Positions 1 to 64,000 of a stretch of 64,000 bases of DNA are shown piece by piece. Positions within the stretch are counted from its first letter, which is position 1. The number at the start of each line of letters is the position of its first letter. Both the position numbers and the translations under genes were made by a program. A model generated the notes under the pieces. It saw only the letters and a list, made by a program, of their open reading frames with translations. It made no database searches and had not been told where the DNA came from. This DNA comes from Leptonema illini DSM 21528 (GTDB taxonomy: Bacteria > Spirochaetota > Leptospiria > Leptospirales > Leptonemataceae): positions 2,721,684-2,785,683 of the forward strand of contig NZ_JH597773.1 of NCBI RefSeq assembly GCF_000243335.1, read 5' to 3'.

Positions 1-1695
1 CTGCTCGAAAGCTTCTTCTTTTTACCTGTTCACCTTGCTCATGCAAGGCAGAGGGCTCCGCGGCAGAATCGCCTCATGCCTCTGCTTGAAAGGCTTTATC
101 GGCAGTCTCTGGAATTCTTTATACGGCATCGTTATCGGGCCATGGGCGTTTTTCTCCTGATGCTCGTAACATCTCTCGTCACGCTCAGGCTTTCGGTGCG
201 AAAAGATCCGTTTCCGCAAGACGCGGCCGATACATTCTCGATTTCCATTACTCTGCCGGCCGGAGCGACGATCATGCAGGCACAGGCAGAGATGGAAAGC
301 CTTGAGGCAATTTTGCGAGAAAGAATCGGGCCAGACCTCAAAGGAACGAGCATCCGCATTGGAACGCAGATAGAAGACTCTACCGTCGACCGCGGCGCAC
401 AGAGCAACCTCATCGTCGCCCTCGTCTATCTTATATCGTACGAAGAGCGGGACCGTACTGCCGAGACGATCATGAACGATCTGCACGATCCTCTTAAAGA
501 CCTGGCACGGAAAAACGGGATGCAGTATGCTCTCAATCTGAAACGCCTCGGCCCTCCGATGGGCCGGGCCATTGAGATTCGACTGCTTTCAGATGATGAC
601 GTTAGCCGAACGACAAAGGCCCGAGAGATCATGACCTATCTCGAAAGCATTCCCGGCGTTACTCATGTCGAGCTTGATGAACGTGAAGGACTTCGCGAGA
701 CCGAGCTCGTCCTCAATCAGGGATTACTCAGCGCAGCCGGGCTTCACAATCAGGATATCCTGACCTCGCTGCGCATAGCGCTCGATGGAACGATCGTTTC
801 CCGTATTAGAGAAAGCGATATGGACATCCGCCTTAAACTCAATCGCAGGATTAATGAAAGCGGCGATTTCATCAAAAAGATTCCCGTGATTAACAGGCTT
901 GGTATCGTCGTTCCTCTGGAGCGTTTTGTGACCGCCGGCGAAGGTCGATCGCCAGCCAGTATCACCCACGTCAACGCTATGCGTTCTACGACGGTTCTCG
1001 GCAATGTGGATAACCGAATCATATCGCCGACCGACATCATGGACATTGTAAATCAGAAGTTTTCTCGTGCCGATGGGGTGCTTCTTGAATTCTCGGGTCA
1101 GCCGGTCGAAACATCATTAATCTTCGCCGGTCTTAGCTCGGCCTCTGTCGTTGCTCTGATCGGCATCTATCTTATTATTGCGCTGATCTTCAATTCATAT
1201 ACGAAGCCTTTTATCATCCTGCTTTCTCTTCCGTTTATGGCCATCGGAATCGCCTTCGTATTGATCAGCCATGACGTTCCCGGGTCGATGATGGTCGGAG
1301 TAGCCGTCGTCGGTCTGATGGGCGTCGTCGTGAACGCATCGATCGTAATGGTCGATACGATCCTGACCGATACGCAAGCGGCCACACCGGGAGAGATTCC
1401 GGGCAAACAGATCGTGATCGAAGGAGCCGTCTCGCGTCTTCGTCCCATTGTGCTGACTACAGCGACGACGGTGCTTGGCGTGTTGCCAACCGGCTATGGA
1501 ATCGGCGGATACGATCCCTTCCTGTCGCATATGTCCCTGGTGCTCGCCTACGGGCTCGGCTTTGCCACGATCATTATCCTGATTATTATACCGCTGCTTT
1601 TTATGATCGGAACGGACATCCGCGGAATGCTGGATAGACGAAAGAGGAACGCCTTTTCCTTCTTGACAGCTCTGTTTGATCGGAAAGCCTTCTGA
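1..1695 (+). CDS. RND-family efflux transporter permease, C-terminal part (5' end outside window)
   Basis: The frame is open from base 1, so the gene begins upstream of the window; 564 C-terminal residues are present. The first residues (LLESFFFLPVHLAHA) match the end of a membrane helix seen in AcrB/CzcA-type permeases. A periplasmic porter domain follows, then a block of hydrophobic helices in the last 190 residues containing SLPFMAIGIAF and GLMGVVVNASIVMVD, which resemble the central RND helices. Such proteins are inner-membrane proton antiporters working with a membrane-fusion protein and an outer-membrane channel, neither of which is visible here. The substrate cannot be told. The next gene starts one base after the stop, suggesting co-transcription. 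Confidence 0.9.
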   Translation: MLESFFFLPVHLAHARQRAPRQNRLMPLLERLYRQSLEFFIRHRYRAMGVFLLMLVTSLVTLRLSVRKDPFPQDAADTFSISITLPAGATIMQAQAEMESLEAILRERIGPDLKGTSIRIGTQIEDSTVDRGAQSNLIVALVYLISYEERDRTAETIMNDLHDPLKDLARKNGMQYALNLKRLGPPMGRAIEIRLLSDDDVSRTTKAREIMTYLESIPGVTHVELDEREGLRETELVLNQGLLSAAGLHNQDILTSLRIALDGTIVSRIRESDMDIRLKLNRRINESGDFIKKIPVINRLGIVVPLERFVTAGEGRSPASITHVNAMRSTTVLGNVDNRIISPTDIMDIVNQKFSRADGVLLEFSGQPVETSLIFAGLSSASVVALIGIYLIIALIFNSYTKPFIILLSLPFMAIGIAFVLISHDVPGSMMVGVAVVGLMGVVVNASIVMVDTILTDTQAATPGEIPGKQIVIEGAVSRLRPIVLTTATTVLGVLPTGYGIGGYDPFLSHMSLVLAYGLGFATIIILIIIPLLFMIGTDIRGMLDRRKRNAFSFLTALFDRKAF

Positions 1696-1696
1696 C

Positions 1697-2668
1697 GTGT
1701 CCCTTGTTCGCATTCGTAATCTGAATACATGGTTTCCCGTGCGCAGCGGCGTCTTTCGCAGACGAACAGGCTGGGTCTACGCGCTGAACCATATCGATCT
1801 GAACATCGAGCCGGGCGAGGTGCTTGCCCTTGTAGGCGAATCGGGTTGCGGCAAAAGTACGCTCGGCAATTCCCTGCTCGGCCTTGTTCCACCTACATCC
1901 GGCACGATTGAATTCGACGGCAAGGCCATCGACATCGGCAAACCTTCGTCCTGGAACGACATCCGCACCGAGCTTCAGATCATCTTTCAGGACCCCTATT
2001 CGTCGCTCAATCCGCGACATACGGTTTTTCAGATTCTCGCCGAGCCGCTTCTTCTGCATAAGCAGGCGACGCGAAAGAACGTGCGCGAAAAGGTCGCCGA
2101 GCTGCTCTCACTTGTCAGATTGCCGGTCGACAGCATGGATCGTTATCCGCATGCCTTTTCGGGCGGCCAGCGTCAGCGCATCGGCATCGCCCGCGCCATC
2201 GGACTGCGTCCGAAGCTGATCGTATGCGACGAGGTCAGTTCGGCGCTCGACGTTTCGGTACAGGCGCAGATCGTCGAGCTGTTGCTTGATCTGAAGAAGC
2301 AGTTCGCCCTTTCCCTCCTTTTTATAACGCATGACCTTTCGCTTGTGCGTCACATAGCCGATCGCGTCGTCGTCATGTATGCGGGGCGTATCGTCGAAAT
2401 GGCTCCGGTAGAGAAGATCTTTCAGGCGCCGGCGCATCCGTATACTCGAGCGCTGCTCGATGCCATCCCCGTTCTTGACAGGAATAAAAAGCCCGGCCTG
2501 CTTGAGGGCGAGGTTCCATCTGCAACCGTGCAGCATACAGGATGTGTCTTTCAAAGCCGCTGCGCCTATGTCCAGGATCGTTGCCGCAGCGAACGCCCGC
2601 CGTCCGGAGACGTAGAAAAAAAAGAACGCGTCGCCTGTTTCTTCCCTCTAAAGACCGTCTCTGCTTGA
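1697..2668 (+). CDS. Oligopeptide/dipeptide-type ABC transporter ATP-binding protein (OppF/DppF-like)
   Basis: A 323-aa ABC ATPase. Walker A GESGCGKST lies near residues 47-55, the Q-loop at IIFQDPYSS, the signature FSGGQRQR near 154-161 and Walker B LIVCDEV near 174-180. The C-terminus carries the oligopeptide-transporter extension with cysteines in CVFQSRCAYVQDRC, as in OppF/DppF. It would energise peptide or related solute import at the inner membrane; the permease and binding-protein genes are not here. I chose GTG 1697 because GGAAAG sits nine bases upstream; an in-frame TTG at 1676 would overlap the RND gene by 20 bases and has a weaker site. Confidence 0.9.
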   Translation: MSLVRIRNLNTWFPVRSGVFRRRTGWVYALNHIDLNIEPGEVLALVGESGCGKSTLGNSLLGLVPPTSGTIEFDGKAIDIGKPSSWNDIRTELQIIFQDPYSSLNPRHTVFQILAEPLLLHKQATRKNVREKVAELLSLVRLPVDSMDRYPHAFSGGQRQRIGIARAIGLRPKLIVCDEVSSALDVSVQAQIVELLLDLKKQFALSLLFITHDLSLVRHIADRVVVMYAGRIVEMAPVEKIFQAPAHPYTRALLDAIPVLDRNKKPGLLEGEVPSATVQHTGCVFQSRCAYVQDRCRSERPPSGDVEKKERVACFFPLKTVSA

Positions 2669-2710
2669 GTCAGAGGCTTCTGCTGTCGATGCCTGATAAA
2701 GAGGACGAAT

Positions 2711-3175
2711 ATGACTGCGAAACAACGCCTGATCCTTATATGTGCGATTCTGTCTCTCGGAGTCGTCGCCGTCGCGGCCGAGCATAAAGATCGACGCATC
2801 ACCGTCTATGACGGCACCGGCATCGTCGAGCTTGCCGATCAGTATATCGGAACGCCATATAAGTTAGGAGGCAATACGCCGGCCGGTTTTGATTGCTCGG
2901 GTTTTACAAGCTTCGTCTACAGCAAGGCCGGCTACAAGCTCAGCCGCACCGCCGACGGCCAGTTCGCCGAGCTGCGACCGATCAAGCAGCCCGAGATCGG
3001 TGATCTCGTCTTCTTTCGCATCTCGGGCGATCGGATCTCGCATGTGGGCATCTATGTCGGCGATCTGAAATTCATCCATGCTCCTTCCAGCGGTAAAACG
3101 GTCGAATACGCCGATATGCGCATCGCCTACTGGAAAACTCGCTACGCCGGAGCAAGGTCAGTATTTCAGGAATAA
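2711..3175 (+). CDS. NlpC/P60-family secreted peptidoglycan endopeptidase
   Basis: A 154-aa protein with an N-terminal signal sequence (hydrophobic residues about 7-23, VAA-type cleavage) followed by a single NlpC/P60 domain. The catalytic cysteine is C62 in FDCSGF, the histidine H111 in HVGIYVG, and a third polar residue H123 in FIHAP. These enzymes cut peptide stems of peptidoglycan in the periplasm. Length fits a minimal NlpC/P60 enzyme with no cell-wall binding module. It lies 42 bases after the ABC ATPase gene on the same strand and probably shares its transcript. Confidence 0.9.
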   Translation: MTAKQRLILICAILSLGVVAVAAEHKDRRITVYDGTGIVELADQYIGTPYKLGGNTPAGFDCSGFTSFVYSKAGYKLSRTADGQFAELRPIKQPEIGDLVFFRISGDRISHVGIYVGDLKFIHAPSSGKTVEYADMRIAYWKTRYAGARSVFQE

Positions 3176-3221
3176 TCCGAAAAACCCTTGAAAGCTACGG
3201 CGCAGAACCGATGCAGGATGC

Positions 3222-3671
3222 ATGATTGCAAACAGGCTGCAGGCCCTTGGCCTCACCCTTCCCGAAGCTCCGCGTCCCGTCGCCGCCTATATTCCCGCGA
3301 AACGCAGCGGCGACATCGTCTACCTGAGCGGCCAGCTTCCCATGAAATCGGGCGAACTCATGTTGAAAGGACCGCTTCGCGGTGAGGCGCAGATCGCCGG
3401 GGCACAGGCGGCGATGAAGCAATGCTTCTTGAACGCTCTCGCCGCCGCCACATCGGTCGTCTCTCTTGAAGAGATCAAAGGCGTTCTGAGGCTGGCCGCC
3501 TTCGTGGCCTCTGCGCCCGAGTTCACGTCACAACATCTTGTCGCCAACGGCGCCTCAGAACTTGCGCTTGAAATCTTCGGCGATGCAGGCCGCCACTGTC
3601 GCACTGCCGTCGGCGTTCCCTGTCTGCCTCTTGATGCCGCCGTCGAGCTTGAGGTGCAGTTTCTTTTATGA
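3222..3671 (+). CDS. RidA/YjgF-family protein
   Basis: A 149-aa protein of the RidA/YER057c/UK114 family, whose best-known members deaminate reactive enamine/imine intermediates from PLP enzymes. Family features visible are VYLSGQLPM near the start, the N(A)LAAAT helix, the arginine/cysteine segment GDAGRHCRTAVGVPCLPLDAAVELEVQF and the usual trimer-forming fold length. It resembles the longer, YjgH/atu-like branch rather than the shortest RidA form. It overlaps the next gene by four bases (ATGA), implying translational coupling. Confidence 0.88.
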   Translation: MIANRLQALGLTLPEAPRPVAAYIPAKRSGDIVYLSGQLPMKSGELMLKGPLRGEAQIAGAQAAMKQCFLNALAAATSVVSLEEIKGVLRLAAFVASAPEFTSQHLVANGASELALEIFGDAGRHCRTAVGVPCLPLDAAVELEVQFLL

Positions 3672-4270
3672 GCAAAACGAGCACGGCACAATCCATGAAT
3701 ACCACCGCCACGCTGATAGATACGGCCGAAGAAAAGCCGTACGAAACGGCTCTGCGATTCCTGATGCGGTGGATAACGGTCAGCATCGTCGGATGGTTTC
3801 GCATCTTTTTGCGCATGGTGCGTTTCCATCTGCTTGTCGTGAGGTCCGTTTCGCCTCTGGTGCACGGCTTCATCATCGCCTCGATCGCTGTCGGAGTCCT
3901 GCCCGTCTTCGGATGGTTCCGCTATTCGATTTCGCTCGGCGAAACGGAAACCTTCGAGGTGACGACGAATCTCTGGTATCTCTTCTTTCTTCCAGGAGCC
4001 TCGTCTCTGCTGCTTATCTTTTATCCTTTCCAGAAGGCCTTTCAAATACAGACGGTACTCAGCGGCCTCATAGCGCTCCTGTATGTCGTCGCCTTCTTCT
4101 TCCCCGAAGGCCTGCATTACAACTTCAAACTACAGCCGCAACCGACTGTGTTTTATTTTGCGTATGCCGCCGCGCTCGCCCTGCACCTGACGCTCTGCGG
4201 AGTTCTCAAAAGACGCGAAAACGGAATCCTCTATAAGATACGCGAGCAATGGAAGATAAAGGCGGCATAA
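3668..4270 (+). CDS. Unknown multi-pass membrane protein
   Basis: A 200-aa protein I do not recognise. The first 40 residues are hydrophilic; from about residue 45 there are hydrophobic stretches consistent with four or more membrane helices (for example around HGFIIASIAVGVLPVFGWF, LFFLPGASSLLLIFY, SGLIALLYVVAFFF and YFAYAAALALHLTLC). It ends in a basic tail. The start ATG overlaps the ridA stop by four bases and its end overlaps the next gene by 22 bases, so it is embedded in an operon. Confidence 0.75.
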   Translation: MSKTSTAQSMNTTATLIDTAEEKPYETALRFLMRWITVSIVGWFRIFLRMVRFHLLVVRSVSPLVHGFIIASIAVGVLPVFGWFRYSISLGETETFEVTTNLWYLFFLPGASSLLLIFYPFQKAFQIQTVLSGLIALLYVVAFFFPEGLHYNFKLQPQPTVFYFAYAAALALHLTLCGVLKRRENGILYKIREQWKIKAA

Positions 4271-6315
4271 CGGCGCAGGGTTATCCTCTGCTGAGCTTCG
4301 ATCAGACGATTCGCTTTCTTTCCAATCCGAAAGCGTCGGATGTTCGCGCATCAGGCGACATATTCGAACACGGACGCCTGCTCAGCCTTATTTATGACTC
4401 CATTCAACGCCTGACCGAAGCGAACCGCGCTCGCGTCGAATCGTACTACCCCACCGATAAAGAGATTTACGAAGACATTCAGCTGCGCAAACGCGCCATC
4501 AGCGACCGGGCGCCCATGCCGCCTCACGGCGAGATGATGAAGGTATGCCTGATGATGGCCGAGCTGAATCCTCCTCCTTTCTATATTCTACGCGAATATG
4601 CCGTGATAGATAACCGGCTGCGCTTCATAACCAAGTTCGTCGCATCAACCGAGCATGAATCGGGCAACAGAGTATCGGACGGATTGCATCACGTGATCCA
4701 TAATACGATCGCCACGATCAAGACGCATCTGATCGGAATGGACTTCAATCGTCCGCTTCAGGAAAAGATCGCCGTCTTTTCACGGCTTGAAGATCTGCCG
4801 GGTATCGTCCGTCTCGGTCGAATGGATCAGATCCTCTCTGACATCTATCTGCGCAAATCCGACATCGAGGCCCCCGAAGAGAAGGACGTGATTCGTCTGC
4901 AGAAGGTGAACCACTTTATTCGCGAGCATGTGTTTCGACCCGTTCTTGTCGAACTCACTAAAAGCAGGATTACAGTAAAGGTCGGATTGGACCCCCTTCG
5001 CAAGAGTACGGGAAGGCCTCTGCCCGACGTTATCCTTTTTAATAACCTGAATTCCATCCGCTTTCGTTCAAAGATGATCGTCGACCTGCTCGTTACGAAG
5101 CCCGTGCTCAAAGCCGTCGAGGCCGTGATGCCGCAGGGCTTCTCGGTGCTCGCCGAAAAGGACGACCGAGAAAAGATATCGCAGCTCGTCGCCGAAAAGG
5201 TCGTTGAGGCGGCAAAGACGCGTCTTGATCTGCCCGATGCCCTTGTAGAGATCTGCGCCGAACGCATCGCCCTTGACGCCTACATGAAGGACCTGGAAAA
5301 ACAGGACCAGGTCGAGACCGACCGACAGGAGATGCAGAAGCTGCTTCAGCTTCTCAAGCAACAGAAAGGCGTCTTTCGCGCGAAAAGCGGACATCGACTC
5401 ACCGTAAACGAACGCCTTCTTGATTTTCTTGTACGCGGGCTTTTCTCGGGCATCCTCATCGGAACGGAGCCCCCTTATGCCTTCGGGGCAAAGAACCTCT
5501 CGTCGAAGGATTTTCAATCCGTCTATCTGCTCTTGAAAGATAGAGAGGCGACGGCCCGCGCCATCGATCAGGCCGAAGAGCTGCATGAGAAAACGCAGGA
5601 TGTCGTGCTGGTCAGGCTCATCGAGCAGATGACGGCATTCCATGAAAAGAGCGAGGCCGAGTTGAAAGAGATCATCGCTCCGGCCTATATCGAAAAGCTG
5701 CGGCGCCTCGTCGCCACCACGTATCTGCCGCAGCTTCCGCTCTTTCAGCGTCTGTGGCTAACCCTGAAAGGACGCCTTCCCGATTCGCGCATACAGAAGC
5801 GGCTCTGGGAGCAGTACGTCGCCCAATCGACCCGTCTGACATCGAAGCGCTCCGGTATTGCAGCCGCCGGAAAGACGCTCGAAGACGTGCAGGGCGGCCC
5901 CAGACAGAACAAGCTCGATGAGCGCATGCAGATCGTACTCGGGCGCATGGCCGATATCGCCGCCATGCTGTGGGAGAAGGGTCAGTTCCCCGATCGCAAG
6001 GCGATCATGACCTCGCTGCCGTCGCAGGAGGATCGCGCCGTCGCCGAGAGGCTGTTCGGCTTCATCAAGGCCGGAGCGGCCTCGACGCGCGACATTATAG
6101 AAATCCAGGTTCCGCACCGCGAGGCCATCTACGCCTCGCGCAGACATTTCGAGAATAACCTTTCGGCTCTTCGCGAGCGCTTTCAACGACGCATGGCCGA
6201 CTTCGAAGGCCATGAAACGAAAGAAGGCGTTAAGCTTTCGATGAAGCATCGCACCGAAGAGAAAGAGGTCGTCCGCGCCATCGTGCAGACGTTGAACGGC
6301 ATCGGCGCAGACTGA
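4249..6315 (+). CDS. Unknown large soluble protein, helical
   Basis: A 688-aa protein without a signal peptide or membrane segments and with no domain I recognise. It is charged and apparently mostly helical, with a strongly charged central part (KDLEKQDQVETDRQEMQK) that could form a coiled coil. The start ATG lies inside the end of the preceding membrane-protein gene (22-base overlap), which argues that the two are translated together and may act together. It is probably restricted to Leptospiraceae, but that is a guess to be tested by database search. Confidence 0.75.
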   Translation: MEDKGGITAQGYPLLSFDQTIRFLSNPKASDVRASGDIFEHGRLLSLIYDSIQRLTEANRARVESYYPTDKEIYEDIQLRKRAISDRAPMPPHGEMMKVCLMMAELNPPPFYILREYAVIDNRLRFITKFVASTEHESGNRVSDGLHHVIHNTIATIKTHLIGMDFNRPLQEKIAVFSRLEDLPGIVRLGRMDQILSDIYLRKSDIEAPEEKDVIRLQKVNHFIREHVFRPVLVELTKSRITVKVGLDPLRKSTGRPLPDVILFNNLNSIRFRSKMIVDLLVTKPVLKAVEAVMPQGFSVLAEKDDREKISQLVAEKVVEAAKTRLDLPDALVEICAERIALDAYMKDLEKQDQVETDRQEMQKLLQLLKQQKGVFRAKSGHRLTVNERLLDFLVRGLFSGILIGTEPPYAFGAKNLSSKDFQSVYLLLKDREATARAIDQAEELHEKTQDVVLVRLIEQMTAFHEKSEAELKEIIAPAYIEKLRRLVATTYLPQLPLFQRLWLTLKGRLPDSRIQKRLWEQYVAQSTRLTSKRSGIAAAGKTLEDVQGGPRQNKLDERMQIVLGRMADIAAMLWEKGQFPDRKAIMTSLPSQEDRAVAERLFGFIKAGAASTRDIIEIQVPHREAIYASRRHFENNLSALRERFQRRMADFEGHETKEGVKLSMKHRTEEKEVVRAIVQTLNGIGAD

Positions 6316-6368
6316 GCGCCCGGGCGTTAATAAGGTTTCGAATTGAGTCCGCTATGCACGCGTTCCGA

Positions 6369-7007
6369 TCATTCCAGATGCGTACGGTCGTTCCAGCGCA
6401 GCATCTTCATCTTCGCTCCGTCATGCAACGAGCGAAAGTAGCATAACCCCGTATTCTCAAGCACGACGCGCACCGCATACTCTGACGGCAGCTCCAGTAT
6501 AACCGAGGTCAGGCAGCGCAGGAAGTTGCCGTGTGAAACGACGACGATTCTGTAATCCCGCTGCGATGCCGCCGCATCGGCCAGCCGCGGCGCAAGATCA
6601 GACCAGAAGCCCGCCGCCCGCGCCACGACGTCGTCGATGCTCTCGCCGCCCGGATAGGCGTACGCAGGATCGTTCCGAAGCTGTTTCAAGATGCCAGGAT
6701 CGACCTCGGGAATTAACCGCCCCTCAAGCTCACCGCAATGGATCTCTCGAATACGATCATCGAAGCGCACCTCGGGCAGAGCCGGCATGGACTCGCGAAT
6801 CAGCGTGCTCGATTGCACGGCCCGGCCCTGGGGGGAGCAGATCCACTCGTCGACGCCTGCATAGTTCGGCCGGCCGGCCAGATAACGGCCGAGCCGCCGA
6901 CACTGTTCTTCGCCCTGCTCCGTCAGCGCCGAGTCAAGGCTGCCCTGGATCTTCATGATGGAGTTGTATTCGGTCTCGCCGTGGCGAATCAGGCTCAGTT
7001 CAATCAC
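6369..7007 (-). CDS. Histidine phosphatase family protein (phosphoglycerate mutase-like)
   Basis: A 212-aa histidine phosphatase. The N-terminal LIRHGETEYN motif supplies the nucleophilic histidine H9 and R8, and the second catalytic histidine is H159 in VVVSHGNFLR; the acid/arginine segment SPQGRAVQSS is also present. The broad family includes cofactor-dependent phosphoglycerate mutases and many phosphatases (for example CobC, PhoE, SixA types). The length and lack of the mutase-specific insertion favour a phosphatase, but the substrate cannot be read. It converges with the upstream + operon, with only 53 bases between them. Confidence 0.88.
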   Translation of the reverse strand: MIELSLIRHGETEYNSIMKIQGSLDSALTEQGEEQCRRLGRYLAGRPNYAGVDEWICSPQGRAVQSSTLIRESMPALPEVRFDDRIREIHCGELEGRLIPEVDPGILKQLRNDPAYAYPGGESIDDVVARAAGFWSDLAPRLADAAASQRDYRIVVVSHGNFLRCLTSVILELPSEYAVRVVLENTGLCYFRSLHDGAKMKMLRWNDRTHLE

Positions 7008-7339
7008 AGGTCCGGTTTCGGGCTCAGGGGCAGCGGCTCAAGTGAAAAGCGGGAGGGGGGTGGTAGGTCGTCGAGCCGGGAATGACGATATAGATCCGTT
7101 CGGTAATTGATCGAATAAGAATTTTTTCCACGAAAAAAACGAAAGCCGCGAAAAAAGAAAAGGAGAGGGTATTCAAGAAGTATAGCGGCTCGCAGGCTGT
7201 CACAGCGGAGTACGGCTTTCCCTGCGATGTGTGGAAGGGTTCTCCGAAGCCGTACATCCGAAAACTCAAAAAAATGCTTCCCTTCCGGGGCGCCCGGGCA
7301 TCCGTAGACAAAACTCGACCGCAATAATGGAGTTATTGT
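7008..7339. promoter_or_regulatory. Divergent intergenic region with a 9-bp inverted repeat
   Basis: This 332-base gap separates two divergent genes and must hold both promoters. An AT-rich stretch lies near 7105-7170. A perfect inverted repeat, GTACGGCTT at 7210-7218 and AAGCCGTAC at 7247-7255, with a 28-base loop, lies 85 bases before the lipoprotein start and could form an RNA hairpin in its leader or an operator. No gene is seen. GGAG at 7329-7332 is the ribosome-binding site for ATG 7340. Confidence 0.5.
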
Positions 7340-8326
7340 ATGAGTCTGATTTCTACAAGACCACTGAAAATGATCCTTGCCTTATCGCTGATCCTGACCC
7401 TTGCCCGATGCCCGGGCGGAGACTCCTCTGATTCGTCGGCTGCTCTGCTTGGCCTTCTGGGCGGAGGGGGAAGCGGGGAGAACGCCGCCTCTCTGCCGAA
7501 ATGTACGTCGGCCCTATGCCTGAACGGCAATGTCTCAGGCCTAATTTCGGGCGCCAGTCTCGTCATAGCAAATGGCGCAAAAACCTACACATTGCCCGAA
7601 AACGGCAGTTTCGGCCTGAACGCACAAACGGGTGACAACTATACGATTACGGTTCAGACGCAGCCGACAACGCTACGCTGCATCGTCACAAACGGGACGG
7701 GTACGGTTGGCGCTGTAAGTGTAAACAACGTCGTGGTTACATGCCCGATGGCCTATAAGAACAATCTCGTCTGGAATCGATGCTCGCACGGCCAGCAATG
7801 GAATGCCGAAGCTGGAGACTGTACGGGCACGGGAAATAGCGGGAATGGTTACGGAATCTTGAAAGTTCAGTACTGTTCAACGAACGATAACGCCTGCAAT
7901 GATGCCGACGCCGCTGGTGAGATAGGTGTAAACGGCCATCTGAATGGTAATGGTTCCAGTTCGCTTTACAATGCCTGCAATAGTTTGAATCTCAACGGCG
8001 GTCTTTATGGACGCACAACTTGGAGAGTTCCCTGGAAAGATGAGCTAAAGAGCATTGTAAAATGCTCGAACGCAAAATCAACTCCACTGCCTGACGGTGA
8101 ATTTTGTAACCTTCAATACCTCGTTCCGCAAATCGACGCGGCTTTATTCCCCAATACCGCGCATACGGCCCCCAATAGCTATGGGTACTGGTCAGCCTCA
8201 AGCTCCACCGCAGGCATTTCAGTATGGTTCACAAGTTTCGCCCATGGAACGACGACGACGGATAGCCAGGGCGTTCCCAAAACGAGTGCAAATCAAAACG
8301 TCCGCTGCGTTTCCACAGGCCCGTAA
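7340..8326 (+). CDS. Surface lipoprotein with one Cys-containing repeat module and a C-terminal Lcl (DUF1566) domain
   Basis: A 328-aa predicted lipoprotein. The signal peptide ends in LTLARC; the arginine just before the cysteine is unusual for a lipobox, so lipidation is likely but not certain. A short glycine/serine linker follows. Residues about 58-135 form one module with a 'GLISGASLVIANG ... YTITVQTQP ... C' pattern that ends in a cysteine and is shared with the convergent gene next door. The rest resembles the Lcl/DUF1566 domain (WRVPWKDELKSIV, ALFPNT, YGYWSASS, final VRCVS), a C-type-lectin-like fold found in exported proteins. ATG 7340 has GGAG seven bases upstream. Confidence 0.82.
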   Translation: MSLISTRPLKMILALSLILTLARCPGGDSSDSSAALLGLLGGGGSGENAASLPKCTSALCLNGNVSGLISGASLVIANGAKTYTLPENGSFGLNAQTGDNYTITVQTQPTTLRCIVTNGTGTVGAVSVNNVVVTCPMAYKNNLVWNRCSHGQQWNAEAGDCTGTGNSGNGYGILKVQYCSTNDNACNDADAAGEIGVNGHLNGNGSSSLYNACNSLNLNGGLYGRTTWRVPWKDELKSIVKCSNAKSTPLPDGEFCNLQYLVPQIDAALFPNTAHTAPNSYGYWSASSSTAGISVWFTSFAHGTTTTDSQGVPKTSANQNVRCVSTGP

Positions 8327-8342
8327 TCGCTGTGACTCTCCT

Positions 8343-8372
8343 GCGTCGAGCTCGTAAATCATTGCTCGACGC
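8343..8372. terminator. Hairpin between convergent lipoprotein genes
   Basis: A perfect 9-bp inverted repeat, GCGTCGAGC at 8343-8351 and GCTCGACGC at 8364-8372, with a 12-base loop. It begins 17 bases after one lipoprotein stop and overlaps the last codons (CVEQ) of the convergent one. Neither side has a good T-tract, so termination function is only inferred from its position. Confidence 0.4.
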
Positions 8373-11300
8373 AATAGAGATGCTTGGGTTGGTCGCAGCT
8401 TGAATTGTTCGAGTAATTCTGGCTCATCGAGGTCGCATCGGTGGCATTCGTAGCCCCCCATGCGCTTGATTGAACAGCACTCCCGTCTGTCCAGTTCTGG
8501 CATCGTTCATCCAAGCTGTCCAGCTGTTCCCAATACCCGCTGCCAATAAACAATCCAGTCCAGGTTGTCTGGGTGCCTGCTCCTATCGGGTTGCTCAACA
8601 CACCAAACGGATAAATGCCAGCGGCATTCGTCTTCATGATCGGTTGATTGTCCGGCCTCACGTAAGTCACAAAGGGCTGCAAGCTCCAATCTCGACTCGA
8701 AAGTCGTGTCGGGTTTGCGCAGACAGTGCCGAATAAACATGGGAAGCGATTTGAATTATCCGCAAGCAGTGCCTTATATAGTTTCGAGTAATCTGGCCGC
8801 GTAGTATCTGCATTACAGATTGCATCCGCCCCGGCAATGCCGCCCAGATTTCCCGTATAAGCATCTACCGTCACAAAGATCTTCTTGTTCGGCTGCTGCA
8901 CCATCGCCTGGATTTCAGCCAGGCTTAGCGCTCGGTTGTACAGACGCACCTCGTCGATCCCACCGTTCATATAATAGCCATCAACTCGGCGACCTATATA
9001 GAGCAGTCCGGTGCCCGGCGTTATCGTGGTAAGCGTACCTGTGCTCGAAATTTCATTTCCGTCGACGTAAAAACGCGTCGTTCCGCCACTTATAGTCGCG
9101 GCGACATGGGTGTATACATTCACAGGCATTGAAAAAGGAACACTGATAGCGTCAGTGCTCCCATTGCCCCATAGATACAGCACCATATTGCCGGCGATAT
9201 TGTACAGTTCCAGAGAGAATCCTTTATCATCTGCGGTTTGCGTCGAAACAATCGTGAAAAAATCTCCAAAGCCCGGCAGCGTCGTGGGCTTAACCCAGGC
9301 CATCACCGTCATTGTGCCGCCGGGGTTGTGCACCGCGGAGTTCGGCGCAGACAGGAACTGGCTGCTTGCTCTCATAAAGCCGTACGCGCTGGCAGCAATA
9401 CCGAAGCGATCGGTTGCAGGTACAGCCCCTCCTCCCGATGCGGTGAGCGGCTGATCCCAGCCCGAGCTATCCCACCATTCATCATCGGTGCCGTCTGCGC
9501 TATCGAGGGCATACCGGGCAATCAGGCCTGTCGGAACCTGCGTCGCCAGATAGCGGATCTGGCGATCCGGGAGAGAGGCGTTATAGATGCGGACGCCGTC
9601 CATGGCTACACCTTGTGCTGGCCCCAGCGCCCAGGACGTATTCGTCCCTGCATAGAGATTACCATTTGCCGTATTCAATGCGCCTGCGGCAACGGTTCCG
9701 ATTGATTTTCCATTCAGAAATAAAGTAATGGTCGTTGAATTCGCCCTTAAACAGAGATGGCTCCATGTATAAAGCGGCAAACGTTGCCCGCTGGCTACAT
9801 AGGGATTTGAAGGCACGCCTGCATTGACACCGGTATCGAGGATGTTGATCCCAAATCCGTCCGCAAAGCTGCCATAGCTGAGAACGATCTGTGGCGCGGC
9901 AAGCGTATACGGCTGAATCCAGCCGCACATCGTCCGCTCAGATGCGCCGAGTGGAAGTCCGGTCGATGGCGAATTCAACGTACCGTTTACACCAAAGCTC
10001 ATCGCTCCGCTGCCGTCGCCGTCAACGCCTGTCGTCGTCGATGTTCCGCCGACCAGATTGATACCGCTTCGTGACGTATCTGCGTTGTAAGCGCCGCCGA
10101 TCACATCATACTTGCGCACCAGTCCGCCCGTATTAAAGCCCGTCGCCGATTCATAGCACTGCACCGGATCGCAGGAGCTTGCCGCCGTATAGGCCATTTC
10201 CTTGCCTCCCGTATCGGTGACGGCGCTATTGCGAATGCGAATCTTATACGTCGCCTCGTACCACATATAGGCCGCATTCGGCGTCACGGTGAGCACGTTG
10301 TTGCTTACGCTTAACGATACGGGCAAACAGCTCGTAAAGTTGTTGTTAACGGGGATCACCGATGCGCCGCCGGCGTTGACCATTGAGATCTGGATGGCCT
10401 GCGAAGCGCATGACGTCGAAGAGTTGCTCGATACGGGCAGGTTGATGTTCTTATTAAAAGTAATCGTAAAGGGACCGGTTCCTTTATCAAATTCGAGCGT
10501 ACCTGCATCGGCGTTCACCGAGGTCGAGGTAATCATGGGCGTACAGTCAAGGGCAAGAGCGACGCTTGTCGCGCCCATCGTTCCACTGGAAGCGGTTACC
10601 CAGGAGCAAGATTGATTCGGCGGCGTCGGAGTATTGAAGTTATAGCTCTGTCCGTTACCGACAAAGAACGAATACACACCGTTCCCGTTCACCGTCGTCG
10701 CCGGGTACGCTCCCGCTCCGTCAGGATCAAGCGTGAAGTTGCTCGCAGGTGAAACACCAAATCCCGTCACCGTAACGTTGATGGCCGCCGCCGGGGAGCA
10801 ACTGATCGATACGCCTGTGACGTTCGCCCCCTGCATCGTTCCGTTTCCACTGACGGCGCAGAAAAGCGTATTGCCCGCAGCCTGAATCGGATTGGTCACA
10901 ACGGCGACGTTATACGTCGATCCGCTGTTTACCGCATACAGGGCCGGGAATGAGAATGTCGTCGTCGATCCGCTGGAAGGAGCGGCGATCGTCTGATTGC
11001 TTGCCGGATCGCCGTTCAGTTGAACTACCATATCCTGCGAATAGCTGCCGGCCGTATAACCAGTAATCGTGCCCGAAACCGTGAAGCTGTTTGTCGTACA
11101 GGTAATCTCAACGCCAGTGATGTCTCCGGCGAGGTTCATGGATCCGCCGGTGATCTGATTGTTCCACACAAGCCCCATTGCATCTGTCGCACCGCTTGAG
11201 CCGATAGCACCGCCCGTTGTTCCTGCGTCGGTAAAGGCGCAGGTCTGCCAGGGATTCGTAGGGTTCAGGATACGGAGGTTATATGACGTTCCATAAGGAA

Positions 11301-12402
11301 TGCCCGTCGAAGAGAAGGTCGCCCCGCTTACATTGATCGTTTGCGAGGCGCCACCCGTAACAGCAATACGCAGATTGCTACCCGCCAGGCCTATCACATT
11401 GCCCTTAATAAAATATGAATTCGGAGCGCAGTTCACAGGAACGCTGATATCGGCCGACGTTACGGTGCCTGTCGGCATGCCGATCGTACAGCTATGTCCG
11501 GTCGGCTGTGTTTGAATACCAACAGTGAAGGTATCGCCACTGCGAATTTTTGTGGCGAAGGGCGCAGAAACTCCGGTCGTCGTGATATTCAGGGTTTCCG
11601 TACCCGCCATCGTCGCCGGGTAAGCAGGCGGGCCGGCCTCTGCCGGATAGGTGGGGTAAGCACTTGTAAGAACGAGAGTACCGCTTGCAAGGCCCGTTAC
11701 GTTAGCCCGTATGTTGTATCGATTGGTAACGCAAGAGGCCGAGATGCCGGGCACGACTCCAGGATACGATCCGCCATAAGTACCCGTTCCTCCTGTAACG
11801 TTACATGTTTGGTACGGATTGATCGGGTGGCTGCTCACTGTCACCGAATATCCTGGAGAGGTAGCCACAAGTGGAGTGCGGAAGGCAAAGTCCGTACTCC
11901 CGGATATCGGCCCGTTAATGGTCAGCGGGTCACCGCCATTGTTCAACAGAACAAGCCCCGTCCCCAGCAAACCGGCGGCTGGCACGGTCACTTTTACCGT
12001 TGCCGCATCGGCACAATTGACGTTAATACCCGAAACGTCGCCATTGCCAATCATCCCGCTTCCACCAACAACTTCGCAGAGCTGCGAGCCGCTACCATCC
12101 CGGGGGTGGGTCGTAATGACAACGTTGTAGCTGGAATCTGTGCGCAGACGAACAGGGAACATGAAATCGCTGGCTGGCGCGTTCAGTGTAACAGTATCAC
12201 TATTGTTGGCAAGTACGAGTCCATTTAGAGTCAACCCGTTGACAACGCCCGAAACCGAATAAAGCGGGGGATTGATCGCGTCAAAAAGAAAGAATTCCGG
12301 AAGCTGGTCGATCAGATTCTTGCTGCATGAGGCGGCGAAGAGAAGCGGCAGCGCCAGCAGGCTCTGTAGAACGGCATTCTGAATGCTCCTTTTACTTCTC
12401 AT
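8359..12402 (-). CDS. Large modular surface lipoprotein: six Cys-ended repeats, Ig-like domain, two LamG-like domains, DUF1554
   Basis: A 1347-aa predicted lipoprotein. The signal peptide (MRSKRSIQNAVLQSLL...) ends in LLFAASC. Six modules of roughly 75-110 residues follow, each with a 'G(L/V)..G.LVL..NG' start, 'Y.V.V.T.P' in the middle and a C-terminal 'VS(V/I).C' cysteine. Next come a Big_5-like domain (GTGPFTITFNKNIN), two concanavalin/LamG-like domains (TMCGWIQP, TMTVMAWVKP with HVAATI and GGIDEVRLYNRAL) and a C-terminal DUF1554 domain from IFVTVDAYTGNLGG to HLYCVEQ. Such proteins are likely adhesins or matrix-binding proteins. I start at ATG 12402 because GGAAG lies eight bases upstream and the signal peptide begins there; the frame extends 26 codons further. 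Confidence 0.85.
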   Translation of the reverse strand: MRSKRSIQNAVLQSLLALPLLFAASCSKNLIDQLPEFFLFDAINPPLYSVSGVVNGLTLNGLVLANNSDTVTLNAPASDFMFPVRLRTDSSYNVVITTHPRDGSGSQLCEVVGGSGMIGNGDVSGINVNCADAATVKVTVPAAGLLGTGLVLLNNGGDPLTINGPISGSTDFAFRTPLVATSPGYSVTVSSHPINPYQTCNVTGGTGTYGGSYPGVVPGISASCVTNRYNIRANVTGLASGTLVLTSAYPTYPAEAGPPAYPATMAGTETLNITTTGVSAPFATKIRSGDTFTVGIQTQPTGHSCTIGMPTGTVTSADISVPVNCAPNSYFIKGNVIGLAGSNLRIAVTGGASQTINVSGATFSSTGIPYGTSYNLRILNPTNPWQTCAFTDAGTTGGAIGSSGATDAMGLVWNNQITGGSMNLAGDITGVEITCTTNSFTVSGTITGYTAGSYSQDMVVQLNGDPASNQTIAAPSSGSTTTFSFPALYAVNSGSTYNVAVVTNPIQAAGNTLFCAVSGNGTMQGANVTGVSISCSPAAAINVTVTGFGVSPASNFTLDPDGAGAYPATTVNGNGVYSFFVGNGQSYNFNTPTPPNQSCSWVTASSGTMGATSVALALDCTPMITSTSVNADAGTLEFDKGTGPFTITFNKNINLPVSSNSSTSCASQAIQISMVNAGGASVIPVNNNFTSCLPVSLSVSNNVLTVTPNAAYMWYEATYKIRIRNSAVTDTGGKEMAYTAASSCDPVQCYESATGFNTGGLVRKYDVIGGAYNADTSRSGINLVGGTSTTTGVDGDGSGAMSFGVNGTLNSPSTGLPLGASERTMCGWIQPYTLAAPQIVLSYGSFADGFGINILDTGVNAGVPSNPYVASGQRLPLYTWSHLCLRANSTTITLFLNGKSIGTVAAGALNTANGNLYAGTNTSWALGPAQGVAMDGVRIYNASLPDRQIRYLATQVPTGLIARYALDSADGTDDEWWDSSGWDQPLTASGGGAVPATDRFGIAASAYGFMRASSQFLSAPNSAVHNPGGTMTVMAWVKPTTLPGFGDFFTIVSTQTADDKGFSLELYNIAGNMVLYLWGNGSTDAISVPFSMPVNVYTHVAATISGGTTRFYVDGNEISSTGTLTTITPGTGLLYIGRRVDGYYMNGGIDEVRLYNRALSLAEIQAMVQQPNKKIFVTVDAYTGNLGGIAGADAICNADTTRPDYSKLYKALLADNSNRFPCLFGTVCANPTRLSSRDWSLQPFVTYVRPDNQPIMKTNAAGIYPFGVLSNPIGAGTQTTWTGLFIGSGYWEQLDSLDERCQNWTDGSAVQSSAWGATNATDATSMSQNYSNNSSCDQPKHLYCVEQ

Positions 12403-12645
12403 AGGTGCAACTTCCGATATTATTGGTTGACAAATCGCGCCACTGGCTCCAGCCAACTCAAAAAACAAGAGTAGCCGCATTTTTTTTCAAAAAGCTTGCA
12501 GAAAATTCAAGAGACTGAACAGAAAACGAAAGAGTAAACAATCCCCAAAGAAGGCTTGTCCGTACAACTATCTCAACACCTGGTCGTTAATGAGACGGTT
12601 ATACAGGCAGGTAAGGCGGGGTGGACCGTATCCAAGACGGTTCGG

Positions 12646-14079
12646 TTAGATATGTATAGCCTGTCCGATCGCCTCAGCCGCTGCCTCCATGATGCCCTCA
12701 GATAAAGTCGGATGAGCATGGATTGTGCGAGCAAGCGTATCGGCCAGCAGCTCGCCTTCGGCGGCTACAACGACCTCGCTCAGCATCTCGGTCGCATGCG
12801 ATCCGATGATGTGGATGCCGAGCAGGCGATGATAGGCCTTATCGACGACGACCTTGACGAACCCTTCGCTTTCGCCCGACGCCCGTGCCCGACCCAGCGC
12901 CCGGAACGGAAAACGTCCGACGAGCACGTCATAGCCTCTTTCCTTCGCTTTCTTCTCAGTTAACCCGGCCGAGGCGACCTCGGGATGGCAGTAGGTACAC
13001 GACGGAATCCAATCGTATTTCATGGGCTCGTACTCGATCTCGGGGCCCGTTTTGATGACGCCGCTTTCGCGCAGAGAAAGATATACGGCCTCGGCGGCAT
13101 GAATCGCCTCATGTGAGGCGACGTGAGCGAGCGCCGGACCCGGGATGCAGTCACCGATCGCATAGATCGTCGGATTGCTCGACTGAAACGACCGATTCAC
13201 ACGAATGCGATCGCGATCAAGATCGACGTGCACGGCCTCAAGATTCAGCCGATCGGTATTAGCCGTGACTCCGGCGGCAAGAAGAAGGCGATCAAAGCTT
13301 TCGCGTCGCTCTTCGCCGGCCTGATCGGTGAAGACGACGTCGATGCCGCCTTCATGCGACGATGTCTGGCTGATGCGCGCCCCGGTATGGATAACGATGC
13401 CGCGGTCCCGGAATGTCTTTGTCAGCAGGGCGCTGATCTCTTCGTCTTCGATGGGCAGGATGGTCGGCAGGGCTTCAAGGATGGTCACCTCACTTCCCAT
13501 CGAACGATAGAAGTCGGCGTATTCGATGCCGATCGCTCCGGCGCCGACGATGCAGAGGCGAGCCGGCCGCTCTTCAAGCAGCATGGCTTTTCTATAAGAA
13601 AGAATCCGATTCTCATCGATCTCGATGCCCGGAAGGCTTCGCGCTCGCGCGCCGACGGCGATGATAAAGCGACGGGCCTCGACGGTTTGATCGCCCTCCC
13701 CCTCGCGCGAAACGGAAATATGAGTCGAATCGATGAAGTTCGCATGTCCGCGGATAACGTCTATATTATTCTTGCGCATGAGATAGTCGACGCCCTTCGA
13801 CATCTGATCAGCGACGCCTCTCGATCGCTGTATAATGGCGCCGAAATCGGCCTCCGCTCCCTGCACGCGAATGCCCGCCCGATCGGCAAAGCGGATCTTC
13901 TCGAACAGATGGGCGCTTTCAAGAAGGGCCTTCGTCGGAATACATCCCCAGTTCAGACAGACGCCGCCCAGGTTCTCGCGTTCCACAACGGCCGTCTTCA
14001 GGCCAAGCCTTGCTCCGCGAATCGCGGCAACATAACCGCCCGGACCTGCTCCGATAACGACAAGATCGTATTTCGACAT
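12646..14079 (-). CDS. lpdA: Dihydrolipoyl dehydrogenase (E3)
   Basis: A 477-aa FAD-dependent disulfide oxidoreductase that reoxidises dihydrolipoamide in 2-oxoacid dehydrogenase or glycine-cleavage complexes using NAD+. The FAD-binding motif VVIGAGPGGYVAA starts at residue 6, the redox disulfide is in GGVCLNWGCIPTKAL, the NAD-binding motif is CIVGAGAIGIEYA and the catalytic His-Glu pair is in the C-terminal HAHPTLSEG. Length is normal for the family. ATG 14079 is preceded by GGAGG and begins the family N-terminus; the frame upstream (to 14250) is not homologous. No E1 or E2 gene adjoins it. Confidence 0.95.
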   Translation of the reverse strand: MSKYDLVVIGAGPGGYVAAIRGARLGLKTAVVERENLGGVCLNWGCIPTKALLESAHLFEKIRFADRAGIRVQGAEADFGAIIQRSRGVADQMSKGVDYLMRKNNIDVIRGHANFIDSTHISVSREGEGDQTVEARRFIIAVGARARSLPGIEIDENRILSYRKAMLLEERPARLCIVGAGAIGIEYADFYRSMGSEVTILEALPTILPIEDEEISALLTKTFRDRGIVIHTGARISQTSSHEGGIDVVFTDQAGEERRESFDRLLLAAGVTANTDRLNLEAVHVDLDRDRIRVNRSFQSSNPTIYAIGDCIPGPALAHVASHEAIHAAEAVYLSLRESGVIKTGPEIEYEPMKYDWIPSCTYCHPEVASAGLTEKKAKERGYDVLVGRFPFRALGRARASGESEGFVKVVVDKAYHRLLGIHIIGSHATEMLSEVVVAAEGELLADTLARTIHAHPTLSEGIMEAAAEAIGQAIHI

Positions 14080-14397
14080 GCTTTCCTCCGACGATAGAAC
14101 CGGTTCCAAAACCCACGAGCGGTCTCCGGGCCGGTTCTTACAGATAGTATAGAAAATTGAGGATTGCCCGTCGGCGTAAATCCATTTTTTCAATCTGTTG
14201 CAGAAAAAATACATGTAGCATCTTTCATACAGACTACATACAGCCTGCATACGGCCAGAAGCGATCCGACAGTCAGGGCGGGCGCTGTAGACCGATGCGC
14301 GATTCAGCCGGTGCTCCGGGAGAACTGTGCTTTTACGCTTTTTCTTCGTCCGGTATTTTTTTTGAGTACAATCGATTCAAACGCTACCTACACAGGT
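14080..14397. promoter_or_regulatory. Divergent intergenic region
   Basis: A 318-base gap between the divergent lpdA and SpoIIE-phosphatase genes, expected to carry both promoters. It contains A/T-rich runs near 14185-14245 and 14335-14365 but I see no convincing -35/-10 pair, repeat or gene. Open frames crossing it are in-frame upstream extensions of the two flanking genes. Confidence 0.3.
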
Positions 14398-16584
14398 ATG
14401 CGATGGCTTATACCTGTGCTCCTCCTGACGGCCCCTCTTCAAGCGCAGAGCCTTGAAGGCTTGTGGCAATTTTCTTCGGATGGTCGGGCCTGGCAGTCGG
14501 TCAGGGTGCCGTCGAACCTGCATGGCCTCGTCGCCCCGAAAGAACGCCTGATCCTTCGACGCACGCTTAGCGTCGATACCGACGTAACAGGATGGCGCAC
14601 GGGCATCGTTTCTGATGCGGCTCGCTTTTTCGCAAACGGTGTGGCGCTTAACGACCCCTCATCGCCGCCCACGTCGTATGATCGCAATCATATCTTGCGC
14701 ATCGAGCCCGACGGCAGAAGGCTTGAGCTACGGATCGAGTTTCAACCATACTTCTCGCACGAATACGGCCTTCTGCGCGGAGATCCCGCCGTCGGCAACA
14801 TCGAAGAGTTGCGCGACAGTTACACCATCGAACAGCTGCTTGTTCTACTGCTTCCTTTCGTGTTTATGCTCTTATCGTTCTATTATGCAGCGGCCTTCCT
14901 GCTTTTTCGAAGCGAGCGATCCGCCATCCCGCTTGCTCTCTTTCTCATGATACTTTCCATCTACCTTCTGCAACGCAGCGATCTCAAATACTCTTTACAC
15001 GTCGATCTTCTACAACTGAAGCGCATTGAATATGTTTCGCTGATGCTGCTCCTGCCGACTCTTCTTCTCTTCTTTCATTTTCTTTTCAGGCGCCGCTGCG
15101 ATCTGCGTCTGCGGTTTCGCAGGGCGATTCGCCGTATAACCTCTTTTATGGCCATCATATGCTCGGCCGCTCTCGTCGCTGCGGCCTTCTGGATTCTTTT
15201 TGAAGACGACATCCGCCTGTGGGATCGCTTCAATTCGCAGATCGTGCAGCCTGTGATCTGGCCGCTGCTTTTTCTTGTGATGGCGGTGCGGCTGATCGAG
15301 AACTGGCGCATCGGACGTCCGCTTATCATCGGCATCCTCATCGCTCTTACCGGAACGCTGCTCGATATAGCGAACCATCAGGAATGGATCAACACGCCAC
15401 CGGCGGCGCCCGTTTCTCTGCTGGCCTTCGTCGGTGGGCTCGCTCTTTCGCAGGTCGAAAAATCGGTGCAGACTCGCAGAGAGCTTTCGCAGCTCAACGC
15501 CGACCTGGAGCGTCGCGTCGATCATCGTACGCGAGAGTATAAGAGAAGCCTTGCAGAGATCCGTACGTTAAAAGAACAGCAGGACGGAGATTATTATCTC
15601 ACGTCTCTTGTGCTGCGACCGTTAAGCTGTCGCAATATGACGGGCGGGAACAGCCGTATGACATGGTCTTCGTTCACAAAACAGAAAAAGAGCTTCGCCT
15701 TTCGACACAACAGATCCGAGCTGGGCGGCGATATCAATATCGTCGAAACGGTGCGCCTTCGCGGACGCGAATACGTTGCCTTCTTGAATGCCGATGCGAT
15801 GGGCAAGTCCATTCAGGGAGCGGGCGGCGCCGTCGTCATCGGCACCGTTCTTGGAGCGAGTCTGAGCCGCACAAAACGCCTGCCCGAGCTCTCTGCGTTA
15901 TACCCCGAGGAGTGGCTGCGCAGATGCTACGAAGATCTGCAGAACGTCTTCTATTCGTTTAACGGCTCAATGATGGCATCGGCCGTACTGGGGCTCATCG
16001 ATACGACGGCCGGATGCCTGTACCACTGGAACGCCGAGCATCCGCCTCTTGTTCTTGTTCGCGCCGGCACCGCCGACTATATTCATCCGTCTGGGATGCT
16101 CTATCGTCTTGGAGCCCCTCTGCCCGAACAGGAGCTGCGCGTGCACGTGTGTTCGCTTCGGCCGGGCGATGTGCTGTATGCAGGTACGGATGGGCGAGAC
16201 GATCTTTCTATAGACGGTCGTATAGAATCTGATAGCGGTCGCTTTCTTCAAATCGTTACCGAACACGAAAACAGCAAGGCCGAGCTTTCGGCTCTGGTCG
16301 AACGCCTCGAAACGTTCGGCGCTCTCAGCGATGATCTTGCGCTTCTGCGTTTTGCCTTCACGGGCAAACAGCGCAGCCTTCCGGGAGTTCTGCGCCGGCA
16401 AGCGGCAACGCTGCTGCGTGAAAGACGCTGGAAGGAATCGCTGCCGACGCTCGAAAGCTATATCGAGCTGAACCCATCGGATGAACGATCGTTGCGAGTA
16501 GGCGTGCGCGTCGCCCGTCGCCTCGGACATCCGCTTGCCGAACGCTGGCATCGACGTCTGCGGCTGCGAGATTCGACGTCGTGA
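14398..16584 (+). CDS. 7TM sensor with SpoIIE-type PP2C phosphatase domain
   Basis: A 728-aa membrane signalling protein. It has a signal peptide (MRWLIPVLLLTAPLQAQS), an extracytoplasmic beta-rich sensor of the 7TMR-DISM type to about residue 150, a block of about seven hydrophobic helices (about 150-370), a coiled-coil linker (LSQLNADLERRVDHRTREYKR) and a SpoIIE/PP2C phosphatase domain. Metal-site motifs remain: ELGGD, NADAMGKS, GTDGRDDL and SDDLALL. Such enzymes dephosphorylate anti-sigma-factor antagonists or similar partners. The last 60 residues look like a helical repeat tail. ATG 14398 was chosen over a 78-codon longer frame because it begins the signal peptide. No partner gene is visible nearby. 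Confidence 0.85.
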   Translation: MRWLIPVLLLTAPLQAQSLEGLWQFSSDGRAWQSVRVPSNLHGLVAPKERLILRRTLSVDTDVTGWRTGIVSDAARFFANGVALNDPSSPPTSYDRNHILRIEPDGRRLELRIEFQPYFSHEYGLLRGDPAVGNIEELRDSYTIEQLLVLLLPFVFMLLSFYYAAAFLLFRSERSAIPLALFLMILSIYLLQRSDLKYSLHVDLLQLKRIEYVSLMLLLPTLLLFFHFLFRRRCDLRLRFRRAIRRITSFMAIICSAALVAAAFWILFEDDIRLWDRFNSQIVQPVIWPLLFLVMAVRLIENWRIGRPLIIGILIALTGTLLDIANHQEWINTPPAAPVSLLAFVGGLALSQVEKSVQTRRELSQLNADLERRVDHRTREYKRSLAEIRTLKEQQDGDYYLTSLVLRPLSCRNMTGGNSRMTWSSFTKQKKSFAFRHNRSELGGDINIVETVRLRGREYVAFLNADAMGKSIQGAGGAVVIGTVLGASLSRTKRLPELSALYPEEWLRRCYEDLQNVFYSFNGSMMASAVLGLIDTTAGCLYHWNAEHPPLVLVRAGTADYIHPSGMLYRLGAPLPEQELRVHVCSLRPGDVLYAGTDGRDDLSIDGRIESDSGRFLQIVTEHENSKAELSALVERLETFGALSDDLALLRFAFTGKQRSLPGVLRRQAATLLRERRWKESLPTLESYIELNPSDERSLRVGVRVARRLGHPLAERWHRRLRLRDSTS

Positions 16585-16626
16585 AAAGGAATGACGTCCT
16601 GATAAGCGACTTTTCTTCTGTACTTT

Positions 16627-17508
16627 ATGGACGCATTCATTGGATGGTGGCAGGAACTGCCCACGCATATGGATCCGGTGCTTTTCTCGATCGGCTCCTT
16701 TGAACTGAAGTATTACGGATTGATGTATCTCGTCGCCTTTGTGCTGACCTATGTGCTCGCTCTCTATCGCACGAGAACGGAGTCGCGCTTCCCCTACAAT
16801 TCGGATTTTCTGCAATCCTTCCTTACCTATCAGGTGCTCGGCGTCATTATCGGCGGTCGCGTCGGCTATGTAATTTTTTACAATCTGCCGTATTACCTCT
16901 CGCACCCTCTTGAGGCCTTTCTTCCGATCGCGATGGGCCCCGGCGGTATCGAGTTTCGCGGATTCGCCGGCATGTCGTACCACGGCGGCCTTCTGGGCGT
17001 TATTGTGGCCGGGTATCTCTTTACGAGAAAGTACAAGGTCTCGTTCGGAAACCTTGCCGACCTCTTCGCTCCGGTCGTACCGCTCGGTTATACATTCGGT
17101 CGTCTGGGGAACTTCATCAACGGAGAACTCTGGGGCCGCACGACGGAATCGGCGATCGGCATGATCTTTCCTGACGCTCCGGGCCTTGATCTGCGTCATG
17201 CCTCGCAGCTTTACGAAGGATTCTTCGAAGGCATCGTGCTCTTTTTGATTCTCTGGTCGATTCGACGTCGGGCCTTCCCCGAAGGTTCTATGATGCCGTT
17301 CTATATCTTCGGTTACGGCTTCTTTCGCTTCTTCATCGAGTTCTACAGAGAGCCCGACGAGCATCTGGGCTTCGTCCTTTTTTCATTGTCGATGGGGCAG
17401 CTGCTCTGTATTGCCATGATGATCGCAGCGATAGCCATCTTCATCTGGATGAAAAAGAACAATCCGATTCCCGATATCGCTCCGGTGAAGGCCGACAGGA
17501 AGAAGTAA
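16627..17508 (+). CDS. lgt: Prolipoprotein diacylglyceryl transferase
   Basis: A 293-aa polytopic inner-membrane enzyme that transfers diacylglycerol from phosphatidylglycerol to the lipobox cysteine of prolipoproteins, the first step of lipoprotein maturation. The family signature is present as GRLGNFINGELWGR, with the conserved MSYHGGLLG segment and the C-terminal GYGFFRFFIEFYREPDEHLG. About seven membrane helices are predicted by eye. The product is needed for the many lipoproteins in this window. The next gene starts immediately after the stop (TAA-ATG). Confidence 0.96.
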   Translation: MDAFIGWWQELPTHMDPVLFSIGSFELKYYGLMYLVAFVLTYVLALYRTRTESRFPYNSDFLQSFLTYQVLGVIIGGRVGYVIFYNLPYYLSHPLEAFLPIAMGPGGIEFRGFAGMSYHGGLLGVIVAGYLFTRKYKVSFGNLADLFAPVVPLGYTFGRLGNFINGELWGRTTESAIGMIFPDAPGLDLRHASQLYEGFFEGIVLFLILWSIRRRAFPEGSMMPFYIFGYGFFRFFIEFYREPDEHLGFVLFSLSMGQLLCIAMMIAAIAIFIWMKKNNPIPDIAPVKADRKK

Positions 17509-18798
17509 ATGCAGCGGCGATTCAGTCGCTTTGCCGATACCGTTCTCGGTGAGCCGGGCATCTTCCGGCTCATGGACGATCTCGACGCGGCGCTAACAGG
17601 ATCGCAAAAACTGCATATGCTCGGCGGCGGCAATCCGGGTAACGTCGGGCCCGTTAGCGAATATTTCAGAAGGGCCTTTCTTCGTATCGGTGAAAGCGCC
17701 GACCACTTTGCCCGCGTCGCCGGCCGCTATGACGGGCCGGCAGGCAACACGCAGTTTCGCAAGGCGTTTGCTGCAAGCCTGAGCGCCATGTACGGATGGT
17801 CGTTAACCGAATCAAACGTAGTGCTCACACAGGGCAGTCAGAACGCCTTTTTTCTTCTGCTCAATCTTTTCAGCGGTCCTTTTCCCGACGGCCGGGGCCG
17901 TAAGATCCTCTTCGCCCTGTCGCCCGAGTACATCGGCTACGAGAACTCCGGGCTGCATGAAAACTCTCTTCTCGCCGTCCCTTCGAAAAAAATACCTCTT
18001 GGCGACGGCTTCTTCCGTTATACAATCGATATCGAGCGAATAACGCAGGCGTTACAGACAGGCAATATCGGAGCCATCTGCATATCACGTCCGTCGAACC
18101 CCACAGGCGGTATGCTTGAAGACGACGAGATGAAGAATCTTTCGTCTCTGGCCCGGCAGTTCGACGTACCTTTAATCGTCGACGGAGCCTATGGCGACCC
18201 TATGCCCGGCGTTGTCTATGGCAATGGTCGACCCTACTACGACGATAATACGATCTTTGTTTTGAGTCTTTCGAAGACGGGATTGCCGGGCATTCGCACG
18301 GGCATCATACTGGCACCGGCCGATGTCTGCTCCGTCCTTGAACGCATCCAGGCCGTGCAGCATCTTGCTCCCGGCGGATTGGGCCCCGCCCTCGTTCAGG
18401 AGGGCATTGCCGATGGTTCGTTTTTCAAGCTGTGTAAAGAGCATCTGCCCGTTTTTTACAGAGAAAGGCAGCGGCTCGCCATCGACACCCTATTCAATGA
18501 ACTGGAACCCGACAGGGATGTTCAGATACACAGGCCCGATGGGGCCTTTTTCCTGTGGGCGGTATTCCCAAGGTTAACCATTTCCACTTCAGAACTCTAT
18601 CTCGACTTAAAGAAGGCCGGAGTACTCGTCGTCCCGGGAAGCTATTACTATCCGGGTCTGCCCGATGACGATCGCCTATCGCCCGAGTGGGAAGGCCAGC
18701 GTTCGATTCGCATCAGCTACAGTCAGGACCTTTCGACGATTCAAGAGGGCCTTTCGATTCTCTGTCAGGTCGTTCGCGAGAAGAATTCAAGGGCCTGA
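17509..18798 (+). CDS. avtA: Valine-pyruvate aminotransferase-like PLP enzyme
   Basis: A 429-aa fold-type I aminotransferase. The N-terminus (RFSRFADTVLGEPGIFRLMDDL) and LGGGNPGNV are characteristic of AvtA. The PLP-lysine lies in VLSLSKTGLPGIRTG, the cofactor-binding SRPSNPTGG and GAYGDPMPG segments are present and a late arginine is in SIRISYSQ. AvtA exchanges amino groups between alanine and branched-chain 2-oxo acids. The start follows the lgt stop with no gap, so the two are co-transcribed. The last 34 bases overlap the end of the opposing GGDEF-EAL gene. Confidence 0.9.
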   Translation: MQRRFSRFADTVLGEPGIFRLMDDLDAALTGSQKLHMLGGGNPGNVGPVSEYFRRAFLRIGESADHFARVAGRYDGPAGNTQFRKAFAASLSAMYGWSLTESNVVLTQGSQNAFFLLLNLFSGPFPDGRGRKILFALSPEYIGYENSGLHENSLLAVPSKKIPLGDGFFRYTIDIERITQALQTGNIGAICISRPSNPTGGMLEDDEMKNLSSLARQFDVPLIVDGAYGDPMPGVVYGNGRPYYDDNTIFVLSLSKTGLPGIRTGIILAPADVCSVLERIQAVQHLAPGGLGPALVQEGIADGSFFKLCKEHLPVFYRERQRLAIDTLFNELEPDRDVQIHRPDGAFFLWAVFPRLTISTSELYLDLKKAGVLVVPGSYYYPGLPDDDRLSPEWEGQRSIRISYSQDLSTIQEGLSILCQVVREKNSRA

Positions 18799-20840
18799 TG
18801 CTCTGGAACGGGCGGGCTGTAATAATACCCCTGTATACGGTCGCATCCGAGATCGGTCAGCACGCTTAACTGTCCTTCGGTTTCGACGCCTTCGGCGACG
18901 ACGGTTAACTCAAGCGATTTCGCCATGCCGACGATCGACGCAAGCAGCCCGCGCTGACGCCGGTCCGTATCGATATGCTCGATAAAGGATCGGTCGATCT
19001 TCAGGCAATCCAGGGGGAATTCTTGTAGATACTTCAGGGATGAATAGCCCGTTCCAAAATCGTCGAGAGAGATAAGGAATCCTTCTTTGCGCAGTTGCAG
19101 AAGCACGTCCATCGTCGACGGAGTCATTTGCATGGCGATACTTTCCGTAATCTCAAGCTCTATCGAATGCGGCGGAATTCGATACCGATCACGCAGATCC
19201 ATGACGTCGCTCAGAAAGTTCTTCTGATAAAACTGACGGCCCGATATATTCACGGAGAGCTTAAAGGCCTCTTTGCCCTGTTCCCGCCATCGCGCAACGG
19301 TAGCGAACGCATCTCGTAAAACGGTCGCGCCAAGCGGCAGGATCATTCCCGTCTCTTCGGCGATGGGAATGAAAAGTCCCGGAGAGATCATTCCCTTCTG
19401 AGGGTGATTCCAGCGTGCGAGACTTTCAAAACCGGCAAGCGAGCCTGTCGCCAGATCGATCTGCGGTTGAAAGAAGAGCTGAAATTGATTCTCGCGAAGA
19501 GCCCGACGCATCTCATTTTCAAGTAGCAAACGCTCGTGGCTGTAGACGTTTTGATCCGGATTATAAAAGACGAAGCAATTACGCCCCATCTCCTTTGCTC
19601 TATAAAGGGCGACGTCGGCATTCTTGATCAACGTCTCGGCATCAGCTCCGTCTTGCGGAAAGACGGCGACTCCGATCGACGTCGGAATATGGAGTTCATG
19701 TCCTTCGATCTCAAAGGGCTCGGCCATGAGTTCGATGATACGCTCCACCGTATGCATGATCTGTTCACCGTCTGAAAGGCCAGGCAGAAGTAAAACGAAT
19801 TCATCACCTCCCGTGCGAGAAACCGTATCGTACTCGCGCAGAGAGGTTAACAGTCGATCGGCGGTGTGTTTCAAGAGACGATCGCCGATCGTATGGCCAA
19901 GAGTGTCATTGATGGATTTGAATCGATCAAGGTCGAGAAAAAGAACGGCGACCAGCTCCTGAGTGCGGCGAGCGCGAGAGATCGCCGAATACAGGCGATC
20001 GAGAAGAAGCGATCGGTTCGGCAATCCCGTCAGCGGATCGTGAAAGGCCTGATGAAGGATGGCCTCTTCGGCCTTCTTTCGAACCGATATATCTTCGGCC
20101 ATGCCGATCAAAAGAGGCCTCTGTCCCGGAACATCGGGAAGCCGGGCCACATGCACGCGAACCCACAGGGGCTCGTCGCCCTGCTTTATATAGCGCTTCT
20201 CAAGGGAGTAGGACGGTATCTCGCCGCGCGAAAGGGCACGGACCAGCACCATCTCTTCTTCGATATCTTCAGGATGCGTGAAACGCGAAAGATGCGTTCC
20301 GGGCAGCTCATCTGGCGGAAGGTCGACCAGACGCGAAAAAGCGGCGTTCGCTTCCTGGATAACGCCATCTTCAGACGCGACGGCGATACCGAGAGGAGCG
20401 CGATCGATGACCATGGCCAGTCTCTCGCGACTGGAACGCAGCTCCTCTTCAAGGCGTATGCTCTCGGTTAAGTCTCTATCCGTTGAGATGAACCACTCGA
20501 TCTCGTCTCTTTCATTCGTGATGGGCGCGATAATCTTCTCGCAGATAAGCAGAGATCCATCGCGGTGACGATTCTTCAGTATACCCCGGTACACCTTACC
20601 TGAAAGGATCGTCTGCCATAGATCATGATAGAAGGCGGCGTCATGCTCCCCTGACTGCAAGAAAGAGGGCGAACGACCGATCACCTCTTCGGCGCGATAA
20701 CCGGTCATCTCTTCAAAGGCCTGATTGACGTAGACAAGTTCGCCGGCCGCATCGGTGATCATGTAGCTGATACCCGATTGGTCGACTACGGGGGCAAATA
20801 CCCGAAAGAGACGAAAAAGCTGATCTTCTTCTTGCTGCAT
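18765..20840 (-). CDS. PAS-PAS-GGDEF-EAL cyclic di-GMP enzyme
   Basis: A 691-aa cytoplasmic signalling protein with no membrane segment. Two PAS domains (about 10-130 and 140-255) precede a GGDEF domain whose active-site motif GGDEF is intact at 344-348, with an inhibitory I-site RxxD (REYD, 335-338) five residues before it. The EAL domain starts near 450; its signature reads FESLARW (472-474 ESL instead of EAL), with DDFGTGYSSL, EITES and KIDRSF retained. Both synthesis and hydrolysis of c-di-GMP are therefore plausible. It has no obvious ribosome-binding site. Its end overlaps avtA by 34 bases on the other strand. Confidence 0.92.
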   Translation of the reverse strand: MQQEEDQLFRLFRVFAPVVDQSGISYMITDAAGELVYVNQAFEEMTGYRAEEVIGRSPSFLQSGEHDAAFYHDLWQTILSGKVYRGILKNRHRDGSLLICEKIIAPITNERDEIEWFISTDRDLTESIRLEEELRSSRERLAMVIDRAPLGIAVASEDGVIQEANAAFSRLVDLPPDELPGTHLSRFTHPEDIEEEMVLVRALSRGEIPSYSLEKRYIKQGDEPLWVRVHVARLPDVPGQRPLLIGMAEDISVRKKAEEAILHQAFHDPLTGLPNRSLLLDRLYSAISRARRTQELVAVLFLDLDRFKSINDTLGHTIGDRLLKHTADRLLTSLREYDTVSRTGGDEFVLLLPGLSDGEQIMHTVERIIELMAEPFEIEGHELHIPTSIGVAVFPQDGADAETLIKNADVALYRAKEMGRNCFVFYNPDQNVYSHERLLLENEMRRALRENQFQLFFQPQIDLATGSLAGFESLARWNHPQKGMISPGLFIPIAEETGMILPLGATVLRDAFATVARWREQGKEAFKLSVNISGRQFYQKNFLSDVMDLRDRYRIPPHSIELEITESIAMQMTPSTMDVLLQLRKEGFLISLDDFGTGYSSLKYLQEFPLDCLKIDRSFIEHIDTDRRQRGLLASIVGMAKSLELTVVAEGVETEGQLSVLTDLGCDRIQGYYYSPPVPEHQALEFFSRTT

Positions 20841-20958
20841 AACGAATGAGACAGCCTGTTATTTCATCAGACCAGATCGCGCTGTAAAGCCCTTTTCTAT
20901 TCGTTTACTTTCGCTACACCTCCTCTGCTTGTTCCTGACGGGAAAAAAACTCGGATCA

Positions 20959-21804
20959 TCACAGTCGAATCACGTCGACAGCGACATGCAGGGAAGGACG
21001 TCCTCCGCCGAAGACGATTCCTCGCATCGGTGAGACGTCGGTAAAATCACGCCCGACAGCCGTTTCGATATATTCATCAGTCCGTGCCTTTCCATTCGTC
21101 GGATCAAAATCAAACCATCCCTGCCCCGGCGCATAGATCGAGCACCAGGCATGCGTTGCATCGGCGCCAAGAAGACGCTGCTGACCCGGTGCCGGACGCG
21201 TCTCGATATAACCGCTTACATAACGAGCGGGAATTCCCGCCGAGCGGCAACAGGCGATCATCAGATGGGCAAAATCCTGGCAGACACCGGCGCGAAGGCG
21301 CAGCGTCTCGGGAACCGATGTGTGAATGGAAGTCACGCCGGGTTTATACTGGAAATTCCGACGTATGTACCGGCTCATCTCAAGACAACCGGCAAGCACG
21401 CCTTCGCGAAAGAACGGACGGGCAAATCGCGCCAGTGCACGACGGACGGGAACAAGCGGCGACGGAAGCAGGAACTCGCACAACTCCGCGTCATCATAAA
21501 GCCCTTCATATTCGCCGGGGTAACTCTCGCGCCCAGCCGGCGAAACCGGCGCCGTACGAACAAGACTGCGCGAATGTATCGTCAACGATCTGTGCTCTTC
21601 CATGACGGAGAAATGATATCGTTCGTTGCCGTGGAAATCGCGCCTCATCGCAATGTCAGACGGGCGAGGAAGGATTTCCAGCTCGGATGAAAGGCAGAGC
21701 TGGCCGTTCCGGTGCGCAGGGCGGATAACGGCCACATTGTAACATCGAGCGACGGTTTCGGAATACTCATAACGCGTTCTGTGATCGATACGAAATTCAG
21801 CCAT
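20959..21804 (-). CDS. Transglutaminase-like cysteine peptidase/transferase, catalytic residues intact
   Basis: A 281-aa cytoplasmic protein with the bacterial transglutaminase N-terminal beta domain (FRIDHRTRYEYSE) and a transglutaminase core. The triad is present: C175 in GVCQDFAHLM, H218 in ATHAWCSIY and D234 in WFDFDPTNG. Such proteins are thiol enzymes that act on peptide or isopeptide bonds. I start at ATG 21804, which begins the family N-terminus and overlaps the preceding ATP-grasp/Alpha-E gene by eight bases; the frame extends further upstream but overlaps coding sequence. It is the last gene of a five-gene overlapping cluster with ATP-grasp and Alpha-E proteins, a combination predicted to make or process peptide-like amide bonds. 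Confidence 0.92.
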   Translation of the reverse strand: MAEFRIDHRTRYEYSETVARCYNVAVIRPAHRNGQLCLSSELEILPRPSDIAMRRDFHGNERYHFSVMEEHRSLTIHSRSLVRTAPVSPAGRESYPGEYEGLYDDAELCEFLLPSPLVPVRRALARFARPFFREGVLAGCLEMSRYIRRNFQYKPGVTSIHTSVPETLRLRAGVCQDFAHLMIACCRSAGIPARYVSGYIETRPAPGQQRLLGADATHAWCSIYAPGQGWFDFDPTNGKARTDEYIETAVGRDFTDVSPMRGIVFGGGRPSLHVAVDVIRL

Positions 21805-24205
21805 CGCGAAACTCCACTGACATGGGACGTTCGCCGGCAGGAAAGTAAATCGTCGCAATACGGTCGGCAAGTTGTTCGATCTGAAGCTGTAGCGTCTGCA
21901 ATGCGGCAAGCATGGTCGCCCGATCCTCCGTCGATGTCATCGGCAAACTAAGACGTTCAGCCATCTGATCAAGAGCAGAACGGGCAAGCCCGGCGGCCGG
22001 AAGGCGCAGGACGCATTCATGAATCCGCTGCAACTGCCAGATCAGCGATCGCGGGCTCCTCTCCTCAAAAAGAAGAAGCCTCAACACGGAATCCAGATCG
22101 ATGACATTACCGAACCTTCGGCGATAGGTTATACGCAGGTCGCCGGCATTCAAAACGACCGAAGGTAGAGCCTCCTCCTTTTCATAGGAAAGAAGCTGTG
22201 CACACATCGAGAGGATGTGCAGCGCTCGCTCAATCCTCGAACCGACGTCGATAAAGGTCCAGCCGTCCTCTCGCGTCATTCCCTCTCGCAGAAGCCCCGA
22301 CAGAGAGCCCAGAAGGATAATGCGATCCTGCACGAGCGAGAAAAGCGCCTCGCTGCCGCGCTGCTCGGGGTTAACGCGAAGACGGGCAATGACGGTACGA
22401 GCGTCATCCGAAAGATAGGATCGCAACGACCTACAGGTATTCAGGAAGGCCCGGTGTATCCAGGCCGGCCCCTGCTTCCACTGTCCGTCGCCCGTATAAA
22501 TCCTCTGCAGATACTCAGATGAGGGCGGATGCGCCGGCGCTTCCGTATAACGCAACAGCAGAGCGAATACCGAGACGGCCTCGTCTGAGCCGAGATCTCC
22601 ATTCTCATACTTGAGAACGGTGCGCCCGACTTCGCGAAACAGCCGGCTGGCATTCTCTGATCGCTCTGCATAACGTCCCATCCAGAAGAAGTCATCGGCG
22701 ATTCGGTTGGGAATACGATTCTCGCGCCTGATTCGAGCCTCGGGCACGCTCTCCCCGAGAAGAGTGATGGCCCGAACCGGCTCGTCCGAAAGAATCCACA
22801 GATCCTTGCTTGCAGCTCCGCTCTGATTGGTGACGGCTCGCGAACTCAGATCGCTCGAAACCCTTACAAGTCCTCCGGGCATCACGCGAAATCCCGATTC
22901 CCCTGCCGTCGTGAAAAGACGAAACAGCGATCGAGCGGGCATGATCCGTGAATCATGAAAAACCGGCGAAGTAGAGCCTGGAAGAATCCGCTGCGCCACA
23001 TATCGCTGCGGGCAGGTACGGATCTCTTGCAGAGAGAATTCTATATCCTCCGGGAATACGGGAGGGATCGTTCGGTCAGAAGACTTCACGACGTACTCAC
23101 CGGGATTGTCGAAAAAGCGAGATCTATGTGCGGCATTGCCCAGCCATAGCGTCTCGGCATTCGGCAGAATTAAATCCTCCTTGAAGAAGAACCGGCACAT
23201 GCGATTGAGATAAGGAAAAATATATCGGTCTTCAAGAACGGCTGAACCAACCGGATTCGCACAGCGTACATGCCCCGCCCGGATCGCCTCAAGAAGCCCC
23301 GGTACGCCCAGCAGCGAATCTCCGCGCAATTCCGTAGCGTCCAGATATTGATCTTCAACGCGACGCAACAGAACGTCGACTCGTTCGAGACCGTTAACCG
23401 TCCTCATGAAAAGATGCTGGTCTCTAACGATTAAATCCTCTCCCTGGACAAGCGGAAAATTCAGATACCCTGAAAGATAGGCATGCTCGAAATAAGTCTC
23501 GTTCTGCGGACCGGGCGTAAGCAGCGCAACAGATGGAGTATCGAGCGAATCACTGCGCCGACCGGGATTCTGTAAACTCGCCTTCAACGATCGAAAGTAG
23601 CCCGCCAACCGATGGACGTTGCTTTCACGATAGAGGCCGGCGAGTACCCGACTGAGAACGATGCGGTTTTCAAGCGCATATCCCGAACCTGACGGAGCCT
23701 GAATGCGGTCAGCCAGTACCTCGAAATCTCCCGCCCTGTTGCGCGCAAGATCGCTTGCAAAAAAGAAAAGCGCCGGTTCATCAGGAAAAAGCATTCCGTC
23801 GGCAGGACGCAGAAACCCGGGAGCCGAGAGGACCGCGGCGGGAGGAATCACTCCTTCTTTCAGCAGCCTTCTCTGGCCGTAAAGATCGCGCACGATGCGC
23901 TCGAAAAGCTCGGCCCTCTGTAAGAGTCCGCGCTCAAGCTTCATCCATTCATCGTTGCGCATAACGACGGGAAACAGATCAAGCTGCCAGGGACGCTCAC
24001 CGCCGCGATCGTAAATAGTATAGGTTACGTCGTTCTCGCGAAGCAGCTGCTCCGCCTGCTCTTTTCTATGTTGCAGCTCAGGCATGCCCATACTCGAAAA
24101 CGCTTCGACGATCGGCACGCTGGCCTCTCGAACATGGCCGTCCGGTAAGACGACCTCATCATACATACCGCTCACCGGGCGATACTGAAGGCGATCCACG
24201 ATCAT
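21797..24205 (-). CDS. Circularly permuted ATP-grasp/Alpha-E fusion, ATP-grasp motif degenerate
   Basis: An 802-aa fusion. Residues about 10-480 match the circularly permuted type-2 ATP-grasp protein encoded at 27307-28743 along their whole length (ENR near 179, TPGPQNETYFEHAYL, GEDLIVRDQHLFMRT). Residues about 495-800 form an Alpha-E helical domain (NRIADDFFWMGRYAERSEN). The glycine-rich nucleotide loop of the paralogue (GAGGYGM) is replaced by RTIPPVF near 379-385, EDN becomes ADR, and the NSSQGGGTKD segment becomes NQSGAASKD. Catalysis therefore looks lost; a structural or regulatory partner role is my inference. The start overlaps the upstream gene by four bases (ATGA). Confidence 0.85.
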   Translation of the reverse strand: MIVDRLQYRPVSGMYDEVVLPDGHVREASVPIVEAFSSMGMPELQHRKEQAEQLLRENDVTYTIYDRGGERPWQLDLFPVVMRNDEWMKLERGLLQRAELFERIVRDLYGQRRLLKEGVIPPAAVLSAPGFLRPADGMLFPDEPALFFFASDLARNRAGDFEVLADRIQAPSGSGYALENRIVLSRVLAGLYRESNVHRLAGYFRSLKASLQNPGRRSDSLDTPSVALLTPGPQNETYFEHAYLSGYLNFPLVQGEDLIVRDQHLFMRTVNGLERVDVLLRRVEDQYLDATELRGDSLLGVPGLLEAIRAGHVRCANPVGSAVLEDRYIFPYLNRMCRFFFKEDLILPNAETLWLGNAAHRSRFFDNPGEYVVKSSDRTIPPVFPEDIEFSLQEIRTCPQRYVAQRILPGSTSPVFHDSRIMPARSLFRLFTTAGESGFRVMPGGLVRVSSDLSSRAVTNQSGAASKDLWILSDEPVRAITLLGESVPEARIRRENRIPNRIADDFFWMGRYAERSENASRLFREVGRTVLKYENGDLGSDEAVSVFALLLRYTEAPAHPPSSEYLQRIYTGDGQWKQGPAWIHRAFLNTCRSLRSYLSDDARTVIARLRVNPEQRGSEALFSLVQDRIILLGSLSGLLREGMTREDGWTFIDVGSRIERALHILSMCAQLLSYEKEEALPSVVLNAGDLRITYRRRFGNVIDLDSVLRLLLFEERSPRSLIWQLQRIHECVLRLPAAGLARSALDQMAERLSLPMTSTEDRATMLAALQTLQLQIEQLADRIATIYFPAGERPMSVEFRDG

Positions 24206-26379
24206 ACATCCCGCCGCAGATCAAGCGTCGTCGGATAACGCAAGTCGATACGCTCGCTATATCCGTGCAGCTGGACGGAATGCACGCCGGCGCTGAAGCG
24301 GCCGGAATCCAGACGACAACCCGAAACGACTCTGCGGTTCCACAGGTCGTAGATATCGAAGTGCAGCGCAGAGGCACGGTCGTAGCGAACGCCCGCAACG
24401 GCATGACCGCGCTCCTCTACCGAAATCAACGGAACGCGAAGGGAGTTACAGAGAAGAACGTACCGATTCTCCCTTAAGGCCTGCACTCTGACCTCAAGGC
24501 GTCCCGAATTCGCCGAATGCAGGCACGGCTCCAACGCTTCGCGAAAAGATAGAGTCATTTCTTCGAACACCATCTCGCCTAACATCGGATACCTTCGATC
24601 AATAAGTGACGAGAACATTCCGGCATTCAGGCTGATTCCGAGTCGACTTAGCGTTTCCAGAATATCTTTCAGGTCCTGAGATGCAAAAAAAGGTAAAAGC
24701 GATCGATCATAGAGATCATCAGAGGATTGAAACCCATCCGATTCTTCATTCAGAAGAAGAATCAATACGGCGAGCATCAACAATCGCTGTAGTTGTGCCT
24801 CAACAGGCGTAAGGGCCGCACAGAGATCCTGCTCGATATACCCCGCATCGCCTGCCCCGAAAAGCCGATCAAGACGGACCCAGCCGGCGTTCAAAGCCGG
24901 TAAAAATTCACCGTAAAGAGCTTCAAGCGAGGCGGCCTCCGCTCTCTTCGCCCTCGCCGTCAGAATGACTAACTCCTGAATCCACAGAGGATGCAGCTCT
25001 CCAGGAAGAAACGAGGCCGATGTCGGGCCTGGACGATCCGCTCTCAAAAGATAAGACAGCGCAGGACGACTCTGCCAGAACCCGATCCATAAGGCGAGCA
25101 GATCCCTCTTCTGTAGAAACGGACTTTCTTCGCGAGTCGCAGAACCGATACGCAGACGATGCGGCCCGGGCATCGGAGCCAGTCCTTCCCGCTCTAAGAG
25201 CGAAAAGAGAGCGGCGGTTTTTTTCGCCGCATCGGAAAGCCCGAGGAAAAATGGCGTAGCTATTTCAAGCCGACCCTCGCTCTCGATAATGCCGAACCCT
25301 TTCTCTTCAATTGAATCGGAAGTGGAACCGGAAGAGTGCACAAACATACGCCGCTCCTCCTGTCGGACTTCTCCTTCAGGCAAGAAGAAATCCCGGATCA
25401 TCGTCGCTATTCGATTCACGTCTCCAGCAGCAAAAGAAAAAGTCGATGCCGTCTGGATACGAAAGCCGGATCGACGAAGGCGGCGTTCAAGGTCCTCGGT
25501 CACCTGGTCAAGAGTTCGATCGATCTCACGCCCGCCTTCTGCGGCGCTTCCTTGCAAACGTTTCAGCTCATAATATTCGCTGAAGTCTGCGCTATCCAGA
25601 AGTTCCTTCTCAAACGGCAACGCCTCTTCTGGATGCAGGCAGCTGGACAGAGCAACGTAAGAATCGCCCGTCCAGCGATTGAGGGCAGGATCAAGGCCTA
25701 ACCAACCCGCCTCGGGATGAAAGATATCAATCCAGGCCCGAAGCTCAGCCTTCGAATTATCGGTATCGAAACAATAACCGGAAACGAAGCGACACGGAAG
25801 ACCGCACTTACGCAGCATGGCCAGTACAAGCTGAGCAATCTCTGAAGCCGATGCCTTTCCATCAGCGGCGATCTCTGCAAGATTTCGTATGCCGGGCCGC
25901 AACGGCAAAAATAACCGCATGCGCTCGCGCAAAAGTTGCGCACATTCACGCGGGAATTCAGGGTCAACGCACGGAAGCGAGATATCGTCCATCCATTCGG
26001 CGATCAGATCGGGTAACGCCTCTCCTATGACGGCAGATCCGAGTAATGGATCGGTCTTTTTTATCGTCCGGAACGCCCGCCTGCTCGCATCAAAGTCCTT
26101 AAATGGATCGACGTCCTCCACCCCTGCCACATCAAGAAGCAGGTCTACGGTTAACTGAAGTTCGGGCATCTCCTGTGCAAAATCGACACGAAGAATCGGA
26201 TTCCCCTCGGCATCCGTATGTCTGTGCAGTCTGGACGGGGCCGGCTTTATATCGATGGCCTGCGAAAGGATGTTACGACTTGTAGCAAGCGGCAGGAGCC
26301 TGAATGTGGCTCCCGGAACATCGTGAATCCGATCGAAACGAAAAAAGACACGGTGCGTGAAGGCGTAGCGAATTCCCAT
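24202..26379 (-). CDS. Transglutaminase-like/DUF2126 protein, apparently catalytically dead and shortened
   Basis: A 725-aa relative of the large (about 1100 aa) transglutaminase-DUF2126 proteins. The N-terminal 260 residues align with the transglutaminase fold (RFVSGYCFD, EAGWLGLDPALN), but the catalytic cysteine position is A178 (GKASASEIAQ) and the histidine position R214 (ELRAWIDIF); only D230 remains. From about 400 on, DUF2126 landmarks are visible: ESPFLQKRDLLALWIGFWQS, ALSYLL, PGPTS, and near the end QDLKDILETLSRLG, REALEP and AVAGVRYDRAS. From memory of the family, its EVNIHP and GTGGGNH segments are absent. It starts one base after the Alpha-E gene and overlaps the next gene by four bases. 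Confidence 0.8.
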   Translation of the reverse strand: MGIRYAFTHRVFFRFDRIHDVPGATFRLLPLATSRNILSQAIDIKPAPSRLHRHTDAEGNPILRVDFAQEMPELQLTVDLLLDVAGVEDVDPFKDFDASRRAFRTIKKTDPLLGSAVIGEALPDLIAEWMDDISLPCVDPEFPRECAQLLRERMRLFLPLRPGIRNLAEIAADGKASASEIAQLVLAMLRKCGLPCRFVSGYCFDTDNSKAELRAWIDIFHPEAGWLGLDPALNRWTGDSYVALSSCLHPEEALPFEKELLDSADFSEYYELKRLQGSAAEGGREIDRTLDQVTEDLERRLRRSGFRIQTASTFSFAAGDVNRIATMIRDFFLPEGEVRQEERRMFVHSSGSTSDSIEEKGFGIIESEGRLEIATPFFLGLSDAAKKTAALFSLLEREGLAPMPGPHRLRIGSATREESPFLQKRDLLALWIGFWQSRPALSYLLRADRPGPTSASFLPGELHPLWIQELVILTARAKRAEAASLEALYGEFLPALNAGWVRLDRLFGAGDAGYIEQDLCAALTPVEAQLQRLLMLAVLILLLNEESDGFQSSDDLYDRSLLPFFASQDLKDILETLSRLGISLNAGMFSSLIDRRYPMLGEMVFEEMTLSFREALEPCLHSANSGRLEVRVQALRENRYVLLCNSLRVPLISVEERGHAVAGVRYDRASALHFDIYDLWNRRVVSGCRLDSGRFSAGVHSVQLHGYSERIDLRYPTTLDLRRDV

Positions 26380-26380
26380 G

Positions 26381-27313
26381 TCACTGATTCCGAAAAAAAC
26401 GCTCTTCGATCGACAGACCCAGTCGATTCAGGCGAATCTGGATTTCATCAAGGTACTCATGCATTCCCGTCTGCAGTATCTCCTCCATTCGAGCATGATC
26501 GAGATCAGAAAGAAACTGCCTGACCATCGCCGTCGGCGTCGATGCATCTTCACCAACCCACGGCAGAGTGTCGCGTATCTCCTGAACGCAATGTCGCACG
26601 GAACGCGGAAAGTTGCGGTCGAAGAGCAAGAATTGTACGACGAAGCCGGGAGATACTTTAGAGAAAGAACGGTTAAACATCTCATGCGCGCTGGCAGATC
26701 GGAGCACCCACATCCATTGCACAAGATCGAGCGAGCTCCCCACATCGGCCGGGCCCGGCAAAAGAATGAAGTATTTCATATCAAGGATACGCGTCGTCTT
26801 GTCGGCTCGCTCAATATAGCGACCGAGCATGGTAAAATGCCATACCTCGTCGTGAGAAAGCGTCGCATCGGCCGTTCCGTAAAAAAGCAGGCAGGATTTC
26901 CGCACCTCTCGAAGAATTTCGACGAAGGCATCCATCGCATGCTCCGAAGGCAACTCAATTTCTCGCAGAGAAAGATAGAATTCGTTCAACACCTCCCACA
27001 TATCGGTGGAAATATCTTCGCGAATCGTGCGGGCGTTCTCGCGTGCCCGGGCGACGCAAGACACGACGGAATTCGGGTTCTCACGATCGAAGACGAGAAA
27101 GCGAAGAACGTCCGCACGCTCTTTAGACGGATAACGAGAGGCGAAGGCGGCGGCGTCACCCGTCGTCTCGACGAGCGGAAACCACTGCCGCAGAAGCGGA
27201 TCTTCGACATCTAACCCTTCCTGAAAATTCACGTCGATAAAGCGGGCATAGTTCTCAGCCCGCTCTATATAGCGACTCATCCAGTAAACGTTCTCGGCTA
27301 CGCGACTCAGCAT
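26381..27313 (-). CDS. Alpha-E domain protein
   Basis: A 310-aa stand-alone Alpha-E (DUF403) protein. The family opening is clear (MLSRVAENVYWMSRYIERAEN), followed by the second conserved block (HFTMLGRYIERADKTTRILD) and the ADVGSSLDLVQW segment. Alpha-E domains are helical, of unknown biochemical role, and are nearly always encoded beside circularly permuted ATP-grasp proteins and transglutaminases, as here. ATG 27313 was chosen because GGAG lies nine bases upstream and it begins the family N-terminus; it overlaps the preceding ATP-grasp gene by seven bases. A second Alpha-E domain is fused to the degenerate ATP-grasp protein downstream. Confidence 0.93.
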   Translation of the reverse strand: MLSRVAENVYWMSRYIERAENYARFIDVNFQEGLDVEDPLLRQWFPLVETTGDAAAFASRYPSKERADVLRFLVFDRENPNSVVSCVARARENARTIREDISTDMWEVLNEFYLSLREIELPSEHAMDAFVEILREVRKSCLLFYGTADATLSHDEVWHFTMLGRYIERADKTTRILDMKYFILLPGPADVGSSLDLVQWMWVLRSASAHEMFNRSFSKVSPGFVVQFLLFDRNFPRSVRHCVQEIRDTLPWVGEDASTPTAMVRQFLSDLDHARMEEILQTGMHEYLDEIQIRLNRLGLSIEERFFRNQ

Positions 27314-28743
27314 GCCACGTCTCCGGAAATCACCCATGTGTCCTTCGTTCCGCCGCCCTGCGACGAATTCACGACAAGCGATCCCCGGCGTAACGCGACC
27401 CGGGTCAGTCCGCCCGGCATCACATAGATATCGTCGCCATAGAGAATATAGGGACGGAAGTCCACATGCCTTCCCTCAAGCCCGCCATCGACAAGCGTCG
27501 GAATGCGCGAAAGCGCGAGTACCGGCTGAGCGATATAATGCTTCGGATCGTTTTTCACTTTCTCTTTAAAATCTGCGATTTCATCAGCGCCGGCCTGCGG
27601 TCCGATGAGCATGCCGTATCCGCCCGCTCCGTCCGTCGTCTTCACGACAAGCTCAGAGATATGGTCGAGTACGTAAGCAAGGTCCTTATTCCTGTAGCAC
27701 AGATAAGTCGGAACGTTCGCCAGTATCGGCTCTTCGTTAAGATAGTAGCGAATGATGTCGGGCACAAAGGCGTAGATAGCCTTATCGTCGGCCACACCGG
27801 CGCCAGGTGCGTTCGCCAGGGTTATGCGTCCCTTTTTCCAGAGCTCAAAGATGCCTTTTACGCCAAGTATGGAATCGGGACGGAACGCTTCGGGATCAAG
27901 GAAGCGGTCATCGATACGACGGTAGATCACGTCAATGGGCTTGAGTCCCTTCGTCGTCTTCATGAAAAGACGATCATCGCGCACAACTAAATCGGGGCCT
28001 TCGACGAGCGAAATGCCCATCTTACGGGCCAGAAACGAATGCTCGTAGTAGGCGGAGTTAAAAGGCCCGGGCGTCATGACGGCCATGCCGGCATCAGACA
28101 TCGTCGAAAACGAGGCCAGCATGTTCCGCAGTCGCTGCGGATAATCGAGAATCGGGCGGATGCTCAGTCGATCACTCAGTTCGGGTAACGTCCGCTGCAA
28201 TATCTCGCGGTTCTCAAGCACATAAGAGACGCCCGACGGACAGCGCAGGTTATCCTCAAGCACTCGAAAGACGCCCTCGCCGTCTCGCACGAGGTCGACG
28301 CCGGTGATATGTACCCAGACGCCTCTGGGCGGCACAACGCCCTCGCACTGCGGCAGATAACCGCTGCTCGAATAGACGGCCTCTTCGGGGACGACTCCGT
28401 CTTTCAGAATCTTTTTCTCATTATAGATGTCGGTAATGAAAAGGTTGAGCGCCATAATACGCTGCTTCAATCCCCGCTCGATACTGCTCCATTCGTCGGA
28501 ACGAATGATTCGCGGAATGATGTCGAAGGGGATGATGCGCTCCTGATCGGCCGGGTCGCCATACACCTGAAAGGTAATGCCGCGGTTAAAGTAGCTTCGC
28601 TCGGCCGTGCTCTTGCGGCGACGCAGCTCCTCGGTGCTCAAGAAATCCATCTTTTCTTTAAAAAGACGGTAGGAGGGCCGTATCTGGCCCGACTCCAGAA
28701 ACATCTCGTCATAGAAGGATTCGGTTTTGTATTCGGTTAGCAT
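27307..28743 (-). CDS. Circularly permuted type-2 ATP-grasp protein, motifs intact
   Basis: A 478-aa member of the circularly permuted ATP-grasp family that accompanies Alpha-E and transglutaminase genes. Motifs visible include VLEDNLRCPSGVSYVLENR (162-179), MTPGPFNSAYYEHSFLA, the glycine-rich DGAGGYGM loop (371-378), HVDFRPYI, MPGGLTRVA and NSSQGGGTKDTWV. The family is predicted to form amide or peptide bonds with ATP; the substrate is unknown. ATG 28743 has GAGG shortly upstream and begins the conserved N-terminus; a longer frame to 28788 adds 15 unconserved residues. First gene of the five-gene overlapping cluster; a 119-base gap separates it from the M24 peptidase gene. Confidence 0.93.
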   Translation of the reverse strand: MLTEYKTESFYDEMFLESGQIRPSYRLFKEKMDFLSTEELRRRKSTAERSYFNRGITFQVYGDPADQERIIPFDIIPRIIRSDEWSSIERGLKQRIMALNLFITDIYNEKKILKDGVVPEEAVYSSSGYLPQCEGVVPPRGVWVHITGVDLVRDGEGVFRVLEDNLRCPSGVSYVLENREILQRTLPELSDRLSIRPILDYPQRLRNMLASFSTMSDAGMAVMTPGPFNSAYYEHSFLARKMGISLVEGPDLVVRDDRLFMKTTKGLKPIDVIYRRIDDRFLDPEAFRPDSILGVKGIFELWKKGRITLANAPGAGVADDKAIYAFVPDIIRYYLNEEPILANVPTYLCYRNKDLAYVLDHISELVVKTTDGAGGYGMLIGPQAGADEIADFKEKVKNDPKHYIAQPVLALSRIPTLVDGGLEGRHVDFRPYILYGDDIYVMPGGLTRVALRRGSLVVNSSQGGGTKDTWVISGDVAC

Positions 28744-28862
28744 GGCGCACCTCTGCCTCGAATACAGAGCAAAAGTGGTGCCAGGCAAATCTGCACAATC
28801 TGTCAGCAGAAGGCAGTTATCCGCCGAAACCGGACACGCAGGCGAAGCACCTTGCCCTTTTT

Positions 28863-29582
28863 TCAGGCAGATGCCGGCCCATCGACGAAGAGCTGCTCGA
28901 AAAAGGACCCCATCTGGCGCTCTTCGTCCACAAAGTGCATCTCGAGAATCCAGAACCGATGTTTACCGTTACGCATCGATCGAAGCGGATGCGGGTTCTC
29001 AGCACAGATGTACTGCACATCGTCCGACCCGTGCCACTTCACATGCGGAAAGGCGTCAACGAGATGCCCGGCGATGCGATTCCCGAACTGCCAGCCCGAC
29101 TGTCGGGCGAGTTCGCAGGCTAAGGCAAAAAGCTCTGCTCCGGTTATCAGCGGATTTGCTCGAAAGGCCTCGGCGCAGCGATGCCAGGCCTGCTCGGTGT
29201 CGCTCTTTAGCCGGTGCTTTCGCTCATCGCCGCCGAAGACGTAGGTGCGACCCACATCGGCCTCGAATTCGATTTCGCCCTCAGCGGTGCGCTCGGCAAA
29301 AACGGGGCCCAGATCTATCCATGCGATGTCATCCTCCTGGATAACTCGATCGGGAGGGTTATGATCGTAGGGCAGGACGGAGTTCGGCCCGCTGCGAACG
29401 ATGCGCTTATGCCAGTAGCGCTGCACGCCCATCTCTGTTCGGGCCAGATCAAAGATGGCCTGCGTCGCCTGCTCTTCGGTCTGGCCCGGTTTAAGAATCT
29501 GCCTTTGCTCTATCAAATCGAACAGCCTGATCGCATTCTGTTCCGCTGCGATCAGGCCATGTAGAGTATCAGAAGACGGCAC
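28863..29582 (-). CDS. M24-family metallopeptidase (aminopeptidase P/methionine aminopeptidase fold)
   Basis: A 239-aa pita-bread-fold metallopeptidase. The five metal ligands can be placed: D in AWIDLGPVF, D in FEADVGRTY, H in the AGHLVDAFPHVKWHG region, E in ILEMHFVDEE and E near SFFEQLFV. M24 enzymes remove N-terminal residues or dipeptides, or are non-peptidase relatives; it lacks the N-terminal domain of prolidases. The start is GTG 29582, six bases after the Hsp20 stop, so the two are very likely co-transcribed. The downstream ATP-grasp cluster on the same strand may be part of the same transcript. Confidence 0.85.
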   Translation of the reverse strand: MPSSDTLHGLIAAEQNAIRLFDLIEQRQILKPGQTEEQATQAIFDLARTEMGVQRYWHKRIVRSGPNSVLPYDHNPPDRVIQEDDIAWIDLGPVFAERTAEGEIEFEADVGRTYVFGGDERKHRLKSDTEQAWHRCAEAFRANPLITGAELFALACELARQSGWQFGNRIAGHLVDAFPHVKWHGSDDVQYICAENPHPLRSMRNGKHRFWILEMHFVDEERQMGSFFEQLFVDGPASA

Positions 29583-29588
29583 AGGATT

Positions 29589-30086
29589 TCAGGCCTGCTT
29601 CACATCGACCTTCTTCGAAGGCTTCGTAGCGTCGGCCTTCTTCGGAAGCTGAACGGTGAGTATACCGTTTTTGAACGTCGCCTCGACCTTCGAAAAATCC
29701 ACGGAGTCGGGCAGAGCAATCACACGCTTGAAGGCGCCATAGGCGCTTTCCATAAGATGGACGTCCTCTTTATCGCTCTTCTTCTCGAACTTCTTCTCGC
29801 CCTCGATGGTCAGGCGATCGTCGGCAACGGAAACCTCCACGTCTTTTGCCTCAAGGCCCGGAAGCTCGGCCTTCACGATAATCTGTTTTTCATCCTCTGA
29901 GACGTTTACGGCAGGCATGAACTTACGCATAAAGGTCTCGGCCTCGCCAAGGCCGCTCTGCATGCGCCCCATCAGCGGAGAAAAGAGTCGGTCCATCTCA
30001 CGCTGCATGTTGTTAAAGTACTGCTCCATATCGCGTCGCATCAACTCAGAGCGGTCCTTCGCCCATTCGGGAATCAAATCCTTCAT
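29589..30086 (-). CDS. Hsp20/alpha-crystallin small heat-shock protein
   Basis: A 165-aa small chaperone that holds unfolding proteins. A methionine-rich helical N-terminal arm (QYFNNMQREMDRLFSPLMGRM) precedes the alpha-crystallin domain (PAVNVSEDEKQIIVKAELPG to FKNGILTVQLPK), including the conserved ELPG and A-x-F-K-N-G-I-L-T motif. The C-terminal extension is lysine-rich and lacks a clear I-x-I motif. ATG 30086 has a strong GGGAGG site. It is six bases upstream of the M24 peptidase gene. Confidence 0.95.
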   Translation of the reverse strand: MKDLIPEWAKDRSELMRRDMEQYFNNMQREMDRLFSPLMGRMQSGLGEAETFMRKFMPAVNVSEDEKQIIVKAELPGLEAKDVEVSVADDRLTIEGEKKFEKKSDKEDVHLMESAYGAFKRVIALPDSVDFSKVEATFKNGILTVQLPKKADATKPSKKVDVKQA

Positions 30087-30224
30087 ACAAATACCTCCCT
30101 ACAAGCTATACAAGAAATGGTTCTTAACGGATTGCTTTCCCGTTTCTACATCAGAACGCGGGACGGATCAATTTCTTTTTTGCGAGGCAATCAGAATTTT
30201 TTTCGGATGCAGAAACGCTCGGTT
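30087..30224 (-). promoter_or_regulatory. hsp20 upstream region with spaced inverted repeat
   Basis: This gap holds the promoter and leader of hsp20. CGTTTCTACATC (30141-30152) and GATGCAGAAACG (30206-30217) form an 11/12 inverted repeat spaced by 53 bases. No CIRCE element is seen. The strong site GGGAGG is eight bases from the start. Function of the repeat is unknown; it could be a split operator. Confidence 0.4.
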
Positions 30225-31934
30225 TTAAGGCACGCAAGCTCCGTCATGCTCGTACGCTCCTACGCTTGTAAAGCCATCGGCGCCGGGGCGTGACGAGCCC
30301 CAGCCATCCTCAGCATAAAGGGGACCGGGGTGTCCGCCCTGTGTGAGCAAACAGGGAGAAGAATCCGTAAATCGAAAGTCGTTGCCAGCCGGATTCAAGA
30401 ATGCCGGAGCAAGTCGGTAGTTCAACGTATAGCCCGCCGCCGTTAACGCTGCGATAGAAGTCAGATCAGAGGCCGTATCATAATCAAAGAGCACTACCGT
30501 GCAATTCCAGAGATTGTTTCGTTCAAGTTTCAATGAGGAAGCGGGAAGATAGTCCGCCTCATAAACACAGAAGCTGTTCGTGCCGCTGGCCTCAATATGG
30601 TTCGAAAAAACCTCCAGCTGCGAATCGACCTGAACTCCGATCGAAGTCGTCGTGCTTGCATTGCCTGCGATGATCGTATTGTGATAGATCTTGAGCAGCG
30701 TGCCTGTGCCGACAAGATTCATACCAACAGACTTAAGAACAGGGCCGCCGTACACCATATTGTTAACGATGAGCTTATTCGTCGTCGTCCCCGAAAGGGC
30801 GATGCCCGTTCCGATTGCAGCCGGATCGGTACCGCCATAGATGTAATTGCCGTTCACCGTCATGGGAGTATCGCCCGCGAGCAAAGCCGTCGCCGTATCC
30901 GGTGAATCTCCGCCTCTGATGATATTCAGTTCCACGGACGTCGCACAGGTGCCGTTCAAACGCAGGCCGATGCTCTGTGTGAAACCGCCGCCCCCTCTAA
31001 TATGATTCATTTGAATCGTCGGGCATCCGCTAACGTCAAAGGCGATGCTTGTCGCCGAACCGGCGCCGCCCTGAACACGAAGCCCCTCGACGATCGTAGC
31101 GCTGCTTACCGTATTATCGGCAAAAAGCGTTATACATGGATCGACGCATCCCGAACGCTCGATGATTGAGTCGTAGTCCTTCGTGCGGCGTGCGGAAAAC
31201 CCCGATTCGTAACTACCGAACAGGGAAACCTTTTCTTTCATCTGAATCGGCGACGATGCCGTGTAGGTACCCTCATGAATCAGGATGGCACAGGCGCCGG
31301 CACATCCGCTTAGGGCGTCGATAGCCGTCTGCAGATCGGGGATCGGCGTAGAGGCCGTCAGGCCGTCGTTCAGCGCCGAGGCGCCCTGACGTACGTAGCG
31401 CAGCGTCCCCGAATTAAAAACGCTCCATATGCGATACTGTGAGCCAACGGCAAGTGCATCGGGAGTTGCGCATCCGCTTACTTCGAAGTAGCGCTCCATG
31501 CCTGTCACCCAGGCGCCGGTGAACGTCACCGTATCGTTCGGATACACGGTTGTGCTCCAGGTCGCCGTTGCCGTACCGATCGATCCCGTCGTCGAACAGC
31601 TGCCTGTGTCCATAGTGCGATTGAATCTGATACGGATGGCATCGGTCGTTGCAAGAGCTCCGGATGGAGGAGTGAACGACAGGATAGCGGGTGCAGGAAA
31701 AGCCGTCGGCGGATCCGTCGGTGGCGTTGTTGGCGGAGCCGTCGTTTCTCCATCCTCCGTAAGACCAGCTTCAGAGAAAAGTCCGAATATCGAGCCATCT
31801 GGTGCGGAGGGCAATGATGGCAAACATGCCGCCAGAAAAAAAAGGGGCAGGCAAGCCGTCATAAAGAACAGAGAAAGACGTTGCTTCACATGGCACATTA
31901 CATGAAAAATCGACATAAGTTCATTTGATCGCAT
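30225..31934 (-). CDS. Predicted lipoprotein with parallel beta-helix
   Basis: A 569-aa exported protein. The N-terminus has a basic region, a hydrophobic stretch and the lipobox FFLAAC. A proline/threonine-rich linker (TTAPPTTPPTDPPTAFPAP) follows, then an Ig-like/Big_5-type domain (AILSFTPPSGALATTDAIRIRFNRTM cut short here: key part IRIRFNRTMD), then from about residue 200 a right-handed beta-helix of repeated 'N.I.GG' turns (NHIRGGGG, NIIRGGDSP, NYIYGGTD, NMVYGGP). Such proteins bind or cut polysaccharides, but no catalytic set is recognisable. ATG 31934 has GGAG ten bases upstream; ATG 31916 is an alternative. Confidence 0.8.
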   Translation of the reverse strand: MRSNELMSIFHVMCHVKQRLSLFFMTACLPLFFLAACLPSLPSAPDGSIFGLFSEAGLTEDGETTAPPTTPPTDPPTAFPAPAILSFTPPSGALATTDAIRIRFNRTMDTGSCSTTGSIGTATATWSTTVYPNDTVTFTGAWVTGMERYFEVSGCATPDALAVGSQYRIWSVFNSGTLRYVRQGASALNDGLTASTPIPDLQTAIDALSGCAGACAILIHEGTYTASSPIQMKEKVSLFGSYESGFSARRTKDYDSIIERSGCVDPCITLFADNTVSSATIVEGLRVQGGAGSATSIAFDVSGCPTIQMNHIRGGGGFTQSIGLRLNGTCATSVELNIIRGGDSPDTATALLAGDTPMTVNGNYIYGGTDPAAIGTGIALSGTTTNKLIVNNMVYGGPVLKSVGMNLVGTGTLLKIYHNTIIAGNASTTTSIGVQVDSQLEVFSNHIEASGTNSFCVYEADYLPASSLKLERNNLWNCTVVLFDYDTASDLTSIAALTAAGYTLNYRLAPAFLNPAGNDFRFTDSSPCLLTQGGHPGPLYAEDGWGSSRPGADGFTSVGAYEHDGACVP

Positions 31935-32026
31935 GAACGGTTGACTCCAATGTCAGCCTGGCGCATCTTTTCAAAAAAGAAAGCACAAAGTGATGCCCGG
32001 AGAAACCTCTGCGTCGCAGGATTCGC

Positions 32027-32980
32027 TCAAAGCCAGCGGCGAAGCCGGAAGACCAGATAGGTCAACACCGAAGAGCCGATCATCAGAAACAGAGCAAACG
32101 GATAACCAAAGATCCACTCCAGCTCGGGCATAAAACGAAAGTTCATGCCATAGGCGCTTGCGATCAACGTCGGAGGCATAAAGATGATGGCAAGAACCGA
32201 GAAGATCTTGATGATGCGGTTCTGATCGAGATTGATCAGACCGAGCAGCGAATCCTGTAGATACTCCAGGCGATTGAAGTTAAACTCCGCATGCTGCCGC
32301 AGCGATTCGATATCTTTTAGAAGAATCTGCAGACGGGCATTACAATCGGGCGGGAACCACTCCGAGCGCAGCATGGAGAGCACGACGCGCTCTTTATCGA
32401 TCACGCTTTCGGTGATGCGCATCGTCATCTCCTGAAGGCGGACGATATTGAGCAGCGACTCATCTTGCAGATTGCGATCGGCCGTTATCGTTCGCGCCGC
32501 CTTCGACGTTCGCTTCACGATGCTTTCGAGCAGGTCGGCGTCGAAATCCACGCGAAGCTCGAACAGGGCCACCGCGATATGGAATCCCGTATGATACGGA
32601 CGCGGATTCAACCGGATGCGATGCTGCACCTCTGAAAAGGACCGCAGCTCGGTGAAGCGAGTCGTGATCAGGATGTTGTTTCGTATGATGAAGTTCACGC
32701 CGAAGGCGTGGTACTCTTCGTCGGACTGATAGAGGAAGTGCGAGTTCATAATGACCTGCTCTTCCATGTCGACGAAGCGCGAGCTCGACTCGATCTCTTC
32801 GGTCTGGCTCTGCGGCTGAAAAACCGCACCGCAATACGACGTAAGAAGCGAACGGTCGCCTTCGTCCGGATGAATGATATCGACCCAGAGCACCTTCTCG
32901 GGCTCGACAAACTGCAGAATAGAAAGCCTGTCGTCAAAGACGACGCCGGACTCCGACCTGTAGACGACGGTATGGGCCAT
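32027..32980 (-). CDS. corA: CorA-family magnesium/cobalt transporter
   Basis: A 317-aa CorA homologue. A mixed cytoplasmic N-terminal domain and long helices (LQILLKDIESLRQHAEFNFNRL) precede two C-terminal membrane helices, with the pore signature YGMNF (GMN near 278-280) at the end of the first. The acidic loop (MPELEWI) and basic tail FRLRRWL fit the family. CorA proteins are pentameric Mg2+ channels in the inner membrane. It lies 39 bases after the methyltransferase gene on the same strand and may share its transcript. Confidence 0.93.
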   Translation of the reverse strand: MAHTVVYRSESGVVFDDRLSILQFVEPEKVLWVDIIHPDEGDRSLLTSYCGAVFQPQSQTEEIESSSRFVDMEEQVIMNSHFLYQSDEEYHAFGVNFIIRNNILITTRFTELRSFSEVQHRIRLNPRPYHTGFHIAVALFELRVDFDADLLESIVKRTSKAARTITADRNLQDESLLNIVRLQEMTMRITESVIDKERVVLSMLRSEWFPPDCNARLQILLKDIESLRQHAEFNFNRLEYLQDSLLGLINLDQNRIIKIFSVLAIIFMPPTLIASAYGMNFRFMPELEWIFGYPFALFLMIGSSVLTYLVFRLRRWL

Positions 32981-33019
32981 TCTGCCGTTCTGCCGGCAGA
33001 ATGCGCCCTGCCAATCCTT

Positions 33020-34045
33020 TCACGGCTTACGAAAAAGATAATGGCTGACGAACCATTCGCGACCGCGGTCGGTTCCGAAGAACTCGGCGACGGCGATAAA
33101 GAACAGACGCCAGCGCACGATCCACGTCAGGGCCTGATCGGCGCCGTAGGTTTCGGCAAAAAGCTCGGTGATGCGCTCTCGATGACGATCCATGTTTTCG
33201 AGCCAGTGTTCCGATGTTTGCTGATAGTGCGTGCCGTCCACATGCCACTGGCTCTCGATACGCAGATCTTTCTGAAAGAAAAGAAGCAGATCCTGCGAAG
33301 GCATGATTCCGCCGGCGAAGAAATACTTCGACATCCAGTCCGTTTCGTCGCGCACCTCGAACGGATAACAGAACTCACGATGGACGAAGATATGCACGAA
33401 GAGAAGGCCGCCCGGCTTCAGGAATCCGGCCACCTTTTTCAAGAGAAGATCGTAGTTGCGCATGTGCTCGAACATCTCGACAGAGACGACGCGATCGAAC
33501 TTCTCGCGAATCGTGAAGTCGTTCATGTCGGCGGTGATCACCTTCACGTTCTTCAGTTTCAGCTGCCTGCAGCGCCCCTCGATATAACGTCGCTGAGTAC
33601 GGGAGTTAGACACGGCCGTAATCTGAACGGAGGGCATCTTCTGCGCCAGATAGAGCGTAAACGATCCCCATCCGCAGCCGAGATCCAGCACCTTCATCTT
33701 TTCGCCGATACGGGCCCGCTCGATTGTCAGATCAAGCATACGCCGCTCGGCCTGTTCAAGAGAATCGCCTTTTTCGTAATAGCAGCAGCTGTACTTGCGA
33801 TGCGGACCGAGCACAAGCTCGAAGAACTCCGTCGGCACCTCATAGTGCTGTTCGTTTGCCTCGCCTGTTTTGATGGCGATCGGGCTGACTCGCAGCTCTT
33901 CTACCATCTTCATCAGCCGGGCCCGCTGGCGCTGCGGATTCGGTTCGCGTTCTTCGCGAATCCGCTGTTTGTTCAAAAGATGCACGCCCCGGCGAAGCAT
34001 CCAATCCGGAATCATATCTTTATTCAGTATGCCTTCAAAGTTCAT
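33020..34045 (-). CDS. Cyclopropane-fatty-acyl-phospholipid synthase-like methyltransferase
   Basis: A 341-aa SAM-dependent methyltransferase of the CFA synthase family. The SAM-binding motif is VLDLGCGWGSFTLYLA, with the family-typical HYEVPTEFFELVLG (counterpart of HYD.g.dfy...lg), KYSCCYY, SVEMFEHM and a late active-site segment around WRLFFIAVAEFFG. It lacks the first 60-80 residues of E. coli Cfa. It would methylate or cyclopropanate unsaturated acyl chains of membrane lipids. The DUF1295 gene lies 95 bases upstream in the same direction, suggesting joint lipid modification. Confidence 0.88.
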   Translation of the reverse strand: MNFEGILNKDMIPDWMLRRGVHLLNKQRIREEREPNPQRQRARLMKMVEELRVSPIAIKTGEANEQHYEVPTEFFELVLGPHRKYSCCYYEKGDSLEQAERRMLDLTIERARIGEKMKVLDLGCGWGSFTLYLAQKMPSVQITAVSNSRTQRRYIEGRCRQLKLKNVKVITADMNDFTIREKFDRVVSVEMFEHMRNYDLLLKKVAGFLKPGGLLFVHIFVHREFCYPFEVRDETDWMSKYFFAGGIMPSQDLLLFFQKDLRIESQWHVDGTHYQQTSEHWLENMDRHRERITELFAETYGADQALTWIVRWRLFFIAVAEFFGTDRGREWFVSHYLFRKP

Positions 34046-34140
34046 ACAGAGAGGACCTCATTAAGAATTACTTCACGAAGATTAAACTCACTAAAAATCA
34101 TATCACTTTAATCCAACGCCTTCTGAAATCGTTAAGCGAC

Positions 34141-34959
34141 TTATGCATTTAACGGTTTCTTCTTAAACCATGGAACAAAGACCGACGTCGTGCGCTGGTA
34201 CTCTGCGTATGCCTCGCCCTTTGAACGCAGCGCCTGTTCTTCGGTGGCCGGAATGCCCGTTACCCGAAAGATAAAATACGACAGGATCAGGGCCGGCGCG
34301 AAGGCAAGCCATCCGAACGGAGCCGTCGCCGCAAAAAGGCCGACGCCAAGCCAGACGACGATCTCAAAGAAATAGTTCGGATGCCTTGAATAATACCAGA
34401 GGCCTTTATCGCATACCTTTCCGTGATTGGCCGGATCTTTCTTGAAGAGATGCAACTGCAAATCGGCCGTCGTCTCGCCCACCCATCCGACCAGGAAGAG
34501 GACAATGCCCATCCATTCTACGATGTGAATCTCATCCCACCACTCTACAGGCTGCGGATGCACACCTACGAGGAAATACGGGATGGAAAGCAGGACGACG
34601 GTAAGCGCCTGAAACTGATAGAAGGCGAAGAACTTCGCTCCGATATTCGTCCTCCACTTCTCGCGAAGGGCCGTATAACGCCCCTCCTCCGGAGCGCGAA
34701 AGATGCGCGTGAAGAAAAGATAGCTGCCAAGACGCCCGGCCCAGAGAAGCGACATCAACGTGATCAGCGCCGAACGCAGATCGGTATTGCCCAGATAATA
34801 GGTCGAGAGGGCGACAAGAGGAAAGCCGGCCGTCCAGCCCACGTCGACGATGGCCGCATTCTTCAGCGGAAAATGCAGAAGCCAGAGAGCAGACATGAGC
34901 AGAAAAACAAGCAATCCGGCGACGAGGATCAGATGGACAAGCACAGAGGTATCGAGCAT
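34141..34959 (-). CDS. DUF1295 integral membrane protein (steroid-5-alpha-reductase/isoprenylcysteine methyltransferase-like)
   Basis: A 272-aa polytopic membrane protein with the DUF1295 hallmarks: several hydrophobic helices, NHGKVCDKGLWYYSRHPNYFFEI and a C-terminal YAEYQRTTSVFVPWFKK. The conserved RHPNY segment is the NAD(P)H or SAM-binding region in related 5-alpha-reductases and ICMT enzymes. DUF1295 genes frequently sit beside cyclopropane-synthase-like genes, as here, so a role in modifying lipid acyl chains is plausible but not established. Confidence 0.87.
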   Translation of the reverse strand: MLDTSVLVHLILVAGLLVFLLMSALWLLHFPLKNAAIVDVGWTAGFPLVALSTYYLGNTDLRSALITLMSLLWAGRLGSYLFFTRIFRAPEEGRYTALREKWRTNIGAKFFAFYQFQALTVVLLSIPYFLVGVHPQPVEWWDEIHIVEWMGIVLFLVGWVGETTADLQLHLFKKDPANHGKVCDKGLWYYSRHPNYFFEIVVWLGVGLFAATAPFGWLAFAPALILSYFIFRVTGIPATEEQALRSKGEAYAEYQRTTSVFVPWFKKKPLNA

Positions 34960-35089
34960 ATACTGAATATACGGGTCGGCCAGAAAAATGTCGAATCTTT
35001 TTTATTAAGATTGGACGGTTCTGGATGAGTGGAAGGAGCGGCGAAGGAGAGGAAAAATCGGGGGTTGAGCGGAAACAGGCTATGGACTG

Positions 35090-35293
35090 AAAGCTACGGA
35101 AGGCGGGCGAGTCGCTGCCCATCTGCAAGACGATACACAAGCGGTTCATAGGGCTCATGCTCCGCCTCGATGCGTATGCGGGCTCCGTTCGCCGCACGGT
35201 CAAGTCAAAAGGTTGCGGCACCCCGTAGAGGCATTTGAGAGAGCCGTGAGTTTCAGTAATCTGCCAGAGGCACTGGAGCATGAGGCCTTCGAC
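35090..35293 (+). pseudogene. Possible frameshifted gene remnant next to the IS
   Basis: One + frame gives a protein-like stretch KAGESLPICKTIHKRFIG followed by LMLRLDAYAGSVRRTVKSKG and stops at a TAG; a second + frame then continues with PVEAFERAVSFSNLPEALEH and ends in a TAA at 35291-35293. Neither piece has a start. This is compatible with the 3' remnant of a gene broken by a frameshift and by nearby insertion events. I do not recognise the family, and an intact overlapping frame exists on the opposite strand, so the call is weak. Confidence 0.25.
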
Positions 35294-35310
35294 TAACGAG
35301 ATCGGGCTCA
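35280..35310. repeat. Palindromic-repeat copy abutting the IS left end
   Basis: ATGAGGCCTTCG followed by CTAACGAGATCGGGCTCA. The same blocks recur in order at 37030-37065 (ATGAGGCACTC and CTAACGAATCGGGCTC). The IS inverted repeat starts two bases later, so the element may have inserted at or in such a repeat. Confidence 0.5.
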
Positions 35311-35311
35311 G

Positions 35312-35329
35312 GGCTTTGTTGTACTGAAA
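35312..35329 (+). repeat. IS left terminal inverted repeat
   Basis: GGCTTTGTTGTACTGAAA, paired with 36426-36443 at 17/18 positions. Confidence 0.88.
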
Positions 35330-35367
35330 ATGCTTGTACCCTGCAATGAGTCGTATAAACTGAACGC

Positions 35368-36375
35368 ATGGCCCGGAAAAAAGCTGAAACACAGACCGAA
35401 GCAAAAGAGAAAACACGTTATCGTGTAAAGAACTGGCGGGAATATAACCAGGCCCTCGTGAACCGGGGAAGCCTGACCGTATGGATCTCAGATGATATCA
35501 GCACGACCTGGGCAGCGGAATACCGTCATAGAGGACGCGGCCATCAGCCTGTTTATTCGGACCAGGCAATTGAGTTCATGCTGACTCTCCGGGGCCTGTT
35601 CAAATTCCCTCTTCGCCAGACCACCGGTTTTGTAAGGTCGCTATTCACGATGCTAAAGCTGGATCTGCAAGTGCCCGATTATTCACAGGTTTGCAGAAGA
35701 CAGGCGGGGATCAAGATGAAGCCGATCAATGCCTCAAAGGCTATGAAAAAAGGCGTGGATCTGGTTATGGATTCGACGGGGCTGAAAGTCTATGGCGACG
35801 GTGAATGGATGACCAGAAAGCATGGTCCCTCAAAACGTCGTACGTGGCGAAAACTGCATATCGGAATCGACGTTAATTCCGGCGAGATAGTTTATGCCGA
35901 GTTAACAAGCAATAATGAGGATAGCGGCGACAGCAAAGAAGCGGTAAAGGCGATGCGAGATTTGATTTCGTCAGGCGTGAAAATAAAGTCGTTCAGGGGC
36001 GACGGAGCCTATGATACTCATGCTGTTTACAATACCGCCCGCATCAACGGAATCAATGTGATCGTTCCACCCCGCGAACATGCAGTGACGCTCGATGAAA
36101 AGTATTCAAATGCGGAAAGGTTCAAGATATCCTGGCAGAGGGATGATACTATCAGGGCTGTGAGAGAGAAGACCCGAGCAGCATGGAAGAAGGAAAGCGA
36201 CTATCATAAGCGATCACTCGTAGAAATGACTTTCTTTCGTTACAAAACAGTATTCGGAGAAAGGATGGCCGCTCGTAATTTCCCAAACCAGCAAGCCGAA
36301 GTTCTCTTGAGAAGCCGGTTGTTGAACAAGCTCAATCAGCTCGGCAAGCCCGTTTCTGTTCCGATAAAAACCTGA
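35368..36375 (+). CDS. IS5-family transposase
   Basis: A 335-aa DDE transposase that appears intact. The first acidic residue is in LVMDSTGLKVYG, the second in SFRGDGAYDT, and the glutamate lies in the IS4/IS5-superfamily signature Y-2-R-3-E-6-K, seen as YHKRSLVEMTFFRYK. The N-terminal part contains the helical DNA-binding region (YRVKNWREYNQALVNRG) typical of the IS903 subgroup. No stop or frameshift interrupts it, so the element may be mobile. Confidence 0.95.
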   Translation: MARKKAETQTEAKEKTRYRVKNWREYNQALVNRGSLTVWISDDISTTWAAEYRHRGRGHQPVYSDQAIEFMLTLRGLFKFPLRQTTGFVRSLFTMLKLDLQVPDYSQVCRRQAGIKMKPINASKAMKKGVDLVMDSTGLKVYGDGEWMTRKHGPSKRRTWRKLHIGIDVNSGEIVYAELTSNNEDSGDSKEAVKAMRDLISSGVKIKSFRGDGAYDTHAVYNTARINGINVIVPPREHAVTLDEKYSNAERFKISWQRDDTIRAVREKTRAAWKKESDYHKRSLVEMTFFRYKTVFGERMAARNFPNQQAEVLLRSRLLNKLNQLGKPVSVPIKT

Positions 36376-36425
36376 AGACTCAATGTTAAAACGACTGAGC
36401 ATGGAAGTTCGCACTCTACTGACCG

Positions 36426-36443
36426 TTTCAATACAACAAAGCC
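36426..36443 (-). repeat. IS right terminal inverted repeat
   Basis: On the minus strand GGCTTTGTTGTATTGAAA; one mismatch to the left end. Confidence 0.88.
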
Positions 36444-36493
36444 GGGCCCCGGCGGCGCACGTTATGTCACATTGCGCCCGCCCCTGACACATT

Positions 36494-36521
36494 AATTTTC
36501 CCACTCAGCCCGATGCTCGCA
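36494..36521. repeat. 28-bp direct repeat, copy 1
   Basis: AATTTTCCCACTCAGCCCGA plus TGCTCGCA; identical to 36971-36998. The two copies bound a 477-bp unit with one small membrane-protein gene. Confidence 0.85.
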
Positions 36522-36584
36522 GAACATCTATGAGCGAGGATTCCAACGGGTCAATACTCCCCTTCAAATCCTTTGCCTCACATA

Positions 36585-36899
36585 TCAACCGATCAACCGG
36601 CCCAAGGAATAAGACACCGACATCATAACGGCGACGATGGCAAAAATCCAGATAGTGTATGAAATCCCAACAAGAAAAACTGCCTGCAGCTTTTTCACAA
36701 GCCCGGGCGAGAAAAGCATCTTCCCGAACAAAAATATGTTGATAAAGATGCTGCCGGCGAAGACATAATAATCCACCACATGACAGGAAAATTTCAACCC
36801 GAAATAAGTACACACACCAGAGAACAAGATATATGCGAGAAAAACGAAGACATAAACTCTTGATCGAGTATAGACCCCCTCATTCACTATCGTCACCAT
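36585..36899 (-). CDS. Small multi-pass membrane protein, unknown
   Basis: A 104-aa protein with about four hydrophobic helices (YVFVFLAYILFSGVCTYFGL, VFAGSIFINIFLFG, LQAVFLVGISYTIWIFAIV and the end). ATG 36899 is preceded by GGAG at a short spacing. It is alone between two identical 28-bp repeats and its base composition is more AT-rich than neighbouring core genes, suggesting a transferred unit. An alternative minus-strand frame at 36505-36813 overlaps it but lacks a comparable pattern. Function unknown. Confidence 0.6.
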   Translation of the reverse strand: MVTIVNEGVYTRSRVYVFVFLAYILFSGVCTYFGLKFSCHVVDYYVFAGSIFINIFLFGKMLFSPGLVKKLQAVFLVGISYTIWIFAIVAVMMSVSYSLGRLIG

Positions 36900-36970
36900 T
36901 CACTCCATGACAGCCTACTATCGCTGTCGGCGTCAAACATTGATCGATTATCTTCCGAAACTGGCACTTC

Positions 36971-36998
36971 AATTTTCCCACTCAGCCCGATGCTCGCA
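36971..36998. repeat. 28-bp direct repeat, copy 2
   Basis: Identical to 36494-36521. This copy is also the left arm of a long imperfect hairpin with 37048-37064: AGCCCGAT...TCG pairs with CGAATCGGGCT, and inside it CGTTAAAGCCGG (37010-37021) pairs with CCGGCTAACG. Confidence 0.85.
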
Positions 36999-37029
36999 CA
37001 TCAGCCCCCCGTTAAAGCCGGTCCCGGTA

Positions 37030-37065
37030 ATGAGGCACTCCCGCCGGCTAACGAATCGGGCTCCA
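37030..37065. repeat. Palindromic-repeat copy
   Basis: ATGAGGCACTC, then CTAACGAATCGGGCTCC at 37048-37064; related to 35280-35310 and complementary to part of the 28-bp repeat at 36971-36998. Confidence 0.55.
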
Positions 37066-37131
37066 TTTTTCCAGAGGAACGATCATTCTCTTGCTCGTAA
37101 CAGATCAAACAAGCATGTATTCGCTCTCCAA

Positions 37132-37620
37132 TCAATCACAACCATAGCAATAGAGCTGGCCGCTGTTCCATTCATAAACGAAATACTCATACCGATCATG
37201 TGTGAACAATCCACCTTTCGGTATCAACCACCTCGCCGAAGATCCGTCTACCATAAGTCCTTCAATCCCTCCATCACCTGATTTATCACGGCGGGTTCGT
37301 ACAAGCTCTTCTTCCCGGCCGGCGACTCTGATCGTGACGAAATCATCCGCTTCACCCTGCCCGTTGACTCTTGCCCTGACCTCAGCCATCAATCTTGAGC
37401 GGCAGAGGTATCTGTAGTGCACATCGTATGTTGGAGGAAAAGTGTCCTCTTGTGGATCGGCACCTGCCGGTATATATGGAGTTGCTACGGACTCAATACG
37501 CGCCTCACTTCCGGGGCAAGAAAAACCCAGCTCTGGTAATTCATATATACGTCGCATGGGACTGCTACAGGCCATAACAGAAGAACTCATGATCAGCAGG
37601 CCGATCCCTAAAGATTTCAT
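37132..37620 (-). CDS. Small predicted lipoprotein, unknown
   Basis: A 162-aa exported protein. The signal peptide MKSLGIGLLIMSSSVMACSS ends in a lipobox-like VMAC. The mature part contains six further cysteines (FSCPG, YLCRS, YCYGC) and a GREEELVRTRRDKSGDGGIEG loop region of which GREEELVRTRR is the striking charged part. I do not recognise a family. ATG 37620 was chosen because it begins the signal peptide; the same frame runs on to 38082 but overlaps the NUDIX gene. It follows a tiny membrane-protein gene by 44 bases on the same strand. Confidence 0.72.
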   Translation of the reverse strand: MKSLGIGLLIMSSSVMACSSPMRRIYELPELGFSCPGSEARIESVATPYIPAGADPQEDTFPPTYDVHYRYLCRSRLMAEVRARVNGQGEADDFVTIRVAGREEELVRTRRDKSGDGGIEGLMVDGSSARWLIPKGGLFTHDRYEYFVYEWNSGQLYCYGCD

Positions 37621-37664
37621 ATTCGCCCCCTTACGGAACAAGAACAGGCAATAGTGGTTTACGA

Positions 37665-37778
37665 TCAACTTGAGAAGTAAAACCAGAAGTACAACAGAAG
37701 AATCAGAAAATAGTAGATACCCACACCGGCCAGCCCGAGCAGCATCGCTGAAAAAAGAAGCCTGGCTACATCTCTCAT
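37665..37778 (-). CDS. 37-aa single-pass membrane peptide coupled to the NUDIX gene
   Basis: ATG 37778 overlaps the NUDIX stop by four bases (ATGA). The 37 residues begin MRDVARLLFSAMLLGLAG and continue with a nearly uninterrupted hydrophobic stretch (IYYFLILLLYFWFYF) before SS and TGA at 37665-37667. The coupling, basic N-terminus and one long membrane segment suggest a real small protein. It is too short for homology by eye and could be a chance frame. Confidence 0.45.
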   Translation of the reverse strand: MRDVARLLFSAMLLGLAGVGIYYFLILLLYFWFYFSS

Positions 37779-38353
37779 CTTCGCGCATCGGACCGCGTCG
37801 GATCACTGACGCCGGGCGGACACGAGTCAAAGAAGCCCACATGCGTCGTCGCCTGGTCGGGGCGGGCGACGTCTTCGAGATAGCTGTGCAGCGAGAACTG
37901 CACGGCCGAGAAGGCGATCTCATCCCACGGAATTTCGTCATGCAGAAAGAGCCGCGTCTCAAGCGTTTCGGTACCCGGATGAAAATCCAGATCGAGCAAA
38001 CGGGCGAGAAAGAGCAGATAGACCTGATTGATATGCGGAATGCTGTAGACGGTCTGCAGTCGCAAAATCTCGACGCGCGCATTGGCCTCTTCGTGCGTTT
38101 CGCGCATGGCGCCTTCTTCGACGCGCTCGCCCAGCTCCATGAAGCCGGCGGGGATGGTCCACTTGCCGTAGCGCGGCTCGATGGCCCTCTTGCATAAAAG
38201 GATCTTTTCGTTCCAGACGGGCAGACAACCGACGATCATGCGCGGATTCTGGTAGTGGATCTCTCCGCAAGAGGGGCAGACATACCGCTCCATGGTGTCG
38301 CCGTCGGGCACCCGGACTTCAAGCGGTCCTCCACAGATGCTACAGTATTTCAT
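37775..38353 (-). CDS. NUDIX hydrolase with N-terminal zinc ribbon
   Basis: A 192-aa protein. Residues 1-35 form a zinc ribbon (CSICGG ... CPSCGE), and the NUDIX box is complete: GFMELGERVEEGAMRETHEE with the following A-N-A. This resembles ADP-ribose/NADH pyrophosphatase-type NUDIX proteins with a NudC-like ribbon; the exact nucleotide is unknown. I start at ATG 38353, just before the ribbon; the frame extends 13 codons upstream without homology. A 37-aa frame overlaps the stop. The gene diverges from the zinc-ribbon protein at 38491. Confidence 0.9.
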   Translation of the reverse strand: MKYCSICGGPLEVRVPDGDTMERYVCPSCGEIHYQNPRMIVGCLPVWNEKILLCKRAIEPRYGKWTIPAGFMELGERVEEGAMRETHEEANARVEILRLQTVYSIPHINQVYLLFLARLLDLDFHPGTETLETRLFLHDEIPWDEIAFSAVQFSLHSYLEDVARPDQATTHVGFFDSCPPGVSDPTRSDARR

Positions 38354-38490
38354 GCGTATCTCTATATCGGGCAGTGCCCGAGCTTCGTGCAAGTAGAAAA
38401 AGGCTTTACTTCACCGAAGCGACGCCTCCTTTCTATAGGAGCTCGCCGGTCCGGCATCGGCCTTACGGAAAGCTGTGATCAGGTATTGAT

Positions 38491-38886
38491 GTGTGGGATT
38501 ATCTTGTTAGAATTCTGAAGGCCGAGGATGTGCCGCGAAGACCGTCGACGCCCGACGTTCCGCACGCTGCCGATGCGCCGCATGGCGTGCGCAGCAGCAC
38601 GGAGGGCGAGCCGCAGGCCGCCGCGGAGTTCGAGGCCCTGCCGCATGCGACGGTTGAGGCGGCCTATTGCCCGCTCTGTCATGTGCGTATGCGCCACGAA
38701 CGCTGGCATAACGCCGAGGCCTATCTATGTCCGGAGTGTAAAGGCGCCTTTTTAAGCGAGGCGGCGCTGAAAGAGCTGCTTGGCGCCATCGTCGATTTGC
38801 AGGGAGACGAAAAAGAACCGCTCATCTACACGCCCCACGGACTGCGCAAAGGCCCGGCCGAGCCGCATCGCTCCGACCAGGCGTGA
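38491..38886 (+). CDS. Small TFIIB-type zinc-ribbon protein
   Basis: A 131-aa protein. The first 58 residues are low in structure and rich in Pro/Ala/Glu; the C-terminal half holds a zf-TFIIB-like ribbon (YCPLCHVRM, then YLCPECKGAFLS and the helix EAALKELL). Such ribbons occur in many small bacterial proteins of unknown role. The start codon is GTG 38491, with a weak AGG site upstream; an overlapping ATG two bases earlier opens only a nine-codon frame. Confidence 0.72.
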   Translation: MWDYLVRILKAEDVPRRPSTPDVPHAADAPHGVRSSTEGEPQAAAEFEALPHATVEAAYCPLCHVRMRHERWHNAEAYLCPECKGAFLSEAALKELLGAIVDLQGDEKEPLIYTPHGLRKGPAEPHRSDQA

Positions 38887-38977
38887 ACGTCGCCGATGGA
38901 TGCTTACAGATACGGGCTCGCTGATGCGCTCTCGCAAAAACGCACTCTCTGATAGGCGATGCCCGGGTCCTGCTCGA

Positions 38978-41452
38978 TCAGAATCCTGAATCGTCGATGG
39001 ACGGAATGAGCTCGGGCGGACGCGGACGTTCCTGATGATCATGGTCCGAGCCGCCGCCTGAATGGATCTCACAGATCTCACGTGGCTCCGTGCCCGAGAT
39101 GAAATACTCTTCGATCGTGTCAGAGCAGCTTGAGGCCGGCTTCTGTCCCGAGGCCTCGCATACCTTAGCACGAACGATGCCTGCGGGTAATTCATATGAG
39201 CGAGCGACCTTGCGGTTATACGTACGCTCCATATACTGACGCCAGGGCGGAGCGGACATAGATCCGCCGCTTGCGCCCGATCCCATGCTTTTATTGAAGT
39301 CGTAGGCGAACTGCACGACGGTGACGTTGTCGGGAATAAACCCGGCGAACCAGGCGCCCGAATAACGGTTCGTCGTGCCTGTTTTCCCGGCGACGGGCAG
39401 ACCGGGGATGCGCGCTCCCGTTCCCGTCCCTTCGTTAACCGCATCTTGCAGAATCGACGTCATGATAAAGGCCGTCTCGGCTGACATGAGCTTCTGGCGT
39501 TTCGGGCCCTCACTCTGATAGAGCACCTCGCCGGTCTTCGATTCGATGCGCTCGATAAAATAAGGCTCGGCCTTGTAGCCTCCCGTCGGGAACATCGTAT
39601 AAAGAGAGGCCATCTGTATCGGCGAGATATCCTGTGAACCAAGAGCGATCGACGCCTCACGCGGAAGCGATCCCTCGGGAGCGCCGAGCAGCTTTTCCAT
39701 ATACGGATTGATGGCCGAAGGACCGAGATGCACGTAGGCGTTGATGGCCCAGATGTTGCGCGAAAGCGTAAGCGCCTTACGCAGACGGATTGGACCGAGA
39801 TAGCCGCTTCCGTAGTTCTCCGGTTCATACTCCGATAGATCTTCGGTCAGGAATTCGACAGGGGCATCTTCGAGAACGGTGGCCGCCGTCAGCGTCTTTG
39901 CTGCATCGGGATGCTCTCGCGTGTACTCAAGGCCGGCGGCATAGAGGATGGGTTTGAAGGAGCTGCCCGGCTGACGGGCCGACAGGAATCGCAAAAGCTG
40001 GTTGCCGGGCGTGAAGCCCGAGCCGCCGACAAGCGCTTCGATGGCGCCCGTTTGCGGATGAAGGCTTATTAGCGAGCCTTCGATATAGTCGATCTTCTCC
40101 TCGGGGTTATTCGTCTGTCGCGTAAGCGCACGCTCAAAGGCGCCGACGACGTTTGATTCGCCGGCCAGATAGCCGAGCAACACAAGGTCTTCGCTTGCCT
40201 CTTTCAGATACTTCATCTGCAAGTCGCGCTGCGCCCTTGTCATCTTCACTTTGAACGGAGCGATTCCAAAGAACTGTGAGAGAAGAGGCATCGCCTCGCC
40301 CAGTCGATCGTCGAAGACCTCGAACTTCGTGAAAGGCGATCTCGGAGCGACACGCGAGCGATTCACCTGCTTCAGCCAGTCATACATCGTCTTCTCGGCT
40401 ACGGCCTGCTTGTCGACGCGCAGCGTCGTATAGATGCGGTATCCGGCGCGGTTCAGGTCCCGCTTGAATCGCTCGGGAAGCGCATGCACACGTAGATATT
40501 CGGTGGCGTAGGGAAAATCGTTACGCCTTCTTGAAAAGGAGCCTTCGTCTGGATAACGATTGAGAACGAGGAAATAGTTCTGGATGATGTCGTTGTATTC
40601 TTTCTCTGCCTGCTCGGGCGTGAGCACGCCCGTCTCTACAAGACGCCGGAATGTCACGCGGATCTTCTCCATCGACCTGCGCGGATATTTCAGCGGACTG
40701 AAATCGCGCGGACGCGTCGTCAGCGACGAAAGCACCGTCGCCTCGCCCCAGCTCAGATCGCGCACGGATTTATCGAAAAAAAACTGAGCGGCGGCCTCGA
40801 CGCCGAGCGTTCCATGCCCGAGCGGAACCTCGTTAAAGTAGATCTCGAGCAGTTTATGCTTCGGATACTTGAGTTCCATCAACGTGGCCAGAGAAGCCTC
40901 GCGAGCCTTTCGCGCAAACGAGCGCTCCCGATCGAGGAAACGCAGACGGGCAGCCTGCTGTGTGATGGTGGAGGCGCCTTCTTTGATGCGCCCGGCTGCG
41001 AGGTTAACGAATACGGCTCGAATGATGCCTACAAAATCGACGCCGAAATGAGAGAAGAAGCGCGTATCCTCTGAGGCGATAAAGGCCGCTGCCACGGGCA
41101 GCTTTTCAAGATCGTCTTTTTCAAGATTGACGAGACGACGATTGAAGTTATAAAACTCTGCAAATTGAACCGGATTCCCCTGCGCATCGACGCCATAGAC
41201 GATCGTCGGCTCTTCGTATCCTTCGTCGAGCCAGACCAGAACGGGATCGGCAAGCGTGAAGGTGATGAGCACGATCATCAGGGCGATCAAGGCGCCGACA
41301 AAGCCAAGAGCGCGAAACATCTCGTTGCCCGATGATCGATCGCCCGTTCCGAGCAGGCGCTCGATGCGACGATAGAGAACGGGAAAGAAAAGGCGGGAAA
41401 GCAATCCCACGCCTTCTGGCGGATTGAAAACACTTTCGCGATAGGCCTTCAT
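38978..41452 (-). CDS. Bifunctional penicillin-binding protein (class A: transglycosylase/transpeptidase)
   Basis: An 824-aa class A PBP. After a cytoplasmic N-terminal segment and one membrane helix (about 48-70) comes the GT51 glycosyltransferase with EDTRFFSHFGVD and GASTITQQ. The transpeptidase has the active serine in PGSSFKP, the second motif as SRN (LTLSRNIW) and the third as KTGTT. A cysteine-containing C-terminal tail (VCEASGQKPASSCSD) resembles the PASTA-less tails of other spirochaete PBPs. It polymerises and cross-links peptidoglycan at the inner-membrane surface. The start overlaps the flippase gene by four bases. Confidence 0.94.
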   Translation of the reverse strand: MKAYRESVFNPPEGVGLLSRLFFPVLYRRIERLLGTGDRSSGNEMFRALGFVGALIALMIVLITFTLADPVLVWLDEGYEEPTIVYGVDAQGNPVQFAEFYNFNRRLVNLEKDDLEKLPVAAAFIASEDTRFFSHFGVDFVGIIRAVFVNLAAGRIKEGASTITQQAARLRFLDRERSFARKAREASLATLMELKYPKHKLLEIYFNEVPLGHGTLGVEAAAQFFFDKSVRDLSWGEATVLSSLTTRPRDFSPLKYPRRSMEKIRVTFRRLVETGVLTPEQAEKEYNDIIQNYFLVLNRYPDEGSFSRRRNDFPYATEYLRVHALPERFKRDLNRAGYRIYTTLRVDKQAVAEKTMYDWLKQVNRSRVAPRSPFTKFEVFDDRLGEAMPLLSQFFGIAPFKVKMTRAQRDLQMKYLKEASEDLVLLGYLAGESNVVGAFERALTRQTNNPEEKIDYIEGSLISLHPQTGAIEALVGGSGFTPGNQLLRFLSARQPGSSFKPILYAAGLEYTREHPDAAKTLTAATVLEDAPVEFLTEDLSEYEPENYGSGYLGPIRLRKALTLSRNIWAINAYVHLGPSAINPYMEKLLGAPEGSLPREASIALGSQDISPIQMASLYTMFPTGGYKAEPYFIERIESKTGEVLYQSEGPKRQKLMSAETAFIMTSILQDAVNEGTGTGARIPGLPVAGKTGTTNRYSGAWFAGFIPDNVTVVQFAYDFNKSMGSGASGGSMSAPPWRQYMERTYNRKVARSYELPAGIVRAKVCEASGQKPASSCSDTIEEYFISGTEPREICEIHSGGGSDHDHQERPRPPELIPSIDDSGF

Positions 41453-42780
41453 GCGCTGTCTCTTCCGGTCAGGGCCGACGGGAAACTACCACGTCTGTAA
41501 TAGTGCAGATAGCAGTAAACAAGAAAGATCCATCCCGGAAACTGCGAGAGCACCGATGAAATGGCCGCTCCCTTCGCTCCGTACAGCGGAATCAGAATCG
41601 AATTGATGACGATGCCGCCCAGCATACGAAGGCCCGCTTCGATGCCGATGATACGCGGCTGATCGAGGGCGAAGAGGGCGGTGCCGAGCGGAGCGAATAA
41701 CAGACGCAGCATAAAGCCAGGATAAATAATAAAAAATAGCGCAACGGAGCCCGTGTATTCGTCGCCGAACCAGACGGGAATGAACCATGCAAAGAGCCAG
41801 AATCCAGGAAGAAGAAGGACGAGCGCCGGAGCAATGAAGGCGTACATCTTCTTGAAAAACGAGAAGTATTCGTCCTTCGTCGTAAACGTGGTGAACTTCG
41901 GAAGAAGAATGGACTGCATCGTCGCCAGAAGGATCAGGAATCCCTGCATCGGCATGCGGGCGGCGTTATACAGAGCGGCATCGGTCTGCTCCTGTAAGAG
42001 CAGCACCTCCATCCAGTCCGAGAGAATCGAGAAGAACGAGGCGAGCACAATCCAGCGATTGAAGTGCATCAATCGATCGATCCACGCCCGCACACGCTCC
42101 TTGCGTACGGGAGCGAATAAGAGCGAGGCGTCAAAGCTGCGAAAATAAAACGGCCAGGCAAGAAACGCTCCGGCCATGAAGGCATAGAGGACGTCGTCGA
42201 TACGAAGCGTTCCGTCGTTCAGAAAATACAGGGCGAACAGAAGAACGATGCGAAGCGTGCCCGTCGTCGGAATCCAGAAGGTTAACGATCGGTAACGGCG
42301 AAACGAGACGAGAAGCGAATCGAAATACGAAAAGAAAGAAAGGCCAAGCGCCGAAAGCACGACATACGAACCCTGCACGATGTGGTCGGGCGCTCTGACG
42401 TCGGGAAAAAGCCCGCTGCGAAACGGTAGAAAGCCTTCGATCAGCCAGTATAAGAGTGCGACGCAGACGATAAGCCAGGCATATAGCTTCAACTTGAGCG
42501 AGGCCCTGATGATCTCAGCCGCCTCCTGCCTGTCGTTTGCAGCGGCCGCCGGCGCCAGATATCTTATAATGGAATACTGCAACCCTGCTTCCAGAATCGC
42601 CTGAAAGACGATGATGCGAGCGAAATACTGACCGTAAAGCCCATGCTCCTCGACGGTTAACATCCGGCCGACAAGGAAGGAGAAGATCAGCGAAGAAAGA
42701 GAATGATAGGAACGCGAGAAGAACAGTCCTCCGGCGCGGAGCACCTTGCGCGGAACAAGCCTTTCAATCGCCGCAATCAT
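41449..42780 (-). CDS. Oligosaccharide flippase/polysaccharide export membrane protein (Wzx/MATE-like)
   Basis: A 443-aa membrane protein with about 12 hydrophobic helices and the N-terminal pattern of Wzx-like flippases (GGLFFSRSYHSLSSLIFSFL, then GLYGQYFARI). It should move a lipid-linked saccharide across the inner membrane. ATG 42780 overlaps the glpX stop by four bases (ATGA); the long upstream extension lies inside glpX and is not used. Its position before a class A PBP raises the possibility that it handles a cell-wall intermediate, though sequence alone does not show MurJ identity. Confidence 0.85.
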   Translation of the reverse strand: MIAAIERLVPRKVLRAGGLFFSRSYHSLSSLIFSFLVGRMLTVEEHGLYGQYFARIIVFQAILEAGLQYSIIRYLAPAAAANDRQEAAEIIRASLKLKLYAWLIVCVALLYWLIEGFLPFRSGLFPDVRAPDHIVQGSYVVLSALGLSFFSYFDSLLVSFRRYRSLTFWIPTTGTLRIVLLFALYFLNDGTLRIDDVLYAFMAGAFLAWPFYFRSFDASLLFAPVRKERVRAWIDRLMHFNRWIVLASFFSILSDWMEVLLLQEQTDAALYNAARMPMQGFLILLATMQSILLPKFTTFTTKDEYFSFFKKMYAFIAPALVLLLPGFWLFAWFIPVWFGDEYTGSVALFFIIYPGFMLRLLFAPLGTALFALDQPRIIGIEAGLRMLGGIVINSILIPLYGAKGAAISSVLSQFPGWIFLVYCYLHYYRRGSFPSALTGRDSA

Positions 42781-43832
42781 GCAAAGAACGGACGGCTGCT
42801 GCGCAGATCTCCGTTCTCCTGCTCGACGATTTCGACGGAGTTCATCGTCCAGACGACCGTCGATACGAGATGTCTCCAGCGCTGCACGTCCATATCCAGC
42901 ATACGATTCTTCGGATTCCGTATCTTGATGCGGCGAACGCCGTCCAGCCAGACCGATGAATGGATGCCCGAAATCAGGAGTATGGCATCCTGCTCCACCC
43001 ATTCATCCCGAGAGAGTGTGCGGCCGAGGATGCCGTATTTCTCGGCCTCCAGCTCGGTCTTTTCGTTATGCGGCTGCACTCTGCCGAGGAACTGGAAGCC
43101 CGACGCCTTCGCCATAAACGAAATGATAAGACCTTCGGGAGCGCCGAACGTTCCCCACATCATCGTATAACGCCCTTCTTTGCGACGGATGATCTCGGCG
43201 GCGGCAGAGATGCTGCCCGATTCGATCAGGGCCACTCCTGCTCCCATTTCGCGAATCTGTTCGATCAGCTCCTGATGACGCGGACGATCCTGAACGACGA
43301 CGGTGATCTCAGATACGTGCGATTCAAGGGCATCGGCGACGATCGGCAGCAGTTCAGACGGCTTCATATCAAGCGAGATGCCCGATATGTCTTCCACTTC
43401 TTTAGGAAGAAGGATCTGCTCCATATAAGTGCCCGGAACGGGAACAATCGTCCCTTTGCGCGCCACCATAAGAACGCTCATCGAATCGGGAAGCCCGCGG
43501 GCGAAATTCGTCGTGCATTCCAGAGGATCGACGACGGCACAGAAGGGTTCGGTCGTTTCAACGGGCATGCCGAGCTTCTCGCCGGCATAGAGCATCGGAG
43601 CTTCGTCCTTCTCACCCTCGCCGATCAGGATCTCCGTTCGGTAGGGTAGATTATTCAGAGCGTCGCGCATAACCTCGACGGCATGGTAGTCGGCAAGATG
43701 GCGGTCGTTCTTCCCCGAATACTGTATAACCTCGCGAGCGACGAGATCGGTAACGCCCAGAAAGCGGTGGGCGATTTCATGCATGCCTTTCATAGAAGAC
43801 GACCTTGATAGCGAATTTGACGACGAATTCAT
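42777..43832 (-). CDS. glpX: Class II fructose-1,6-bisphosphatase (GlpX-like)
   Basis: A 351-aa GlpX homologue, a metal-dependent gluconeogenic phosphatase. Motifs include LIGEGEKDEAPMLY, the metal-site segment AVVDPLECTTNFARG, DRPRHQELI and MWGTFGAPEGL. In the metal motif, the usual glycine after the acidic residue (DPxxGT) is cysteine here. ATG 43832 has GGGAG eight bases upstream and overlaps the preceding stop (TGATG); ATG 43793 is a weaker alternative. It is in a four-gene overlapping operon with lipoprotein, flippase and PBP genes. Confidence 0.92.
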   Translation of the reverse strand: MNSSSNSLSRSSSMKGMHEIAHRFLGVTDLVAREVIQYSGKNDRHLADYHAVEVMRDALNNLPYRTEILIGEGEKDEAPMLYAGEKLGMPVETTEPFCAVVDPLECTTNFARGLPDSMSVLMVARKGTIVPVPGTYMEQILLPKEVEDISGISLDMKPSELLPIVADALESHVSEITVVVQDRPRHQELIEQIREMGAGVALIESGSISAAAEIIRRKEGRYTMMWGTFGAPEGLIISFMAKASGFQFLGRVQPHNEKTELEAEKYGILGRTLSRDEWVEQDAILLISGIHSSVWLDGVRRIKIRNPKNRMLDMDVQRWRHLVSTVVWTMNSVEIVEQENGDLRSSRPFFA

Positions 43833-44485
43833 CAGCGATCTCCCTGCTCACGCAGCCAGTAGGTCAGCTCGTAGCCGGTGGGCAGCCCGAGATAGGAATA
43901 CTGACGACGCTCGAAATAACGAAGAGGCAGACCAGCGTTCCCTCTATCATCAGACTCACGAATCAGAGTCATATCAAACGTCGCTCTCACATCTGAGCGA
44001 GGAATCATCGTATCGCCGTAAAGTTGAATGGCCGCGCCCCGGCTCTCTCCGCCGCGAAAGATGCGAAACGGATTTGCCGGAACGCCGGACTGGGCGTAAT
44101 CAAGATGAACGTCAAGTTCGCTATCGTACCGATAGTCGATGGCAAAATCGACGGATTCACTCACGGGATCGCCGGTGGATTCGTTCTGCGAATGGTTCCG
44201 AGAAGCGGGGGACTCTGCCGATAGAAAGGTCACCGTATCGGTGCACTGCACGCGCTCCTTCTCGAAATCGGCCGTGCATCGCCGCCGCACTTCCGCCGTT
44301 GCCACAAGCGAATCAAAGGCGTTAAAAATAAGACGGCGGCCCTGAAAGTCGCCGACCAGCTCTCGCTCGACGACGAAAAAAGGCCCCTCAGCAATCCTGT
44401 TCGGATGAAAGAGGTTGCAAGAAACAGCCTGAGTGAATAGTGTCAATCCGATCAGGATGCGGAACGTAATGGAAGATCGAAGCAC
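43832..44485 (-). CDS. Predicted exported protein or lipoprotein, unknown
   Basis: A 217-aa protein when started at GTG 44485, which is close to a GAGG site and gives a signal sequence LRSSITFRILIGLTLFTQAVSC; the cysteine after AVS could be lipidated in a spirochaete. The remaining part looks beta-rich (DFAIDYRYDSELDVHLDYAQ, RATFDMTLIRESDD). The longer frame to 44737 overlaps the divergent plsC gene and is not credible. I do not recognise the family. The stop overlaps the glpX start by one base. Confidence 0.65.
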   Translation of the reverse strand: MLRSSITFRILIGLTLFTQAVSCNLFHPNRIAEGPFFVVERELVGDFQGRRLIFNAFDSLVATAEVRRRCTADFEKERVQCTDTVTFLSAESPASRNHSQNESTGDPVSESVDFAIDYRYDSELDVHLDYAQSGVPANPFRIFRGGESRGAAIQLYGDTMIPRSDVRATFDMTLIRESDDRGNAGLPLRYFERRQYSYLGLPTGYELTYWLREQGDR

Positions 44486-44551
44486 GTCCTCGTTAAATTC
44501 TGCTTCCTCATCCCGTAAAGAAAAATACCTCGTGTCCGTGCGGAGGAGAAT

Positions 44552-45406
44552 ATGAATCAAGAATCCGGTCTCGGCGTGGAATACCTCGAAGAAGAGAATC
44601 CCGAACGACTCTTTGCCCTGCCCTATGATACGATCCGTGAGGGATTGAAGCTCGTCATGGAGCAGACGATGCGCCTGCGCATCACCGGCGAAGAGAATAT
44701 TCCCGAAACCGGCGGAGCGATCATCGTCTGCAATCATACGGATTATCTTGATGTGCCCATCCAGGCCGTTTCATCTCCTCGCAAGCTCCATTTTCTCGGG
44801 AAGGCCGAACTCTTTGAACCCGAGAAAGAATTGAAAGAATTTCTTGACAGCCTTCCTTTTGCCGAAGGCCCGCTTTCGGCGATCTTCAGGCCTCTAATCG
44901 AAGGCATCGCCAGTCTGTATGGCATCGTGCATCGCGAGGCTCTGAAACAGCTCGGCGGCATTCCCGTCGATCGAGATCATCGCGGGCCGACGGCACGAGA
45001 GACCCTGAAGTACTTTCAAGAGCTCGAAGAGTTTCTCATCGGCCTTCTCAAGCAGGGCGAGGTCCTTTCTATTTTCCCCGAAGGCACGCGTAGCCGCACC
45101 GGCATCATGGGTCCGTTCAAGCCTATGACGGCGGGTCTTGCCGTTAAGGCCGGCGTTCCGATCATCCCCTGCGGCATCAACGGCGCCTTTCGTCTCTCCA
45201 CACCGGGCGCCCTTCTTTCCGGAGAGCTCTTTCGCCGTGAGATCTTTTTCAACGTCGGATCAGCCATCCACCCCGAGCAGTATCCTCAAGAAGACCCGAA
45301 ACGGGCCGCGCGCATGATCACCGAAGATCTCGAGAAACAGGTCTTCGCCCTGAGCCAGCATGCGGAGCGACGTAAAGAAGGACGCCTGAAAACGGAGCCA
45401 TCTTGA
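44552..45406 (+). CDS. plsC: 1-acyl-sn-glycerol-3-phosphate acyltransferase (PlsC family)
   Basis: A 284-aa acyltransferase. The catalytic HX4D motif is NHTDYLD, the substrate-binding motif FPEGTRSR, and the following PFKPMTAGLA and VPIIPCGING segments are typical. It would acylate lysophosphatidic acid or a related lysolipid at the inner membrane. ATG 44552 is preceded by GGAGG. The next gene begins five bases after its stop, suggesting an operon. Confidence 0.92.
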   Translation: MNQESGLGVEYLEEENPERLFALPYDTIREGLKLVMEQTMRLRITGEENIPETGGAIIVCNHTDYLDVPIQAVSSPRKLHFLGKAELFEPEKELKEFLDSLPFAEGPLSAIFRPLIEGIASLYGIVHREALKQLGGIPVDRDHRGPTARETLKYFQELEEFLIGLLKQGEVLSIFPEGTRSRTGIMGPFKPMTAGLAVKAGVPIIPCGINGAFRLSTPGALLSGELFRREIFFNVGSAIHPEQYPQEDPKRAARMITEDLEKQVFALSQHAERRKEGRLKTEPS

Positions 45407-45410
45407 CGCC

Positions 45411-47969
45411 GTGGCGCCCCGGCCTTTCTTTGAATCAGTGTCCGGTCGCCTTCCTGAACTTCTCGCTCCCGTCGCAGACCTCGCCATGGCCAGGGCTGCC
45501 ATTGCCGGCCATGCCGATGCCATCTACGTAGGCTTCCCGGAATTCAACGCCCGGGGGCGATCCGCGCTGCTGACTGCGACAGAGCTGGACGAGATCATCA
45601 CGCTCTGCCACCGTCACGGCCTGCATGTATATATTGCGCTGAACGTTCTTATCTTCGAGCACGAGTTCGATACGCTGGTCGGTCCGCTGACCGAGGTTCT
45701 TCAACTGCGTCCTGATGCCTTCATCCTGCAGGATGTTGCGATTGCGCGCTGGCTTGCCGAACTCGGCGTGCGTATTCATGCCTCAACGCAGATGACGATC
45801 GCCGACGCCGATTCGCTTGCCTTTTATTCGCAGCTCCCCTTCGCCCGGTTCGTGCTTGCTCGCGAAATGTCGCTCGATCGCATCAAACAGGCATCAGAAA
45901 AAGCGAAAGAGCTGCGGCGGGAGATCGAATGCTTTGTTCAGGGAGCGCTCTGCGTTTCCTATTCGGGGCAATGTCTCACGTCAGAATCGTTCGGCGGAGG
46001 ATCGGCAAACCGCGGACGCTGCGCGCAGAGCTGTCGCTTTCTTTACGACGTCGTTGTCGACGGAAAGACCGTCGCCCGCAATCAATATGCCGTCTCGGCC
46101 CGCGACCTGAACGCCGCTCCTGTTCTCGACGCTCTGATCGACGCCGGCGTCGACTGTTTTAAGATCGAAGGACGCCTGAAAGAGCCGCAGTATGTTACGG
46201 CCTCCCTTCTCTATCATCGGAACCGAATGCAAGGCCAGCGACGCGACGATACTTCGACTGTACTGACTCCCGATCTTGCCTTTTCGCGACGCTCTTTTCC
46301 CGGATGGATCAGCGGCGTTAACCATCAAGAGCTTGTCGATGCGCAGATTCAATCGCATGTGGGCGAATTCATCGGTCCGGTCGTGCAGATCGGTCGTGAC
46401 GCTATCGTCGTGCAAACAGGAAGCGACAACTCATCGGCAAGCAATTCTCAGAACGATATCATTCCCGGCGACGGCATCGCCATCGTAAACGCCGACGGTT
46501 CACGTACCGGAGCATCGGTGATGCAGAGAGACCGGGACGGCGATCTGATGACATTGAAATTTCGAAGAGGCGCTTCTCTGCAATCAATCACCGAAGGCAG
46601 TCGCGTCTTTCGAAATCATTCCGTGCAGTTCGAAAGGCATGCCCGCTCTCTTCTCAGCCGAGATCTTCCTGCCGTTCCCGTCGACGTCTCAGCCGTCGCA
46701 CAGATCGGCCAGCCCCTGAGCGTCACCTTCACCACCGGTGACGGATGCAGCGTTACCGTTCAAAGCGACGCACCCTGCGTAAGGGCCGAGAAATCGCCTC
46801 TTTCAGAGGAACGACTCAAAGCAGAGTTAGGCGCTCTTTCGGGAACCGCCTACACCCTGCGAACGTTCCGCCTGCACGCAGATGCGCCCGTATTCCTGCA
46901 TCAGCGGGAGTGGAAGAAATGCCGGCGGGAGGCCGTCGAGAGATTAGACCTTATTCGATCAGCTCACGCGCCGATAACCGAAGTCGACGTAGCGAATGCC
47001 CTGAGTCGCATTCGAGAACGCTCTGCGACAGCGCATACCGGCCCGTATGCCGCACATGCAATAGATCAACAGGGACAGGTAATCTCGGCGGCACCCTCCG
47101 CGAAAGGCGCCACCGCTGGCAGGCTTCATCTGCTTGTTCGCGATCCCGATCACGTAATTCTACTGAATGCAAGCGAGGTGGCATCGGTTACGCTCGATTT
47201 CGAGTACGGACGCCATTTACAGAAGAGCCTCGACATTCTGAAAGAGAAAGGCATTCGCACAGGCATCGCCACCTATCGTGTGATGGCCGACGGCGAGGAT
47301 CTGAAGTTGATCGAAAAGCACCGCCCCGACGTCGTTCTCGTCCGTAACGCCGGCGCCCTGCACCGCCTGAAAGGTTATCCAGCAGAGCTTATCGGAGACT
47401 TCGGTCTGAACGTCGCAAATTCGATCTCGGCTGATTTCTTTCTGGATCAGGCCGGTCTGCAACGCATCGTTCCTTCTCTGGATCTGAACGCCGAAGAGCT
47501 TCTTCAGATGATCGAGAATGTCGACTACAGTCGCATCGAGATCATACTGCATCAACGCATCGCATCTTTTCACATGGAGTACTGTCTTTATGCGAAGTAT
47601 CTGAGCAACGGCTCGGACTATCGCAGCTGCGGCATTCCCTGTCATTCTCACCGACTATCGCTCCGTGATCCGGAAGGAGAGCTTCATCCGGTTTATACGG
47701 ATTTTGCCTGCCGCAATACGATGTATCGCTCAAAGCCGCAGAGTATGGCAGGTCATCTGCAAACTCTGATAAAAAAAGGAGTTCAAGATTTTCGCATCGA
47801 TCTACTTGATGAGTCAAAAGAAGCGCTGCGCCATCTGCTTGACCGTTATACATCTGCACTTGCACATCCCGAAACGGGCCGCTCCCTGATTCGGGAAGAA
47901 GGCTGGAGCGAAGGCCAGCTGCGTCGTAACGAACGCAGCATCAAGCATCGCAAAGCGGCCAGGCGCTAA
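45411..47969 (+). CDS. Peptidase U32-family protein (RlhA/YhbU-like) with long C-terminal region
   Basis: An 852-aa U32-family protein. The N-terminal TIM-barrel-like domain has DAIYVGFPEFNARG, the HASTQMTI segment and the diagnostic cysteine cluster ECFVQGALCVSYSGQC ... GRCAQSC. The middle has KIEGRLKEPQYV, and a C-terminal second cysteine-rich part (LSNGSDYRSCGIPCHSH) is present, as in proteins with a DUF3656 region. Some U32 proteins are Fe-S dependent RNA hydroxylases (RlhA, TrhP) rather than peptidases, and the cysteine pattern fits that view. The start is GTG 45411, which has only a distant GGAG. Confidence 0.88.
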   Translation: MAPRPFFESVSGRLPELLAPVADLAMARAAIAGHADAIYVGFPEFNARGRSALLTATELDEIITLCHRHGLHVYIALNVLIFEHEFDTLVGPLTEVLQLRPDAFILQDVAIARWLAELGVRIHASTQMTIADADSLAFYSQLPFARFVLAREMSLDRIKQASEKAKELRREIECFVQGALCVSYSGQCLTSESFGGGSANRGRCAQSCRFLYDVVVDGKTVARNQYAVSARDLNAAPVLDALIDAGVDCFKIEGRLKEPQYVTASLLYHRNRMQGQRRDDTSTVLTPDLAFSRRSFPGWISGVNHQELVDAQIQSHVGEFIGPVVQIGRDAIVVQTGSDNSSASNSQNDIIPGDGIAIVNADGSRTGASVMQRDRDGDLMTLKFRRGASLQSITEGSRVFRNHSVQFERHARSLLSRDLPAVPVDVSAVAQIGQPLSVTFTTGDGCSVTVQSDAPCVRAEKSPLSEERLKAELGALSGTAYTLRTFRLHADAPVFLHQREWKKCRREAVERLDLIRSAHAPITEVDVANALSRIRERSATAHTGPYAAHAIDQQGQVISAAPSAKGATAGRLHLLVRDPDHVILLNASEVASVTLDFEYGRHLQKSLDILKEKGIRTGIATYRVMADGEDLKLIEKHRPDVVLVRNAGALHRLKGYPAELIGDFGLNVANSISADFFLDQAGLQRIVPSLDLNAEELLQMIENVDYSRIEIILHQRIASFHMEYCLYAKYLSNGSDYRSCGIPCHSHRLSLRDPEGELHPVYTDFACRNTMYRSKPQSMAGHLQTLIKKGVQDFRIDLLDESKEALRHLLDRYTSALAHPETGRSLIREEGWSEGQLRRNERSIKHRKAARR

Positions 47970-48043
47970 CAGGCTGCTGAAAAAGCAGCCTGCTAATGGA
48001 ATCAAGCGCCTGGCCTTAGAACCCGTCCCGGGCCCCCGGTTCT
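47957..48043. terminator. Nested hairpins between convergent genes
   Basis: Outer stem GGCCAGGCGCT (47957-47967) with AGCGCCTGGCC (48005-48015), 11 bp perfect; inner stem CAGGCTGCT (47970-47978) with AGCAGCCTG (47984-47992) around a GAAAA loop. A second hairpin, AGAACC (48018-48023) with GGTTCT (48038-48043), follows. It starts in the last codons of the U32 gene. No T-tract; probable bidirectional termination or RNA-protecting structure. Confidence 0.5.
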
Positions 48044-48088
48044 GAAACTCCGGAGGAATCTCTGGACCGATTCTTAAAAAGACTCATA

Positions 48089-48919
48089 TCAGAAGTTCAC
48101 GCCAAGAGCGAAAAGCGCTTCCTGTTCGGGCGTCGGAATCTTGAGTTTAACCGAGCTCAGGCTCGTTTCGAGACCCAGACCCGACTTCTTCGCCAGATTG
48201 TATTCGATTCGATTCAGGCCGCCCTGCACGACAAGAAAGCGAGTCTTATTCAGATTGAGACGCGCTCCGATACGGCCGCCATACTTGAAAGCGGTACAGG
48301 CGCTGACATTGGCGTTATCCACAGAACAGATACCCGCACCGGCGACGGCGCCGATATAAGGATCGACGTCCCCATCCGGATTCATGTGAAGATTGAACCC
48401 GACATCAAGCAACGTATGCTTTGATTGCATTCCTTTGCTGTCGAATATGTCGGGGCGCGACATATAGATGAGGCTCGCGAGAAGCTGTTGATCGGCAGGA
48501 AGAGCGGCAACATCCTGAACGATGTTTGCTACGTAATAGGTGCGCTCGATATCGCCGCAATTCTTCTGGCAGAGCTGTCGATTTTCCGTGTGCGAGAGTC
48601 CGACGGTAAAGCCCAGAACCTGACTGCTGCCGAGACGATGCTCGTATTCTCCGAAGACCTTTTTCTCGCGACCTTCATATTTTTTTGGCGAAATGCTTTC
48701 GACAGTGGCAAGATTCCGGATGGGGTCGTTCGATGGGAATACCTGGACTCCGCCCTGATACAACCTGTTGTAAACGTTAAAGGCAGTCGGATGCTCCGTG
48801 AACTGGTACAATCCTACACCGCCACCAAGGACGATCGAAGAAGGGCCCGCCGCAAAAAGAGGAGTGCCCAGAAATGCAAGAACGAGTATTCCTGCAAACC
48901 TGCTGATATTCTTTCTCAT
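48089..48919 (-). CDS. Predicted outer-membrane beta-barrel protein, paralogue A
   Basis: A 276-aa exported protein with a clear signal peptide (MRKNISRFAGILVLAFLG to LFAAG). The mature part has alternating hydrophobic/polar beta strands and ends in a phenylalanine (LFALGVNF), as in outer-membrane barrels. Four cysteines stand out: C-x3-C in LCQKNCGD and one in AGICSV plus one in SACTAF. Two paralogues lie at 49883-50701 and 55347-56174 with the same order of landmarks, 'TLLDVG.N.H ... DPY.G ... C ... C ... G.R.NL'. No function is known to me. Confidence 0.78.
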   Translation of the reverse strand: MRKNISRFAGILVLAFLGTPLFAAGPSSIVLGGGVGLYQFTEHPTAFNVYNRLYQGGVQVFPSNDPIRNLATVESISPKKYEGREKKVFGEYEHRLGSSQVLGFTVGLSHTENRQLCQKNCGDIERTYYVANIVQDVAALPADQQLLASLIYMSRPDIFDSKGMQSKHTLLDVGFNLHMNPDGDVDPYIGAVAGAGICSVDNANVSACTAFKYGGRIGARLNLNKTRFLVVQGGLNRIEYNLAKKSGLGLETSLSSVKLKIPTPEQEALFALGVNF

Positions 48920-49019
48920 AGCATTCGTTTAGACGTGCTGCGAGCGATTCTGTCAATTTTTTTCGGTTGAATAGTAACAGGAGGCTTGAAAACCAGAGGT
49001 AATCGTTCAGGCCCTGACT

Positions 49020-49820
49020 ATGGAAGGAAAGATGACGGAACGCGAGTTTTTTACGGCATTGCAGCAGACGGTCCGCGAAACAGGCGAGATCGGCGACGTC
49101 TTTCCCTGCATGGTTGAGTGGAATGTGCCGCGATTCTTATTGAGCCATCTCTGGCCCGACGCTCTTTCACAGTCCCCGACTCAAAAGATCACCGGCCTGC
49201 CTCTTTTCTGCTATGCTGCAAGCGAAACGGGGTGGAATCAGCGGATTCAGAATATTAAAAGCCGGGCCGAAAAGAACGGCGACGGATCTTTTACTCTTCA
49301 CCTGAACAAGGCCTATGTGATGCAGGCCGAGACGATTCTGCTATTGCTTCGTCTTGCAGACGACTTCTGTCTGGCCATGATTCCCTTTTCAGATGCACAG
49401 AAAAGGTTCACACTGATGGAACGCGACGAGCCGCACACAGTCTTTAACGCGTCGAATGGAAACGCCGTTCTGCATTACAGGCTTTCTGGAACGGCAACGG
49501 TCGACTCCGGCAGAGTTCATTCGATAAAAGAACGAGCCTATTCGCTCTATGGCGTTCAGATCCCCGCTCGCGAAATCACAGGCCTTGCTCTGCTTGCCGT
49601 AGCGCTTGCCGACCATCATTCGTATAGCGGAATCGAAGATCGCCGACATTGGTTTCGCGAAGGCGAGACTCAGATTTTCGCTGCCCGGGAAAACAGGAGG
49701 TTGCAGAAACACGACATCTCGCTGGCCATTGAACTGATCGAGACCTTTGCAAAAAGCCCCATTGAAAAGCATTCTATTTGGGAGCAGTGGACGTCTCTGG
49801 CAGCTCTATGGAAACGTTAG
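49020..49820 (+). CDS. Unknown soluble protein
   Basis: A 266-aa protein, no signal peptide, not recognised. It looks mixed alpha/beta with a helical C-terminus (LAIELIETFAKSPIEKHSIW). Two starts are possible: ATG 49020 with a CAGG site, and ATG 49032 with the strong AAGGAAAG directly upstream; I kept the first because family data are lacking. It sits between the first two barrel paralogues on the opposite strand. Confidence 0.65.
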   Translation: MEGKMTEREFFTALQQTVRETGEIGDVFPCMVEWNVPRFLLSHLWPDALSQSPTQKITGLPLFCYAASETGWNQRIQNIKSRAEKNGDGSFTLHLNKAYVMQAETILLLLRLADDFCLAMIPFSDAQKRFTLMERDEPHTVFNASNGNAVLHYRLSGTATVDSGRVHSIKERAYSLYGVQIPAREITGLALLAVALADHHSYSGIEDRRHWFREGETQIFAARENRRLQKHDISLAIELIETFAKSPIEKHSIWEQWTSLAALWKR

Positions 49821-49882
49821 TCGCCCCTTCGCGAGTTGACGGACATGGCATTCATAGCGCTATCAGGAAACCGGTCCATATC

Positions 49883-50701
49883 TCAAAAACGAAACCCGAG
49901 GCCGGCCATCAGATGCTTGTCGGGGACGGGTAATACGAGTTTTCCTCCACCGTCCTCGCCGGTTACGTTCATCTCGACTCTTTCAATCTCCGCCTGGGCG
50001 AGGAGAAAGAACCTGTTCGTCAGGTTTATCGCCATTCCCAGTCGCGCCCCGTACCTTCCGATATTGCAGGTCATCCCGGTGACGTTTTCCAGTGAACACG
50101 TTCCATAGCCGCCGAAAAGGCCGGCATAAGGATCAAGAAAAGAATCAGCCGACGCATGGTAGTTTAATCCGACATCAAGCGTCGTATAAGAGTAGCCGGA
50201 CTCTCGAACGGAGAGAAGAGAGGGCAGCAAGAACAACATATAAAATCCGCTGGATGAGGAACTCAAATTCGCCGGCGTGAGTATCAGTTCATTGAAAGTC
50301 TTGTATATAAGAAGATCAGTCCAATCACCGCAATTCTTGATACACTTCTCCTTTATCTTTCCAAAGCCGGCGCCGACGGTCAGACCGAGGCTCTTTGAGT
50401 CGAAGAAAAGGCGTTCATACTGCAGCCTGCCGACACTACCGCTCCCTTCCCACACGGGAGGTTGCGCCAGGGAGACGTCAGACATCATCCTCACAGGATC
50501 GGCTGGGTCCGTCCATTGATCCGCCAGGTATTTATATGAAGCATAATATTCAGGATCACGATGCTCTGTAACACGATACTTTGCCCCGCCACCGAGAAGC
50601 GTAATAGAATTTCGAACGTCTTCTGCTATCAGTCCCTCAAAGGATACAAACACGGCGACAAAAATCAATGTAGCATGAGAAAATTTTTTACAAATATTCA
50701 T
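49883..50701 (-). CDS. Predicted outer-membrane beta-barrel protein, paralogue B
   Basis: A 272-aa paralogue of the proteins at 48089 and 55347. It has a signal peptide (MNICKKFSHATLIFVAVFVS to LIAED), the C-x3-C pair in KCIKNCGD, the segment YTTLDVGLNYHASADSFLDPYAGL, cysteines in YGTCSL and MTCNIG, and a C-terminal LMAGLGFRF. ATG 50701 has AGGTGG seven bases upstream; an in-frame TTG two codons earlier is unnecessary. It lies 78 bases downstream of the SIMPL-domain gene, in the same direction. Confidence 0.78.
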   Translation of the reverse strand: MNICKKFSHATLIFVAVFVSFEGLIAEDVRNSITLLGGGAKYRVTEHRDPEYYASYKYLADQWTDPADPVRMMSDVSLAQPPVWEGSGSVGRLQYERLFFDSKSLGLTVGAGFGKIKEKCIKNCGDWTDLLIYKTFNELILTPANLSSSSSGFYMLFLLPSLLSVRESGYSYTTLDVGLNYHASADSFLDPYAGLFGGYGTCSLENVTGMTCNIGRYGARLGMAINLTNRFFLLAQAEIERVEMNVTGEDGGGKLVLPVPDKHLMAGLGFRF

Positions 50702-50779
50702 ATACAACCACCTGCGACAATACTTATCGAGACAATAACCGGTTTCAATCTAGCTATCGATAATTCGACAAATAGTCAA

Positions 50780-51475
50780 TCAGTATTTAACCTGAAGCGT
50801 CACTCTCGCCGTCACCGTAGCATTCCCACCGACGACCGGCGTTTGAACCATGCGCATCTCTGTCTGCAGAATCGGGCCCGAGCCGCTTTCATCCACATGG
50901 ATCTGCACGATTTCCTTTATGCTAAGATTCAATACGGAAAGCACGGTTTCGGCCTGAGTCTTCGCATCGCTGACGGCCCGACGCAAGGCCTCTTTGCGAG
51001 CTTTTTCGAGTTCAGCCAGTTCGGGAAGGAAAGTCAGTCGATCTATGCGACTGGCCCCTTCTTTTACGGCTCCGTCGATTACGGTACCGGCGTCCTCGGT
51101 CTTCACGCGAAAGACGACCGTGTTCACCGCCCTGTATTCGCGAATACCGACCTCTGAAGCAGAAGATAGTTTCGACGAGTCATAAATCGGCTGAAGCGAG
51201 ATTCCCGTCGTCTGAAGATCCATGACCTTCTTCGACTTCAGAAACCGAACAAGTCGATCGCTCTCTTTTGCCGCCTCTCGATGAGCCTCGCCGGCGGTCT
51301 TCGCGTGCCTGTCGACGCCGAGACGTATCTCTGTATAAACGGTAGGCAGGCTGATCTCTCCCCGACCCGTAACATGAAGCAGCCGGGAAGGCTCCACGTT
51401 TTGAGCCAGAAGGGGTGAGCTGAGGAAAACCGCCGCGAAGGCGATGCAGAGAAGTTTTTTATAAGGCATGCTCAT
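50780..51475 (-). CDS. SIMPL-domain (DUF541) periplasmic protein
   Basis: A 231-aa exported protein. The signal peptide (MSMPYKKLLCIAFAAVFLSS to LLAQN) is followed by a SIMPL/DUF541 domain: LLHVTGRGEISLPTVYTEI, the ISLQPIYD segment, EYRAVNTVVFRV and the C-terminal ATVTARVTLQVKY. Members form oligomeric rings in the periplasm (BP26, YggE); YggE is linked to oxidative stress, but the biochemical role is not settled. Nothing in the context points to a specific job here. Confidence 0.9.
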   Translation of the reverse strand: MSMPYKKLLCIAFAAVFLSSPLLAQNVEPSRLLHVTGRGEISLPTVYTEIRLGVDRHAKTAGEAHREAAKESDRLVRFLKSKKVMDLQTTGISLQPIYDSSKLSSASEVGIREYRAVNTVVFRVKTEDAGTVIDGAVKEGASRIDRLTFLPELAELEKARKEALRRAVSDAKTQAETVLSVLNLSIKEIVQIHVDESGSGPILQTEMRMVQTPVVGGNATVTARVTLQVKY

Positions 51476-51560
51476 CTGACGTGAAATCCAGATAAGAGTT
51501 CGCTGAGAAGATGGATTTTCGGGTGTCTTCTGTCGCGAGCGATGTGGTTTGAAAACAATA

Positions 51561-54500
51561 ATGGAAATTTCCCGACGACTCTCTGTTAACGAAACTATGC
51601 ATTGCCTATCATATCACAAATCAGAGAAACTCATCGCCATCGGATGGTCGACCGGCCTGGTCGAAATCCGCCGCGTAGACGAACGGGACGGATCTGTGGC
51701 AGAGCGACTCACCTCGTCCTTCTTACATAAGAAGCCTGTTAAGTTCCTTTCTTTCATTAAAGACGATCGCTTTGTTTCCGTCGATGAAGACGGCCATATC
51801 GGCATCTGTGGCATACAGGACGGACAGCCCATCCACAGGGCAAAGGTCGGCGGAGAATACGTCGAGGCCGCCCTTTCTGCCGATCAGAAGACGCTCTTTC
51901 TTTTCAGCTACAGGGGCATCGAAGATACGAATACCTTCGCCCTGGATATCGAGAGCGGACGATTGACTTTCGGGCCCGACGTCGATGATCTTTCCGTCCG
52001 CTCGCAGGTCTTCGCCGTCGATTCGCATCGCGCCGCCTATCGTTTTTTGCATGAAGAGAAGCTCACCGGCGAGGCAGAAAAGGCCTCGGGCGATGATGAG
52101 CGCATTCGCGACGCCCTTGCTGTCGTAAATTTTCAAACAGGCGAAATTGAAACGATCCTTTTCGAAGACGGGCCCGAGTCTACATTTGGAGATCTTGCTC
52201 CGATGTCCATTGCGCCCGATTTCAGCGTTGGCGTTCGACCGGCGATTGGCAGCCCGCCTCCCATTGTCGCCGGTCCTGACGGCGCTGAATCCGTAGCATT
52301 GCAGGTCGAGCTCTTTGATCCTCAAAGCGGAAAGGTTATACGGCGCATCTCCGTATTTGGAACGGGGCTCGAGAGCAAAGCCGATAAAAAAATCCTGTCC
52401 AACCCTTCGTTTCGACCGGCGGAGTTCCGGGAGAAGATGGATTCTCTTCTGAAAAATATAAGCTCACTGCAGATTTCCGATGACGGCAAGCAGGTCTGGG
52501 TTGGCGGTCGTGGCGGCGTGGTACGCGCGGTCATGCTCGACGACGACCGACGCACAACATTGATCCGCCACGGACTTGCAGGAGAGCGTCAGGGCTTTAC
52601 GCTGAACGACGTCTTCGATACCAATGTGCATAACAATCAGACCCTTGCCGTCAGCGCAACCGGTCGCTTTGTAGCCTTTGGCGTTCCAAATGATTTCTTT
52701 GCGCCCGGCAGTGTGGATCTTTTTTCAGAGACACCGATTGAACTCCAGCCCAGGATCGCCGACAGCCAGTCAGGAGTACGACCGAATTTCGTAGCTCTGC
52801 AGTCCGACGGGAACCATATAGCGATGAACGTGCGCGGCGAGACGGCGTTGATCTTTCCACTCGATGAACAAGAACCGCTGCTTTCTCTCGACGTGCCCTA
52901 CGGCGATGAGCTGCTCGATGCAAGCATCTCTCCTTCAGGGAAGGAAATCATCTTATCTTACGGGGGCAGGAATTCGCTGCGCATACGCGAGACGCAAGGC
53001 GGCGAGGATTCCGAAGTCGGTTTTGCAATCGAAGAGCTGCCGCTGCCGCCTCACACCATGTTCGGCCAGCATATCGACGATGACCTTGTTGTCTTTGTGA
53101 ATTCCCATGGGACTGTCGTTACCCTGCATGATGACACCTTTGCCGCCATCCGAAACGAAGACGAAGGTACGGATGAAGACGACGATGATGAGGACGATGA
53201 GGAATACGAGGATAACGAAGACGAAAGTGACTACGATGACGAAAGCGACGAAGATGAATACGATGATGACGAAGATGAGCCTGATGAGGAGGAAGATAGC
53301 GAAGAAGGGGACGAGTCACGCACGGAATGGAAGGTGCGGCAGATCGAAGGCTTTGCGCCACTCAGCATAGAAGGGAATTACGAGGGAGATTTCATCTACA
53401 GCGAACATTTCGAGCAACGGTACGATCTTTACGCAGCCGCAGTCGGCAGCATCGAGAACGATCACATCATCAGTACGCTCTCTGAGGATGGTCGCCTTGA
53501 CATATATCGATTTAATCGCGAAACCATCGCCCCGCTTTATATGCATAGAGTCGCCGGATGGCCGAAGCGCATGTCGGGCAGCGGAGCACACATTGCGGTC
53601 TTCAACTCTGAAGGCGGTTCCGTCGAGGTCTTCAGGCTCGAACGCTCCGGGGCACAACGGCTGCTCTCCTTTCAGGAAAACGGGCTTCGCATCGCAGAGC
53701 TGAAAGACGACGGCAGCGCTCTTATTCTCTTCAACGAACTTACGGGTGTCGTCTCGGTTCTCGATATCGCGACCGGGAAAGAGCAAGCGACATTGCGCTA
53801 TAACGGTCCTGCCATACATAGCGGGAACTATCATAGAAAATCGGGCAGGCTGCTCCTTGTGGAATCTGACGGAACGATGCTTATCGTTGACCCTCTCGTC
53901 GGCAGTCTGATCGAAAGCCTGCGGTTGGAGAAGATCGATGAGGATTGGTCTTTACGCAAAGCATCTCAATCTCTTGGTTCCCTACAGACCATCAACGAGA
54001 GCGTTACCCGTAGCTTCGCGGCCGAAGAGGCGCAGGCGAAAAAAGATGAAGAGGCGGCCCGGCGAAGAGAGATGTTCGGCCATACGGTGACTCTCAATGC
54101 CGACGAGAAGCCCGTTCGCAAACAGATCGAAAAGGCCATCGAGAAAATCAAAAAGATGAAAAAGAGCGACCATGCAAATCGGGCCGCTCTCTTCGATGAA
54201 CTACTGGCACCTTTTGCCGACCTGAGCTACGAGTCCGTATCCTTTAATGATTCGACGAAGGTCGATATCGGCCGCTGCTTTACCATCCGCGGATGCGAAC
54301 GGCGCGACCTGGCCGACATTTCCGGCGCCCTTGCAGATTTCGAACAGGGGCGAAGATTCCGCTACCCACTCGCAGTGGACGAGGTCCTCGAAACCTACGC
54401 CTTTCACGAGAAGAACGCACAGAAGACACTTGCGTTAGCCGATCGACTCTCGCTCGATTTTGAGGCAAAAAAAGGAATCGGCATCCGAAAATCAACGGGC

Positions 54501-55271
54501 GTCTACTGCTCGATTCTGCAGGCATATCTGCTTCAGAACGACGAAGCAGGCGCGCGCCGTACGGTTCGCTTTATCGTCGACGACTTACTTCCGTATCTCG
54601 AAGAAAAAGACGACAAACATCCTCTGCAAAGGGTGATGGATACGCTGAAGAAAGCAAAGATCCCTTTTGCATCTGAACTGCTTACGTCGGTTAAAGAAGC
54701 CTCCAAGCCGAAATCTCCCGAACGCGACGAAGAAAATTTCACGCGATTGAAAAATGCCCTGAGTCGAGCACAGTTTCTCATAAAAAACGAGAGATGGCAA
54801 GATGCCGGCGCCTTTCTCTCGGGCGTCCTCGCTCCGTATCGGGATCTGCGGTATGCCGATCGCGCCCTTTCCAGCGCCGAAACCGGTCGAATATCAGATC
54901 TGCTCGGTCTGCAGGCCGAGATACTTTTCCGATCGGCCGATTACGAGAAGGCTCTCGTATACGCCGAACGGGCGATCGAATTCCGAGAGGCGAAGTACTA
55001 TGGCATGGCAATGGAATCATGCATCCGACTGGGGCGTTATGATCGCGTCATAGAACTGTTCGAGCATATGCGCCTCTGTCCGTTCAACTGGTCGTCTGAG
55101 TATTTCAGTCCGCTCGCAGAATCGGACTATGCGCACGCAATCGCGATGCATGCGATCGCCGCGGAAAAAACAGGCCGTCCGGATTTTCTGCCACTGTTAA
55201 CCGAATTGTACGGCGAGCAATCTGAGGCCATAAAAGGTCAAATGGCTAACGATCTGTCCGCCACGCTTTAA
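51561..55271 (+). CDS. Large WD40-like propeller/TPR-like protein with acidic run
   Basis: A 1236-aa protein without a signal peptide. The first half consists of repeated beta-propeller-like blades (HCLSYHKSEKLIAIGWSTG, VKFLSFIKDDRFVSVDEDG, LQISDDGKQVWVGGRGG), interrupted near residues 530-590 by a run of mostly Asp and Glu, and the second half is helical, with a TPR-like segment near the C-terminus (QAEILFRSADYEKALVYAER). A scaffolding or protein-binding role is plausible. I start at ATG 51561; an in-frame TTG at 51549 is the alternative and neither has a clear ribosome-binding site. Confidence 0.72.
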   Translation: MEISRRLSVNETMHCLSYHKSEKLIAIGWSTGLVEIRRVDERDGSVAERLTSSFLHKKPVKFLSFIKDDRFVSVDEDGHIGICGIQDGQPIHRAKVGGEYVEAALSADQKTLFLFSYRGIEDTNTFALDIESGRLTFGPDVDDLSVRSQVFAVDSHRAAYRFLHEEKLTGEAEKASGDDERIRDALAVVNFQTGEIETILFEDGPESTFGDLAPMSIAPDFSVGVRPAIGSPPPIVAGPDGAESVALQVELFDPQSGKVIRRISVFGTGLESKADKKILSNPSFRPAEFREKMDSLLKNISSLQISDDGKQVWVGGRGGVVRAVMLDDDRRTTLIRHGLAGERQGFTLNDVFDTNVHNNQTLAVSATGRFVAFGVPNDFFAPGSVDLFSETPIELQPRIADSQSGVRPNFVALQSDGNHIAMNVRGETALIFPLDEQEPLLSLDVPYGDELLDASISPSGKEIILSYGGRNSLRIRETQGGEDSEVGFAIEELPLPPHTMFGQHIDDDLVVFVNSHGTVVTLHDDTFAAIRNEDEGTDEDDDDEDDEEYEDNEDESDYDDESDEDEYDDDEDEPDEEEDSEEGDESRTEWKVRQIEGFAPLSIEGNYEGDFIYSEHFEQRYDLYAAAVGSIENDHIISTLSEDGRLDIYRFNRETIAPLYMHRVAGWPKRMSGSGAHIAVFNSEGGSVEVFRLERSGAQRLLSFQENGLRIAELKDDGSALILFNELTGVVSVLDIATGKEQATLRYNGPAIHSGNYHRKSGRLLLVESDGTMLIVDPLVGSLIESLRLEKIDEDWSLRKASQSLGSLQTINESVTRSFAAEEAQAKKDEEAARRREMFGHTVTLNADEKPVRKQIEKAIEKIKKMKKSDHANRAALFDELLAPFADLSYESVSFNDSTKVDIGRCFTIRGCERRDLADISGALADFEQGRRFRYPLAVDEVLETYAFHEKNAQKTLALADRLSLDFEAKKGIGIRKSTGVYCSILQAYLLQNDEAGARRTVRFIVDDLLPYLEEKDDKHPLQRVMDTLKKAKIPFASELLTSVKEASKPKSPERDEENFTRLKNALSRAQFLIKNERWQDAGAFLSGVLAPYRDLRYADRALSSAETGRISDLLGLQAEILFRSADYEKALVYAERAIEFREAKYYGMAMESCIRLGRYDRVIELFEHMRLCPFNWSSEYFSPLAESDYAHAIAMHAIAAEKTGRPDFLPLLTELYGEQSEAIKGQMANDLSATL

Positions 55272-55346
55272 TCACAGGAGAACGCCGGTGACCGGGTAGA
55301 TGCAGGAGAAATCCAGGCACTGCCCGTTCATCGTAGCGTCATCAAA

Positions 55347-56174
55347 TCACTTCAGCCGAACTCCAAATGCCAGAGAGGCGACGGCATCACCATAATCCTT
55401 CTTATGGAAAAAAGTATGATCCTCCGTAGCGAGCTTCATCGATCCTACAACAACCTCGTGTCGCTTCATTTCCTGTCGGCCCCATTCCATCTCAGCTTGC
55501 ACAAAGTAGGAATCCACCAGATGAAAACGAAGCCCGATCTGTAGGGCCAGACGACCTATGTTGCAGCTGGAGTCGGAGCTATCAAACCCGGGATAAGAAC
55601 AGAAGCCGACTCCCAGACTGCCGCCGAAGTAAGGATCCAGACGGCTATCATACAATGGATGATAGGCGACGGCAGTTTCAAGCATCGTATAACGAATCGT
55701 AACCTCGGTCTTCTGCACAAGCGGTCGCTCAAGCGAAGAGAGCAGTATGAGCGGAAAGGGACCTTCTCCCGGAATACTCGCCCTGTATATATTGCCGATC
55801 TGACCGCAAGGGAACTGGCAGCTCTGACGATTTGACGCGAACCGTATTCCGGCCGAAATTGCGAGAGTGGGAACACTCTGAGGTGCAAATTCAATTTTCA
55901 AGAAGGAATGGCGGCTACGCCCCGTCCATTCCTGGGCCATTGCAGCCTCAACATCGGCAAGATCACGCAATTCGGCTAACTCCGGAGATATCGGATCCTG
56001 GTAGTGCTGTACCGACCGCACCATGTAGGATTCGAAGATGGTCAGCTGGTTGACATAGCGATAGGATCCGGCGCCATAACCGAATAATAGATGGGCGCGC
56101 CCGTGTTCAAAGAATGACTCGGCCATCAGGCTGAACGGCGTGATCATCATCACGAGAACCGAAAGATACTTCAT
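55347..56174 (-). CDS. Predicted outer-membrane beta-barrel protein, paralogue C
   Basis: A 275-aa paralogue of the proteins at 48089 and 49883, the most divergent of the three. Signal peptide MKYLSVLVMMITPFSLMAES; cysteines in SCQFPCGQ, GFCSY and SCNIG; YTMLETAVAYHPLYDSRLDP aligns with the paralogues; the C-terminus is LAFGVRLK rather than ending in phenylalanine. ATG 56174 begins the signal peptide; the longer frame starts with TTG 56207. It lies alone, ending convergently to the propeller gene. Confidence 0.75.
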   Translation of the reverse strand: MKYLSVLVMMITPFSLMAESFFEHGRAHLLFGYGAGSYRYVNQLTIFESYMVRSVQHYQDPISPELAELRDLADVEAAMAQEWTGRSRHSFLKIEFAPQSVPTLAISAGIRFASNRQSCQFPCGQIGNIYRASIPGEGPFPLILLSSLERPLVQKTEVTIRYTMLETAVAYHPLYDSRLDPYFGGSLGVGFCSYPGFDSSDSSCNIGRLALQIGLRFHLVDSYFVQAEMEWGRQEMKRHEVVVGSMKLATEDHTFFHKKDYGDAVASLAFGVRLK

Positions 56175-56409
56175 AGATCTTTTTCTGCTCGTTAATTCCA
56201 GAGTCAATCACTCCGTCTCCTGTAGCGATGAGCTGCTCTCTAATAAAAGCGATTCATGGTGCTCCTGCTTTTTTCGCTAAAGCATTTTGCTCGGCTGCCG
56301 AAGAATGAGTGTGAGTCGGAAGACCCATTCCATCTGACAGCAGCCTCTCAAGGCCCTCAATCAGAACCGCGGAAAAATCCGCCCGGGGGAATTTTTTTCT
56401 CTTCCGGGC

Positions 56410-56437
56410 TAAAGGCGCGGTGCCCACCCTACGATAA
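56410..56437 (+). promoter_or_regulatory. Candidate sigma-28 (FliA) flagellar promoter
   Basis: TAAAGGCG at 56410-56417 and TACGATAA at 56430-56437 resemble the flagellar consensus TAAA-N15-GCCGATAA (here N16 between TAAA and the -10 octamer; seven... the ACGATAA part has one mismatch to CCGATAA). It points at flaB, whose start is 233 bases downstream. Confidence 0.5.
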
Positions 56438-56650
56438 ACGAATCAGAGAAAAAGGATAGATACACGAACCTCAGAGGTCCGTGGTGCGTTCACATAGAAG
56501 AAAGAAGAACGTCACCGCCTTCGATTACACGACGAAGGAAAAGGACAGGCAGGGTTCGGGCGTTCACCGGTGAAAGCCGGCCGTCATGAGGACGGATGAC
56601 GCACGGGCGAAGAGATTCGGCCGGACGTCGGGAGAAATCCCTGAGCGCTT

Positions 56651-56668
56651 CGTTTCAAGGAGGAAACG
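56651..56668 (+). promoter_or_regulatory. Hairpin presenting the flaB ribosome-binding site in its loop
   Basis: CGTTTC (56651-56656) pairs with GAAACG (56663-56668) and the loop is AAGGAG, the core of the ribosome-binding site for ATG 56670. The site is exposed, which may favour or gate translation. Confidence 0.5.
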
Positions 56669-56669
56669 A

Positions 56670-57515
56670 ATGATCATCAACCACAATATGAGCGCGATCA
56701 ATTCGAATCGCGTTCTCAAATTCCAGCACTGGGAAGTCTCCAAAGACATGGAGAAACTCTCCTCGGGCATGCGGATCAACCGCGCAGGCGACGACGCCTC
56801 CGGTCTGGCCGTTTCCGAGAAGATGCGTGCCCAGATCAACGGCCTCCGTCAGGCAGAGCGTAACTCTGAAGACGGCATGTCGATGATCCAGACCGCAGAG
56901 GGTTATCTTTCAAGTCTCGCCGACATCATCCAGCGTATTCGTGTGCTCGCCGTACAGTCTTCGAACGGCATCTACAGCGCCTCGGATCGCCAGATGATAC
57001 AGGTGGAGGTTTCGCAGCTTGTCGACGAGATCGATCGCATTGCCAGTCAGGCTGAGTTCAATAAAATGAGCATCCTGAAAGGCGAATTCGCGCGCGGCTC
57101 TCGCGTAAGTTCCATGTGGTTCCACATGGGGCCTAACCAGCATCAGCGCGAGCGGGTTTATATCCAGACGATGACGGCAATGTCACTCGGGCTCAAGCGT
57201 ATGGACGGGAACACCGTTTCTCTTTCTACAGCTGAGCTTTCCAACAGCGCCATCGGAGACCTGGATGCCGCTCTGAACCAGATCAACAAGCAGCGTGCGG
57301 ATCTTGGCGCTTATTATAACCGCCTCGAACACACTGCTAAAGGACTCATGAACGCCTACGAAAACGTTCAGGCGTCGGAGTCGCGGATCAGAGACGCTGA
57401 TATGGCTGAGACGTCCGTAAGCTTCACGAAGAATCAGATTCTCGTGCAGTCAGGGACGGCGATGCTCGCTCAGGCGAACATCAGGCCTCAGACGGTTCTG
57501 CAGCTGCTCCGCTGA
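56670..57515 (+). CDS. flaB: Flagellin FlaB (core filament), first copy
   Basis: A 281-aa spirochaete FlaB. The N-terminal flagellin D0/D1 helices ([38 protein letters not shown]) and C-terminal helices ([30 protein letters not shown]) are complete, joined by the short spirochaete-specific middle [19 protein letters not shown]. It builds the core of the periplasmic flagellar filament. ATG 56670 has the ideal site AAGGAGG; the longer frame upstream is leader. It is paired with a second copy 142 bases downstream. Confidence 0.97.
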
Positions 57516-57533
57516 ACAGGGATTGATACTCCT

Positions 57534-57639
57534 GCCTCTTAAGAGGCATTCTGAATAAGCGTCTTTCCACCGCCCGGGCGGCCGGTGTCGGCCGGGGGGA
57601 GGACGCAGGATGCATCCTCCGGCTCTTGCTTGCAAGAGC
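57534..57639 (+). other. Palindrome-rich spacer between flagellin genes
   Basis: Four perfect inverted repeats lie in the 142-base spacer: GCCTCTTAAGAGGC (57534-57547), CCGCCCGGGCGG (57571-57582), AGGATGCATCCT (57607-57618) and GCTCTTGC/GCAAGAGC with a TT loop (57622-57639), the last just before the second ribosome-binding site AAAGGAG. None has a T-tract. Confidence 0.6.
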
Positions 57640-57657
57640 AGTGCAAAGGAGTGCAGG

Positions 57658-58503
57658 ATGATTATCAATCACAACATGAGCGCGATTAACGCTAATCGCG
57701 TTCTCAAGTTCAACGTCTGGGACGTGGACCGCTCCATGGAAAAACTCGCCTCCGGGCTCCGGATCAACCGGGCTGGAGACGACGCTTCCGGGTTAGCCGT
57801 CTCAGAGAAAATGCGGGCGCAGATACAGGGACTGCGTCAGGCTGAGCGAAACGCCGAGGACGGGATGAGCTTCATCCAGACCGCGGAGGGCTATCTGCAG
57901 CAGACTGCAGATATCATTCATCGAATCCGCACGTTAGGCGTGCAGGCGGCGAACGGCATTTACAGTGCTCAGGATCGTCAGCTGATTCAGGTGGAGGTAT
58001 CTCAGCTTGTTGACGAGGTGGACCGTATCGCCAGCCAGGCGGAGTTTAACCGGTTCGACCTGCTTCTGGGTCGTTTCTCGAAGACCTCGCGAAACGGCTC
58101 GATGTGGTTCCATATGGGACCGAATCAGAATCAGAGGGAGCGTGCCTTCATCGGTACGATGACCTCGACGTCTCTGGGGCTCCGCGGTGCGGATCGCAGA
58201 ACGGTGAGCGTATCGACTCCGGGAGCCGCGAATGCGACGATCGGAGCGGCCGATAAAGCTCTGGATGTGATTCTGAGGCAGCGTGCCGATCTCGGAGCGT
58301 ATTATAACCGCCTCGAGCACACGGCAAAGGGGCTGATGAACGCCTATGAAAACGTTCAGGCCTCGGAGTCGCGGATTCGGGACGCAGACATGGCCGAAGA
58401 GGTGGTGAGGCTGACGACGAAACAGATCCTCACCGAAAGCTCGACTGCCATGCTGGCCCATGCCGGCGTCCGACCACAGGGTGTATTGCAGCTCTTGCGA
58501 TAA
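57658..58503 (+). CDS. flaB: Flagellin FlaB, second copy
   Basis: A 281-aa FlaB paralogue with the same domain plan as the gene before it ([70 protein letters not shown]). The two differ most in the middle ([15 protein letters not shown] versus [15 protein letters not shown]) and the end. ATG 57658 is preceded by AAAGGAG; the longer frame upstream runs through palindromes. A strong terminator follows. Confidence 0.97.
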
Positions 58504-58520
58504 CCTGTACCGGTCTCAAA

Positions 58521-58547
58521 AGCCCGGGGAAACCCGGGCTCTTTTCT
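58521..58547 (+). terminator. Intrinsic terminator after the flagellin pair
   Basis: AGCCCGGG (58521-58528), GAAA loop, CCCGGGCT (58533-58540), then CTTTTCTT. Eight perfect GC-rich pairs and a T-rich tail, 18 bases after the stop. Confidence 0.92.
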
Positions 58548-58807
58548 TATCGGAGTCGTGATGCAATCCTTTAGACGAAAGACAGAAGAAAAAGGAAGTC
58601 ACCCTGGAACCGGAATGATGCTCCAGAGCAGAAAAGACAGCTTTCCAAACCCTGGCAGGGCGCCTGCTCTCAAAGGAATGGGCTTCCTTTCATGAAGTCT
58701 CTTTTGTTGTAATTTATAGCCTTATAGCCATTTCCTGAGCTTCTTTCGGGATTTTTTTGAATCAGTTCGACTATCCAGAGACCTCCCTGAATACACAGGG
58801 AGGGTCT
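58548..58807 (+). promoter_or_regulatory. Upstream region of the coiled-coil gene
   Basis: A gap of about 300 bases from the flagellin stop. After the terminator it must hold the promoter of the next gene; a TTG at 58757 is an alternative in-frame start but lacks a site. The last part is the hairpin described separately. Nothing else is seen. Confidence 0.35.
58780..58806 (+). promoter_or_regulatory. Hairpin sequestering the ribosome-binding site of the coiled-coil gene
   Basis: CCTCCCTG (58782-58789) pairs perfectly with CAGGGAGG (58796-58803) across a six-base loop, and GA/TC extend it past one bulged G. The GGGAGG ribosome-binding site for ATG 58808 is inside the stem, so it would be hidden unless the stem opens. 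Confidence 0.6.
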
Positions 58808-59287
58808 ATGCCACATTTTATTAAATTGCCCGAAGAGGTTGCGGCGGTCTTTGGAGATGCCGCTCCAAAATTTGTTGACTTTCTTGCAACGACGTTCTCC
58901 ATTCAGGGAGACGAGGTTGCTCACATGTCTGCGATTTCCTTTGAAAGAACGCTCGAGAAAGAGACATCAAGCATACGGCTCGAAATCGCCGAACTGCGCA
59001 CCGACACGCAGACGGCCATCGCTGAACTCAGAACGGACACGCAGACCGCTATTGCCGATCTCAGAACGGAGACCATGACTGCCATTGCCGATCTCCGGAC
59101 GGACACTCAGACCGCTATTACCGACCTTCGCTCTGAAATGAAGGCGGATTTTTCGGACATGCAAAAGCAGATATCTGGAATCCATAAAGACATCTCAGCA
59201 CAGACAAAGTGGATTCTCGTCGGATTGGCGGCGGCGGTTACGCTCTATCCTATTGTCACGAGATTGGTCAGTCGTCTGTTTCCTTAA
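58808..59287 (+). CDS. Coiled-coil protein with C-terminal membrane helix (LA_3696-like)
   Basis: A 159-aa protein. Residues 1-55 (MPHFIKLPEEVAAVFGDAAP...) form a small N-terminal domain, residues about 60-115 are five 11-residue repeats of the type I-A-D/E-L-R-T-D-T-Q-T-A that should form a coiled coil, and a membrane helix (WILVGLAAAVTLYPIV) lies near the C-terminus. It resembles a family common in Leptospira under the label LA_3696, which I recall but cannot check. ATG 58808 follows GGGAGG. Confidence 0.75.
   Translation: MPHFIKLPEEVAAVFGDAAPKFVDFLATTFSIQGDEVAHMSAISFERTLEKETSSIRLEIAELRTDTQTAIAELRTDTQTAIADLRTETMTAIADLRTDTQTAITDLRSEMKADFSDMQKQISGIHKDISAQTKWILVGLAAAVTLYPIVTRLVSRLFP
58985..59149 (+). 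repeat. Five tandem 33-bp repeats inside the coiled-coil gene
   Basis: Units start at 58985, 59018, 59051, 59084 and 59117; each encodes an 11-residue I-(A/T)-(E/D)-L-R heptad-like unit. The first four are close copies and the fifth is diverged. Confidence 0.85.
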
Positions 59288-59386
59288 ACGGCAGGACTGT
59301 CATCGCCCCGGCAAGACAGAGTCCGATATGTGCCTTTATGCTAAACATTAGCCTCTGCTCCAACCTATTCGCCGTCCTGGCCACCA

Positions 59387-60052
59387 CTACCAGGAACCGC
59401 TCGATCCACCGCCGCCAAAGCTGCCTCCTCCTCCGGAAAATCCTGAAGAGCCCGACGAACTCGACCAGCCGCTTCCTCCTGAATATGAGACGTTACTGCT
59501 AACGCCTTCTGATATGCGTTTCAGTCCGGGGATTCTGGGCGCAAAGATGCGCAGGATCGGTACTCCGATAAGATAGAATCCGATCAGATACTTCCATTCG
59601 GCAAAGCCGAATATGACGAGAGGGAAAACCGTCCAGAAGATCAAAAGAAAAGGATACATGAAGCCAAAAGGCATCTCTTTATGAAATATCATCATAAACG
59701 TAAACACGCCTATAACAAACATGGAAAACGGACCGGCGATCCACTTGCCCTCGGGTACGCCGTCATAGGCCATCAATGCGTCCATTACCGGAACGGCCTC
59801 CACTTCGGGTAACTCTCCGCTTTCGATAGTCTTAGCGATCCGCTCAACGCCCGCCTCAATGCCCGATTCAAAGTCACCGCCGCGAAACTCAGGCAGGATC
59901 GTCTCGTCAAGGATGCGCCGACAGGAGGCGTCGGGCAGTATGCCTTCCAGTCCATAGCCGACTTCAATGCGAACCTTGCGATCGTCGACGGCTACAAGAA
60001 GAAGAATACCGTCATCGACATCTTTGCGGCCGAGCTTCCATGTCTCGGCCAC
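59387..60052 (-). pseudogene. 5'-truncated TPM-domain membrane protein
   Basis: A 221-aa frame from GTG 60052: the second half of a TPM domain (KDVDDGILLLVAVDDRKV, RIEVGYGLEGILPD), then two or more membrane helices and a Gly/Ser-rich tail (GFSGGGGSFGGGGSSGSW), as in TPM membrane proteins. Homology continues 5' of the start without a usable start codon (LLAVLTIQSLEGEILEEY, 60053-60118) until a TGA at 60128-60130. The signal peptide and first part of the TPM domain are missing, so the gene looks truncated, possibly by a deletion that joined it to the helicase stop. Confidence 0.7.
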
Positions 60053-60120
60053 GCGAAGCGAATACTCTTCGAGGATCTCGCCTTCAAGAGATTGTATCGT
60101 AAGGACGGCAAGCAGAGCCC

Positions 60121-62061
60121 CTACAGGTCAACGAGCGAGGCGAAAGGCTCTTCCCAGACGCTGAAGTACGAGCTCTCGCTCTGAGCGTAAGCAATCAGAT
60201 CTGCATAAAAGGGATGCATGCTCAGCGTCGTACTATCGCCGACCAGAATCAATCGTCTTCGCGCCCGTGTCATGGCCACATTCGTGCGTCGCAGGTCTTT
60301 TAAGAATCCGATCTCAGCCTCTTCGTTATTTCTTGTAAACGAGACGCCGATCCAGTCGCGCTCCGCTCCTTGAAACGAGTCGACCGTATCGACTTCAATC
60401 GCCTGCCCTGTCGGAAGCGTGGCCACATCAGAACACAGGGAGCGCAGGAGATCGACCTGTGCCCTGTAAGGCGCTATCAGCGCGACGGATTCTGGATCGT
60501 CTTCGCCAAGCCGTAACATCCGTTCGACAATGCGAACAAGCAGCATCGCCTCAAAGCGATTGAAGCGGCTTTCGGAATCGGCATCCTGCTCCTCTGTGGC
60601 GTCGCTACCCGCCGTATCGACAAAGAGCAGCGACCCGGTAAGGCTAACCTCTGCTTCGGGCTTCATGCGCATGGGCGGGCGATTGAGCACTGAGTCGTGC
60701 GTAACAAGACGACCTTCATAGAAGCGTTGATTGGAAAAGCCGAGGATGACCGGCTGCATACGGTATTGTTCATTCAGGAAGAAAACGCGACCGGAATCTT
60801 TATGCCGCTCGATCATCTTCGCGAAAAGCGTTTCAGAGAGCGGCGAGGCAGGAAGGCGGATCAACGGGGCAAGCTGCTGATGATCCCCGGCCATGATGAT
60901 GCGCTCGGGATTCTTCAAAAGAGGGATATAACAGGCCGGCTCAAGCGCCTGTGTTGCTTCGTCGATCACAACGGTGGTGAACCGCTTTTCCCGAATAGAG
61001 GGATGTGACGCTCCGGTTAACGTTGCGCAGACGACGGGCGTCCTTTCGATGATGTCGCCAAGCGCCGTCTTTTCCATCTCGCGGATCGTCTTCTGCAGCG
61101 CTCTGTATTCGGCAAAGAGAGACTCTCGTTCCGCTCGCTCGGCAGCGCCGAAGCTGCGACGGAAACGGCGGGCCTGCCGGAATAATTGCGCGGCCTCCGC
61201 ACGGTATTTCGCAAGCAGCTTCGCCTCTGATCGCGACTCCATGCGGCCTTCCAGTGTGAGCGCCTGTGCTGCATCGTAGACGCGAGCCGGATGCCCGATA
61301 CGCAGAACGGGTATGCCCTGCTCGTCGAGTTTCAATGCAAGCAGATCGACGGCAGCATTCGTCGCCGCGCATACGAGCACGCTTTCTTCGCGCCTGTAAA
61401 GGGCGGCGATCGCTGCAACAAGCGTCGTCGTCTTTCCGGTTCCAGGAGGACCATGAACGACGGCAAAGTCGGGCGTATTTAGTATGCCTGTAACGGCCTC
61501 GTCCTGCGATGCGTTTAACTCATTCGAACGGTGTGGCTCTGATTCTAAGGTAAGAGCCGAAAGCTCTGTATAACCAAGTAGCCGATCGCGCAGTCGGGCA
61601 CGCTGCCCTTTCTCTCCTTTTTGATCTTCGGCCTCAAGCATCTGCTGTAAGGCGAAACGCATCTCGCGCCAGGTGAGATCCGGAAAGGACGCCTCAAGTC
61701 GTATCTTTCCTTCTTCAATCCAGTCCGGATAGTCGTCGACGACGACATCTATCGCCGCTGAGCTGATGCGTACGGCTATACCGTCGGTCACTTCGTCATC
61801 GCGAAACAGCTTCACCGGTGCGCCTTCTGTGATACGATGGCTCAGCGGATCATGCTCAAAACGCAATTTCCAGCGTCCGCCACGGTAGATGATCCCCTCT
61901 TGAAAACGAAGCGGATAAACGGCCAGCCCCTCCGCCTTTTTCTGTGCAAGGGAAAGACCTTTCATCAGATCGGCATGTTCGGCGCGCTCCGCCTTCTCCT
62001 CGTCAAGGAGCGCCGAGAGAACGGCCTGGAGCTCTTCGTTTGCAGTGGAATATCGAGCCAC
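60121..62061 (-). CDS. Superfamily 1 DNA/RNA helicase, IGHMBP2-like
   Basis: A 646-aa helicase. Walker A is HGPPGTGKTTT, motif Ia is CAATNAAVD, motif II is VIDEATQA, motif III GDHQQLAPLI, motif V/VI are VDTVDSFQGAERD and NVAMTRARRRL. An N-terminal beta-barrel-like region precedes the core. Such helicases (SMUBP2/IGHMBP2, Upf1-like SF1B) act on DNA or RNA. I start at GTG 62061, 40 bases after the asparagine synthase stop; the longer frame overlaps that gene and is not homologous. The stop TAG abuts the truncated TPM gene. Confidence 0.9.
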   Translation of the reverse strand: MARYSTANEELQAVLSALLDEEKAERAEHADLMKGLSLAQKKAEGLAVYPLRFQEGIIYRGGRWKLRFEHDPLSHRITEGAPVKLFRDDEVTDGIAVRISSAAIDVVVDDYPDWIEEGKIRLEASFPDLTWREMRFALQQMLEAEDQKGEKGQRARLRDRLLGYTELSALTLESEPHRSNELNASQDEAVTGILNTPDFAVVHGPPGTGKTTTLVAAIAALYRREESVLVCAATNAAVDLLALKLDEQGIPVLRIGHPARVYDAAQALTLEGRMESRSEAKLLAKYRAEAAQLFRQARRFRRSFGAAERAERESLFAEYRALQKTIREMEKTALGDIIERTPVVCATLTGASHPSIREKRFTTVVIDEATQALEPACYIPLLKNPERIIMAGDHQQLAPLIRLPASPLSETLFAKMIERHKDSGRVFFLNEQYRMQPVILGFSNQRFYEGRLVTHDSVLNRPPMRMKPEAEVSLTGSLLFVDTAGSDATEEQDADSESRFNRFEAMLLVRIVERMLRLGEDDPESVALIAPYRAQVDLLRSLCSDVATLPTGQAIEVDTVDSFQGAERDWIGVSFTRNNEEAEIGFLKDLRRTNVAMTRARRRLILVGDSTTLSMHPFYADLIAYAQSESSYFSVWEEPFASLVDL

Positions 62062-62101
62062 GATCCAGAGCGCGACGCCACCCTCTCCTGAAAAGAACGA
62101 T

Positions 62102-64000
62102 TCAGCTGGCGGCCGGCGTCTGTTCCTTCTGCAAAGCCAGCCTCTTTGCCTTCGCCGGCAGATCAGAGGAAAGCAGGTTGCGCCTGAGGATCTGCACACC
62201 AAGCGCATGGTTCAGCAACGCATCGATACGAACAAGCTCTGCCTGATCTCCGGACGGATGTCGTCTGCGCCGTTCCAGCTCTCGAACTCCCTGCCGGTCA
62301 AGAAGACCGGCTTCTTCGATGGCCTCGTCAGAGAGGAAATCCGCTGCCAGATCGGAGAAGGCCCTGCTCTTTTCTTCGTTACGATGAGCCGGCGGGGCCA
62401 TGAAGGCAAATTTCTCACGGTTATACAGCTCTTCGGGTAACAGGCCCTTCATCGCTTCGCGCAGGACATGCTTCTCGCGTCCTTCGCGAATCCGCAGATC
62501 GGGAGCGATCTGAAAGGCGACGGCGGCAAGGTTATGATCGAGAAAGGCCGGCCGAGCCTCCATACTGTGAGCCATGTCGACGCGATCGCCTCCCCACGTA
62601 AGGATCTGCCCTTCGAGCATCGTCTTGATCCACACATATTGAGCAATATCAAGCGGATGACGCCCTCGAATACGATCCGCTGATAGAGTCTCGGCGATTG
62701 CCCCGCCAGGATCGTATCCACGCAGACTTGCGCGAATCGTCGGATGCAGCAATGCCGGGACATCGGATCCGGCGGCAAGCCACGGCTGGAGCGAAGACGG
62801 CGTGAAGCCGCAGAGGGCGTTCAGGGCGGAGTTATCAATCTCGTTTTCAGAGAGCATGGCGCCGCGAAAAAGCGCATTGGATGACTGCAAACGCCTCTCA
62901 TGATGCGAACCCGATGCCTGATCGGATCGCAGGAAGTAATCGCGACGAAAACCCGGATAACCAGCGAAAAGCTCATCAGAGCCCTCTCCCGTCAGAACGA
63001 CCCGGTAGCCCTCATCGCGCACATGGCGGCTCATCAAGAATTTTGCGACGCCAAGCGTATTGTAGATAGTTCGTTCCGTATGCCAGTGTGTGTCGACGAA
63101 GGACGTATACAGGTCTTCGCCGCGCAACATCATAATATCCTGATCGGCTCCTGTAGAGGCCGCCATGCGCTTTGCAATGGGGCTCTCGTCATAACCGGCG
63201 TCATCGAAGCCGATCGTAAAAGCCTTCACAGGATCCTGACGGCAGGCGGCGGCAAGCCCCAGGATCGAGCAGGAATCGATACCGCCCGAGAGATAGCATC
63301 CGACGGGCACATCGGCGACTAACCTCGCCTGGATGGCGTCAAGTAGAGACGCACGCACGCGCTCGATGGCATCTTTTTCATCGGTAAAACGCCACTCGCC
63401 GGCAAGAGGAAAATCGGCATCCCAGTAGGTGTGCTGCTCGATATGAAAACCGCCATTGCGCTTTCGTCGCACCGCAAGGAATCGACCCGGCGGAACCTGA
63501 CGGATGCCTGTGTACGGAGTCGTTCCCGGAACCTGAGTCTGCATGAGCTGGTGAAAAAGCCCTTCCTCTGAAAAGGAGCGTGGAACGTCAGGATGAGCGA
63601 AAATCCCTTTCATCTCTGACGAAAAGATAAGGCGATCCTGATCGGCATAATAATAGAGCGGCTTGATACCGAAACGATCACGGGCAAGAAACAGCGTATC
63701 GCTTCTGCGATCGAAAAGAGCGAAGGCAAACTCTCCCCTCAAGTATGAGAGAGTCCCCTCTATGCCATACCGTGGATACAGATGCAGCAGAATCTCTGAA
63801 TCGCTTTTGGTGCGAAAGCGATCTCCGCGCGCGTAAAGATCGGCACGAATCTTTTGAAAGTCGTACAGTTCTCCGTTCACCGTGACGGCTATCTCTCCGT
63901 TAGCCGAAAGCAACGGCTGACGACTGCGCTCGTCCAGATCTATAATGGCCAGACGCGTATGTGCCATCCCGAGTCCGCGCTCATGGTCGACATGCCAGCC
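62102..64000 (-). CDS. asnB: Asparagine synthase (glutamine-hydrolysing), N-terminus outside window
   Basis: 632 residues up to the window edge; the frame remains open (HVDHERGLGMAHTRLAIIDL), so the N-terminal cysteine of the glutaminase domain is beyond the window. The glutaminase part has VNGELYDFQ and ARDRFGIKPLYYY; the synthetase has the ATP pyrophosphatase loop YLSGGIDSC, LTGEGSDELFAGYP and EARPAFLDHNL. The enzyme amidates aspartate, or in some paralogues modifies cell-surface or natural-product intermediates; the length of about 650 aa fits the AsnB class. The helicase gene follows 40 bases later. Confidence 0.92.
   Translation of the reverse strand, partial: GWHVDHERGLGMAHTRLAIIDLDERSRQPLLSANGEIAVTVNGELYDFQKIRADLYARGDRFRTKSDSEILLHLYPRYGIEGTLSYLRGEFAFALFDRRSDTLFLARDRFGIKPLYYYADQDRLIFSSEMKGIFAHPDVPRSFSEEGLFHQLMQTQVPGTTPYTGIRQVPPGRFLAVRRKRNGGFHIEQHTYWDADFPLAGEWRFTDEKDAIERVRASLLDAIQARLVADVPVGCYLSGGIDSCSILGLAAACRQDPVKAFTIGFDDAGYDESPIAKRMAASTGADQDIMMLRGEDLYTSFVDTHWHTERTIYNTLGVAKFLMSRHVRDEGYRVVLTGEGSDELFAGYPGFRRDYFLRSDQASGSHHERRLQSSNALFRGAMLSENEIDNSALNALCGFTPSSLQPWLAAGSDVPALLHPTIRASLRGYDPGGAIAETLSADRIRGRHPLDIAQYVWIKTMLEGQILTWGGDRVDMAHSMEARPAFLDHNLAAVAFQIAPDLRIREGREKHVLREAMKGLLPEELYNREKFAFMAPPAHRNEEKSRAFSDLAADFLSDEAIEEAGLLDRQGVRELERRRRHPSGDQAELVRIDALLNHALGVQILRRNLLSSDLPAKAKRLALQKEQTPAAS

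Follow-up and report, generated by a model that had tools for sequence, protein, structure and literature searches.

Operons in which ATP-grasp and Alpha-E proteins are encoded together with a transglutaminase-DUF2126 fusion have been described as a system for peptide synthesis or modification, an assignment attributed to Iyer et al. 2009 in the passages of two later papers that cite it (PMC5666114, PMC6376114), and experimental confirmation of their physiological role is described as lacking (PMC6376114; see also PMC5666114). Transglutaminase folds devoid of catalysis are also already known, both in bacteria and in eukaryotes. In Pseudomonas aeruginosa, RloB is an inactive transglutaminase transmembrane protein whose gene shares an operon with that of an ATP-grasp protein, and mutations in RloB have phenotypes (PMC12239564), while the eukaryotic EPB42 and FBXO21 are listed as inactive transglutaminase-fold proteins (PMC10318531). 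Among the papers searched, none of which contains the term DUF2126, so that absence means little, we found no description of a transglutaminase-DUF2126 protein that is dead in both of its halves. Here we describe a gene of Leptonema illini DSM 21528 whose product appears to be such a protein, and weigh what may have kept it in place.

The gene lies on the minus strand of the window, by which we mean the whole stretch of 64,000 nucleotides that was analysed. It belongs to an operon of five genes, the relevant features of which are given below; the codon coordinates were reckoned from the start at 26379, such that residue n occupies 26379-3n+1 to 26379-3n+3, and the percentages refer to residues invariant among 12 relatives.

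27307-28788, minus strand: circularly permuted ATP-grasp, operon partner (Pfam PF14403, 536 bits; 92% of invariant residues kept)
26381-27337, minus strand: Alpha-E protein, operon partner (Pfam PF04168, 324 bits; 96% kept)
24202-26379, minus strand: predicted double pseudoenzyme of 725 aa, comprising a transglutaminase N-domain, a dead transglutaminase core and an eroded DUF2126 part
26140-26367, minus strand: Bact_transglu_N, residues 5-80 (Pfam PF08379, 31 bits)
25687-25896, minus strand: Transglut_core, residues 162-231 (Pfam PF01841, 43 bits)
25846-25848, minus strand: codon of Ala178 (GCN, possibly GCT) at the catalytic Cys position
25738-25740, minus strand: codon of Arg214 at the catalytic His position
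25690-25692, minus strand: codon of Asp230, the Asp of the triad, kept
24790-25557, minus strand: eroded amidoligase part, residues 275-530, with motifs replaced and about 300 residues deleted (from alignments)
24205-24792, minus strand: C-terminal DUF2126 module, residues 530-725, the best-kept region, with 19 of 24 near-invariant residues (Pfam and alignments)
21797-24205, minus strand: ATP-grasp-Alpha-E fusion, whose start overlaps the stop of the pseudoenzyme gene by 4 bp (ATGA) (87% kept)
20959-21909, minus strand: second transglutaminase, its Cys, His and Asp all in place, the active neighbour of the preliminary description (96% kept)

The open reading frame begins with ATG and runs without interruption to its stop. 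Its product is recognized by the Pfam profiles for Bact_transglu_N, for Transglut_core (cut-off 23 bits), and for DUF2126 (PF09899; 112 bits against a cut-off of 27), the best stretch of the last covering only profile positions 581-769 of 826. The operon order, namely ATP-grasp, Alpha-E, the position of the pseudoenzyme, ATP-grasp-Alpha-E and transglutaminase, is the same in six fetched loci (L032, L034, L035, L036, L042 and L048), and the other fetched loci hold the same gene set with the first two genes rearranged. Relatives from the same family, order and class carry at the place of the pseudoenzyme a transglutaminase-DUF2126 fusion, mostly of 1,067-1,280 aa. Domain order, neighbours and a place in the operon next to the ATP-grasp-Alpha-E gene mark the gene as orthologous to the widespread fusion of transglutaminase and DUF2126 amidoligase found in ATP-grasp/Alpha-E operons, with 24-30% identity to such fusions over the aligned part; it differs from them in lacking both catalytic sites, in length (725 aa, where they have about 1,100), and in residing in a genome without an intact copy. 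To judge by these alignments the protein is a lineage-specific double pseudoenzyme that has lost about a third of its length together with its two active sites. Immediately ahead of the operon and in its orientation (28863-30086) lie genes for an M24 metallopeptidase-family protein and an Hsp20. The operon occurs here without an Anbu gene: none was found in the genome, and the sole PF00227 match, located elsewhere (C1:2370985-2371506), reads as HslV, which rules out Anbu as a part of the system in this organism.

The preliminary description of this DNA had proposed a pseudo-transglutaminase in which the catalytic Cys is replaced by Ala178 and the His by Arg214 while Asp230 is kept, and in this it was exact in coordinates and residue numbers alike. 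In 46 intact orthologues from many phyla, a sample biased towards intact proteins since it consists of the best matches to intact ones, Cys, His and Asp each occupy their triad columns in 46 of 46, and the alignment of same-class relatives and the profile alignment likewise place Ala178, Arg214 and Asp230 in these columns. The protein thus retains the Transglut_core fold of PF01841 without the Cys-His-Asp triad of the active bacterial enzymes, whereas the transglutaminase at 20959-21909 displays the triad motifs RAGVCQD, THAW and DFDPTNG. The further statement that all other core motifs are well preserved holds for RFVSGY and W(L)GLDP but not for the surroundings of the Cys, where GSCRDS has given way to ASASEI, and only 36% of the residues invariant in the 12 relatives are kept, deleted positions being counted as lost, against 87-96% in the four operon neighbours. 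The loss is confined to this one gene and to the Leptonema lineage, and there is no general decay of the operon.

What the preliminary description overlooked is the DUF2126 half: on alignment evidence the protein is what remains of a transglutaminase-amidoligase with two functions, and its putative second active site has gone as well. Some 300-370 residues have been lost; about 300 are missing from the first half of the amidoligase region, and smaller blocks are missing close to the C-terminus. The conserved DUF2126 motifs GGEPTF, QGKWYPGE, EVN, GGGNH, SQAPRxDE and GNTHRAE, which we presume from their conservation to be catalytic, are replaced or deleted: GGEPTF has become TASTFSF, TPDPGVxEVN has become ESEGRLEIAT, SQAPRIDE has become SASFLPGE, GNTHRAExxIDKL has become GWVR..LDRL and RAFEM has become CAALT, while QGKWYPGE and GDSxxGxRLPL are deleted altogether. 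Preferential loss at the presumed catalytic motifs is unconvincing, with 18 of 47 residues kept there against 54 of 96 elsewhere (P = 0.05) and no significance for the transglutaminase motifs alone. Retention is uneven along the protein, in that 79% of the near-invariant residues are kept within residues 530-725 and 45% (53 of 119) in the rest of the protein (Fisher P = 0.003 for a region chosen post hoc), and it may be this C-terminal module, rather than the transglutaminase core, that is the preserved part that matters most.

Structure modelling gave a mean pLDDT of 70 for the pseudoenzyme (47 sequences), with the C-terminal part mostly at 70-95 and the middle (about residues 257-385) at low confidence; the transglutaminase-like domain of the model matches 3isr (E = 6e-10) and TgpA. 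The same modelling applied to an intact relative reached a mean pLDDT of 82 and gave weak matches to glutamine-synthetase-like enzymes (9qur, E 0.02; 8x6z, E 0.06).

The dead form is known from one genome. In a sample of 393 genomes of Spirochaetota, 24 others carry DUF2126 at 545-1,323 bits (best stretch; one truncated contig apart), and the Leptonema genome is an outlier with 78 and 31 bits only. A search of that genome found no second DUF2126 gene, which rules out an intact copy elsewhere taking over. Close relatives of the dead form were found neither in GTDB genomes nor in viral contigs, and searches of the genus, class and phylum returned no second genome that carries it. Among other groups, six genomes, all picked for the long form, held nothing closer to the dead form, and the existence of dead forms in other phyla is compatible with searches of this extent. 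Two genomes carry a distant ATP-grasp-Alpha-E gene (33% identity) beside a transglutaminase and without a DUF2126 gene (G031, C37:67040-72648, and G028, C144), and such arrangements in some relatives are perhaps a second operon type that lacks the amidoligase. The Leptonema genome holds eight Transglut_core genes, some of them within open frames of 878 aa and 621 aa.

The rate at which the protein has evolved was assessed in LG+G4 trees of the five operon proteins with the 12 relatives. The terminal branch of the pseudoenzyme measures 4.51 substitutions per site, about eight-fold the longest among its orthologues (at most 0.53), whereas the four other operon proteins of the same genome have terminal branches of 0.43 to 1.13; constraint on the pseudoenzyme is therefore strongly relaxed. 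Neutral simulation to 0.3 substitutions per site predicts about 15 stops, and none of the simulated genes stayed open; the 725 observed codons contain 0 stops, so that fully neutral evolution of the frame is excluded. The proposal of the preliminary description, that preserved motifs argue for selection on the fold rather than decay, is no more than weakly supported, given the long branch and because missense drift with stops forbidden yields nearly the same conservation. In simulations of such drift, the products of which were realigned to the family and matched for overall conservation, hydrophobic columns were retained at 0.75 ± 0.04 at matched invariant retention, about one standard deviation below the observed 0.80; the first drift simulation had seemed to favour selection on the fold, and it was recalibration to matched conservation that shrank the support to this value. 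The kept residues are somewhat more clustered than under drift: their longest run comprises 10 residues, while none of 32 simulations exceeded 9. The codon-usage score of the gene is 0.045 against 0.12-0.16 for its neighbours, which define the reference and are hence favoured.

We consider it most likely that the remnant works as a subunit without catalysis, keeping its still conserved partners together or in position, a reading to which we give a probability of about 0.5, and which we favour for its agreement with the open frame, with the conserved place in the operon and with the uneven retention. The ancestral transglutaminase-amidoligase would have lost both active sites and the 300-370 residues in the Leptonema lineage; the remaining protein would still be made and folded, and would act as a scaffold for the ATP-grasp-Alpha-E fusion and the second transglutaminase, with residues 530-725 as the probable contact surface. 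The retention of that module is the best sign of a retained role, with the qualification that the region was selected post hoc. The frame of the gene has remained open although about half or more of the residues have been replaced. Long-term maintenance of the dead form is unproven, because no second genome carries it.

The most serious rival is that the protein itself is functionless and the gene is a translation-coupled relic, read through by ribosomes for the benefit of the downstream ATP-grasp-Alpha-E and transglutaminase genes, with stops and frameshifts being selected against while missense changes drift. An open frame is not proof of protein function, because the 4-bp ATGA overlap with the next gene could by itself keep the gene readable, and the eight-fold branch, the low codon-usage score, the single known genome and the ease with which stop-free drift reproduces most of the residue retention all sit well with this account, which we hold to be possible, if somewhat doubtful. 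It explains nearly everything except the uneven retention, in which residues 530-725 stand apart, and the modest clustering of kept residues also speaks against it; moreover, a shorter spacer arising through in-frame deletion would have served the coupling equally well.

A far less probable alternative is that the protein has acquired new chemistry, as a neofunctionalized enzyme that uses a different nucleophile or a Cys-His pair that has been displaced. New Cys residues at 192, 196, 203 and 247 and a new His221 do lie in or near the transglutaminase core in the profile alignment, and the fast evolution would be compatible with a change of function. However, none of them falls in a triad column of that alignment, and no candidate for a displaced pair emerges from their sequence positions; they stand where strands or helices end, in place of hydrophobic or small residues, GSCRDS has disappeared as a whole, and the motifs of the amidoligase have been deleted rather than turned into another coherent motif, all of which makes this explanation very unlikely. 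That a normal gene was recently damaged or misassembled, as its restriction to one genome might suggest, is scarcely credible, since neither sequencing error nor recent damage yields hundreds of substitutions and several deletions that are all in frame, without a single stop and between normal neighbours.

The non-catalytic subunit that we favour would have a parallel in RloB, likewise a catalytically dead transglutaminase fold encoded beside an ATP-grasp protein; this likeness is one of description, and RloB differs in being fused to seven transmembrane helices and in occurring with an aspartic protease, whereas the Leptonema protein has an eroded DUF2126 as its fusion partner and an operon with Alpha-E and circularly permuted ATP-grasps. 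EPB42 and FBXO21 share with it a transglutaminase fold that has a structural or recruiting role in place of catalysis, but they are eukaryotic, contain a single dead domain and belong to an unrelated context. What would set the Leptonema case apart is that a bifunctional enzyme was converted whole, its two sites together, to a structural part of a peptide-ligase complex, a proposition that we advance only tentatively. If it is true, the transglutaminase-amidoligase has a body that the ATP-grasp/Alpha-E/transglutaminase system requires independently of the two chemistries. These operons are widespread, and a locus in which one component is devoid of both chemistries while the other four are conserved separates the need for the body from the need for the enzyme. 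The same locus further suggests that a function can be served by the ATP-grasps and transglutaminase that remain, without the amide-bond chemistry of DUF2126.
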